Below are positions 1 through 44,030 of a stretch of 44,030 nucleotides of DNA, in pieces. Each line of letters opens with the position of its first letter. Within the stretch, counting starts at the first letter, position 1. A program made the translations under genes and the position numbers. The notes under the pieces were generated by a model. The model did not search any database. It had not been told where the DNA came from and saw only the letters and a program-made list of their open reading frames with translations. The DNA comes from Synergistaceae bacterium. Lineage in GTDB: Bacteria; Synergistota; Synergistia; Synergistales; Synergistaceae. Location: positions 1 to 44,030 of the forward strand of contig JAAYFQ010000011.1 in assembly GCA_012728165.1 (NCBI GenBank). Direction: 5' to 3'.

Positions 1-531
1 AAAAAAACAGGTTCTATTGCAGCATTGCCTGTATGGAAATCATTCGTATCATACGCAGTAAAGGAATTAAAACTGCCAACGACATTTACATTGCCTCCAG
101 ATGCTGGAGTCGAATCAGTTCGCGTTTGTAAAAAGACTGGCTTTATTGCTTCCACTAGTTGCCCAGCGACAACTATCCTTTTGCCTATGGGACAAGCTCC
201 TACTGCCATGTGTCCGTGGCACGGAGGCAGTGTTGCAGCGGCAAGACTAGACACCAATGCACCACAGCTTCTTTTGGCGCCGATAGATGATGAAATGTCG
301 GGCAAGAAATATGGACTGAGGATGCCACCGGGAGTCGAAGATGCTGGCGCAGAAAGTATTTTGACACCAAAAGAAGAAATACAGACTAAAATTAAAAAAA
401 CAATACCTTTAGAACTTACCAAGGTACCAGACAAAGATCCCAATCCATATGAAAAAAAATCTAAAAATGAAGAAAAAGAGATGGAAGATAAATATCAAGA
501 GTTACTAAGAAAATATAAAATTATAGACTAA
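1..531 (+). CDS. Penicillin-binding protein 1A family, C-terminal fragment
   Basis: The reading frame is open from base 1, so only the last 176 residues of a longer protein are present. The first residues (KKTGSIAALPVW) match the late transpeptidase-domain stretch of class A penicillin-binding proteins, where a TGG(S/T)xAAPxW segment follows the catalytic KTG box. After it come the usual 'CKKTG..A...CP', 'PMGQAPTAMCPWH' elements of the PBP1A tail. The last 60 or so residues are rich in Lys and Glu and look disordered. Such enzymes polymerise and cross-link peptidoglycan outside the cytoplasmic membrane. The catalytic Ser and the glycosyltransferase domain lie outside the window. Its stop codon overlaps that of the convergent dGTPase gene. 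Confidence 0.8.
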   Translation, partial: KKTGSIAALPVWKSFVSYAVKELKLPTTFTLPPDAGVESVRVCKKTGFIASTSCPATTILLPMGQAPTAMCPWHGGSVAAARLDTNAPQLLLAPIDDEMSGKKYGLRMPPGVEDAGAESILTPKEEIQTKIKKTIPLELTKVPDKDPNPYEKKSKNEEKEMEDKYQELLRKYKIID

Positions 532-1544
532 TCATTTAATTTGTTTTTTGGCCATGGTGATGGGACGAACAGTTCTTGGAAAAGTTGTAACGCGTATCTA
601 TCTGTCATGCTGGATATAAAGTCAATAGTGGCTTGTGGATCTCCACTGTTTTTTTGCATTCGATTTTCAAACAGAGCCGTAAGCACATGATCAACACGAA
701 AATCTTCAATCAAGGCATTGGCTTGACTGTAAACATTTGCATAAAGAAATTCACGCAGTTTTTCTATAACATCAAGCATTAATGGATTAAACCGTAAAGA
801 ATCACACTGGCTATTTTCAATTATATCCATAATTAGTGAATTTATTCTTTGTGAATGAGTATCACCCATTACATTAGTTACATCTTTTGGAAGGTCAGTA
901 TTCTTTACCATGCCAGCACGTATCGCATCATCAAGATCATGATTTAGATACGCTATTGAATCTGAGATTCTGACAACCCACGCTTCCATACTTGAAGGAG
1001 TTTTTAGGTCATATCCTACTCTTACATCTACCTGCCCTTTCGAGTGTTGCAATATGCCCATTCTAACTTCCCAAGTTAGATTGAGCCCCTTGCCATCCTT
1101 TTCTATATGATCAACCACTCTAAGGCTTTGCTGTGCATGGTGAAACCCTTTAAGACCATGTTTTATAGCAAGTTCATTAAGCACTTTCTCACCCATATGT
1201 CCAAATGGAGTGTGTCCAAGATCATGGCCAAGAGCAATCGCTTCTGTCAAATCTTCATTTAATAATAACGCTCTAGATATTGTTCTTGCTATTTGAGAAA
1301 CCTCAAGAGTATGTGTAAGTCTCGTTCTATAATGGTCTCCTTCAGGTAGCAATAAAACTTGAGTCTTATATTTCAATCTCCTGAACGATTTCGAGTGAAT
1401 TATTTTATCTCTGTCTCGTTGGAAACACGTTCTTATTTCGCAAGGTGTTTCAAAATGTTTACGTCCCTTACTATTAGAAGCTAGGGCTGCTTGAGGAGAC
1501 AATATTTGTTTTTCTATTTTTTCCCAATGTATTCTTGTATTCAA
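528..1544 (-). CDS. dgt: Deoxyguanosinetriphosphate triphosphohydrolase-like protein (HD domain)
   Basis: A 338-residue HD-superfamily phosphohydrolase. The metal-binding HD signature is visible as RLTHTLEV followed by GHDLGHTPFGHMGE, with family features such as SPQAALAS near the N-terminus and KSFRRLKYKTQV before the HD core. Family members split dNTPs into deoxynucleoside and triphosphate, or act on related nucleotides. I place the start at TTG 1544 because GGAGG (complement of 1554-1558) lies 9 bases upstream and the protein then begins just before the conserved WEKIEKQILSP segment. An ATG at 1607 has no ribosome binding site. The gene appears to have its own promoter at 1772-1800 and a leader of about 220 bases. 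Its stop overlaps the penicillin-binding protein stop. Confidence 0.9.
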   Translation of the reverse strand: MNTRIHWEKIEKQILSPQAALASNSKGRKHFETPCEIRTCFQRDRDKIIHSKSFRRLKYKTQVLLLPEGDHYRTRLTHTLEVSQIARTISRALLLNEDLTEAIALGHDLGHTPFGHMGEKVLNELAIKHGLKGFHHAQQSLRVVDHIEKDGKGLNLTWEVRMGILQHSKGQVDVRVGYDLKTPSSMEAWVVRISDSIAYLNHDLDDAIRAGMVKNTDLPKDVTNVMGDTHSQRINSLIMDIIENSQCDSLRFNPLMLDVIEKLREFLYANVYSQANALIEDFRVDHVLTALFENRMQKNSGDPQATIDFISSMTDRYALQLFQELFVPSPWPKNKLND

Positions 1545-1839
1545 GAATCTTAGCCTCCACGAATAAGTATTTATATTTTTATAACTTTTATATGACTTAA
1601 GTTGCATTGATTATTTTAGTTATATAAACTCTTACAACATCAGACAAACCAAAAATAGCCAAATTGTATCTTTGCGCGAAGCATAAACGTTAAACATAAT
1701 TATTAGGTATTGAATAATAAAATCGTTTATTTCCTTAAAGTTAAAACAAAGCAAGCTCATCGTTTTTTTGTATTATATTTTCTTAATAAACAGAGCTCAA
1801 CTTGTATTTTGTAACTATTATTAAAATCTTAATTAAAAA
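1545..1839. other. Gene-free spacer between ppdK and dgt, mostly the dgt leader
   Basis: This 295-base AT-rich spacer holds a minus-strand promoter candidate (1772-1800) and the ribosome binding site of dgt (1554-1558). I see no tRNA, no strong hairpin and no recognisable gene remnant in either strand. Confidence 0.6.
1772..1800 (-). promoter_or_regulatory. Sigma-70 type promoter for dgt
   Basis: On the minus strand TTGAGC (1800-1795) and TATAAT (1777-1772) are separated by exactly 17 bases. The -10 box is perfect and the -35 box matches the consensus at TTGA. Transcription would begin near 1765, leaving a leader of about 220 bases before the TTG start of dgt. Confidence 0.6.
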
Positions 1840-4476
1840 TTACTTAAGTAACCCAAGTGCAGCATGAGCTGCAGATATTCTCGCTACAGGCACTCTAAAC
1901 GGTGAACAACTGACGTAGTCTAGCCCTAAGTGATGACAGAAAGCTATGCTAGAAGGATTGCCTCCATGTTCGCCACAAATGCCCAGCTGCATCTGGGAGT
2001 TTACAGATCGTCCGCCTGAAACGGCTATTTCCATTAGAGCACCTACTCCGTCTCTGTCTAGGACAGCAAAAGGATTTTGCGAAAGCAATCCTTTTTGAAT
2101 ATACTGAGCTAGGAATTTGCCTTCAGCATCATCGCGTGAAAAACCAAATGTTGTCTGAGTGAGATCGTTAGTTCCAAAACTAAAAAATTGAGCAAATTCA
2201 GCGAGCTGATTGGCAACCATTGCGGCTCTTGGTAGCTCAATCATTGTACCTACGAAATATTCTAATTCACATTTAGCCTGCTTAATAATGTCTCCGCCAA
2301 TTGTGTCAACCATTTCACGCAAGCGTTTCATTTCTTCTTGTGTTGCCACAAGCGGAATCATAATATTTAATATGACTTTCCCTTTACGTTTGGTAAGGAC
2401 ACAGGCAGCATTGAAAAGAGCACGTATCTGCATCTCATAAATTTCAGGGTAGACTATTCCAAGACGGCAACCTCTAAAGCCAAGCATTGGGTTTTGTTCG
2501 TGTAGTTCATTTGCTCTGGCAATAGTTGCTTCAATCTTTTTAGCTTCCGAACTATCAGGGACAGCTTCTTTTAGCTTTTCTTCAAGTTCATAAAGCTTTG
2601 GCAAAAATTCATGAAGTGGTGGATCTAAAAGTCTTACTGTTACAGGAAAATCTTGCATAGCTTCAAAGATGCCTAGAAAGTCATCTTCTTGCATTTTTTC
2701 AAGTTTTCTAAGATGTATAACTCTCTCTTCTGTCGTATTAGCAACCACCATTGCCTCCATAACAGGTATTCTTTCGGCTGCCATAAACATATGTTCTGTT
2801 CTGCAAAGCCCTATTCCTCGTGCACGAAAATCACGGGCTCGTTTTGCATCTTCTGGTGTATCTGCATTTGCCCAAACTTGAAGCTTCGAAAATTTATCAG
2901 CCATATCGAGAAGCGTTCGAAAGTTTTCGTCAAACTGTGGCTTAACGAGTGGAATCTGCCCGAGAGCAACTTCACCTGTGTTACCGTTTAATGTAAGATA
3001 ATCACCTTTTTTAACCGTTATCCCGTTTGCAATAAAAATTTCATTCTTCAAATCAATTTTTACTTCTTCACAACCCGACACACATGGTTTACCAAGCCCT
3101 CTAGCAACAACAGCCGCGTGACTTGTCATTCCGCCATGGCTTGTAAGAACACCTTGCGAGGCAAAAAGACCATGTATATCATCTGGTGTAGTCTCTGGAC
3201 GAACAAGAATTACCTGTTCCCCCTTATTACCGCATTCTGCAGCTTCATTTGCATCAAACACAACAATACCAACCGCTGCACCAGGCGAAGCAGGAAGCCC
3301 TTTTGCTAATTTGTTATATCGTGCATTAGGATCTATCTGTGGATGTAAAAGTTGCTCTACCTGTTCAGGTTTGATCCTTGATACTGCCGTTTTTTCGTCT
3401 ATAAGTTTTTCTTTGTACATGTCAATAGCAATTTTTACAGCTGCAGCAGCTGTACGTTTGGCATTTCTTGTTTGTAATATGTAGAGTTTCCCTTTTTCTA
3501 CCGTAAACTCTATGTCTTGTGCATCTTTATAGTATTGTTCAAGAAGTGTTGCTATTCTGGAAAACTCATCATAAACTTTGGGCATTTCCTTTTCAAGTTC
3601 AGCAATAGGAATAGGGGTGCGCATTCCGGAAACCACATCTTCTCCCTGTGCATTTATCAGGTATTCTCCATAAAGTTTGTTTTCCCCAGTCGAAGGACTT
3701 CTTGAAAAACATACTCCTGTACCACAATCACTTCCAAGATTTCCAAAAACCATGCTTACAACACTAACTGCAGTGCCATGAGAGTTTGAGATATTGTTAA
3801 TTTTTCTATAAGTTGTCGCTCGGGCAGTATTCCAACTCCGAAATACTGCATCAATTGCTAGTTTTAGCTGTTTCCATGGGTCAGTCGGAAATTCAAGTCC
3901 CTCTTTCTCTAATATTTTTTTATATTCAACAATAAGCTCCTTCAATGAAGCCGCGGAAAGTTTGTGATCCTCTGATACACTATTTTTTTTCTTAAGTTCA
4001 TTAAGTTTCTCTTCAAACTTATTCATACTAACTTCCATTACAACATTAGAGAACATTTGGATAAATCTGCGATAACTGTCGTAGGCAAAACGTTCGTCAC
4101 CCGCTGCTTCCGCAAGTGCTTGGACTGTTTCATCATTCAGTCCGAGATTAAGAATTGTATCCATCATTCCAGGCATTGATACTGACGCTCCTGAACGAAC
4201 TGAAACAAGAAGCGGATTTTTAGTTCCTCCAAATTGTTTTTCGGCAAGTTTCTCAACTCTTGCTATTGCGGACACGATATCAGCCCAAATATTTACAATA
4301 AAATCTTTTTCCTCCCAATATTTATGGCAGGCTTCAGTTGTTATTATAAATCCGGGAGGAACAGGAAGACCTATTTTCCACATTTGGGCAAGATTAGCTC
4401 CTTTGCCACCGAGAAGGGTCTTCATAGATGCATCGCCTTCAGAAAAATCATAAACATACTTTGTTATTCCATTCAT
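1840..4476 (-). CDS. ppdK: Pyruvate, phosphate dikinase
   Basis: At 878 residues this has the length of bacterial pyruvate, phosphate dikinase, which interconverts pyruvate + ATP + Pi and PEP + AMP + PPi in the cytoplasm. The N-terminal nucleotide-binding part carries GGKGANLAQM and SVRSGASVSMPGMMDTILNLG. The swivelling phosphohistidine domain carries GGMTSHAAVVARG with the catalytic His near residue 455. The C-terminal PEP/pyruvate barrel shows FRGCRLG, GTMIELPRAA, FFSFGTNDLTQTTFG and the catalytic-Cys region GICGEHGG. GGAGG lies 7 bases before the ATG. It follows glyS by 72 bases, an arrangement also seen in clostridia. With pyk in the same window, the cell has two PEP/pyruvate routes, and this one is reversible. 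Confidence 0.97.
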   Translation of the reverse strand: MNGITKYVYDFSEGDASMKTLLGGKGANLAQMWKIGLPVPPGFIITTEACHKYWEEKDFIVNIWADIVSAIARVEKLAEKQFGGTKNPLLVSVRSGASVSMPGMMDTILNLGLNDETVQALAEAAGDERFAYDSYRRFIQMFSNVVMEVSMNKFEEKLNELKKKNSVSEDHKLSAASLKELIVEYKKILEKEGLEFPTDPWKQLKLAIDAVFRSWNTARATTYRKINNISNSHGTAVSVVSMVFGNLGSDCGTGVCFSRSPSTGENKLYGEYLINAQGEDVVSGMRTPIPIAELEKEMPKVYDEFSRIATLLEQYYKDAQDIEFTVEKGKLYILQTRNAKRTAAAAVKIAIDMYKEKLIDEKTAVSRIKPEQVEQLLHPQIDPNARYNKLAKGLPASPGAAVGIVVFDANEAAECGNKGEQVILVRPETTPDDIHGLFASQGVLTSHGGMTSHAAVVARGLGKPCVSGCEEVKIDLKNEIFIANGITVKKGDYLTLNGNTGEVALGQIPLVKPQFDENFRTLLDMADKFSKLQVWANADTPEDAKRARDFRARGIGLCRTEHMFMAAERIPVMEAMVVANTTEERVIHLRKLEKMQEDDFLGIFEAMQDFPVTVRLLDPPLHEFLPKLYELEEKLKEAVPDSSEAKKIEATIARANELHEQNPMLGFRGCRLGIVYPEIYEMQIRALFNAACVLTKRKGKVILNIMIPLVATQEEMKRLREMVDTIGGDIIKQAKCELEYFVGTMIELPRAAMVANQLAEFAQFFSFGTNDLTQTTFGFSRDDAEGKFLAQYIQKGLLSQNPFAVLDRDGVGALMEIAVSGGRSVNSQMQLGICGEHGGNPSSIAFCHHLGLDYVSCSPFRVPVARISAAHAALGLLK

Positions 4477-4510
4477 AATAAAACCTCCAATATATGGTTC
4501 AGCCTATGTA

Positions 4511-4540
4511 AATATAATTCTTAATGCTAAATGACAGCAA
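4511..4540 (-). promoter_or_regulatory. Possible promoter for ppdK
   Basis: On the minus strand TTGCTG (4540-4535) and TATATT (4516-4511) are separated by 18 bases, in the short gap between glyS and ppdK. The -35 match is only partial, so read-through from glyS is the alternative. Confidence 0.3.
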
Positions 4541-4548
4541 AAGTATAA

Positions 4549-6609
4549 TTATTTAAGTAAACTAAAATCTCCGATATGCATGAAAAACTCCTGACATTTA
4601 CCAAGCAAGGCAAGGCGGTTGTTTCTAATATCTAGATTTTCATCCATAACTAGAACATCAGTAAAAAATTGAGTGATAACTGGTGCAAGTTGCGCGAGTA
4701 TAGAAACAAGTTGCTGCCAGTCTAAATTTTTAATCGCTTCTTTTGCAAGTTTCGTAAGGTATTGTAACTGATCATTAAGATGTTTTTCAGAGTCAGATGT
4801 AAATTTTGACGTGTCTACTTCAATGCGAGTATCTCCTGCTTTTATAAGTAGGTTTTTTATTCTTATGGCAGCTGTAATTAGATCAGCAAACCAAGCTTCA
4901 TCACTTATTTTTTGAAGCGTATCACACATACGGGCTACCTGAAGGGGTCTCGTTGGTATCGTTTGCAATGCCAACATAACAACACTACGAGAATATCCTT
5001 TTTCTTTTAATTGAACTTGCAAACGCAAGTTAAGGAAAGTATAAATTTTTGAGAGCATTTCTGAGTCAAAATTAAATGGCGCAGCTGCAGATTTAATCAA
5101 TTCATTTATATCAATATCAAGAGAAAGTCCCCATATTATTTCATTTATACATCTAGCTGCTCTTCTGAGACCATATGGGTCTTGTGTTGATGTTGGTTCA
5201 TGACCTATTTTATATATAGCCGCAATGGTATCTGCTCTATCTGCAAGTCCGATAATAGCTCCTTCTATCGAAGACGGAATTTCGTCTCCTGCAAATCTAG
5301 GAAGGTATTGTTCATATAAGGCTAAACAAACCTCTTTGTGTTCTCCTGCTTTTTTTGCATATTCACGTCCCATTACTCCCTGAACTTCCGCAAACTCATA
5401 GACCATGTTTGATACTAAATCCGCTTTTGCAATTGAAGCAGCTCGCTCTATAAATGAGTAAATATTATTTTTATCGAGTTTTTTTGTTAAAGTTAAAGAA
5501 AGTGTTTTCACTCTTTGTACTTTGTCGTATACTGAGCCTAACTGTTCTTGATAAGTTATGTCCTTTAACTCTTCTGCCATATCATCAAGAGACTTTTTCA
5601 GATCTTCTTTCCAAAAAAATGCGGCATCATAAAGTCTCGCGCGCAAAACTCTTTCATTGCCTTCTTTTATAATACTCATGTCTTTTGCAAGATTATTGCT
5701 AACTCCTATGAAATTTGGCATAAGTTGGCCTTCAAGATCTCTAACAGGAAAATAGCGCTGGTTTTTCGCCATTGTGAGAATCAACACTTCTGTGGGAATA
5801 TTCAAAAATTCTTTATCAAAACTACCATAAAAAACTACTGGGTATTCATTAAGATGTACTACTTCATTTAATAACTGGGTATTAACTTCAACTTTTGCGC
5901 TAAGTTCATTCTCTATTTTTTCAATCCCGCGAAGTATCATCTGCTTACGTTCTTCAGGATTAATAATTACGAAGTTTTCCCTTATTATTTCAAAATACTT
6001 TTCAGCATTCGGAATCTCAATTTCAGATGCTCCCATAAAACGATGGCCGCGTGATATCCTTCCACTCTTAACGTCTCCGAAACTCGTTTCGATAATCTCT
6101 GTTCCAAAAAGGCTTAAAAGCCATCTGACTGGGCGAGCAAAACTAATGTTTTTATCTTGCCAATACATGCTTTTTGGAAAGGATAATCTTTTTACTATTT
6201 TTTTTAGTATTTCTGGAAGGACGATTATGGTTTCGACTCCTGACAGACGTGTCACTGCAATCAGATATTCAGTGCCATTAACTAAATCTGTTTTTAGCTC
6301 ATCTACTTGCAACCCCATGCTTCGGGCAAAGCCTTCGGCAGCTTTTGTTGCTTTACCATTAACATCAAATGCCCGTGATTTTGCAGGTCCTTTTGATGTT
6401 TCTACGATATCTTTTTGAAAACAAGCCACATTTTTAACATAGACTACTAATCTTCTGGGAGTGCAGTTAATTATAATTTCACCGTGCTCTATACGAGCAA
6501 TATTAAACTCTTCTTGGGTAAAAAAATTGAGATTTTCAAGTGTTTTTGACATAAAACGGGCAGGAATTTCCTCCGTGCCAATTTCGAAAAGTAAGTCTTT
6601 TGTAGTCAT
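4549..6609 (-). CDS. glyS: Glycyl-tRNA synthetase beta subunit
   Basis: A 686-residue protein matching the beta subunit of the alpha2beta2 type glycyl-tRNA synthetase. It opens with the characteristic LLFEIGTEEIPARFM and carries the family segments FPKSMYW, FARPVRWLLSLFG and the HD-like region around IIGLADRADTIAAIYKIG, followed by DPYGLRRAA. The beta subunit contributes tRNA binding and is required for aminoacylation together with GlyQ. Its ATG overlaps the glyQ stop in a TAATG arrangement, so the two chains are probably translationally coupled, consistent with equal stoichiometry. Length and motifs are ordinary and nothing appears broken. Confidence 0.97.
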   Translation of the reverse strand: MTTKDLLFEIGTEEIPARFMSKTLENLNFFTQEEFNIARIEHGEIIINCTPRRLVVYVKNVACFQKDIVETSKGPAKSRAFDVNGKATKAAEGFARSMGLQVDELKTDLVNGTEYLIAVTRLSGVETIIVLPEILKKIVKRLSFPKSMYWQDKNISFARPVRWLLSLFGTEIIETSFGDVKSGRISRGHRFMGASEIEIPNAEKYFEIIRENFVIINPEERKQMILRGIEKIENELSAKVEVNTQLLNEVVHLNEYPVVFYGSFDKEFLNIPTEVLILTMAKNQRYFPVRDLEGQLMPNFIGVSNNLAKDMSIIKEGNERVLRARLYDAAFFWKEDLKKSLDDMAEELKDITYQEQLGSVYDKVQRVKTLSLTLTKKLDKNNIYSFIERAASIAKADLVSNMVYEFAEVQGVMGREYAKKAGEHKEVCLALYEQYLPRFAGDEIPSSIEGAIIGLADRADTIAAIYKIGHEPTSTQDPYGLRRAARCINEIIWGLSLDIDINELIKSAAAPFNFDSEMLSKIYTFLNLRLQVQLKEKGYSRSVVMLALQTIPTRPLQVARMCDTLQKISDEAWFADLITAAIRIKNLLIKAGDTRIEVDTSKFTSDSEKHLNDQLQYLTKLAKEAIKNLDWQQLVSILAQLAPVITQFFTDVLVMDENLDIRNNRLALLGKCQEFFMHIGDFSLLK

Positions 6610-7514
6610 TAGATTTCAGCCCTCTCATTTTTCTCAAATTTATTGAATTTACCTGTAAGAGGATGTCCCATTTCTTCTCTTTGTGCTATGTACATCTGGC
6701 AACAGACGCTGGCAAGTGCACGAACACGTCCAATATATCCTGTGCGCTCAGTAACACTTATGGCATTTCTTGCATCAAGGAGATTGAAGGTATGAGAGCA
6801 TTTTAAAACATAATCATAGGCAGGAAGAACGAGTCCATGTTCTAAAATTTTCTTAGATTCAGCCTCATACATATTAAAAAGCTGGAAAAGCATTTCAGTA
6901 CTCGCAACTTCAAAGTTATAAGTTGAATGCTCCACTTCTCCCTTATGGTGAATATCGCCATAAGTAACATCACCTACCCATTTAAGGTCGTAGACCGTGT
7001 CAACTTTTTGAACAAACATAGCTATGCGTTCTAATCCATATGTAATTTCAGAAGGGACAACTTCCATATCAATCGACCCCATTTGTTGAAAATAAGTAAA
7101 CTGAGTTACCTCCATTCCATCAAGCCAAACTTCCCAGCCTAAGCCAGATGCACCTGTTGTCGGGTTTTCCCAGTCATCTTCAACAAAACGAATATCATGT
7201 TCTGCCGGATCTATACCAAGTACTTTTAAACTTTCAATGTAAATTTCTTGTATATTAGTTGGAGCAGGCTGAATTATGACTTGATATTGATAGTAATGCT
7301 GTAGCCTATTTGGATTCTCACCATATCGTCCATCCGTCGGCCTTCTTGAAGGTTCCACATAAGCTGCTCGCCATGATTCTGGACCTAGCACTCGTAGAGT
7401 TGTAGCAGGGTTCATTGTGCCAGCTCCTACTTCAATATCATATGGTTGTTGAATAACACATCCTTGGGCTGCCCAAAAGTTATCTAAATGCATAATAATT
7501 TCTTGAAAATTCAC
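6609..7514 (-). CDS. glyQ: Glycyl-tRNA synthetase alpha subunit
   Basis: The 301-residue catalytic alpha subunit of glycyl-tRNA synthetase, a class II enzyme that charges tRNA-Gly in the cytoplasm. The signature elements are [31 protein letters not shown] in two halves near the N-terminus, then [38 protein letters not shown] and the late [18 protein letters not shown] segment. The start is GTG at 7514 with GGAGG 9 bases upstream. The gene lies 59 bases after recO, too short a gap for a T-box leader, so regulation by uncharged tRNA-Gly is not indicated. The TAATG junction couples it to glyS. Confidence 0.97.
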
Positions 7515-7573
7515 TTACAGTTGCCTCCTTTGAAATTTACGTTGCTAATTTTCTATATTTCCTACGGTATTTT

Positions 7574-8284
7574 TTATATCAAAAACAATCTTAGTTTGTT
7601 TATAAAATCTTGATAGATTTCAACATTTCTATCCATTTGCGACCACTTTAAAAAATCATTCTGTTTTAAAGTCGCTGCATATTGCAATTCTTTAAGAAGC
7701 TCTATATCAATAGAAACGCACGTTGAACATTTTGAACAGCAAAGTCCATCGTCGCTCCAGAAGGAGCTATTATTAAGCAATGAGCCACATAATACACACT
7801 GTCTCAGTGAAGGGGCTAATCCAATAGCATTTAAAAGTCTCCAAATAAAACGAAACTCAACTATTTTTGGATGACAATTTTCCTTTAAAAGCAACATCGT
7901 CCCCCATAACAAATTAAGTATGTTATTACTTTCATGCGTCGTTTCTACAACTTTACAGACAGTTTTATAAAACTGTATAGCGGTATATAGTTGTAGCGAT
8001 TTACTCCGCAAAATCAAAAAGTCTTCTTTTACTTCAGCAGACTGAAGATATAACCCATTAGGACTTTGATAAATATTATACGTGCCCCACATCATTGGCT
8101 CTATTGCACCGCCAAATCGATTTTTTGATGAGCCAGCAGGAGCAAACACCCACCTGGGACCCAAATCACGCAAAAAAAGCAGGAGAGACAAACCGCTTTT
8201 TACAGAATCCCTTCTTTGCAAAACTGTTCCGGATTGTTTATAGTAGCCCTGTTCTAATTTATCTGTTCCAAAATTAGATATCAA
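7574..8284 (-). CDS. recO: DNA repair protein RecO
   Basis: A 236-residue RecO family member. RecO anneals single strands and, with RecR, loads RecA on gapped DNA. The N-terminal OB-fold part has the expected DKLEQGYYKQSGTVLQRRDSVKSG pattern (shown by family position rather than strict identity), and the C-terminal half has a zinc-type cysteine set, CVLCG followed by CCSKC, around residues 161-183. The sequence is divergent, as RecO usually is, so the assignment also relies on position directly after era and before glyQ. The start is TTG at 8284, and its last two bases share the TGA stop of era (TTGA overlap). Confidence 0.87.
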   Translation of the reverse strand: MISNFGTDKLEQGYYKQSGTVLQRRDSVKSGLSLLLFLRDLGPRWVFAPAGSSKNRFGGAIEPMMWGTYNIYQSPNGLYLQSAEVKEDFLILRSKSLQLYTAIQFYKTVCKVVETTHESNNILNLLWGTMLLLKENCHPKIVEFRFIWRLLNAIGLAPSLRQCVLCGSLLNNSSFWSDDGLCCSKCSTCVSIDIELLKELQYAATLKQNDFLKWSQMDRNVEIYQDFINKLRLFLI

Positions 8285-9213
8285 AAACTATACCCCAATT
8301 TGCGAAGTTCGACTGTCGATTTCCTCCAACCTGGTTTTACTTTAACCCAGAGCTGAAGGAATATCGGATAACCAAATTTCTCTACTAGGTCTTTTCTTGC
8401 AGCAGTTCCTATCTCTTTTAGTTTAGAACCGTTTTTACCTATTATTATTCCTTTTTGGCCCGCTCTGTCAACTATTATAGTAGCCCTTATTTCTGCAACT
8501 TTAAGTTCAGGATATTCCTCTGGATTTTTAAATTCTTCTACAATAACTGCAACCCCATGTGGAACTTCCTCTTCGGTAAACTCTAAAATCTTCTCTCTTA
8601 TGATTTCAGCGGCAAGAAATCTTTCTGTGGCATCCATCAGCATATCTTCAGGATAAATACATGGTTGTTCAGGTAAGTATTTACCGATTTTCTTAGCAAG
8701 CACATCAATATTAAAACCTTTTGTGGCAGAAACCGGTACTGCCTCAAGAAGTGTCAGCCTATCGCTATAAAGTTCAGATGTTTTTTTATAAAATTCAGTG
8801 TTAGAAAGTTTATCAACTTTATTTACGACTAATAAAACAGGGATATTTACAGAAGAAAGTGTATTTAAGATTATTTCTTCTTTTGTTCCTATTGATTGGT
8901 CGCCTGCTTCTACAACAAAACATATTAAATCTACTTGAGAAAGTGCATCTTTCACTTCTTGTATCATGAATTCACCTAAAACGTGTTGAGGTTGATGTAT
9001 ACCTGGAGTATCAACGAATATTATCTGCTCGTTTTCAGATGTATAAATACATCTGATTGCGTTGCGTGTAGTTTGCGGTTTTGATGACACAGCAACAACT
9101 TTTTCTTTTAGCATTGAATTAATAATTGATGATTTGCCAACATTGGGTCTACCAATTAATGCCACATAGCCAGCTTTAAAAATTTTATTTGTATCTGCTT
9201 TTACTAGATTCAT
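8281..9213 (-). CDS. era: GTPase Era
   Basis: A 310-residue ribosome-associated GTPase that binds the 3' end of 16S rRNA and aids small-subunit assembly. The G domain shows G1 GRPNVGKSS (residues 21-29), G3 DTPG, and G4 NKVD. The C-terminal KH domain shows GKNGSKLKEIGTAAR, the RNA-binding loop. The ATG start has AAGGA about 12 bases upstream, which is somewhat long. It sits between ybeY and recO, so two 16S maturation factors (YbeY and Era) are adjacent. No residue needed for GTP binding appears to be missing. Confidence 0.97.
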   Translation of the reverse strand: MNLVKADTNKIFKAGYVALIGRPNVGKSSIINSMLKEKVVAVSSKPQTTRNAIRCIYTSENEQIIFVDTPGIHQPQHVLGEFMIQEVKDALSQVDLICFVVEAGDQSIGTKEEIILNTLSSVNIPVLLVVNKVDKLSNTEFYKKTSELYSDRLTLLEAVPVSATKGFNIDVLAKKIGKYLPEQPCIYPEDMLMDATERFLAAEIIREKILEFTEEEVPHGVAVIVEEFKNPEEYPELKVAEIRATIIVDRAGQKGIIIGKNGSKLKEIGTAARKDLVEKFGYPIFLQLWVKVKPGWRKSTVELRKLGYSF

Positions 9214-9245
9214 CTACGTTCATCTTCCTTCCATATTTCAAATTT

Positions 9246-9728
9246 TTAGAATTTGAAATATTCCGATACAATTTGATCTTGTTCTTTCCACATAGCTTGT
9301 TTACGTTCAATTGTGTCGTGATCTAGTCCGATTAGGTGCAATAATCCATGGCATATAACTAGCACCAACTCGTTTATAAATTCTTTTTTTTGATTGATGG
9401 CATTTTGTTTAACAACTTCTGTGCAAACAACGATATCACCAAGAGGAAGAACATCCCAGTTAGAAGGAGGGTTAAAATCACCTGTTTTAGACTCCCACAT
9501 TGGAAAAGAAAGAACATCAGTCACTTCAGATGTATCTCTATACTTAGCGTTTATTTGTGTCATTTTTATTTCATTTACAAAAACAAGTGATATTTCTACA
9601 ACTCTTACATCATCCGGAATACATTTTTTGTTTTTTAGAGTAAGTGTATACAAAGACTCTAATCTTTTTATGTCATTCGGCATCAAGTCCGAACCCTCGT
9701 CACTATTTACATAGATCGAAACATTCAT
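9246..9728 (-). CDS. ybeY: Endoribonuclease YbeY (rRNA maturation factor)
   Basis: A 160-residue member of the UPF0054/YbeY metal-dependent endoribonuclease family, involved in 16S rRNA 3' processing and ribosome quality control. The zinc site is visible near the C-terminus as HGLLHLIGLDHD (H-x3-H-x5-H). Upstream are the family segments NAKYRDTSEVTDVLSFPM and LGDIVVC. Its ATG overlaps the pgpH stop by four bases (ATGA). In many Firmicutes phoH is the immediate partner of this gene. Here phoH is a remnant upstream of pgpH. Confidence 0.95.
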   Translation of the reverse strand: MNVSIYVNSDEGSDLMPNDIKRLESLYTLTLKNKKCIPDDVRVVEISLVFVNEIKMTQINAKYRDTSEVTDVLSFPMWESKTGDFNPPSNWDVLPLGDIVVCTEVVKQNAINQKKEFINELVLVICHGLLHLIGLDHDTIERKQAMWKEQDQIVSEYFKF

Positions 9729-11812
9729 TTAGATTCGTAACTCTCTGCTGTCAGTTCAGACTTTCTATCATTTATTACATCTTTTATGTCACGAACTTCT
9801 CGTGAATGATATCTTGATCTTAATATTTCAACAAAATTTGATTTTATAGTTGTAATGTCTTTTAAAGTAAAATCTACATTATCAAGTTGTTTATCTTTTA
9901 CTTTGACATCTATTACGCTATCAACAAGTAAATTTAATTCCCTAATTGTCTCAAAAGGCTTATTGGTACCTTTGAATGCTGCTTCTACGGAATCAGCAAG
10001 CATAACCAACGCGGTTTCTCTTGATTGTGGCTTAGGACCAGGATATCTAAATTGTTCCTCTGTTACATTTTCACTCATAGCTTGTGCTTTTTCATAAAAA
10101 TATTTCTGTAGAGTTGTTCCATGATGCTCAGAAATAAATCTCCAAAGTTCCTTGGGCAATTTAGATTCTTCTGCTATTTCAAGCCCATCTTTGACATGCG
10201 ATATAAGAATAAGTTCTGAGAGCGAGGGCGACAAAGTATCATGTATATTCTCGCACTGCATCTGATTTTCTACAAAATAGCTTGGATTTCTGAGCTTTCC
10301 TATGTCGTGATAATAAGCCCCCGCTTTAACCAGAAGTCCATTCATTTTAAGCTCATCTGCAGCTGCCTCAGCAAGTGTGCCAACCATCAATGTATGATGA
10401 TATGTTCCTGGAGCTTCAATTTGAAGACGTTTCATAAGAGGCTGTGATGGGTGACTTAATTCAAGAAGCCTAAGCGGAGAAATTACGTCAAACATATTTT
10501 CCCAAAGGGGCAGAAGAGCTACGACAATGGCACCCCATGCTGCACTAAAAATTAAACAAGAAACAACTAGATTGCGGGTAATAGATAGCCCAAGTCCCCA
10601 ATGGATGAAGATACTAACTGTACCTAAACATATTCCTAAAAAGAAAAGGTTTTTCCAAATTGCCATCCTATGGTTTGGAGGATCTATAAAAAGGACTCTG
10701 CCTATTCCCGCTGAAAAAGAAGCTAATATACACCCAATTGTAACTATTCCTGGTGATAGCCCATATGCAATCATAACGCTTATTATTCCGCCTCCAAAAA
10801 TAATGTGATAAGAAAGTGATATCGGAATAGTAAGACACAACCAACCTGTCATTCCAAGCACAGCCATAGAATAACCACCTAGGCGTGCAAAGAAAAGTTC
10901 TAGAGACCAGGAAAGTGATAAAACAATAGCTACATATATCCATTCTTTAACAGAAAGTTTTTCCTTTAATCCATTTTCAATCCAAACTGGCCAGAAACTC
11001 CAAGCCAAAATAACAAACAGGACGAAAACTAGATTTTTCAATGGAAATTCTGCGTCTGGATATCCCTGTGATTTTAACAACCTTGCTAATTGCTCAGTAA
11101 CTAGTTGTCCTTTTTGGACAAGGACAGATCCAGGACGGATTTCTCTAATCACTGCAGGAATTTGTAGAGAAATATCATCCCTTAATCTAGCAGTCATTTC
11201 AGAATCTGACTGAAGTGATGGGTTTAATACAAGATTAAGAACCTGAAAAGCAACGTTTTGCTCTGCTTGTTTAAGTTTTGTTTGCTTAAGATATCGCCAA
11301 ATTAACTTTGTTTGATGTTCTCTTGTCTGTGCTTTATCTGGAATTTTTTTACCGATAGTTAATGCTGTCAAAATAATCTTTTCTTTTGATTCAAGAGATA
11401 GCTTTGACAATAAACCAGTCAGTGCTGGGGTTAATACCGCCGCAAAATCACCTTCTTGCAACGAGCTGAGTCTTTTTGTAACTTCTGTAGCTACTTCTTC
11501 ATCTCGTACCATTACATCTACAATACGATTGGCGGCACGCTGCCTAAGATCTAATGTGGCAGCTTTATCTTCATAGCGAGAAGTTGTTAACGCAAAATAA
11601 GTTCTCTTAGAAGGATAGCCGATATTATAATTGTCTTTTCTGTCTGATATGTACCAATTGAGTGAGATAAGTATTAATGCAGAAAACAACAATATCAACC
11701 TAAAAAAAACATACTGTCTGTTCTCAGGCTTAAATGAGCACTTGTCTATTATGTGTTTAATAAAAATATCAAACGATGTGCTTTTCTTTTTTCCTGATAT
11801 CATATTCTTCAT
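9725..11812 (-). CDS. pgpH: 7TM-HD family membrane phosphohydrolase, probable c-di-AMP phosphodiesterase PgpH
   Basis: A 695-residue membrane protein with the PgpH layout. There is one N-terminal membrane helix, an extracytoplasmic domain of about 230 residues containing VRPG-like IREIRPGSVLVQKGQLV, seven hydrophobic segments between roughly residues 255 and 440, and a cytoplasmic HD domain with YHHTLMVG near residue 470 and YYHDIGKLRNP near 505. In Listeria and Bacillus this family hydrolyses cyclic di-AMP. The substrate here is inferred from that family and from cdaA in the same window. The ATG lies inside the 3' end of the phoH remnant, with GAGGG just upstream, so the phoH tail supplies its translation start region. 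Confidence 0.9.
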   Translation of the reverse strand: MKNMISGKKKSTSFDIFIKHIIDKCSFKPENRQYVFFRLILLFSALILISLNWYISDRKDNYNIGYPSKRTYFALTTSRYEDKAATLDLRQRAANRIVDVMVRDEEVATEVTKRLSSLQEGDFAAVLTPALTGLLSKLSLESKEKIILTALTIGKKIPDKAQTREHQTKLIWRYLKQTKLKQAEQNVAFQVLNLVLNPSLQSDSEMTARLRDDISLQIPAVIREIRPGSVLVQKGQLVTEQLARLLKSQGYPDAEFPLKNLVFVLFVILAWSFWPVWIENGLKEKLSVKEWIYVAIVLSLSWSLELFFARLGGYSMAVLGMTGWLCLTIPISLSYHIIFGGGIISVMIAYGLSPGIVTIGCILASFSAGIGRVLFIDPPNHRMAIWKNLFFLGICLGTVSIFIHWGLGLSITRNLVVSCLIFSAAWGAIVVALLPLWENMFDVISPLRLLELSHPSQPLMKRLQIEAPGTYHHTLMVGTLAEAAADELKMNGLLVKAGAYYHDIGKLRNPSYFVENQMQCENIHDTLSPSLSELILISHVKDGLEIAEESKLPKELWRFISEHHGTTLQKYFYEKAQAMSENVTEEQFRYPGPKPQSRETALVMLADSVEAAFKGTNKPFETIRELNLLVDSVIDVKVKDKQLDNVDFTLKDITTIKSNFVEILRSRYHSREVRDIKDVINDRKSELTAESYESK

Positions 11813-12112
11813 AAGCCCTCACTATACGTTTGACGGTTTCATGACGAACAACGTCATGACTTGTTAATTTTACAAAAGCTTTACTCTGTATATTATTAAG
11901 TATTTCTTGAACGTTTTAACCCTGATTCTTTGCTGCCGTGTAAATCTATCTGAATAATAGCTCCTGGAACAACTGATTTTGAACTAAACACAAGGCGTGT
12001 TAAAAACATCTTCATTTATAAATAAACGTGTAACTGTCTCGTTTACTAAAGAAGTTGTTATATTACCATTTATTTTTCTTTCTTTGTCGTTTATTCTAGC
12101 CTTTAATAAAAA
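11769..12112 (-). pseudogene. phoH: Decayed phoH (PhoH-like ATPase) remnant
   Basis: Translation of the minus strand from 12015 gives MKMFLTRLVFSSK, then VVPGAIIQIDLHGSKESGL. After a frameshift near 11913-11919, in a run of A, it gives VQEILNNIQSKAFVKLTSHD, then VVRHETVKRIVRAYEEY, ending at TGA 11771-11769. This is the C-terminal third of PhoH, aligning with the known MKMFLTRLGFSSK...TGD.TQIDL...DVVRH family pattern. The TGD motif reads PGA. The Walker A and DEAQN regions are absent. From 12112 to about 12017, in a different frame, lies a weak match to the N-terminal KH-like part of PhoH (around INGNITTSLVNETV), suggesting a large internal deletion. That upstream part is uncertain. Confidence 0.85.
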
Positions 12113-12346
12113 CTAAGCTCTAACTACTGAGATTATTTCAGGTATTTCATGTTTGATAGAAGTCTCAACTAACATTCTAAGTGTCTCATTAGCATAAGGA
12201 CATGTCCCGCAAGAGCCTATTAACTCAACAGTCAGAGCTCCACTTTCTTCATCAAAACTTACAAATTTCGCATTTCCTCCGTGAGATTTCAGTATTGGAG
12301 TAACTTTTGTTTCAAGTGTTTGTATGATTTTTTCTTCTATACTCAT
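12113..12346 (-). CDS. NifU-like C-terminal domain protein (Fe-S scaffold/carrier)
   Basis: A 77-residue single-domain protein matching the NifU C-terminal (Nfu) domain. It carries SHGGN near residue 22 and the cluster-binding GSCGTCPYANETLR with its CxxC. Stand-alone Nfu proteins carry or transfer [4Fe-4S] clusters to client enzymes. I chose ATG 12346 because GGAGG lies 8 bases upstream. An ATG at 12361 overlaps that ribosome binding site. The TAG stop is followed directly by the phoH remnant, and mazG lies 44 bases upstream. No other Fe-S assembly gene is in the window. Confidence 0.92.
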   Translation of the reverse strand: MSIEEKIIQTLETKVTPILKSHGGNAKFVSFDEESGALTVELIGSCGTCPYANETLRMLVETSIKHEIPEIISVVRA

Positions 12347-12390
12347 GATAAATACCTCCAATTAGTTTATGCTTTATACTTGTATTATAG

Positions 12391-13215
12391 CTAATTTTCA
12401 TCATTTTTGGTGGATACAATTATTTTCGCAAGATTCCAAAACTCATCAAGTTCGTTTAAAGTGAAAGCATTCCAATCTTTACCTGATTTTGATACCTGAC
12501 CTTCAACACATCTAAAACGCGAGGCAAATTTTTCACAAGCCTTGTGAAGTGATGCTTCTGGATCAATATTAAAATGTCTGCTTAAATTAACAACCGTAAA
12601 AAATACATCACCAATTTCTTCTTCAACATTATCAATATTATTGTTGTTGATTGCATCCTTCAGTTCTGTTATTTCTTCATCAACTTTTGCTATGACGGAT
12701 GAAAGCGCATCTTTTGGCCAATCAAAGCCAACTTTAGCTGCTCTTTCTTGCATTCTGTACGCTTTTAGTAATGATGGCAACAATCTAGGGATTCCAGCTA
12801 ATAAAGATGAATCTTCGTGCCTTTTTTCGCGTTCTCCAGTTTTTATCTGTTCCCAATTACGCAATACTTCTTCTGTGTTTTTTAGATTAATATCTCCGAA
12901 CACATGTGGATGTCGTCTGACCAATTTTTCTGAAATATAGTCTATTACATTAGAAATATCGAAATTATCATGCTCAGCAGCTATACATGAGACGAAAACA
13001 ACTTGCAACAAAAGATCTCCGCATTCTTCACATATATTATTAAGGTCTTCCTTCTCTATTGCTTCTATAAGTTCGTAGGCCTCTTCAATTATATAACGTC
13101 TGAGAGTCAAGTATGTCTGTTCTCTATCCCAGGGACAACCACCTGGAGCTCTAAGACGTTTCATTATTTCGACAAGATTATTAAATTTTTTAGATACTGC
13201 TGTGCAATCAGACAA
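12391..13215 (-). CDS. mazG: Nucleoside triphosphate pyrophosphohydrolase MazG
   Basis: A 274-residue all-alpha NTP pyrophosphohydrolase with two tandem MazG domains. The first carries RLRAPGGCPWDREQTY and the metal-binding EExxxxxEAI/EECGD pattern (EEAYELIEAI, then EECGDLLLQVVF). The second carries GFDWP, DEEITELKDAI and EEEIGDVFFTVVN. MazG converts non-canonical or excess NTPs to NMP and pyrophosphate, a housecleaning role. The start is placed at TTG 13215 because GGAGG (complement of 13224-13228) lies 8 bases upstream. A GTG at 13224 falls inside that ribosome binding site. It lies 27 bases after mfd and is probably in its transcript. Confidence 0.95.
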   Translation of the reverse strand: MSDCTAVSKKFNNLVEIMKRLRAPGGCPWDREQTYLTLRRYIIEEAYELIEAIEKEDLNNICEECGDLLLQVVFVSCIAAEHDNFDISNVIDYISEKLVRRHPHVFGDINLKNTEEVLRNWEQIKTGEREKRHEDSSLLAGIPRLLPSLLKAYRMQERAAKVGFDWPKDALSSVIAKVDEEITELKDAINNNNIDNVEEEIGDVFFTVVNLSRHFNIDPEASLHKACEKFASRFRCVEGQVSKSGKDWNAFTLNELDEFWNLAKIIVSTKNDEN

Positions 13216-13242
13216 CGCAAGCACCTCCTTTTCGATATTTTA

Positions 13243-16200
13243 TTATTTTAACAGACTTACTTTATATTGTTCTTTAATTATTTCAGAAAGGGATAATATT
13301 CCATCAAAACCTCCGACTGTTAAAAGACCGTCAAGCCGACGGTGCCATTTTTTTGTGAGATTAAGTGTTCTCCAACTACCTTCACAATCACCTGTGATAA
13401 CAGTTTCATCAGGAGTACACATGATTTTTGTGATTCCGAAATCATTCGCAGAACAACGTACATACGCAAGATTAAAGAGAAATTTTAGACTTTCTGGTAT
13501 TTGGCCAAATCTGTCCTCTGTCTCATTTTGTAGATCTATTACTTCATTAGGAGACATGACTTTAAGAAGTCTCCTATAAAGAGTAACTCTCTGATTTTCC
13601 TGTGGTAAATAATCTGAGGGGATAATAGCAGGAAACAATATTTGAACTTCTACAGGAACTAGTTCAGTCCCTTTAATTTTTGCAATTTCTGCAGCAAGAA
13701 GATCACAGTATTTTTGGTAGCCAACTTTTATTGAATTGCCATGTTGTGCTACACCTATTAAATCTCCAGCTCCTCTGATTTGCAAGTCGCGTTGTGCAAG
13801 CTGATAACCAGCGCCAAGTTCATCTAATTCAGCAATGGCTTCTAATCTCTCTCTTGCATCAACAGAGAGACAAGCGTCTTCAGGATAGAATAAAAATGCA
13901 TATGCCTGTTCTTCTCTTCTGCCAACACGACCGCGCAGTTGATATATTTGAGCTAGCCCCAGTTCATGCGTATCATCAATGATTAAAGTATTAGCTTTTG
14001 GTATATCTAAGCCACTTTCAACAATTGTTGTACATACTAAAATATCGATTTCTCCTGCTGAAAAATCAAGCATTGTTTTTTCCAGAGTAATCTCAGGAGT
14101 TCTGCTGTGTGCTATAGCTATTTTTAATTTCGGGAAAAGCCTTCTCAACATTGTAGCTCTTTCCTGTATATCATTGATCCTGTTGTGGACAAAGAAAACT
14201 TGCCCACCTCTATTTTTTTCGCGAAAAACAGCGCTTATTAAAAGTTCTTCAGACCAGGGTCTAACAATAGTAATAACAGGCAATCGTCTTTGTGGCGGCG
14301 TTTGTAATACAGATATGTCTCTTAACCCACTTATAGATAAAGAAAGTGAACGAGGAATAGGTGTTGCTGATAACATAAGAACATCTACGTTAGGGGCCAA
14401 TTTTTTTAAAGATTCTTTATGTAATACTCCGAATCGATGTTCTTCGTCTATTATCACTAGTCCAAGATCTTTAAAAATAACGTCAGGACTTAACAATCTA
14501 TGAGTTCCAATGATAATGTCTACTCTGCCATTTTCTAAATTATTGACAATTCGTTTTTGTTCAGCCACGGAGACAAAACGAGAGATTACTTCTACACAAA
14601 CCGGTAAATTAGCAAATCTTGTAGAAAAGGTTTCAAAGTGCTGTTGTGCAAGCAATGTGGTTGGGACCATTATTACAACTTGTTTACCTGAAAATACTGC
14701 TCGTGAAACAGCTCTTATTGCAACTTCAGTTTTTCCAAACCCTACGTCTCCGACAATTAAACGATCCATAGGAACAGCTGCTGACATATCTGCTTCTACG
14801 TCATTAATCGCTTTAATTTGGTCATTAGTTTCAGTATAAATAAAACTTTTCTCAATTTCTTTCATAAGTTCTAAGTTGGCAGAAAATGCATAACCTTTTG
14901 TAAGTTCACGAGTCGCGTATATTTTAATTAGATCTTTCGCTGCTTTTTCTGCCAATTCACGTGCTTTTTCTGATGTTTTTTTCCAACGTGTACTTTTTAG
15001 ACTATTAGCAACAGGCTCTTGACCAGGAAGTGCAGTCCATGGAGAGATTTTATAAAAATATAAAACTGGAATCAAAAGTCTGCGTTGCTCAGCAAACTCT
15101 AGAACTAAATATTCTTGATCTCCAAGCTCTGTTGCTACTATCTTTGGACCGAGATATCTAGCGACACCATAATCGTCGTGAGTAACCCATTGTCCCGGAA
15201 TTAGCCCTGCTCCCCAGTCACTAGGAGCTCTATTACTATTACCTCTTGCTGAAACAGTAATACCAGAGAGTTCATAATCTGATATTAAAGCGATTTTTTC
15301 AACAGGGTCTATAAAGCCTTCTGAAAGATCTCCCTTAAAAAAATTATATCCAGCGTTCGCGGCCCACTCAAGATTAACATCCGACTCTGAATACACTGAT
15401 ATACTATATTTTTCTTTTGAAAGTGATGAGGTAAATACTTCTAGATCTTTTAATTTTCCTCTAAACATAGGGAGTCTTTTTATTGACATCCTATAAGATG
15501 AAGTGTAAACATCTTGAACAACTCTAATACGTTTATACTTCGAAAGAATTTTGTATAAATCATCCCATTCCAACCATGGAATAGCACTTTGCAAAGCATT
15601 GTCAAGATTGTTCCATAACCACTGAGCATTTGCTGCTGTGTTTTCAAGACCTTTAGGGTCAAAAAATACCACATGCATTTCAGGGAGAAAGTGTTTTTCT
15701 AGATTTAATATGTTTGTGGTAGGGATAAGGCTCTGTATCGAATGCTCTTGCAATGTTTTTAAGCTTTTTTGTGTTTCTGGTAAGAAAAATCTAATACTGA
15801 CTATTTCATTGTCAAAAAACTCAATTCTGACTGGATAATCATCTGAAGGACTAAAAACATCAACAATACTGCCTCTTACAACAAACTGTCCAGGAGACCA
15901 AACTAGATCATTACGTTCATATTTGTTGTCAGAAAGCCAATTGATTAGATTGTCTCTACCAATTTCATCTTTTAATGAAAATTGAAGCCAAGCGTCGGCA
16001 AATGAAAAAGGGGCAAGTAATGAAGCTGGCGTAGCAAGTAGAACCCCTTTGTTTTGTCTAAACCGATCCAAAATACCGCCTCTAGAAACTCTTATTGCTT
16101 GTATTTTCGCTTTATCTTCTATAAAAGGAACCTCTGGAAGTACCAGAAATGACTCTTGCAATTTAAGATTTTCTGAATCTGCAAAAAAATCTCTCACCTG

Positions 16201-16365
16201 ACGTTGATCCGGCAACAGGACAAGTAACTGGACATCACATTTCCTGCACACCCATGGGCGCATTGCCCCTCTTGATATTAGATGAACCGACTTATTTCTG
16301 TACCATAAATTTTCATTCAAAGAAAAAAGGCTGCTGATGTTTTCTTGTTTTGTGTTATTTTTCAT
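13243..16365 (-). CDS. mfd: Transcription-repair coupling factor Mfd
   Basis: A 1040-residue DNA translocase that dislodges stalled RNA polymerase and recruits UvrA. Visible parts in order are the N-terminal UvrB-like region, the RNA-polymerase interacting segment around LIPGQWVTHDDYGVARYLG (residues about 375-400), the RecG-like helicase core with Walker A GDVGFGKTEVA and DEEHRFGV box, SATPIPRSL, and the TRG region RGRVGRREEQAYAFL, then the C-terminal domain. It is about 100 residues shorter than E. coli Mfd, mainly in the N-terminal half. The gene follows the pth hairpin, so it may have its own start signal, but I found no clear promoter in the 50-base gap. Confidence 0.96.
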   Translation of the reverse strand: MKNNTKQENISSLFSLNENLWYRNKSVHLISRGAMRPWVCRKCDVQLLVLLPDQRQVRDFFADSENLKLQESFLVLPEVPFIEDKAKIQAIRVSRGGILDRFRQNKGVLLATPASLLAPFSFADAWLQFSLKDEIGRDNLINWLSDNKYERNDLVWSPGQFVVRGSIVDVFSPSDDYPVRIEFFDNEIVSIRFFLPETQKSLKTLQEHSIQSLIPTTNILNLEKHFLPEMHVVFFDPKGLENTAANAQWLWNNLDNALQSAIPWLEWDDLYKILSKYKRIRVVQDVYTSSYRMSIKRLPMFRGKLKDLEVFTSSLSKEKYSISVYSESDVNLEWAANAGYNFFKGDLSEGFIDPVEKIALISDYELSGITVSARGNSNRAPSDWGAGLIPGQWVTHDDYGVARYLGPKIVATELGDQEYLVLEFAEQRRLLIPVLYFYKISPWTALPGQEPVANSLKSTRWKKTSEKARELAEKAAKDLIKIYATRELTKGYAFSANLELMKEIEKSFIYTETNDQIKAINDVEADMSAAVPMDRLIVGDVGFGKTEVAIRAVSRAVFSGKQVVIMVPTTLLAQQHFETFSTRFANLPVCVEVISRFVSVAEQKRIVNNLENGRVDIIIGTHRLLSPDVIFKDLGLVIIDEEHRFGVLHKESLKKLAPNVDVLMLSATPIPRSLSLSISGLRDISVLQTPPQRRLPVITIVRPWSEELLISAVFREKNRGGQVFFVHNRINDIQERATMLRRLFPKLKIAIAHSRTPEITLEKTMLDFSAGEIDILVCTTIVESGLDIPKANTLIIDDTHELGLAQIYQLRGRVGRREEQAYAFLFYPEDACLSVDARERLEAIAELDELGAGYQLAQRDLQIRGAGDLIGVAQHGNSIKVGYQKYCDLLAAEIAKIKGTELVPVEVQILFPAIIPSDYLPQENQRVTLYRRLLKVMSPNEVIDLQNETEDRFGQIPESLKFLFNLAYVRCSANDFGITKIMCTPDETVITGDCEGSWRTLNLTKKWHRRLDGLLTVGGFDGILSLSEIIKEQYKVSLLK

Positions 16366-16398
16366 TGTCTATTCACCATGAAAGCTATTTATTAAATT

Positions 16399-16433
16399 GA
16401 AAAGGCGTGACACAGTCACGCCTTTTCTTTTTT
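16399..16433. terminator. Strong hairpin at the end of pth
   Basis: A perfect 13-bp stem (16399-16411 with 16415-16427) with a 3-base loop. The pth TGA stop (16418-16416) lies inside the stem. On the minus strand the stem ends in CCTTTT followed by CAATTT, a modest U tract. On the plus strand it is followed by T6. It is probably the terminator of the glmU-prs-rplY-pth transcript, possibly leaky toward mfd. Confidence 0.7.
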
Positions 16434-17006
16434 ATCGAATTTAAGACCATTTATTTCACTCATTGCTTTATCTAAATCATTAGTAAGCCATAATTTAATT
16501 GCATCATATGCAATATCTGTAAGGTTATCCCATTGCTTTCGCTGCTGTTGAGGGATTTTTGATAATACCCAGTCAGCTAAATCAATGTTTACGCTTGGAA
16601 CTCCTACTCCAATTCGCAAACGTGGAACTTCATGGGTTTGAAGAGCACCTAGTATTGAGGTCATACCTTTTTGTCCGCCAGCAGATCCTTTGCCTTTAAG
16701 TCTGACTTTTCCCCAAGGAAGAGCTGCATCATCATAAATGACTAAAATGTCTTTTGGTTCTAGATTTTGGTAGCGCACAGCTTGTAAAACAGAGCTCCCA
16801 CTTAAATTCATATAGGTATATGGTTTTAAGAAAGAGACTCTTTCACCTTCAAGGATTAGTGGCCCCCAAAATGCACCTTTATATTTCATCTGTGGTTCGG
16901 CAAGCGAAAAACGATTTACAAATGAATCAAGAATAAGCCATCCTATGTTATGTCGTGTCCATGCGTATTCTGTGCCAGGATTTCCAAGACCTACGATTAG
17001 TTTCAT
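16416..17006 (-). CDS. pth: Peptidyl-tRNA hydrolase
   Basis: A 196-residue peptidyl-tRNA hydrolase, which releases peptides from prematurely dropped peptidyl-tRNA. It has the diagnostic start MKLIVGLGNPGTEYAWTRHNIG (catalytic His in the TRHN motif, Asn in GNPG), FLKPYTYMNLSG, the catalytic Asp in IYDDAALPWGKVRLK, and the glycine-rich GSAGGQKGM loop. The order rplY-pth-mfd is common in Firmicutes and Synergistota. The stop codon is buried in the terminator stem that follows. Confidence 0.97.
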   Translation of the reverse strand: MKLIVGLGNPGTEYAWTRHNIGWLILDSFVNRFSLAEPQMKYKGAFWGPLILEGERVSFLKPYTYMNLSGSSVLQAVRYQNLEPKDILVIYDDAALPWGKVRLKGKGSAGGQKGMTSILGALQTHEVPRLRIGVGVPSVNIDLADWVLSKIPQQQRKQWDNLTDIAYDAIKLWLTNDLDKAMSEINGLKFDKKEKA

Positions 17007-17028
17007 ATTATAAAGTTAAAACACCAAA

Positions 17029-17712
17029 CTATTCAGCGTGCTTTTCGTCTTTAGCTTCCTTACCCTTTGCAACTACTTCGACTTCAGGGGTAGTTCCTTC
17101 TTCTTCGATGACTTCTTCAACTTCTTCTTCAACAACCTTAGGCTGTGCAATGTGAATTACCATTGTGTCGCCATCTGTAAGCACTTCACTTCCCTCTGGA
17201 ACGGGAATGTCTCTTACATATATTTCTGAACCTAGCTCTAGATCCTTGATGTCAAAGTCAATTTGTTCAGGGATGTCACTAGGCTGAATTTCAACTGTGA
17301 TAAGTCTTGTACCATAAAAAATCATGCCGCCTTCTTTTATTCCTGCACAAAGCTCCCTGTTAACTATGTTAATAGGAATATCAACTTTGATTTTATGTCC
17401 TTTGAGAACCTGATAGAAGTCGATATGTCGAATCTGTTGAGTAATTGGATGGCGCTGAACATCTCTTATTAGAGTTGAGACTGTATTCCCATCTTCTAAT
17501 ACTAACTCAATAAGAGTAGTCTCTTTGTTCTTACTGTTAGCAGTAGCCTGGATACTCTTAGTAGAAACAGTGCCTGCGAGCCCGAGCTTATATTCAGGAC
17601 CATAAAGAATCGAAGGGCACATGTTTTTATTTCTTATTTTCCTGCATGAACCTGTACCTTTGGCGTCCCTTTTTGTAAACTCAATCTTCAAATTTTCTTT
17701 TTTTGTTGCCAT
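17029..17712 (-). CDS. rplY: Ribosomal protein L25 (Ctc/TL5 family)
   Basis: A 227-residue 5S rRNA-binding protein of the long Ctc/TL5 type. The N-terminal L25 domain has KRDAKGTGSCRKIR, SILYG, and IRDVQRHPITQQIRHIDFYQV. The following beta-rich TL5 domain has IPINIVNRELC, GGMIFYG and LELGSEIYVRDIPVPEGSEVL. The final 40 residues are very acidic with runs of Glu, typical of this type. GGAGG lies 8 bases before the ATG. It sits between prs and pth, as ctc does in Bacillus, where it is a general stress protein. No stress promoter was identified here. Confidence 0.95.
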   Translation of the reverse strand: MATKKENLKIEFTKRDAKGTGSCRKIRNKNMCPSILYGPEYKLGLAGTVSTKSIQATANSKNKETTLIELVLEDGNTVSTLIRDVQRHPITQQIRHIDFYQVLKGHKIKVDIPINIVNRELCAGIKEGGMIFYGTRLITVEIQPSDIPEQIDFDIKDLELGSEIYVRDIPVPEGSEVLTDGDTMVIHIAQPKVVEEEVEEVIEEEGTTPEVEVVAKGKEAKDEKHAE

Positions 17713-17798
17713 TATAAAATTTCCTCCTCAAAGTTTATATACATATTCTTTTTCTTTATAACACGTGATAAATTAACAATTTTATGCCACATTATAAA

Positions 17799-18770
17799 CT
17801 AGCGAAATAAAATACTGACAGAATGCTCTGAATGAATCCTCCTAAGAGCTTCTGCGAAAAGCGGAGCTATGGATAGAACCTTGATCTTATCTATTTTCTT
17901 TTCATCAGGAAGAGGAATTGTATCTGTAAGTATCATCTGTTTAATACAGCTAGATTTAATTCGTTCTATTGCAGGGCCAGAGAGAACGCCGTGTGTAGCA
18001 CACGCATAAATGTCAGTTGCTCCTCTTTCTTTCAACGCTTCTGCTGCTTTAACAATTGTGCCTGCTGTATCTATTATATCGTCTACTAAGATTACAACTT
18101 TACCTTCTACATTGCCTATGATTTCCATTACTTCACATGTATTTGCAATTTCATGAGAACGACGCTTGTCTACAATGGCAAGTTCAATGCTTCCAATTTG
18201 TCCAGCAAATTTTCTTGCTCTTACAACTCCTCCGATGTCAGGAGATACAACAGTAACAACACCGTCAAGTACTTCTTTCTTCAACTCTTTACGGAAATAT
18301 GAAGCAAGAAGAGAAGCACCAGTCAAATGATCAACAGGAATATCGAAAAAACCTTGTATCTGACCGGCATGTAGGTCTGCTGCGATAACTCTATCCGCTC
18401 CTGCCTTCTCTAACAAGTTAGCTATAAGTTTGGCTGTGATAGGTTCTCTCGCGCGAGTTTTTCTATCTTGTCTAGCATATCCAAAATAAGGGATTACTAG
18501 GTTTACACGATAAGCAGACGCTCTTTTTAGAGCGTCAACTATTATAAATAATTCAATAAGGTTCTCATTGGTAGGTTCGCAGGTAGGTTGTACAACGAAA
18601 ACATCAGCACCACGAACGCTTTCTTCAATGGATACTCCAATTTCTCCATCAGAAAACCTAAAGATTTTTGATGCTGAAAGAGGGCATCCTAAACTCACAC
18701 AAATGCTTTCTGCAAATTTAGGGTGAGCACTTCCTGAAAATATTTTTACTTCTCTCAAGCCCGACGACAT
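17799..18770 (-). CDS. prs: Ribose-phosphate pyrophosphokinase
   Basis: A 323-residue class I PRPP synthase, converting ribose 5-phosphate and ATP to PRPP and AMP for nucleotide, His and Trp synthesis. Visible motifs are FSDGEIGVSIEESVRGADVF near the N-terminus, PYFGYARQDRKTRAREPI, VSPDIGGVVRARKFA, and the PRPP-binding loop VDDIIDTAGTI. The start is ATG 18770 because GGAGG lies 8 bases upstream inside the end of glmU, leaving one base between the glmU stop and this ATG. An ATG at 18806 would overlap glmU and lacks a ribosome binding site. glmU-prs is a widely conserved pair. Confidence 0.96.
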   Translation of the reverse strand: MSSGLREVKIFSGSAHPKFAESICVSLGCPLSASKIFRFSDGEIGVSIEESVRGADVFVVQPTCEPTNENLIELFIIVDALKRASAYRVNLVIPYFGYARQDRKTRAREPITAKLIANLLEKAGADRVIAADLHAGQIQGFFDIPVDHLTGASLLASYFRKELKKEVLDGVVTVVSPDIGGVVRARKFAGQIGSIELAIVDKRRSHEIANTCEVMEIIGNVEGKVVILVDDIIDTAGTIVKAAEALKERGATDIYACATHGVLSGPAIERIKSSCIKQMILTDTIPLPDEKKIDKIKVLSIAPLFAEALRRIHSEHSVSILFR

Positions 18771-18771
18771 C

Positions 18772-20169
18772 TTATTTTCCTCCATATTGTTTCTTTTTAC
18801 GAGCATACCATTCTTCTATTATTCTTTGTTTTCCTCTGCTAATGGCAAGCGAACCCTCAGGAACGTCTTTTGTTATTGTTGACCCGGCTGCTGTCATAGC
18901 ATTATTACCAACTTTTATGGGAGCAATAAAAATAGTGTCACTACCTATAAAACAATTATTTCCTATAATGGTGCCGTTCTTTTTTTCACCATCATAATTA
19001 GCAGTTATGGTTCCAGCACCAATATTTGTGTTTTCTCCGATTTCACTATCACCTATATAAGAAAGATGTGGAATTTTTGTTCCTTTTGATACATGACTGT
19101 TTTTAATCTCTACAAATCTTCCTACATGCACATTATCCATAAGTTCGGTACCTTCTCTTATAAATGCATATGGCCCTATTGTTGAGTTATCTCTCACATA
19201 ACTATTATTTATTCTAGTAGAACCTATTATACTTACATTGTCTCCTATTTGTACATTATTAAGCACTGTGAAACTTCCGATTCTTGAACCAGAACCAATT
19301 GTAGTGCTACCCCAAAGCTGTACGTTTGGCTCAAGGACAATGTCATTTCCAAGCTTTACGTCTGGTCCAATCCAGGTTGTAGAAGGATCCATAAAGCGAA
19401 CACCAGCTAACATCCATTTTTTCAAAATTCTGTTGCGCATTATTAAAGTAGCTTCAGCAAGCTGAGTGGGGTCATTTACGCCAAGAAACTCATTGGAATC
19501 CGTAGTTTTTATTGCGTCAACCTTACCATTATTTTCCTGTATTAAAGTCAGCACATCTGGTAAATAGTATTCTTTTTGTGCATTTTTACATGTGAGTTTA
19601 TCTATTACTTTGAACAAAAATTCGGTGTTAAAAGCATACATTCCACTGTTTACTTCGTGACATTGGCGCTGAAGATCAGTTGCATCTTTTTCCTCTACTA
19701 CCTTAACTTTATCGCCAAATCTAATTACTCTGCCATATCCTGTTGGTTCTAATGTATCAAAACTCAAAAAACTACATTTATTATCAGAAGCAATATGTTG
19801 TTCTAAAAAAAGCTTTAATGTGCTAGCTGTTATGAGCGGTGTATCACCAGGAAGTATGAGTATATTTTTGTACTCTTTCCACCAGGATTGTGCAAGTTTA
19901 ACTGCGTGTCCAGTGCCAAGCTGCTCTCTCTGCCAAAGCACATCAACATTTTTATATGTAGTTCCAAGCCATTCTTCAACTTTTTCACCGCAGAACCCAA
20001 GCATTACGGCAACATTTTCAACTTCAGCATTTTCCACTGCAGCTAATAGGTAATGAATAAGCGGCTTATCAAGCAATGTTTGAAGAACTTTCGGAGTTCT
20101 ACTATGCATACGTGTACCTTTGCCTGCAGCAAGAACTAATACACAGAACGATTCTTTCTTTTGAGGCAT
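18772..20169 (-). CDS. glmU: Bifunctional GlmU (GlcN-1-P acetyltransferase / GlcNAc-1-P uridyltransferase)
   Basis: A 465-residue bifunctional enzyme making UDP-GlcNAc from glucosamine 1-phosphate, acetyl-CoA and UTP. The N-terminal pyrophosphorylase domain shows LAAGKGTRMHSRTPKVLQ, QLGTGHAV, LPGDTPL and EVNSGMYAF. The C-terminal left-handed beta-helix is marked by hexapeptide repeats from about residue 250 on, with GAGTITANYDGEKK and AAGSTITKDVPEGSLAI near the end. It supplies peptidoglycan and, where present, lipopolysaccharide synthesis. It acts directly after GlmM, which is encoded 2.5 kb away in another transcript. GGGGAG lies 8 bases before the ATG. Confidence 0.97.
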   Translation of the reverse strand: MPQKKESFCVLVLAAGKGTRMHSRTPKVLQTLLDKPLIHYLLAAVENAEVENVAVMLGFCGEKVEEWLGTTYKNVDVLWQREQLGTGHAVKLAQSWWKEYKNILILPGDTPLITASTLKLFLEQHIASDNKCSFLSFDTLEPTGYGRVIRFGDKVKVVEEKDATDLQRQCHEVNSGMYAFNTEFLFKVIDKLTCKNAQKEYYLPDVLTLIQENNGKVDAIKTTDSNEFLGVNDPTQLAEATLIMRNRILKKWMLAGVRFMDPSTTWIGPDVKLGNDIVLEPNVQLWGSTTIGSGSRIGSFTVLNNVQIGDNVSIIGSTRINNSYVRDNSTIGPYAFIREGTELMDNVHVGRFVEIKNSHVSKGTKIPHLSYIGDSEIGENTNIGAGTITANYDGEKKNGTIIGNNCFIGSDTIFIAPIKVGNNAMTAAGSTITKDVPEGSLAISRGKQRIIEEWYARKKKQYGGK

Positions 20170-20229
20170 CGCTACAACTCCCCTTCAAGTTTTAATCTAA
20201 TTATTCGAAATTGATTCAGAAATTACAAT

Positions 20230-20304
20230 TGGCTGGGGCGGATGGACTCGAACCATCGATGCCGGAGTCAAAGTCCGGTGCCTTAACCGCTTGGCTACGC
20301 CCCA
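20230..20304 (-). tRNA. tRNA-Gln (anticodon UUG)
   Basis: The minus strand folds into a full cloverleaf. The acceptor stem is TGGGGCG (20304-20298) with CGCCCCA (20240-20234), followed by G73 and an encoded CCA. The anticodon stem CCGGA/TCCGG encloses the loop CTTTGAC with TTG at the anticodon. The T arm contains GGTTCGAGTCC. A likely promoter sits immediately upstream. Confidence 0.97.
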
Positions 20305-20319
20305 AAATGCGCATCGGTA

Positions 20320-20346
20320 ATTATATATCATAATGACAAAACACAA
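20320..20346 (-). promoter_or_regulatory. Promoter for tRNA-Gln
   Basis: A perfect TATAAT on the minus strand (20325-20320) ends 15 bases before the tRNA. A weaker TTGTGT (20346-20341) lies 15 bases further up. A GC-rich ATGCGC stretch follows the -10 box, as at many stringently controlled stable-RNA promoters. Confidence 0.45.
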
Positions 20347-20585
20347 CAGCTAATTGGATAAGATATCATTTCAGTTTGTATCTTCTGACTATTTTTTTTA
20401 AAATTGGCAAATAATATATTCTGATGATATGTTCAATTAACTGTTATTATCGATATGATTTACTGCACAATTGAATATTCTATCTGCAAGCACTGTTTTT
20501 GTCTATTTTTTATTGATAATATTTTAAATATGCTTCATTAGTGACTATTTTGTTCATTGTAATAATATTTATATAATTTCTGAAT

Positions 20586-20593
20586 GCTATAAT
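20586..20593 (+). promoter_or_regulatory. Extended -10 promoter for the orphan secreted gene
   Basis: TGCTATAAT (TG at about 20585-20586, TATAAT at 20588-20593) is an extended -10 element without a good -35 partner. It would give a leader of about 70 bases to the ATG at 20673. Confidence 0.4.
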
Positions 20594-20672
20594 TATAATA
20601 TACTTTTGTATATAACCAAACATACATCATTGGGTAGGTATCTTTTGTTATATATATTTTAGGGGTGTACAT

Positions 20673-21776
20673 ATGCGAATAAAACCAACTATGAAATATT
20701 TTCTTGCTTTATTTTTTGTTCTGTGTTTCCTGTTTCTTCCTAAATATCAAGCAATTGCGAATCCCGATATAGATTCATATGAAATAAAAATTCCATTTGT
20801 GGTTGGAGAGTCCGTAACTGCGTCTTACAATGGCCAACAATACACAATAGGTGAAGTTGTAGCCCTTCCGACTAAAACACGTTGGCCAAGCTATACCGCA
20901 AGTGCATGGGGAGTCCCTGGTGAAATATGTGCTAGTGCAGTAAACGCAATCCACATGCTTGTCTCTGTTGAAAAAGATAAAGGGCGTACTATGAGCATAA
21001 TTCCTAAAGAAACAATAGCTCCCGCTGCTGGGGCAGGTGCTTCTATTGTTCTTTCGACAAAAGCAGGCTATGGAATATTTGGTTCATGGTCACCCACAGT
21101 CGGTTCACAAGTATTTATTCAAAAACAAGGTTCTTCTTTAAAAGAATTATTAAATATAGATAATCTTCCTAAAAGTGGAGATGCTCTCGTAATATATGTG
21201 CAAAATTTGCAGCTTCCATATATGGCTGAAATAGAAAACCACCCAGGCGGACGCGTAACTATTTGGGATAAAGATGGTTACAACGTTATCGGAAGAGTTA
21301 TTAAACCAGTTGGTGGGACAGGGCGATTTGAAGGAACTTTGTTTCAACGTACATCCGCTTTACGCGCAAATCATAGTGGAGTTATAGACTACAGCACTTC
21401 GCCCTACGGAAAAATCGGCGGATTTCAAATTATCCCTTGGGAACATGCGATTTCATCAAAAGAAATGCAAGGAGCATGGGATATGACACAGTGGTTAATT
21501 ATTGGACCAAAAGACGGCATTTCAAAAATAGGAAGCACTTTTCCTTTATTTAAACAGGGACTAGTGACAGGCCCCTCTAATGGAGAAACGCTGTGGGATG
21601 TTTGGTCTACATATGGAAAAAAATCTCTTTTCCTTGTTCGAATAAATGGAGGTCCGTGGCAGAAGATTTTTGATATAACAGGTAAAAATGATACTGCTCT
21701 CAGTGCCGTCACGCATTTACGACTATACTTCCCTTTTCACAGAGAAATTCAAGAAAGTCCTAATAAATGTCAGTAG
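20673..21776 (+). CDS. Secreted protein of unknown family
   Basis: I do not recognise this 367-residue protein. It begins with a clear signal peptide: a basic MRIKPTMK head, a hydrophobic core around residues 9-22, and a likely cleavage after AIA near residue 29, so it should be exported. The mature part has no visible membrane span and only two Cys, one near residue 90 and one next to the C-terminus. It is rich in Gly, Ser, Trp and aromatic residues, with beta-strand-like segments such as WSPTVGSQVFIQ and GRVTIWDKDGYNVIGRV. AGGGG sits about 7 bases before the ATG. It is the only complete plus-strand gene here, isolated between galU and tRNA-Gln with its own promoter candidate, so neighbours give no hint of function. 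Confidence 0.85.
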   Translation: MRIKPTMKYFLALFFVLCFLFLPKYQAIANPDIDSYEIKIPFVVGESVTASYNGQQYTIGEVVALPTKTRWPSYTASAWGVPGEICASAVNAIHMLVSVEKDKGRTMSIIPKETIAPAAGAGASIVLSTKAGYGIFGSWSPTVGSQVFIQKQGSSLKELLNIDNLPKSGDALVIYVQNLQLPYMAEIENHPGGRVTIWDKDGYNVIGRVIKPVGGTGRFEGTLFQRTSALRANHSGVIDYSTSPYGKIGGFQIIPWEHAISSKEMQGAWDMTQWLIIGPKDGISKIGSTFPLFKQGLVTGPSNGETLWDVWSTYGKKSLFLVRINGGPWQKIFDITGKNDTALSAVTHLRLYFPFHREIQESPNKCQ

Positions 21777-21828
21777 TAAAAAACTCTAGCGAAACTTAAA
21801 ATATATTTAGTAATTAAATACGTATAAT

Positions 21829-22707
21829 CTATATAATTCTTTCTTCTTTCAGTGTTTCTAAAACTATTTTTCTCAATTTCTTGTCCTGAAGAGCCTTTAC
21901 AATTGTAGCTTTTATCCAACCCTCTCTCACTCCGCAGTCCAGTCTTTTCCCCTTAAATATACATCCATACACGGGTTCTGATTTCAACATAGATGCTATA
22001 GCATCTGTAAGTTGAAACTCTCCCCCTCTCCCTGGTTTGATTCTTTTTAAATGAGAAAAAATAGAACGAGATAGGATGTATCTTCCCATTATAGCCAAGT
22101 TAGATGGAGCCAATTTAGGATCAGGCTTTTCGACTAAGCCGTTAATTTTATATATACCAGGTTCTACTTCTTCAGCATCTACAATTCCATATCTTGAGGT
22201 CTCATTATTAGCAACTTTTTCTAGACATAGAATTGACCCTCCATATTTTTTTCTTACTGTATCTAACTGTGTTAATACAGTTGGGGTTGATATCATGACA
22301 TCATCTGGAAGTAATAACGCAAAGTGGGACTTACTACAAAACTTTTCTGCACATAGAACAGCATGTCCCAACCCTAACGGTTCTTCCTGTAAAGCATAAT
22401 GAAAGGCTGCTAGATCAGGTATTTTGCTTATTAAAGAAACCAAATCTTTCTTATTTTGATTTAAAAGATGTTTTTCTAGTTCTATAGAATGTTTAAAGTA
22501 TTTTCTTATTGATTCTTTTCCAGTTCCTGTGATAAAAACAATTTCGGTGCACCCTGACGCAACAGCTTCGTCAACACCATGATGAATTAAAGGCCTGTCT
22601 ATTAGCGGTAGCATTTCTTTTGGAATATCCTTTGTTGCAGGCAAAAACCGTGTTCCTAGTCCTGCAACAGGAAATACTGCTTGTTTAATGGTTTCGAAAT
22701 CAGACAT
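21829..22707 (-). CDS. galU: UTP-glucose-1-phosphate uridylyltransferase
   Basis: A 292-residue GalU-type nucleotidyltransferase that makes UDP-glucose from UTP and glucose 1-phosphate. The N-terminal signature is AVFPVAGLGTRFLPATK, followed by PKEMLPLIDRPLIHHGVDEA. Further motifs are EEPLGLGHAVLCAE, LLPDDVM and VEKPDP, and GGEFQLTDAI near residue 235. The catalytic-loop segment reads ATKDIPKEML where many GalU proteins have ATKAMPKEML. The ATG overlaps the glmM stop in TAATG, so phosphoglucosamine mutase and this enzyme are coupled, joining two sugar-nucleotide steps for the cell envelope. It converges with the orphan secreted gene 52 bases away. Confidence 0.95.
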   Translation of the reverse strand: MSDFETIKQAVFPVAGLGTRFLPATKDIPKEMLPLIDRPLIHHGVDEAVASGCTEIVFITGTGKESIRKYFKHSIELEKHLLNQNKKDLVSLISKIPDLAAFHYALQEEPLGLGHAVLCAEKFCSKSHFALLLPDDVMISTPTVLTQLDTVRKKYGGSILCLEKVANNETSRYGIVDAEEVEPGIYKINGLVEKPDPKLAPSNLAIMGRYILSRSIFSHLKRIKPGRGGEFQLTDAIASMLKSEPVYGCIFKGKRLDCGVREGWIKATIVKALQDKKLRKIVLETLKEERII

Positions 22708-24080
22708 TATGATTCTTCCGAAAGGATATTTTTTATAACATTTTCTAGCATTGTTGCAATCTTTTCCTTTAGTTTAGCATCACGTGACTCAACAAAGATT
22801 CGAAGTAGCGGCTCAGTTCCCGATGGGCGAAGCAACATTCGACCTTTTCCTGAAAGCATTTTCTCTGCTTTTACTATAGTTTCTTTTAAAATAGGGTGAT
22901 TCATAAGTTTCTCTTTATCTGATATTTTTATATTTGTTAGTGTTTGAGGATATTTGTCAAATCTATCAACCAATGTGGAAATATCTTCATTAAGTTCCTC
23001 AATAGCCTTTAGAAACAAATTTCCTGAAGAAAGTCCGTCTCCTGTGTTCGAATAATTTAGAGCAATTATATGACCGGACTGCTCGCCACCAAGCATTGAT
23101 TTTTCTTTACGCATGGTATCAAGTACATACCTATCACCAACTCCACATCTAAACACTTTTATGCCTTCTTCTGCAAGCAAATCTTCAAGGACCATATTAC
23201 TCATAACTGTAGCTACCAAACCTGAGCCAAGCTCATTCTTGATAGCAAGCCATCTTGCAATGACCCACAACATAATATCACCGTCAATTATGCGTCCTTT
23301 GGAGTCACACATAAGAACTCTATCTGTATCTCCATCATATGCGATTCCAAGCTTTGAAAAATTTTTAACTGTTGCAGCAGAAAGAAAATTCATATGTGTT
23401 ACACCTACTCCATTGTTTATATTAAGTCCGTCAGGAGTATTTGCTAAAAAAGTTACTTTGTCGTTCCAATGCTTATATAAAGGCTTTACAAAAGTAGATG
23501 CAGCACCATTTGCTGCGTCTACGGTAATGGCAAAATTTTGTGATTTTATAGTATTAAGAAACAAAATCAATGAGCTTAGATATTCCTCGGAAAAATGTCC
23601 CCCTCTGAAAATAATCCCAACTTCGCCACCAATTGGACGTTCTTGTTCTTTTTCAAATTCCAACATTTCTTCTATAAGAAGCTCATCCATATCAGTTAAT
23701 TTAAAGCCTTTTGAATCTAAAAATTTTATTCCATTATACTCTGCAGGATTATGTGATGCGCTTATTATAGCGCCCCCACTAAAGTTATTTTTCGATAAAG
23801 CATAGCTTGCTCCGGGCGTAGGGATTACTCCTAAATCTGTAACATTCGCTCCAGCAGAGTTCATTCCGGCTATCAAGGCTGATTGAATCATAGGGCCTGA
23901 ATGTCTCGTATCCCTGCCAACAGCTATGTTAAGACATTTATGTCCTTTCTTATTTAGAAATAAAACATAAGCTCGTCCTAATTTAAGAACAAATTCAGGT
24001 GTCATATTATTATTATTAGCTATATCTCTAATTCCATCCGTGCCAAAATATTTTCTTTTCTTATTTGAAATATTTTCCAT
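22707..24080 (-). CDS. glmM: Phosphoglucosamine mutase
   Basis: A 457-residue phosphohexomutase converting glucosamine 6-phosphate to glucosamine 1-phosphate. It begins with KYFGTDGIRDIAN, has the phosphoserine loop GGAIISASHNPAEYNGIKF, the metal loop AYDGDTDRVLMCD, the sugar-binding GGEQSGHII, and the phosphate-binding RPSGTEPLLRI. These mark GlmM rather than a plain phosphoglucomutase. The order cdaA-ybbR-glmM is highly conserved in Firmicutes, where GlmM binds and restrains CdaA, so c-di-AMP synthesis may be tied to cell-wall precursor supply here too. AAGGGG lies upstream of the ATG. Confidence 0.97.
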   Translation of the reverse strand: MENISNKKRKYFGTDGIRDIANNNNMTPEFVLKLGRAYVLFLNKKGHKCLNIAVGRDTRHSGPMIQSALIAGMNSAGANVTDLGVIPTPGASYALSKNNFSGGAIISASHNPAEYNGIKFLDSKGFKLTDMDELLIEEMLEFEKEQERPIGGEVGIIFRGGHFSEEYLSSLILFLNTIKSQNFAITVDAANGAASTFVKPLYKHWNDKVTFLANTPDGLNINNGVGVTHMNFLSAATVKNFSKLGIAYDGDTDRVLMCDSKGRIIDGDIMLWVIARWLAIKNELGSGLVATVMSNMVLEDLLAEEGIKVFRCGVGDRYVLDTMRKEKSMLGGEQSGHIIALNYSNTGDGLSSGNLFLKAIEELNEDISTLVDRFDKYPQTLTNIKISDKEKLMNHPILKETIVKAEKMLSGKGRMLLRPSGTEPLLRIFVESRDAKLKEKIATMLENVIKNILSEES

Positions 24081-24122
24081 AAATATTTGCCCCTTTCGGC
24101 AATAAAAGCTAACGCTTAAATA

Positions 24123-25421
24123 TTAATTTAGATTTTTTATAACAACAGTTTCAGGCTCGATTTTTTTTATTGAGAACCCTTCCTTTAAGTTTTCAACCAA
24201 TATCGGCAGTGTTAGTTGCTTAGAAACCACATTTGAAACATCAATATATATATTACATGGGACTTTTGAACTATGAAGTGCATCCATGGACGTTTGAGAG
24301 CCTTCTATTGTCAAAGTTGCCACATGCGGAGAGATCTTAAATTCATTTCGATTTCCACCAACCAAGTTAATCTCTACGTCTGTAAATGTTTTAGTTGTAG
24401 TTTTATTGCGCACTTTAATCTCGACTCGTGCACTCTCTGGGCCTGTTATTTCAATTTCTGGGTCTAAGTTTGTTGGACGGAGCGGGACCATAAGTTGTAT
24501 GTTTTGTTCTAATCCTGTTATATCGATGGGTGGCAATATTAATTCTTTCATCTTATTTATAGCACTACTTTTCCCATGTATAGACACTTTTTCAGGAGTA
24601 ATTTTTATTGAATCTAATTCCAAACCCTCTATTGGATAGCCTACAACAGATACTTTTACCGGAATTTTATCTGCCTGCATTTCATCTTCAAGCTTCACTT
24701 TGACTTTTACAAATTTAACTGAACTTGATATTCGCTCAATGTTTTTTTTATCTTCAGTCCCAATAATTTCTAACAGAGCTTTTAGATCGCCATTCTCATC
24801 TAATTTAGAAATCGGTAATATGGCATTTATGGCTTGAATTCCTAATATATCGGATTCTGAACCTCCTACTGTTATTTCTTCTGGACTTATATCTACGGAA
24901 GAGATAATTTTGCCTTTGGGCAATTCTCCTTCTAAGCGCCAAGTAATAGATATTTTGCGTTCAATAAATCTAGACAGTTCAACAGGAACTGTAGTTTTAT
25001 TCCAACTCCTTAATCTTACTGTCGCTGGAACTTCGACTTTTGTTGGCAAATTATATTCACCAACTGGGAGTCCCTGTAAATCAACAGATACCTTAATGTC
25101 AGATGCTTCTACACGTGAAAGAGCACTAATTCTTCCTGATATTTTAACATCAAGAGTTTTCGTGGGAGTATAAATAATATGTCCAGTTGGAAGGTTGTCA
25201 TACTGAATTCTTACTGTTACGCTTTTTGTCCCCTCAGTATTGCCATTCCAAGCAATGAAAACCCAAATTAAGAGCGAAATAAAGAGAGAAATAGCGGCTA
25301 ACATTATTTTGGTGTGAAAAGGCCTCCCTGCTCTTGTAAAAGCTTTTTTCGTTATATTTGAAAAAAAGGTATGAATAATACCTATTCTGATTTTTATATA
25401 TCTAAACAGTTTATTAATCAT
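24123..25421 (-). CDS. ybbR: YbbR-domain membrane protein (CdaR-like)
   Basis: A 432-residue protein with one N-terminal membrane helix (residues about 40-62, LAAISLFISLLIWVFIAW) and an extracytoplasmic part built of YbbR-like repeats. Each repeat includes a hydrophobic strand followed by a V-x-I-x-G or V-T-V-G-S type turn, for example ISPEEITVGGSESDI and ITPEKVSIHGKSSAI. I place the start at ATG 25421, 8 bases after GGAGG. It overlaps the cdaA stop by 8 bases. In Bacillus and Listeria, YbbR/CdaR partners the diadenylate cyclase CdaA and modulates it. The same role is inferred here from the conserved cdaA-ybbR-glmM order. Confidence 0.9.
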   Translation of the reverse strand: MINKLFRYIKIRIGIIHTFFSNITKKAFTRAGRPFHTKIMLAAISLFISLLIWVFIAWNGNTEGTKSVTVRIQYDNLPTGHIIYTPTKTLDVKISGRISALSRVEASDIKVSVDLQGLPVGEYNLPTKVEVPATVRLRSWNKTTVPVELSRFIERKISITWRLEGELPKGKIISSVDISPEEITVGGSESDILGIQAINAILPISKLDENGDLKALLEIIGTEDKKNIERISSSVKFVKVKVKLEDEMQADKIPVKVSVVGYPIEGLELDSIKITPEKVSIHGKSSAINKMKELILPPIDITGLEQNIQLMVPLRPTNLDPEIEITGPESARVEIKVRNKTTTKTFTDVEINLVGGNRNEFKISPHVATLTIEGSQTSMDALHSSKVPCNIYIDVSNVVSKQLTLPILVENLKEGFSIKKIEPETVVIKNLN

Positions 25422-26244
25422 TAGATATACCTCCAGGCCACTTTTGTTGTATTTCGTCGCGCAATCGAGCCATAAAGTTTGAATCCTTTCCACCATCGTA
25501 ACTGAAATAATGATTGCAAATACTTCTTACTTGATTTTCACTGAGTGGTCTAGAAAGAAGACCACCTACAGCTATTGTAATTTCACCACGTTCTTCTGAA
25601 ACTACTAATGCAAAAGAATCTGTGATTTCTGTAACACCCAATGCCGCTCTGTGCCTCGTTCCGTACCATCTAGAGATATCAGTCTTTTCGGTAAGTGGCA
25701 GATAACAACCAGCAGCAACAATACTTTCTTGGTCTAGAACGACCGCACCATCATGCAATGGAGTCCCTGGCCAAAAAATCGATATTAGCAGTTCTTCTGT
25801 AATATCTGATTTTAAAAGAACCGCTGTTCTCCAAACTTCTTTAAGACTTGTATTACGCTGAAGTACGCATAGAGCTCCTATTCTCTGAGCCTTGCAATAG
25901 AGCAGAGCTTTTGTAAGATGTTCAGCTTTAATATCTGTGGATTTTTCATCTCTGTCCATTCTCCAAAGATGTCCTTTCCCTAATTCCTCAAGCATATGTC
26001 TTAACTCAGGCTGAAACAAAATGGGTATAACAATAATGAAAGCACCGAGAACCTTCCCAATAATCCAAGATAACGTACGCAATTCGAGAATGTTAGCAAG
26101 AGCGCCAATGAGACCAATAATTAACACGCCACGAAGCAGTTGCATTGCTCGTGTACCGACAAGCAACATCAAAACTCTATATATTATAAATGCAACAATA
26201 AAGATGTCGGGCAGATCCTGCCAACGCAAATCAAAAAATGGCAA
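25414..26244 (-). CDS. cdaA: Diadenylate cyclase CdaA
   Basis: A 276-residue membrane-bound diadenylate cyclase. Three hydrophobic segments occupy about residues 14-80. The cytoplasmic DAC (DisA_N) domain carries the catalytic DGAVV (D165-G166-A167) and GTRHRAALG (R197-H198-R199) motifs, both intact. It condenses two ATP to cyclic di-AMP, a messenger in potassium, osmotic and wall homeostasis. The start is TTG 26244 with GGAGG 7 bases upstream. The next gene, ybbR, begins inside its end, and glmM follows. The probable degrading enzyme PgpH is encoded 14 kb away in the same window. Confidence 0.96.
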   Translation of the reverse strand: MPFFDLRWQDLPDIFIVAFIIYRVLMLLVGTRAMQLLRGVLIIGLIGALANILELRTLSWIIGKVLGAFIIVIPILFQPELRHMLEELGKGHLWRMDRDEKSTDIKAEHLTKALLYCKAQRIGALCVLQRNTSLKEVWRTAVLLKSDITEELLISIFWPGTPLHDGAVVLDQESIVAAGCYLPLTEKTDISRWYGTRHRAALGVTEITDSFALVVSEERGEITIAVGGLLSRPLSENQVRSICNHYFSYDGGKDSNFMARLRDEIQQKWPGGISND

Positions 26245-26277
26245 TTCAGCACCTCCTCAGAAAACCATACCGTTATA

Positions 26278-27126
26278 TTATAACTTATTTGCTCTTAATT
26301 TACGAAGTAAAGAAAGATTTTTAATATCTCCGTCGTTATCTTTGGGTGTCTCAAGTATTGCTGGTATAAATTTAAACCGTTCATCTTGCATAAACAATTC
26401 AAAAGGGACAATTCCTATTCTTCCGTTTCCTAAGCTTGCATGTCTATCTTTTGTCGAACCTAGCTCGCCTAAACTGTCGTTTAAATGCCAACACTTAATA
26501 TTATGAAGACCTAGCTGTCCTATCAATTGCAACGTTACATCATTATACAATTCTATAGTTCTGATGTCATAGCCTGCTGCAAAAATATGGCATGTGTCAA
26601 CACAAAAACCAATTCTTGGATTGTTATTTAATTTATTATGAATATATGATAATTGCGAAAAATCATGTCCTATGACTGTTCCTTGGCCTGACATAGTCTC
26701 TAATAAAACAGAAACTTTTGTTTTCTCAGTTATCTTAAGTATCTTCGACAGTGAATCAGAAATCCTTTTAATTGCAACTTCTGAAGAAAATTCACGTGCA
26801 AAACCGGGATGAAGCACAACATCTGATATTCCTAGCGAAGAACACCTAAAAATCTCTTTTACGAGTGTATCCTCACTCTTTTTTCTAAGGTCATCCGTTC
26901 CTGCAAGATTTATCAAATATGATGCATGTGAAACAACCTTTAAAACTTTGGACTTTTCCAAGGCATTTTTAAAGTCTTTTATTTCTTCAGAAGACAACTC
27001 TTTGCTTTTCCACTGAAGCTGATTACTTGTAAATAGTTGCATGGATTCACATTTTAGAGCATCCGCACGCTCTACAGCTTTAAATAATCCGCCTGCTGCA
27101 GATACGTGTGTACCTATAAGAGGCAC
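26278..27126 (-). CDS. nfo: Endonuclease IV (AP endonuclease)
   Basis: A 282-residue zinc-dependent AP endonuclease of the TIM-barrel Nfo family, cutting 5' to abasic sites in base-excision repair. The three PROSITE-type metal regions are visible: VLLETMSGQGT, GFCVDTCHIFAAGYDI, and WHLNDSLGELGSTKDRHASLG. Earlier ligands appear in SHASYLINLAG and VVLHPGFA, and a last Glu in AILETPKD. The start is GTG 27126, overlapping the pyk TAG stop in TAGTG, which implies translational coupling to pyruvate kinase, an unusual functional pairing probably reflecting simple operon packing. Confidence 0.96.
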   Translation of the reverse strand: MPLIGTHVSAAGGLFKAVERADALKCESMQLFTSNQLQWKSKELSSEEIKDFKNALEKSKVLKVVSHASYLINLAGTDDLRKKSEDTLVKEIFRCSSLGISDVVLHPGFAREFSSEVAIKRISDSLSKILKITEKTKVSVLLETMSGQGTVIGHDFSQLSYIHNKLNNNPRIGFCVDTCHIFAAGYDIRTIELYNDVTLQLIGQLGLHNIKCWHLNDSLGELGSTKDRHASLGNGRIGIVPFELFMQDERFKFIPAILETPKDNDGDIKNLSLLRKLRANKL

Positions 27127-28883
27127 TATTCTTCGCGCCCCTTATAAACAACTCCTCTCATTCCATCAACTGTTATTCTCATTCCATCCTTAACAGCATC
27201 AAAAATACCAACTACTCCCAAAACAGATGCAAGTCCCAAGTTCAAACACGCTATTCCTGCATAACTACTCAATCCACCAACCTCTGTAACAACTGCCGAG
27301 GCTTTCTCAATGGCTTTGGAATATTCAACGGATGAATTTTTTATTACCAAGATATCACCCTTAATTATTTTATCCTTAGCTTCTTTTGCGCTCTTTGCTT
27401 TACAAACTTTTCCACTTGTAATACGTTTCACAAGAGAATGACCTCTTCCTAGAATACATCCGACTGTATGAACATGCAAAGTGTTTGTACTGCCAGGGTC
27501 ACCAAGCGGAACTCCTGAAGTTATTACAACTTTATCCCCATCTAAAATCAACCCCTCTTTAAGAATAACAGAAAGAGCTGAATCAATAGAAGGCTCCAAA
27601 CTATTTTTAAATGCGGAAAGTAGTGGCAATACTCCCCAAACAAGAGACAACTGCCTCCATACTTTCTTTGAAGGTGTCGAAGCTATGATCAAGCAATTAG
27701 GTCGGTATTTGCTAACCAAGTTGGCAGTTCCGCCACTTTTTGTAAGCGAGATTATTGCTGCTGCATTAATAGCTAAAGCAACATTTTTTGCTGAATTACA
27801 GACAGAATCTGCAATATTATCACAGTCTTTATGTGCAACTGATTGTCTCTGCCAGACGTTAAGCTCTTTTTCTGTTCTTTGAATTATTTTGTTCATAGTT
27901 GCAACAGATTCAACTGGGTAAAGACCAATTGCCGTTTCACCGGATAACATGACAGCATCTGTTCCATCAACAACAGCATTTGCAACATCACTTGCTTCTG
28001 CTCTCGTCGGGCGTGGATTCCTTATCATTGAATCAAGCATTTGTGTCGCCACTATCACTTGTTTTCCTTCTGCTCGACATTTTTCTATTATTGATTTTTG
28101 AACCATGGGAACATCTTCTGTAGGGATTTCTACTCCGAGATCTCCTCTTGCTATCATTACTCCACTAGAAACAGAAATAATAGAGTCGATATTTTCCACA
28201 GACTGCCTTGTTTCAATCTTTGAAATTACTTTCGCATCGCCATGGTATTTTTCTAAAATACTTCGAACTTTCATTACATCGTCCTTTGATCTGACAAAGG
28301 AAATCGCAACATAGTCTATGTCCTGTGCAACTCCCCAACGTATATCAGCAATATCTTTATCGGTCAAAATCGGTACAGACAAGTCTGCTGTAGGGACATT
28401 AATGCCTTTATGTTCGCCAAGCATCCCTCCAGTTACTACATTACAGATAATCTCGCTAGCACGTAATGATTTTACTTTTAGATGGATTGTCCCGTCATCT
28501 ATATAAATACTTTCTCCAACTGCAACCTCTTTATATAGAGGCAAATAGTCAACACTTACCCCATTCTCATCACCGGGAAGGGTATCAAATCTGAGAATAA
28601 ATTTTTGATTTTTATTCAATAAAACTGGCTTGTTATTTTTCAATATTCCAGTTCTAATTTCAGGGCCCTTAGTGTCTAAAAGTATGGCAATTGGATTATT
28701 TAGTTTTTTTTCTACAGTACGCACTCTTTTTACAACTTTTTCATGTGTACTATAGTCTCCATGGCTAAAGTTTAATCGGACAACATTCATTCCATTTTTC
28801 ACTAACTTTGTGATGATCTCTACTGAGTCACTTGCTGGACCTATTGTACAAACTATTCTAACTTTATGTTCCTCTTTATTCAT
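27126..28883 (-). CDS. pyk: Pyruvate kinase with C-terminal PEP-utiliser-like domain
   Basis: A 585-residue pyruvate kinase, converting PEP and ADP to pyruvate and ATP. The catalytic core has VCTIGPASDS, VVRLNFSHGDYSTH, LLDTKGPEIRTG, the active-site ISKIETRQSVENID, MIARGDLGVEIP and VVDGTDAVMLSGETAIGLYP. Residues from about 480 form the extra C-terminal domain known from Bacillus and Geobacillus enzymes, related to the swivelling domain of PpdK. There the usual GGxxSHAA segment reads GGLSSYAG, with Tyr541 at the histidine position, so phosphohistidine chemistry is not expected. It follows mtrB by 20 bases and runs into nfo. Confidence 0.97.
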   Translation of the reverse strand: MNKEEHKVRIVCTIGPASDSVEIITKLVKNGMNVVRLNFSHGDYSTHEKVVKRVRTVEKKLNNPIAILLDTKGPEIRTGILKNNKPVLLNKNQKFILRFDTLPGDENGVSVDYLPLYKEVAVGESIYIDDGTIHLKVKSLRASEIICNVVTGGMLGEHKGINVPTADLSVPILTDKDIADIRWGVAQDIDYVAISFVRSKDDVMKVRSILEKYHGDAKVISKIETRQSVENIDSIISVSSGVMIARGDLGVEIPTEDVPMVQKSIIEKCRAEGKQVIVATQMLDSMIRNPRPTRAEASDVANAVVDGTDAVMLSGETAIGLYPVESVATMNKIIQRTEKELNVWQRQSVAHKDCDNIADSVCNSAKNVALAINAAAIISLTKSGGTANLVSKYRPNCLIIASTPSKKVWRQLSLVWGVLPLLSAFKNSLEPSIDSALSVILKEGLILDGDKVVITSGVPLGDPGSTNTLHVHTVGCILGRGHSLVKRITSGKVCKAKSAKEAKDKIIKGDILVIKNSSVEYSKAIEKASAVVTEVGGLSSYAGIACLNLGLASVLGVVGIFDAVKDGMRITVDGMRGVVYKGREE

Positions 28884-28903
28884 ATTCAGTAATAAATGGA
28901 CTT

Positions 28904-29149
28904 CTACTTGCCACTATCCACTTTGCCATATTTTGTTAAAACTGTGGCAACACCTCTGATTTTCATCGCAGAAATGTGTTCTGTGAATTGTGCTATCCAA
29001 ATTTCTCCTTTTTTGAGATTTTCTGTATGTAATATTTTGTTTTCAGTACCTCTTGTCACGCCAATAACAGTGACTCCATCCTCAAGCGCTTTTACAACCA
29101 CACATTCTTCTCCGTTTTTGCTAAACTCATTAGAATTTTGGTCCATCAT
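28904..29149 (-). CDS. mtrB: trp RNA-binding attenuation protein (TRAP)
   Basis: An 81-residue protein that strongly resembles Bacillus TRAP, the 11-subunit ring that binds tryptophan and then (G/U)AG repeats in trp leader RNA. Conserved stretches are VVVKALEDGVTVIGVTRGT, then KGEIWIAQFTEH and SAMKIRGVA. Tryptophan-pocket residues in TRGT and AQFTEH are kept. Of the RNA-binding Lys-Lys-Arg set (Bacillus K37, K56, R58), the last two are present in MKIRG, but the K37 position is Asn, with an extra Lys two residues on. I chose ATG 29149 because AAGGAG lies 8 bases upstream. A TTG at 29155 is too close. It sits between dnaE and pyk. No trp gene is in the window. Confidence 0.92.
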   Translation of the reverse strand: MMDQNSNEFSKNGEECVVVKALEDGVTVIGVTRGTENKILHTENLKKGEIWIAQFTEHISAMKIRGVATVLTKYGKVDSGK

Positions 29150-29178
29150 GTCCAACTCTCCTTCATAACCTTCATACT

Positions 29179-32100
29179 TTATTCAATAGAAACTCTTCCT
29201 CGTGAATATTCTTCAAACTCTTTTATAAATTTTTCTGTTAAATCTATTTTTTGCTGCTTTAATACTGAAACAACGGTATTTTCAGGAGATAATATTTTTA
29301 GTATTACATTTTGATTTCCTCGGTTGTTAGAAAAAATCTTAAACAAATCTCTAAAAAATTCTTCTGAACATTGTTCCGAATCCAAAACAATCGTTACGTG
29401 TCTTTCAAGGTTTTTTGTATAATTATCTTCGAAAAAGATTTCATCAGCAAGAATAGAAGTTCCTCTATCTAATTTTGGCTGTCCTTTTATAAAAATAAGT
29501 TCTCCAGCGATTAGAAGTGGTTTATATTTAGGCCACATTTTTGGAAATACGACAACCTCTATTGTTGTGTCCGCATCTTCTATAGTCAAAATCCCCATTG
29601 GGTCTCCTCTTTTTGTAAACTTTTCAGTTACAGTAGACAAAAGTCCCGCAGTTATAACTGGCACATTAGATGACTTCCATTTATCAAGTTCAAGCAATGG
29701 GCAATTAATATATTTTCTTACAACTGAAAGATATTGATTAAACGGGTGCCCAGATATGTACAATCCCATGGCCTCTTTCTCAAACCTTAGTTTTTCTCTT
29801 GTAGTAAAATCTTCGCACGCTTGCATTTCAGGACAGACGTCAATGTCTTCTTCTGAAAACAGAGAAGCTTGATTTTTGTTTGTGGTCTGTTTTGAAGCAA
29901 TATCTATAAAAAATGGCAGTGAATATAACAGCATGGCCCGGTTTGACTCAATACTATCAAAAGCTCCTGCTTTTACAAGATTCTCAAGAACTCCGCGATT
30001 TACAACTCTTGTATCGATTTTGGTCATAAAATCCCATAGAGAATTAAATTTGCCATTTTTCTCTCGACTCTCAATTATATTCTGAATAGCTCCATGTCCA
30101 ACTTTAGCTACAGCAGAAAGACCAAGTCTTATCACTTCACCCACAACTGTAAAATCTTCTTTTGATTCATTAATATCAGGAGCAAGAACGGAAAAACCGG
30201 CTTCTCTCACGTTTCTTATATACTGCCCCAAGACGTCCATTTTTGAACCAACGATACTTGACAAGTAAGAAGCTAGGAATTCGGGTCCATAGTTTGCTTT
30301 AAGCCAAGCGGTCCTATAACTTATGAGCGCATAAGCTGCACTGTGTGATTTATTAAAACCATAACCAGCAAACTTTTCAATTTTGTCAAAGATATCTCCA
30401 GCTTGTCTTTCGCCCACACCGCGATCTACAGCACCATTAACAAATTTTATTCTTTGTTCCGCCATGGCATCTACCTTTTTCTTACCCATCGCTATACGGA
30501 GCAAATCCGCTTCACCAAGTGTATAACCGGCAAGTTCATATGCACTTTGCATTACCTGTTCTTGGTATAAAATAACTCCATACGTTTCTTTCATTGATTC
30601 TTCAAGTTTCGGATGTAGATAGTGAACAGGCTCTTCTTTATGCTTACACTTAACATATTGGTCCGCCATACCACTTTCAAGTGGTCCCGGTCTATAAAGG
30701 GCGACAAGCGCAATTAAATCCTCAAAACAGTCTGGTTTCATTCTGCGAACAAGAGCCGTCATACCAGGAGATTCAAGTTGAAAAACACCAATAGTATCCC
30801 CCTGCTGAAGCATCTCATAGGTTTTAGGATCATCCATTGGGATTTCAGTAAGATCTATATCACCTTTTCCACTTGAAGAGATATTAGCTAACGCACCTTC
30901 AAGCACTGAAAGAGTTTTTAGCCCTAAAAAATCCATTTTTACGAGTCCTAATTTTTCAACAGGATCCATTGAATATTGCGTTACAATTTGGTTATCTCCG
31001 AATTTCCTTATAGGTACCATTTCAATAAGTGGTTTTGGTGTAATTACTATTCCAGCTGCATGTTGAGAACAGTGCCTTGCTATACCTTCAATTTTTTGTG
31101 CGATATCAAGAAGTTCTTTAATTTTTGTATCTGTTTTATAGAGAAATGCCAGATCTGGAACACCTTTTATAGCCTCGGGAATCGATTTTATTCCTGATTT
31201 AAGCGCATCTGGTATAAGTTTTGTGACCTTTCTTACTTCTGAGACCTGCATTCCAAGCGCACGTCCAACGTCTGCTATGGCACCTCTGCTTTTCATACTT
31301 CCAAAAGTTATTATTTGTGCTACTTTATCACTGCCATATTTTTCAACAATATATTCTATAAGTTCGTCTCTTCTCTTATCAGAAACATCTGTATCAATAT
31401 CAGGCATACTTATTCTTTCAGGATTTAGAAACCGTTCAAATAAAAGATTATATTTAATTGGATCTAAATCAGTTATACCAAGAGACCATGCTACTATTGA
31501 GCCAGCCGCAGAACCTCTACCTGGTCCAATTGGAATACCACGTTTCTTTGCAGCATTTATAATATCGGCAACAATACAAAAATAACCTGGAAAATCCATC
31601 GTTTCAATTATTCCAAGTTCATACTGTAATCTTTCACTGTAATTTTTGGGAACATCTTCTGTCTTAACACGCTTTTTCAAGCCTTCATCTGCAAGGCGTC
31701 TTAAATAAGTCTTCAGCGTCTCTCCCTCGGGAAGCGGAAATTCAGGTAAGTAGTATTTTTCTTTTTTCAGTTTTATTTTGCATCTATCAGCTATTTTTTG
31801 TGTATTTAACAATGAATCAGGAAGCTCTGTCCCGAAAATATCCCACATTTCTTCTGATGATCTAAAATAGTACTCATTACCAGAAAATCTAAATCTGTTT
31901 GGATCATCTCTCAAACTATTAGTTTGTACGCAGAGAAGAACATCATGCCATGATGCGTCCTCTCGTTTTAAATAGTGAACGTCATTAGTAGCAATAAGTT
32001 CAAAATTAGATTTTTTTGCAATATCAATTAAACCTTTATTTGCAATTGCCTGTTCAGGAATATTATTATGCTGCACTTCTAAAAAAAAATTATCTTTGCC

Positions 32101-32592
32101 TAAGATATCTCTATACATTTCAGCACGAGCAGTGGCTCCAGGAATATCTCCCTGCATGATTAAGTTTGGTATTTCACCACCAAGACATGCAGAAGATGCA
32201 ATTATTCCTTTATGATACTTAGCTAGCAGGTCATGGTCTATTCTAGGCTTATAATAGAAACCATCGGTACTAGCGATAGACATAATGCGACAAAGATTAT
32301 GATAGCCTTCGTCGCTCTCAGCGAGAAGTATGAGATGATACATATTTTTACTATCACGGCAAGTATGGCCGTTAGGTTCAACATAAACTTCGCAACCAAT
32401 AATTGGCTTTACACCGGCTTCTTTACATTTTGTATAAAACTCATAACAGCCGTACATTACTCCATGATCTGTTATTGCAACGGCGTTCATTCCCATTTTT
32501 TTTGTTGCTTGAGCAAGGTCTTTGCATCTATTCGCTCCATCTAAAAGACTATATTCTGTATGAACATGTAAATGCACAAATGGTTTATTCAT
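29179..32592 (-). CDS. dnaE: DNA polymerase III alpha subunit (DnaE)
   Basis: An 1137-residue replicative polymerase subunit of the DnaE1 type. The N-terminal PHP domain has FVHLHVHTEYSLLDGA. The polymerase core has GPGRGSAAGSIVAW, the catalytic PDIDTD, TFGSMKSRGAIADVGRALG, and YGVILYQEQVMQ, followed by GYGFNKSHSAAYALISY. The tail includes a helix-hairpin-helix part and an OB fold near residue 970 to 1050. The start is ATG 32592, 8 bases inside the dnaX stop region, with GGAGAG just upstream. An in-frame ATG at 32652 lacks a good ribosome binding site. Pairing with dnaX puts core and clamp-loader subunits in one transcript. Confidence 0.96.
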   Translation of the reverse strand: MNKPFVHLHVHTEYSLLDGANRCKDLAQATKKMGMNAVAITDHGVMYGCYEFYTKCKEAGVKPIIGCEVYVEPNGHTCRDSKNMYHLILLAESDEGYHNLCRIMSIASTDGFYYKPRIDHDLLAKYHKGIIASSACLGGEIPNLIMQGDIPGATARAEMYRDILGKDNFFLEVQHNNIPEQAIANKGLIDIAKKSNFELIATNDVHYLKREDASWHDVLLCVQTNSLRDDPNRFRFSGNEYYFRSSEEMWDIFGTELPDSLLNTQKIADRCKIKLKKEKYYLPEFPLPEGETLKTYLRRLADEGLKKRVKTEDVPKNYSERLQYELGIIETMDFPGYFCIVADIINAAKKRGIPIGPGRGSAAGSIVAWSLGITDLDPIKYNLLFERFLNPERISMPDIDTDVSDKRRDELIEYIVEKYGSDKVAQIITFGSMKSRGAIADVGRALGMQVSEVRKVTKLIPDALKSGIKSIPEAIKGVPDLAFLYKTDTKIKELLDIAQKIEGIARHCSQHAAGIVITPKPLIEMVPIRKFGDNQIVTQYSMDPVEKLGLVKMDFLGLKTLSVLEGALANISSSGKGDIDLTEIPMDDPKTYEMLQQGDTIGVFQLESPGMTALVRRMKPDCFEDLIALVALYRPGPLESGMADQYVKCKHKEEPVHYLHPKLEESMKETYGVILYQEQVMQSAYELAGYTLGEADLLRIAMGKKKVDAMAEQRIKFVNGAVDRGVGERQAGDIFDKIEKFAGYGFNKSHSAAYALISYRTAWLKANYGPEFLASYLSSIVGSKMDVLGQYIRNVREAGFSVLAPDINESKEDFTVVGEVIRLGLSAVAKVGHGAIQNIIESREKNGKFNSLWDFMTKIDTRVVNRGVLENLVKAGAFDSIESNRAMLLYSLPFFIDIASKQTTNKNQASLFSEEDIDVCPEMQACEDFTTREKLRFEKEAMGLYISGHPFNQYLSVVRKYINCPLLELDKWKSSNVPVITAGLLSTVTEKFTKRGDPMGILTIEDADTTIEVVVFPKMWPKYKPLLIAGELIFIKGQPKLDRGTSILADEIFFEDNYTKNLERHVTIVLDSEQCSEEFFRDLFKIFSNNRGNQNVILKILSPENTVVSVLKQQKIDLTEKFIKEFEEYSRGRVSIE

Positions 32593-34363
32593 TCCGCTCT
32601 CCATTGCAATCAAGCAGATTTGTTTCATCTTCTTCATAAGCTTCCTGTACATACAACACTTCCGCTCCTAATAGTTTTAGTATTCTATTGGGCGAATTAG
32701 CAACTGCAGTACCTGTTTTTGTGTCTGAAGAGTTGGTAACTTCAGCAGTTGCTGATATCTTCTGCTTAACAGTTTTTCCAATACGTGTAGCAGATGCTTC
32801 AGAATGTTGTTGTTCAGGTGCTTTTTTCCCCCATACTTCAAAAATAGCTTTCGACAAGATAGACTTATTATTAGGAACTGACATTATAGATTTAGACAAA
32901 CATTCGTTAGGATATGTAAGCTCCCAATTTTCATCATTTGACATAATTGAGCCATCTATTAAGGCAGCAGCAATTAGTAATTTTTTTGTGCTTAATTTAG
33001 ATATAAGCGACGAAAATTCGTTATCACCCAAATCTAGACATATTTTTGTGATATCCGTATTAGATTCTATAAATTTGTCTGTATCAGAATTAGAAAAAGC
33101 AGTAGTTACTGTGTCTTTTTTTATAGTATTGAGTGTTTGATCAAATGATTTATTCTTAACAATAACTTGAGGAGACAAGTTTTCTGTCTTAGCGGTTGGT
33201 TTTTGCAAAGGAATATTTGTTTGTCCAGCACGAATTGGGATTACATGTTTTTCTGTTTGTACTGTCTGCGTACCACTAAAGATTTCAGTTAGTTTGAGCA
33301 TAATAAGTCCTGAAAACACTTCCATTCTCAATCCGTACCTTGTTCGCGGCAACAAAGAATTACAAAAAAAACACACAGCCTTTAGTTTTTCCGGAGCCCA
33401 CTTAGTAGCTTCCTCTTTAAGAAATTTTTGCCCAGTTTCAGATATCTCAAGAGCTTCCAAGACCCTCTCACCCCATAAACAATACACCCAAAGATCTCTG
33501 AAAATCGCGAAAAGTGATTCACAAAAACTTTCTGAAGACATGCCCGCAGAGAGCATTTTGTTTAAAATGACATTTGCGCTTCCAGGATCAACACGGAGGG
33601 TAGAGATCCATTTTTCAAGCTCGGTTCTGCTGCTTCCTCCTGTCAAATCGTTAACGCTTTCAACCGACAACTTGCCTTTGCCAAGTGCAATTGCCTGCTC
33701 TGAAAGAGACAATGCGTCACGAAGTGCCCCATCTGCCTGCCGAGCAATTTCCCATACAGCTTCCTTTTCATAGAAAACTTTTTCACAATCACAAACATAT
33801 GAAATTCTTTCCACCATATCTAAAATCGAAATTCTACGAAACGGGATATGTTGGCATCTTGAGCGTATAGTGACAGGTACCTTGTAAGGTTCTGTCGTTG
33901 CAAGCAGAAAAAAAACATTTCTAGGTGGTTCTTCCAAGGTTTTTAGAAGTGCATTAAAAGCAGCCTCAGTAAGCATATGAACCTCATCAATAATATATAC
34001 TTTGTTGGAAGCACTTAGCGGTTTTAAATTTACATGCGTTTTAAGATCTCTTATTTCGTTAATTCCTCTGTTTGAGGCTCCATCTATTTCTATAACATCA
34101 AGATGCTCACCAAGAGTTATACTTTTACAATTAGAGCACTTTCCACAAGGCTCGTGTTCTTTTGTAAGATTCGAACAATTTAATGTTTTTGCCACCAGAC
34201 GTGCAGCAGACGTTTTTCCACAACCTCTTTGCCCTGAAAAAAGATAAGCATGTCCTAATTTGCTTTCTCTAAGCGATTCTTGTAGGACACTTACTGCTGC
34301 ACTTTGTCCAACCATATCTGAAAAAGTCTGCGGTCTGTATTTACGATAAAGTGATATATACAT
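32585..34363 (-). CDS. dnaX: DNA polymerase III tau/gamma subunit
   Basis: A 592-residue clamp-loader ATPase. It has the standard start YRKYRPQTFSDMVGQ, Walker A GQRGCGKTSAARL, four zinc-ligand cysteines (CSNLTKEHEPCGKCSNC), Walker B VYIIDEVHML, the SRC motif TIRSRCQHIPFRR, and sensor-2 region GALRDALSLSEQA. The region after about residue 370 is low in complexity (Thr, Ser, Lys) and precedes a short C-terminal domain, as in tau. I found no A AAA AAG slippery heptamer in the correct frame, so production of a short gamma form is not indicated. GGAGG lies 5 to 6 bases before the ATG. Confidence 0.96.
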   Translation of the reverse strand: MYISLYRKYRPQTFSDMVGQSAAVSVLQESLRESKLGHAYLFSGQRGCGKTSAARLVAKTLNCSNLTKEHEPCGKCSNCKSITLGEHLDVIEIDGASNRGINEIRDLKTHVNLKPLSASNKVYIIDEVHMLTEAAFNALLKTLEEPPRNVFFLLATTEPYKVPVTIRSRCQHIPFRRISILDMVERISYVCDCEKVFYEKEAVWEIARQADGALRDALSLSEQAIALGKGKLSVESVNDLTGGSSRTELEKWISTLRVDPGSANVILNKMLSAGMSSESFCESLFAIFRDLWVYCLWGERVLEALEISETGQKFLKEEATKWAPEKLKAVCFFCNSLLPRTRYGLRMEVFSGLIMLKLTEIFSGTQTVQTEKHVIPIRAGQTNIPLQKPTAKTENLSPQVIVKNKSFDQTLNTIKKDTVTTAFSNSDTDKFIESNTDITKICLDLGDNEFSSLISKLSTKKLLIAAALIDGSIMSNDENWELTYPNECLSKSIMSVPNNKSILSKAIFEVWGKKAPEQQHSEASATRIGKTVKQKISATAEVTNSSDTKTGTAVANSPNRILKLLGAEVLYVQEAYEEDETNLLDCNGERNE

Positions 34364-34431
34364 TGCGTCCTCCTTGTAAATTCTATGCGATAATAATTTA
34401 TTAAAAAATCACAGAATTAAGATCAGCTAAT

Positions 34432-35535
34432 TTATTGATAATAATTTGATAATGGATTCTCTCTTCTTGCATTATTTAATACATCATTTATTCTTTTTCG
34501 TAATTCATTAAGAGTTGGCATTTCGGGCAAACATTCACTTTTTTTAATGATGTTATTACCTCTTATAAACAAAGATTCTTCTCCATCTCTTTCGGTTACC
34601 TGTATATCATATGGTGCTAGCTCTAGTTCAAGATTATTATTTAATTTTATAGTCAGCTCATTAAATATGTTTTCGGCCTCTTTAGACTCTTTAAGGGAAA
34701 CAAGAGTGTGTCCATCAACTGTCAAAAGAATATCACCAGAAACATTTGTTGTTACGATTTTCAAACTTTGAACGGCTTCTTTTCTCTGTACCTCAATTCC
34801 CTTGTCTTTCATATATTTTAGTGCAGCATCAACTCGTTCCTTATCGTCAGGGTGAGTTTGATAAATACCTGGATCAACATATGCTTTTTTTAATCTCTCA
34901 ATTTTCAGTCGCTCCATAGTGGTTAGCATTGCTGAAGGGTTATAACCGGCTTTATGCAATATATCTATTCCCCTTGCATCTGCCTCTTTTTCCATATCAA
35001 TGCTATATGAATTCATTATAGCAGTCTGCAAGCCATTTGACATAAGCATAGCAGGAACACCAGCTCCTTGTGTTGCGGCAATAATTCCGATAAGGGTAAT
35101 AATGTTTAATTTGGCGTTTTTGGCATTTTGTATAATTACATGAGCTCTGTCTGCATGAACAAATTCATGAGCTAGAATGGCCGCTATCTCCGCATCGCTT
35201 TTAAGAAAAGAAAGCATTCCTGTAGTTATATACGTTGTTCCACCGGGCAAAGAAAAAGCATTCGGTTCTTTCATTTCTAATATTCGAACATTATAATCTA
35301 AGTCTCTCTGCAAAAAAGGTGTTAATTTACCTGTTATCATTGCAAGGTGTGCTTCTTTATTAGGATCAAGAACCCTAGGAAGGGTTTTCTCTATCTCAAT
35401 AACAGCCTTTTTCCCCATCTTTATTTCACGTTTAATTGTTTTAGTCGAAGGTTCAGGAGTAGTGTAGGCTTCTATTGAAAGCGTTGAAGAACAAATAAAG
35501 AAAATTATTAATAAAAATTTGCTTAATTTTTTCAA
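34432..35535 (-). CDS. Secreted M48-family zinc metalloprotease
   Basis: A 367-residue protein with a signal peptide (KKLSKFLLIIFFICSSTLSIEAY) and an M48 peptidase domain. The zinc site is HEFVHADRAH near residue 125 (HExxH), and the third ligand Glu lies in MEKEADARG. Upstream is the family segment NAFSLPGGTTYITTGML. BepA-like and related periplasmic members of M48 degrade or help fold envelope proteins. That role is inferred. The C-terminal 110 residues are not a recognised domain. Start is TTG 35535 with GGAGG 7 bases upstream. Longer in-frame starts would run into the palindrome. It stands between that palindrome and dnaX. Confidence 0.9.
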   Translation of the reverse strand: MKKLSKFLLIIFFICSSTLSIEAYTTPEPSTKTIKREIKMGKKAVIEIEKTLPRVLDPNKEAHLAMITGKLTPFLQRDLDYNVRILEMKEPNAFSLPGGTTYITTGMLSFLKSDAEIAAILAHEFVHADRAHVIIQNAKNAKLNIITLIGIIAATQGAGVPAMLMSNGLQTAIMNSYSIDMEKEADARGIDILHKAGYNPSAMLTTMERLKIERLKKAYVDPGIYQTHPDDKERVDAALKYMKDKGIEVQRKEAVQSLKIVTTNVSGDILLTVDGHTLVSLKESKEAENIFNELTIKLNNNLELELAPYDIQVTERDGEESLFIRGNNIIKKSECLPEMPTLNELRKRINDVLNNARRENPLSNYYQ

Positions 35536-35559
35536 AAAAACACCTCCCCTGATACATCC

Positions 35560-35565
35560 ATTATA
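35560..35565 (-). promoter_or_regulatory. Possible -10 box for the M48 protease gene
   Basis: TATAAT on the minus strand lies just downstream of the trxB palindrome and about 25 bases before the TTG start. No convincing -35 box is seen at the right distance. Its position after a terminator-like hairpin is the main support. Confidence 0.3.
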
Positions 35566-35600
35566 TATTACTTGCGTTTTTATCGCGCACAAGAGCAATT

Positions 35601-35662
35601 TTACTGCCATATAAAGAACAGAGAGGGGCATTTGCCCCTCTCTGTTCTTTATATGGCAGTAA
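35601..35662. repeat. 62-bp perfect palindrome (probable bidirectional terminator)
   Basis: Bases 35601-35630 and 35633-35662 are exact reverse complements, giving a 30-bp stem with a 2-base centre. The inner part is GC-rich (GAGAGGGGCA) and the outer part AT-rich, so each strand has a GC stem followed by a T-rich stretch (CTGTTCTTT), as in a bidirectional intrinsic terminator. It lies 11 bases after the trxB stop. Confidence 0.85.
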
Positions 35663-35672
35663 TTAATAGACT

Positions 35673-36869
35673 TTATTCAACAAAAAACTTTACAGCAGCT
35701 ACTTCCTTGGGCTCAATGTTACGAATTAACTCACCTTTTCTTAGTTCTACAAGAGCTGGTAATGATTTAAGCCCCAATTTTTCCACAATTCTTTTATTAC
35801 GATATCCATCTACAAAAGCAATTTTAACTCCACTATCTTTTGCATATTTTTCTGTATCAACTTGCAGCTTTACTTGGTTTTGGTCAATACTTGAAGTAAT
35901 CAAAGCAAAAACATGTTCAGGATCTATCAAGACAGAGTTCAAGTGGAGTTGTTCTGTGATATAAGAATAAGCTGCCACTGAAGCTATAGCTCCATCGCCT
36001 GTTGCAGTAACAACTTGACGCAAAAACTTGTCGCGTATATCTCCTGCAGCAAATATTCCTTCAACCGATGTCTCCATTTTGTCATTTGTTATAATCCAGC
36101 CGTCTCTTGTCTGTTTAATCAGAGAACTGTTTTCACCTAAATAAGAAATGTTGGGCTCTGTTCCTACAAAAACAAAAACACCTGCCACAGGCAAATCTAT
36201 TATTTCTTCTGTTCTCACGTTTTTCAAAACAAGTTTTTCAACAAAGCCATCGCCTTCAATAGATTGAACAACACTGTTCCAAACAGGTTGAATTTTCGGA
36301 TTAGCCATAGCTTGATCTATTGCAAGTTTGTCTGCTCTAAATTCGTCACGTCTATGGATAACATATACTTTTGTAGCAAATCTCGTAAGATATCCAGCTT
36401 CTTCAACTGCAACGTTGCCACCACCAATAACTGCAATTGTTTCATCTTGAAAGAACGCTCCATCACAAACAGCGCAATAGCTTACACCTGCACCTGTTTT
36501 TTCTGCTTCACCTGGACATCCTAATTTACGGAAACTTGCTCCTGTAGCAAGAATAATGGCTTCAGCTTCTACTTCACCTTTGTCAGTGATTACTATTTTT
36601 GACCCATTTTTTATTTCAATTTTTTTTACCGTACAATCTCTAAATTCCGGCTTAAAGTGCTCCGCATGACTACGGAAATTCTTTCCTAATTCTAAACCGC
36701 TAGAATGAATTACTCCTGGCCAATTTTCTATCTCATTAGTAACGTTAATTTGACCACCTGGAGTGCCATTTTCTAACAATAGAACATCAAGCCCTGCACG
36801 TCGACCATAGATTGCAGAAGATAATCCTGCTGGTCCTGCACCAATTATTACAAGCTCTCTTTTTTCCAT
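35673..36869 (-). CDS. trxB: Thioredoxin reductase with C-terminal thioredoxin-like extension
   Basis: A 398-residue protein. Residues 1-308 are an ordinary NADPH-thioredoxin reductase: FAD-binding GAGPAGLSSAIYGRRAG, redox-active CAVC (C132, C135), NADPH-binding IGGGNVAVEEA, HRRD, and FAAGDIRD. An added domain of about 86 residues follows, with a thioredoxin-like pattern: a VFALI strand, the helix region, a second strand KIAFVDGY, and KSLPALVELRKGE with the cis-Pro equivalent P371. The place expected for CxxC reads SSIDQ (residues 326-330), so it has no dithiol. GGAGG precedes the ATG. It follows prmC by 57 bases and ends at the palindrome. Confidence 0.93.
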   Translation of the reverse strand: MEKRELVIIGAGPAGLSSAIYGRRAGLDVLLLENGTPGGQINVTNEIENWPGVIHSSGLELGKNFRSHAEHFKPEFRDCTVKKIEIKNGSKIVITDKGEVEAEAIILATGASFRKLGCPGEAEKTGAGVSYCAVCDGAFFQDETIAVIGGGNVAVEEAGYLTRFATKVYVIHRRDEFRADKLAIDQAMANPKIQPVWNSVVQSIEGDGFVEKLVLKNVRTEEIIDLPVAGVFVFVGTEPNISYLGENSSLIKQTRDGWIITNDKMETSVEGIFAAGDIRDKFLRQVVTATGDGAIASVAAYSYITEQLHLNSVLIDPEHVFALITSSIDQNQVKLQVDTEKYAKDSGVKIAFVDGYRNKRIVEKLGLKSLPALVELRKGELIRNIEPKEVAAVKFFVE

Positions 36870-36926
36870 ACTGTAGCACCTCCGATAAATTAGTTGCTAA
36901 TTAACATTAGTTATATTAAAAATATT

Positions 36927-37772
36927 TTAGAGTAATTGCCATATCATATGGCGTAAAATACCGTTGTAATCATAAATATTTTTTAATAATTTGAAGTCTT
37001 TCTGCATTATAATATGTATTTTGTCAATTTGTATGTTGCCCGCTGTCTCAAAACCAATATACCCTTGAGGTTTTATAAACTTAGGAGCTATTTTTATAAT
37101 TTTAATTAAAACATCAAGCCCATCTTCTCCACCGTCCAAAGCCTCTCGCGGTTCAAAATCTTTAACATCTTTCATTAGGATATCTATGTCAGATGTGGGA
37201 ATATAAGGTGGATTAAAAATTATAAAATCTAGAGATTTATCTTTAATATTACATTTGGATGGTTCAGAATTACAAATTAATTTGAATCTATTTTGCAGGT
37301 TATAAAAGTCTACATTTTTCATCGCCCATTCTAGAGCTAAGGCTGAAGAGTCAATACCATAACCTGAACAATTACTTTTTTCTAACAATAAGGTAATGCC
37401 TATACAAGCGCTACCTGTACACCAATCCGCAAATAACTTCACGTCAGGCATAAGTTTTAACATTTCTTCTACAAGCAATTCTGTCTCAGGACGTGGAATT
37501 AAACATCCTGTTCCAACTTTAAATTTTCTTCCGTAGAACTCTGCTTCGCCAATTATGTATGACAATGGCATTCTTTTTAAACGCTGCTCTACCATAAAAA
37601 GAAGTTCCTTGCATAAGTGAGGAGATACTTCTTCTTCATATTTTGTTATTAGAGTCGCTTTATTTGTAGCTAAGATTTTAGAAAGGATTAAGTCCGTAAA
37701 ATAGATCGGTCTTTCTATCCCTTCTTCTAAAAGTTTATTAATCGATAACTTTCTAAGTTCAAATAACTTCAA
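36927..37772 (-). CDS. prmC: Release-factor glutamine methyltransferase PrmC
   Basis: A 281-residue SAM-dependent methyltransferase that methylates the Gln of the GGQ motif in release factors. The catalytic NPPYIP motif is near residue 190, the family segment IPRPETELLVEEML is near residue 100, and the SAM loop reads DWCTGSACIGI where DLGTGSG is more usual. The N-terminal helical domain has the YIIGEAEFYGRKF end. It begins 10 bases after prfA, its substrate, the classic prfA-prmC pairing. Confidence 0.95.
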   Translation of the reverse strand: MKLFELRKLSINKLLEEGIERPIYFTDLILSKILATNKATLITKYEEEVSPHLCKELLFMVEQRLKRMPLSYIIGEAEFYGRKFKVGTGCLIPRPETELLVEEMLKLMPDVKLFADWCTGSACIGITLLLEKSNCSGYGIDSSALALEWAMKNVDFYNLQNRFKLICNSEPSKCNIKDKSLDFIIFNPPYIPTSDIDILMKDVKDFEPREALDGGEDGLDVLIKIIKIAPKFIKPQGYIGFETAGNIQIDKIHIIMQKDFKLLKNIYDYNGILRHMIWQLL

Positions 37773-37782
37773 TTAAACCACT

Positions 37783-38856
37783 CTAGACTTTAAGTGCTTT
37801 TAATTTTTCTGCCTGATCAGCCTCTGAAAGAATTGTTATTAGCTCATACATATCTCCGTCAAGAACCTGATCAAGTTTATGAAGTGTTAAGTTTATTCTA
37901 TGGTCAGAGATGCGATTCTGCGGGAAATTATATGTTCTGATGCGTTCAGAGCGATCTCCTGTCCCAACTTGCCCCTTACGATCTGCGGCCATTTTATCAT
38001 TCTGTTTCTGCATTTCTGCATCATAAAGTTTTGCTCGTAAAAATTGCATCGCCTTAGCACGATTTTTTATTTGCGAACGTTCATCTTGACACGTACAAAC
38101 AATTCCTGAAGGAAGGTGTGTAATTCTAACAGCAGAGTCTGTCATATTGACATGCTGTCCACCTGCCCCACTTGCACGGTAGGTGTCTGTCTTTAAATCT
38201 TCCAGCCTTATCTCAACATCAACTGCAGCTGCTTCAGGAAGGACTGCCACAGTTGCTGTTGAAGTATGTACACGGCCGCTAGACTCAGTCTCTGGAACAC
38301 GCTGAACACGATGGACACCGCTTTCAAATTTAAGCATACTAAATGCTCCGGCTCCATCTACACTAAAAACAACTTCCTTATATCCACCAATACCTGTTTC
38401 ATTTTGAGAGATAATTTCAGTTTTCCAGTTCTGACGTTCGGCGAAACGTGTGTACATTCTAAAAAGACTAGCAGCAAAAAGAGCCGCTTCTTCTCCTCCC
38501 GCGCCGCTTCTAATTTCAATTATTACGCTCTTGTCATCGTTACTGTCTTCGGGAATAAGTAATAACTGAATATGATGTTCTAGTTCAGGAATCTGGTTTT
38601 CAAGAGTCTCAAGTTCTTCTTTTGCAAGTTCTGCCATTTCAACATCTTCAGCAGCAATCATTTCTTTAGCCTCTTTAATTCCTTTAATAACTGACTCATA
38701 TCGCATAAAAGCATCAACAATCGGAGCCATTTTAGAATGTTTACGCCCTAATGATCGCATTTGATTAGGGTCGTTCGCCACATCAGATTCTCCCATGCGA
38801 GCTTCTATTTCCTTGAAACTTTTTTCAATCTCCTCTAATTTACTCAGCAGATTCAT
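37783..38856 (-). CDS. prfA: Peptide chain release factor 1
   Basis: A 357-residue release factor recognising UAA and UAG. The peptidyl-hydrolase loop GAGGQHVNMTDSAVRITHLP is intact. The stop-codon recognition element appears within domain 2, and ESSGRVHTSTATVAVLPE is the usual RF1 block. I place the start at ATG 38856 with AGGTGG 8 bases upstream. A GTG at 38868 is part of that ribosome binding site region. It lies between yqhQ and prmC, whose product modifies it. Confidence 0.97.
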   Translation of the reverse strand: MNLLSKLEEIEKSFKEIEARMGESDVANDPNQMRSLGRKHSKMAPIVDAFMRYESVIKGIKEAKEMIAAEDVEMAELAKEELETLENQIPELEHHIQLLLIPEDSNDDKSVIIEIRSGAGGEEAALFAASLFRMYTRFAERQNWKTEIISQNETGIGGYKEVVFSVDGAGAFSMLKFESGVHRVQRVPETESSGRVHTSTATVAVLPEAAAVDVEIRLEDLKTDTYRASGAGGQHVNMTDSAVRITHLPSGIVCTCQDERSQIKNRAKAMQFLRAKLYDAEMQKQNDKMAADRKGQVGTGDRSERIRTYNFPQNRISDHRINLTLHKLDQVLDGDMYELITILSEADQAEKLKALKV

Positions 38857-38887
38857 TTGGCACACCACCTGTGTTTTCTATTCGGCT

Positions 38888-39799
38888 TCATTTTTCTGGA
38901 TGAAGCGCAAGATCAAGAGCAGCAAGAGCAATCTCTATTTGGTCAAGCCTTGGCTCTTTTGTTGTTAAATACTGAAGTGAAAGCGCTGGCATTATACACA
39001 TACTGCCCCAGGTTTCAGAATTAGATGCGGCCTTTATAAACTCATAAGATATTCCTATCACCAGCGGTAGGAGGAGAACCCTGGTGCCAATGCGCCATAC
39101 AAAAGATCCTTCACCAATAATTGAAAATATAATTATACTGATAGAAATTACAACCAACAAAAAAGATGTTCCGCAACGCCTATGTATTCTGGAATAACGA
39201 GAAACAACTTCAGGAATAAGTTCAGCACTATTCTCATAAGCATTTATGGTTTTGTGTTCAGCCCCGTGGTAACAGAAAACTTGCTGCATGTCTTTCCATA
39301 AACCTATAACTGCAACATAGCCTATAAATATCATCCCTCGCATAATACCTTCCATTGCATTTTTACCGACACTTGTAAAGCCAAAGACGGAAGTTATATG
39401 TTCAGATAAAAACATTGGCAGAGCAACAAAAAGACCCACAACTGCGAAAATAGCAACAGCTATAGCTCCTATCATTTCTAATGGGGTCATTTTATCCTCT
39501 TCTCCAAGGTTGACTTCAGTAGAAATTGTAAGTGCTTTCGTGCCCATTCTCATCATTTCTATCATGGTAGCAAACCCACGAACAATGGGGCACTTCCAAA
39601 TCCCTTTCTTTAGCCAATCTGAGCCCAACCATGCTTTTAGCCAGATAGAACCTGAAGGTTCTCTAAGAGCAAGTCCCCAATGTTCGGGACCCTTCATAAG
39701 AACCCCTTCAATTACTGCTTGCCCGCCTACTGGTATTCTTTTTGGAGGCAAGTCCATGACTGAATTCATAATGATTTGTATAAAGAAAAATATCTTCAT
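38888..39799 (-). CDS. yqhQ: DUF1385 membrane protein (YqhQ family)
   Basis: A 303-residue polytopic membrane protein of the DUF1385 family. The N-terminal IPVGGQAVIEGVLMKGP and the central YHGAEHKTINAYEN are family signatures, and at least four hydrophobic segments lie between residues about 110 and 250. The biochemical role is unknown to me. The family is typically found beside prfA, prmC and rpmE, as here. The ATG at 39799 overlaps the thyX stop by four bases. Its ribosome binding site is weak, so an internal ATG at about residue 11 or 15, nearer the conserved start, is possible. Confidence 0.9.
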   Translation of the reverse strand: MKIFFFIQIIMNSVMDLPPKRIPVGGQAVIEGVLMKGPEHWGLALREPSGSIWLKAWLGSDWLKKGIWKCPIVRGFATMIEMMRMGTKALTISTEVNLGEEDKMTPLEMIGAIAVAIFAVVGLFVALPMFLSEHITSVFGFTSVGKNAMEGIMRGMIFIGYVAVIGLWKDMQQVFCYHGAEHKTINAYENSAELIPEVVSRYSRIHRRCGTSFLLVVISISIIIFSIIGEGSFVWRIGTRVLLLPLVIGISYEFIKAASNSETWGSMCIMPALSLQYLTTKEPRLDQIEIALAALDLALHPEK

Positions 39800-40488
39800 T
39801 TAGATAACATATTCTCCAAACTTGAATAAGGATCGCCGCATGGATGAGCTTCTTCGCAGGTACCATTCACAATACACGAAGGACCACCTGTAACAAAAAG
39901 TTCGGGAGAAGCTTTTCTTACAAGCATAAACATTTGACGTGCAACTTCTCTGATTTCCCACTGGGCTCTTTTACATAGACGTAGAGAGAAGAAAAGATGC
40001 AACTCTCTTGCATTCATAGTAACAACAATACGTGACTCCGCACCATGTGGAAGTATAAAACGCGCATCTTCTTTAGCAATACCAAGCAAGACAAGCTTCT
40101 TATAACATTCCCACGTAAAATCAACTTGTTTTTGAAAAATCTCTAGCGCGTACTCGTTCTCTAAAATTGAAGGCGGAACGATACAACTAGGAACGTTCAT
40201 TTCAACATATCTTTGACTCTGCTGAGAATAGCTGGCAAGTCTATGTCTAACAAGCTGATGTGTTGCAACCCGACTAATTCCTTCAATAGCAAAAGTATAA
40301 GATACGTGTTCGAATGGTGACATGTGCCCTGTCTCATTGAGCATTTTTAAAAAAGATTCTATTTTTTTGCTGTCAAGACCTTCGAGGATATCAGCAGCGC
40401 CTGATGGGCTATAGCATAGTTTAGCTGATGCTGCTACGACATTAGCCGCGTTCGGCGTGAAAGCTATTAGTTTTAAAACTATTGCCAT
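39796..40488 (-). CDS. thyX: FAD-dependent thymidylate synthase
   Basis: A 230-residue flavin-dependent thymidylate synthase, making dTMP from dUMP with methylene-THF and NADPH. The ThyX motif RHRxxSxxxxSxR appears as RHRLASYSQQSQR (R81-R93). The HMSPFEH segment near residue 55 and the late LRLCKRAQWEIREVA region also fit. No thyA is seen in the window. GGAGG lies 9 bases before the ATG. It follows the rpmE terminator, so it may begin a new transcript with yqhQ and prfA, though I found no clear promoter. Confidence 0.96.
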   Translation of the reverse strand: MAIVLKLIAFTPNAANVVAASAKLCYSPSGAADILEGLDSKKIESFLKMLNETGHMSPFEHVSYTFAIEGISRVATHQLVRHRLASYSQQSQRYVEMNVPSCIVPPSILENEYALEIFQKQVDFTWECYKKLVLLGIAKEDARFILPHGAESRIVVTMNARELHLFFSLRLCKRAQWEIREVARQMFMLVRKASPELFVTGGPSCIVNGTCEEAHPCGDPYSSLENMLSK

Positions 40489-40540
40489 TGATAGTTTCCT
40501 CCAACTTTATTTATTCCAAAACTTGATATTATTTATATTT

Positions 40541-40583
40541 TAAAAGAACAAGGGGAGAGCTGATTTGCTCCCCCCTTGTAGCT
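40541..40583 (-). terminator. Intrinsic terminator after rpmE
   Basis: Arms 40548-40560 and 40567-40579 pair over 13 positions with one A-C mismatch and a 6-base loop. On the minus strand the stem ACAAGGGGGGAGC is followed, after its partner, by TCTTTT. It lies directly after the rpmE stop. Confidence 0.75.
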
Positions 40584-40588
40584 AAAAG

Positions 40589-40831
40589 CTATTCAGCTGC
40601 TGGCTTGTCTTCGACTGTTTTCTGCCCGTAATTAACTCCTGCGTATTTCTGACGGAATTTCTCAAGGCGTCCCTCTTCAATTACGCGTCCCTTTTTACCT
40701 GTATAAAAAGGATGGCATTCACTGCAAATTGAAACCCTCATATCTCCAGTTGTTGATTTGGTTTCAAATGTGTTACCACAGGCACATACTACCTTACATT
40801 TTTCATATTTAGGATGGATGTCTTTCTTCAA
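40589..40831 (-). CDS. rpmE: 50S ribosomal protein L31
   Basis: An 80-residue L31 of the zinc-containing type. Four cysteines in CACGN and CSECHPFYTGKKG, plus one further upstream (KCKVVC), fit the zinc ribbon. The C-terminus has the usual GRVEKF-like EEGRLEKFRQKY, then a short Ala/Glu tail. Start is TTG 40831 with GGAGG 9 bases upstream. It has a promoter candidate upstream and a terminator downstream, so it is likely a single-gene transcript. Zinc-dependent L31 is often replaced by a zinc-free paralogue under starvation. No such paralogue is in the window. Confidence 0.95.
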   Translation of the reverse strand: MKKDIHPKYEKCKVVCACGNTFETKSTTGDMRVSICSECHPFYTGKKGRVIEEGRLEKFRQKYAGVNYGQKTVEDKPAAE

Positions 40832-40891
40832 TGTATAGCACCTCCAAATGTACTTGTTTGAGAGTAATGTTCATATCATGTACAACCATGC

Positions 40892-40920
40892 ATTATATTG
40901 CAGGATTGCCAAAGACGCAA
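40892..40920 (-). promoter_or_regulatory. Promoter for rpmE
   Basis: On the minus strand TTGCGT (40920-40915) and TATAAT (40897-40892) are 17 bases apart, in the 145-base gap between polA and rpmE. Transcription would start near 40885, giving a leader of about 55 bases. Confidence 0.5.
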
Positions 40921-40976
40921 GACTTATTTATAAACTTTTATAAATGCAGTACATATTCCTGCGTTATTTGGTTAAT

Positions 40977-43550
40977 TTACACATCACTTAAAGAAAAACC
41001 TATTTTAGAAACGGCTTTAACTGGTATAGATAAAACATCAACACTTTCCATAACTTCAAGAAGCCTTTTTTCAACCTTCTCAGCATCTTTCACCCTACAT
41101 TCACAGACAATTGAATCATGTACTTGTAGGATAATTTTAGCTCCTGTAAATTCTTTTTCAAGAACAGAATTAAATTTTATCAACGCTATCTTTGCTATAT
41201 CAGAAGCTGAGCTTTGTATAGGGGTATTAAGAGCAACTCGATTTATTGAACTATTGCCGCGCCCCACAACTGTGATTACTTCGTTTAGTTGGCGTCTTCT
41301 ACCAAAAATCGACTCAGTATAGCCAGCATCTTTTGCGATATCAACGCTGTCTTTCAAATATGTTCTAACACGAGGCAAAGCGCTAAAATATCTTTCAACA
41401 ATTTTTGCAGCCTGAGGTCTCGGTACTCCAAGTCTTTGTGCAAGTCCGTAAGAACTCATTCCATAGAGCAATCCAAAATTTACCACTTTAGCAAATCTGC
41501 GTTGCTCAGATGTGATGTACTCGTTAGGCAGAGAGAAAACCCATGATGCCGTTTCTAAATGGATATCTCTGTTCTCTTTAAAGGATTCTATTAATTTTTC
41601 TTCTTCAGATAAATGTGCAAGTACTCTTAATTCGATTTGAGAATAGTCTGCAGCTACAAATATATTGTCTTTTGAAGGTATAAAACACTCTCTAAATCTT
41701 TTTGCCCACACACCAAACACTGGCATATTCTGGACATTAGGATCTCTGCTAGCAAGACGGCCTGTGCCTGTAGCCAGATGATCAAAAGTTGAGTGTATTC
41801 TTCCATCACCTTCAATTGCAAGTTTTAAAAACGGATCTACAAACCCGGTAAGAATTTTTGATTTTTCTCTATACTCAATAAGTTTTGATGGAACATCACA
41901 AAGTGGTTCTGGCAAACGAGCTAGTTCTTCCAGAACACTCATATCTGTGGAATACCCTGTTGTTGTTTTCTTTAGCGGTGGTAAGTTTAGGTGTTCAAAT
42001 AAAAGAACAGCTACCTGTTTTGGCGAATTCAGATTTATTTTTTCTGAAGCCAGTTCTTCTATACTCTTTTCAATATATTCTATTTCTTTTTTTAAATCTA
42101 TCTGTAACAGAGATAGCTTTTCGATATTCACCAAAATACCATTTTTATGTAACCCAGCTAAGACAGGGCAAAGAGGCATATCTATCTCATCAATAATCTT
42201 ATTCAGTCCTTGTTTTTTTATTTCTGCATGAAAGGTATTCCATAAATTAAAAAGTGAAATAGCCAAATCTTTTCCTTCTGGTAATTTCTCGTTAAGTGTT
42301 TTTTTAATATCAGAACCGCCTCTATCTGGGTGCAAAACATAGTGTGCGATTTCAACATCTTTGATCCGTTCAGCTTTCGGTAACGGCAAAGAATTAAGCT
42401 CTAACATTTTTTTATATCCATAAACAATTAGAGTTCCACTTCTACTCCAATTTGAAAATAGTTTAAGTTCAATATCATTTTCTGGATGAAGATAAGATAT
42501 CTTTCCTTCTTGATCAGCTAAAACAAAAACTTGTTCGTCTTCGATAACACTTTCTGCTATTGAGAGTATATTCGCGGTTAGAATTTTATTAAGCCCTATC
42601 TCTTTTATTTCAACATTAGTAGACAATACATTTTCGAATACAGATTCAACTGCTCCAATATTATTTTGTCTAGAAGATGAAGTAATCTGTCTAGTATCAT
42701 CAAAGTGCATATATAACTTCCGCAAACCGAGATTCAAACACATTTCTTTCAAGATAGGATAATTTACATCTTTCATATTTAATTCATCCATTGGCACATA
42801 GTCGGTTTCTATAGGAGTAATTAAGCTTTTGCTCACATAAGCAACATCAAAACCAGCCTCAAGTTTTGATCTGCGTCCTTTTGCAATATTATTCAAGTTA
42901 GCATATATTCCATCCAAATTTCCAAACTTAGATACTAGTTCTTTTGCACCTTTTTCTCCAATGCCCTGGACCCCTGGGATATTATCAGCTGCATCACCAA
43001 CCAAAGCAAGATAATCAGCCATATTAGCTGGAGGGAAACCAAATTCATTTTTGAAAAAAACTTCATCATATAAGCTGAATTTAGAAACTCCTTTTATCGG
43101 GCGCATAACACTAATATTATCAGATATAACTTGAAATAAGTCTTTGTCTGCAGTTAGAATCGTGACCTTCCAGCCTTTAGATGCAGCATTTTTCGCCGTA
43201 GAGACTATATAATCATCTGCTTCAACCTTATCTCTGATAAATACAGGCACGCCCATAGCCCGACATATATCAATAATCAAAGGCATCTGCACTTTAAATT
43301 TATCAGGAGTTGGCTTTCTCCCCTGTTTATACTCTTTAAACATTTCATGTCGACTTGTCGGTCCTTTTGGATCAAAAAACATTCCGATATGATTGGCACT
43401 TAATTCACTCATACACTTTAACAACATATTGGTAAACCCTAATATGGCATTTGTAGGAGTGCCATCCGAAGCTGTTAACGTTTCAGGAAGTGCATAAAAC
43501 CCTCTAAAGGCAAGTCCGTGACCATCAATTAAAAGTAATTTTTTCCCCAT
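40977..43550 (-). CDS. polA: DNA polymerase I
   Basis: An 857-residue family A polymerase. The N-terminal 5'-3' exonuclease shows LLIDGHGLAFRGFYAL, MFFDPKGPTSRH, TILTADKDLFQ and LVGDAADNIPGVQGIGEKGA. The polymerase shows motif A DYSQIELRVLAHLS, motif B RRFAKVVNFGLLYGMS, and motif C QVHDSIVCE. The intervening region (about residues 300-440) lacks the FDTET metal motif, so the proofreading exonuclease is probably inactive, as in Taq and Bacillus enzymes. It is divergent from gltX. A weak AAGGA precedes the ATG by about 12 bases. Confidence 0.97.
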   Translation of the reverse strand: MGKKLLLIDGHGLAFRGFYALPETLTASDGTPTNAILGFTNMLLKCMSELSANHIGMFFDPKGPTSRHEMFKEYKQGRKPTPDKFKVQMPLIIDICRAMGVPVFIRDKVEADDYIVSTAKNAASKGWKVTILTADKDLFQVISDNISVMRPIKGVSKFSLYDEVFFKNEFGFPPANMADYLALVGDAADNIPGVQGIGEKGAKELVSKFGNLDGIYANLNNIAKGRRSKLEAGFDVAYVSKSLITPIETDYVPMDELNMKDVNYPILKEMCLNLGLRKLYMHFDDTRQITSSSRQNNIGAVESVFENVLSTNVEIKEIGLNKILTANILSIAESVIEDEQVFVLADQEGKISYLHPENDIELKLFSNWSRSGTLIVYGYKKMLELNSLPLPKAERIKDVEIAHYVLHPDRGGSDIKKTLNEKLPEGKDLAISLFNLWNTFHAEIKKQGLNKIIDEIDMPLCPVLAGLHKNGILVNIEKLSLLQIDLKKEIEYIEKSIEELASEKINLNSPKQVAVLLFEHLNLPPLKKTTTGYSTDMSVLEELARLPEPLCDVPSKLIEYREKSKILTGFVDPFLKLAIEGDGRIHSTFDHLATGTGRLASRDPNVQNMPVFGVWAKRFRECFIPSKDNIFVAADYSQIELRVLAHLSEEEKLIESFKENRDIHLETASWVFSLPNEYITSEQRRFAKVVNFGLLYGMSSYGLAQRLGVPRPQAAKIVERYFSALPRVRTYLKDSVDIAKDAGYTESIFGRRRQLNEVITVVGRGNSSINRVALNTPIQSSASDIAKIALIKFNSVLEKEFTGAKIILQVHDSIVCECRVKDAEKVEKRLLEVMESVDVLSIPVKAVSKIGFSLSDV

Positions 43551-43620
43551 TGTTTAATATCATCCTTTATGAAAAGTACGCCAATTAAAACAGTAAAATA
43601 TAATTTCCACGATACTATTA

Positions 43621-43649
43621 CTGACGTTGTTGAAATGTTACGTTATAAT
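43621..43649 (+). promoter_or_regulatory. Possible promoter for gltX
   Basis: TATAAT (43644-43649) is preceded by CTGACG (43621-43626) at 17 bases. Transcription would start near 43656, about 70 bases before the gltX ATG. The -35 match is partial. Confidence 0.45.
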
Positions 43650-43710
43650 AAAAAGACATTGAACACAAACTGTTTACTTTCATTAATAGTTTGAATATCA
43701 TTCATTATAG

Positions 43711-44030
<320 letters not shown>

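Follow-up and report, generated by a model that had tools for sequence, protein, structure and literature searches.

The window analysed here, a stretch of 44,030 nucleotides from a member of the Synergistaceae, raises the question of what a single secreted protein of no recognised family, encoded on the plus strand amongst minus-strand housekeeping genes, does for the Synergistota, which are diderm bacteria of guts, rumens and digesters. The gene, its sequence signals, the parts of its product and its nearest neighbours are as follows.

20673..21776 (stop codon included), plus strand: gene for an exported protein of 367 aa, an open frame with an ATG start, phylum-wide matches and purifying selection.
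20661..20667, plus strand: ribosome-binding site AGGGGTG, read off the sequence, five bases before the ATG.
20673..20759, plus strand: Sec-type signal peptide, residues 1-29, from hydropathy, with cleavage after AIA placed by eye and the mature start at 20760.
20585..20593, plus strand: extended -10 candidate TGCTATAAT, not above chance.
20760..21164, plus strand: first beta-rich domain, mature residues about 1-135, homologous to the second, from half-to-half profile alignment and the AlphaFold2 model.
21195..21527, plus strand: second beta-rich domain, mature residues 146-256, predicted to fold alone, from the pLDDT of its model and from conservation.
Within 21195..21527, plus strand: second-domain residues R231, H234, Q252, H258, E264, Q273 and W274, from conservation.
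20230..20304, minus strand: neighbouring tRNA-Gln(TTG), found by ARAGORN.
18772-20169, minus strand: glmU (name read from the translation), the upstream flank, an open frame.
21829..22707, minus strand: galU-like gene (name read from the translation), the convergent neighbour, an open frame.

The gene at 20673..21776 is more than a chance open reading frame, as judged by its codon-position pattern together with matches in 85 of the 100 genomes of a smaller genome search (the window's own genome included). A comparison with its closest relative, from the same genus, over 357 codons shows 95 differences at codon position 1, 65 at position 2 and 196 at position 3, which implies purifying selection on the protein, and the frame is open in close relatives. 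The N-terminus reaches a 12-residue mean hydropathy of 3.22 from residue 11 and carries AIA before residue 30, and most of 23 aligned relatives share such hydrophobic N-termini. No second strong membrane span was detected, all 19-residue windows starting beyond residue 35 scoring 1.35 or less. Hydropathy and the AxA site, the latter read by eye, therefore predict a Sec signal peptide followed by a soluble mature part, which bears out the signal peptide proposed by the first-pass annotation from the sequence alone. Its description of the mature part as rich in Gly, Trp and beta-like segments with only two Cys is equally apt, since the 338 mature residues (pI 8.66) contain 10.9% Gly, 3.0% Trp and two cysteines, C86 and C366, and are modelled as mainly beta; a third cysteine, C18, lies inside the signal peptide. 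The suggestion that the gene has an extended -10 promoter of its own has to be dropped, because the window contains 3 sites of this type, TGCTATAAT among them, against 3.6 expected by chance; sigma-70-like sites are also at chance level (9 found versus 7.3).

On its upstream side, 503 bases separate the gene from the start of glmU, with tRNA-Gln in between, and the convergent galU-like gene begins 52 bases downstream. The neighbours in the window are all on the minus strand except for a plus-strand frame at 25-531, at the window edge, and a doubtful 90-aa plus-strand frame at 28896. The gene had been called an isolated plus-strand gene, which is right for its minus-strand surroundings in this window and wrong for most relatives, where a gene designated mrtS usually lies directly upstream. 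Elsewhere in the window, minus-strand genes encode a DUF1385 protein (38888-39799; PF07136, E 1e-76), from a family of unknown function, and a Peptidase M48 family protein (34432-35631; E 1e-25) that is a possible envelope protease.

How widely the protein occurs was asked by the first-pass annotation, and the answer is that the gene is conserved through the Synergistota: a family match was found in 159 of 185 genomes (the window's own included), in 104 of 115 high-quality genomes and in 50 of 62 genera, and all four genomes of the deeper family f11 carry it. A scan of 84,980 named species with two degenerate motifs returned 209 relatives, and the best 80 of these 209 are all Synergistota by title, including Synergistaceae, Thermovirga, Fretibacterium and Dethiosulfovibrio MAGs and the complete genome CP074691. 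On this one motif scan, the family is likely to be restricted to the Synergistota. The 367-aa protein belongs to no Pfam family, has no sequence match in the PDB and no meaningful match in NCBIfam or PHROGs, in line with the earlier statement that no domain could be recognised, and no strong match to a characterised family emerged. An outer-membrane receptor was considered and rejected, since the sole NCBIfam match (FepA-like, E 0.017, 13.4 bits against a cut-off of 583) is at the level of chance. A mobile or phage origin was likewise rejected, as tblastn against 72,556 plasmid and 50,697 phage records gave no match; 24 pattern matches in viral contigs contained no relative. Literature searches on myxosortase, CTERM, the Synergistota envelope and signature or hypothetical proteins returned no study of this locus, as judged by title and the start of the abstract.

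The gene is absent from 6 of 6 f9 genomes, 2 of 2 f2 genomes, G054, the single f12 genome and 3 of 4 f6 genomes (G056, G073 and G080), which indicates that it is dispensable in some lineages. Further genomes also lack it, several of them fragmented assemblies; since many assemblies are fragmented, an apparently absent gene may reflect an assembly gap. At the site of loss in G059 and G068, the glmU-galU interval holds no more than a regulator of the Fur family and a small membrane protein, and in G052 the same pair lies beyond galU and glmS. A Fur/PerR-family regulator followed by a membrane protein of 80-91 aa occupies L144:9075-9726, L145:6884-7562 and L157:11209-11896, where both the gene and mrtS are absent; this pair was profile-tested in L144 (G059) only. 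SLH-domain and secretin genes were examined as co-lost traits in 26 genomes and rejected, because absence of the gene tracked neither, so no envelope trait is tied to the protein in this way. A second, more divergent copy, mostly with 35-42% identity, is present in several genomes from the family to which the window belongs, and inspection by eye of five such neighbourhoods (L045, L046 and L048-L050) gave no evident common partner. In a tree of 23 rows, the window gene groups with others of its genus (100/96), apart from the f11 rows and from most of the second copies, though some long branches come together in this tree and 9 of its 20 inner branches stay open. Just downstream of a full copy, L162 (G145:C204:4610-5060) has two additional fragments that resemble the family in its C-terminal end alone, a sequence arrangement that suggests partial tandem duplication.

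The first-pass annotation had also recommended structure prediction, which gave a confident model of the protein. The AlphaFold2 model, built on an alignment of 75 sequences from the window and related loci, consists mainly of beta strands with a mean pLDDT of 94.1 and a pTM of 0.91, and the second domain modelled alone reached a pLDDT of 91.9. Its two domains are copies of a single one, the product of an internal duplication. When the profile of mature residues 1-140 was aligned with that of residues 135-338, the score was 30.9 (E 2.8e-4), compared with peaks of 22.7 among 200 column shuffles, all made in this direction, and 22.0 among four reversed controls; the opposite direction scored 35.8 (E 4e-5), and the signal was weaker with a first, narrower alignment (E 0.007 and 0.003). 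Conservation was assessed over 105 protein rows, 93 of them different after merging loci with a shared contig. H94, S108, N189, R231, H234, Q252, H258, E264 and W274 are invariant in all 93, N91 and Q273 are kept in 92, and the polar set and W274 are retained from the class Synergistia to the deeper family f11. An invariant polar set of this kind is usual for an active or binding site. This bears on whether the protein might be a structural surface or S-layer-like component with no catalytic role, as its export, its beta-rich and Gly-rich character and its two-domain build would allow. Such a role is highly improbable: the gene is usually present in one copy per genome, its product has no SLH domain by Pfam, and invariant His, Asn, Arg, Gln and Glu residues are unlike surface lattices, which evolve fast.

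The model has no close counterpart amongst the chains with which it was compared. Foldseek returned nothing at E 0.001 or better for the whole model (best E 0.25, probability 0.07) or against viral structure models (best E 0.07), and the second domain alone gave a best E of 0.68. When 982 of the top Foldseek chains were re-aligned with VIA-align, the two best rows were YkuD enzymes, one for each half: LdtMt1 (4jmn) on model residues 5-121 (Z 3.8, rmsd 3.4, 90 aligned) and Csd6 (4xzz) on residues 153-297 (Z 3.8, rmsd 4.2, 105 aligned). For the second domain alone, 4jmn was the only chain of 436 with a Z of at least 2 (Z 3.1, rmsd 3.7, 72 aligned). This recurrence in the models is suggestive of a weak YkuD likeness of both halves (Z 3.1-3.8), and would be accounted for if the protein were a tandem YkuD-like protein that had lost the catalytic Cys and either binds peptidoglycan or cleaves it by other chemistry. 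We regard this origin as unlikely. Unrelated folds often give Z values below 8, and concanavalin A in the third row (Z 3.1, rmsd 6.2, 89 aligned) is a tie by the rule of the tool. The aligned ranges of 4jmn and 4xzz suggest that their registers differ. Unlike the L,D-transpeptidases, the 367-aa protein has no match to the YkuD profile PF03734, nor do any of 27 family members, and hhalign against 30 Synergistota YkuD proteins gave a probability of 0.5% or less. The catalytic HGC-type motif that defines YkuD, present as THGC or TEGC in the listed Synergistota YkuD proteins, is absent from the family, which has no conserved Cys at all: the best, C86, is Cys in 49 of 93 rows, and none is amongst the invariant positions of the 23 rows. 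Given the low Z values, the differing registers, the missing HGC motif and the hhalign result, we do not file the protein as a YkuD enzyme. Genuine YkuD proteins are encoded besides this family in 168 of 183 genomes.

Neighbourhoods across the phylum were compared in a set of 95 loci, corresponding to 87 different genes after merging. It had been asked whether galU and tRNA-Gln always flank the gene, and they do not: galU lies within 5 kb downstream at 33 of 74 testable loci and tRNA-Gln within 6 kb upstream at 24 of 63, with glmU upstream at 26 of 63. Wherever they occur, galU and glmU run on the opposite strand (33/33 and 26/26). A function shared with these housekeeping neighbours was rejected, because the glm/galU context is missing at many loci. 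At the f11 loci, a metallo-hydrolase gene follows in 4 of 4 cases and an unrecognised secreted protein precedes in 3 of 4, one copy of each neighbour having been profile-tested. A larger secreted protein is encoded directly before the gene at L148:10428-11639, L150:7541-8677 and L151:5648-6937, and the L148 copy has no Pfam family.

In many families of the class, the product of the upstream gene, some 180 aa long, is identified by NCBIfam as MrtS, the Synerg-CTERM glutamic-type intramembrane protease, with matches of NF040589.1 to three copies at E 3e-76 to 5e-68, over the curated cut-off. MrtS is found over this cut-off in 125 of 185 genomes and Synerg-CTERM tails (TIGR04564.1) in 136 of 185. 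Among the matches listed, drawn from 140 of the 159 matched genomes with second copies and short fragments left out, 111 genomes have both genes, and in 86 of them mrtS lies directly upstream on the same strand, with a median gap of 57 bases between the profile matches. Of the remainder, 22 genomes have the two genes on different contigs and 3 have them further apart on the same contig, two of these with mrtS about 1 kb upstream on the same strand. When the 87 different loci were split by context (19 gave no verdict and 3 ended too early), mrtS was immediately upstream at 20 of 24 loci that lack the glm/galU context and at 17 of 41 loci that have it. The link to mrtS therefore outlives that to the housekeeping block. 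The 24 loci probably derive largely from lineage f3, and thus from few events, so that these figures count loci rather than independent events.

This operon-like order raises the alternative that the protein is a dedicated MrtS accessory, which would present, modify or receive Synerg-CTERM proteins at the surface of the cell and be kept in genomes without MrtS for a leftover or second substrate. The joint absence of MrtS, Synerg-CTERM and the gene from f9 and f2 speaks for this role. Also on this side, a passage of PMC11980579 states that the cognate acyl-transferase of the related myxosortase is unidentified; the terms Synerg and MrtS do not occur in the main text of that paper, and Synerg-CTERM was found in no paper of the literature searched, a scope with most subscription journals outside it. 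An accessory role of this kind is nonetheless improbable, given that 29 of the 140 listed genomes, the window's own included, keep the gene without MrtS over the cut-off, and that 25 of these 29, by our own count on the listing, also have no Synerg-CTERM match. Conversely, G056 and G080 of f6 retain MrtS and Synerg-CTERM with a response-regulator receiver-domain protein after mrtS in place of the gene (L146:8083-9092 and L160:1559-2401), a possible replacement or insertion. The 22 genomes with the genes on different contigs also count against it. The 367-aa protein itself matches neither the MrtS nor the CTERM profile, and NCBIfam scans detected no C-terminal tail (TIGR04564) that would mark it as a Synerg-CTERM substrate. 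Three f11 genomes have a relative of MrtS below the cut-off, elsewhere in the genome. The window's own genome (G000, 208 contigs) has no MrtS, Synerg-CTERM or SLH match, unlike most of its relatives.

Since the gene occurs without MrtS in 29 of 140 genomes, its product appears to have a role of its own. We favour a general envelope-maintenance factor, an undescribed exported protein found throughout the Synergistota that would be made together with MrtS where the Synerg-CTERM system exists, and give this reading a probability of about 0.5. The protein would be exported by Sec and cleaved by signal peptidase, and the mature part would fold in the periplasm or at the cell surface, where conserved residues of both domains may form one ligand or catalytic site. 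Its substrate in the envelope would most likely be a cell-wall glycan or peptide, or an exported protein. The protein would still be needed where Synerg-CTERM sorting is absent. A far bolder version is a long shot: the protein would be an enzyme of the periplasm or surface that defines the phylum, with a novel fold of two domains that may descend from a YkuD ancestor minus its Cys, and a His/Glu site gained between the two copies would let it supply a missing step of Synerg-CTERM anchoring, in series with MrtS.

We thus read the protein as a putative, undescribed periplasmic or surface envelope protein, whose location, ligand and chemistry we infer, and the original proposal of an envelope component not yet described remains a fair one for an exported and conserved protein of no recognised family, with action in the envelope presumed. 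SlpA/OmpM outer-membrane connectors carry SLH domains, none of which is found in the 367-aa protein by Pfam, and are set apart from it by description. They resemble it, as proposed here, in being envelope proteins, and a passage of PMC9388160 describes them as widespread in deep-branching diderm phyla including Synergistetes. Matched in 159 of 185 genomes, outside every described family and confidently modelled with a fold that Foldseek does not place, the protein is a good target for structure determination. Because the gene usually lies beside mrtS, which encodes an enzyme that processes surface proteins, it is also a good lead towards an undescribed part of the cell envelope, and the link to mrtS offers a concrete candidate partner for the Synerg-CTERM sorting system.
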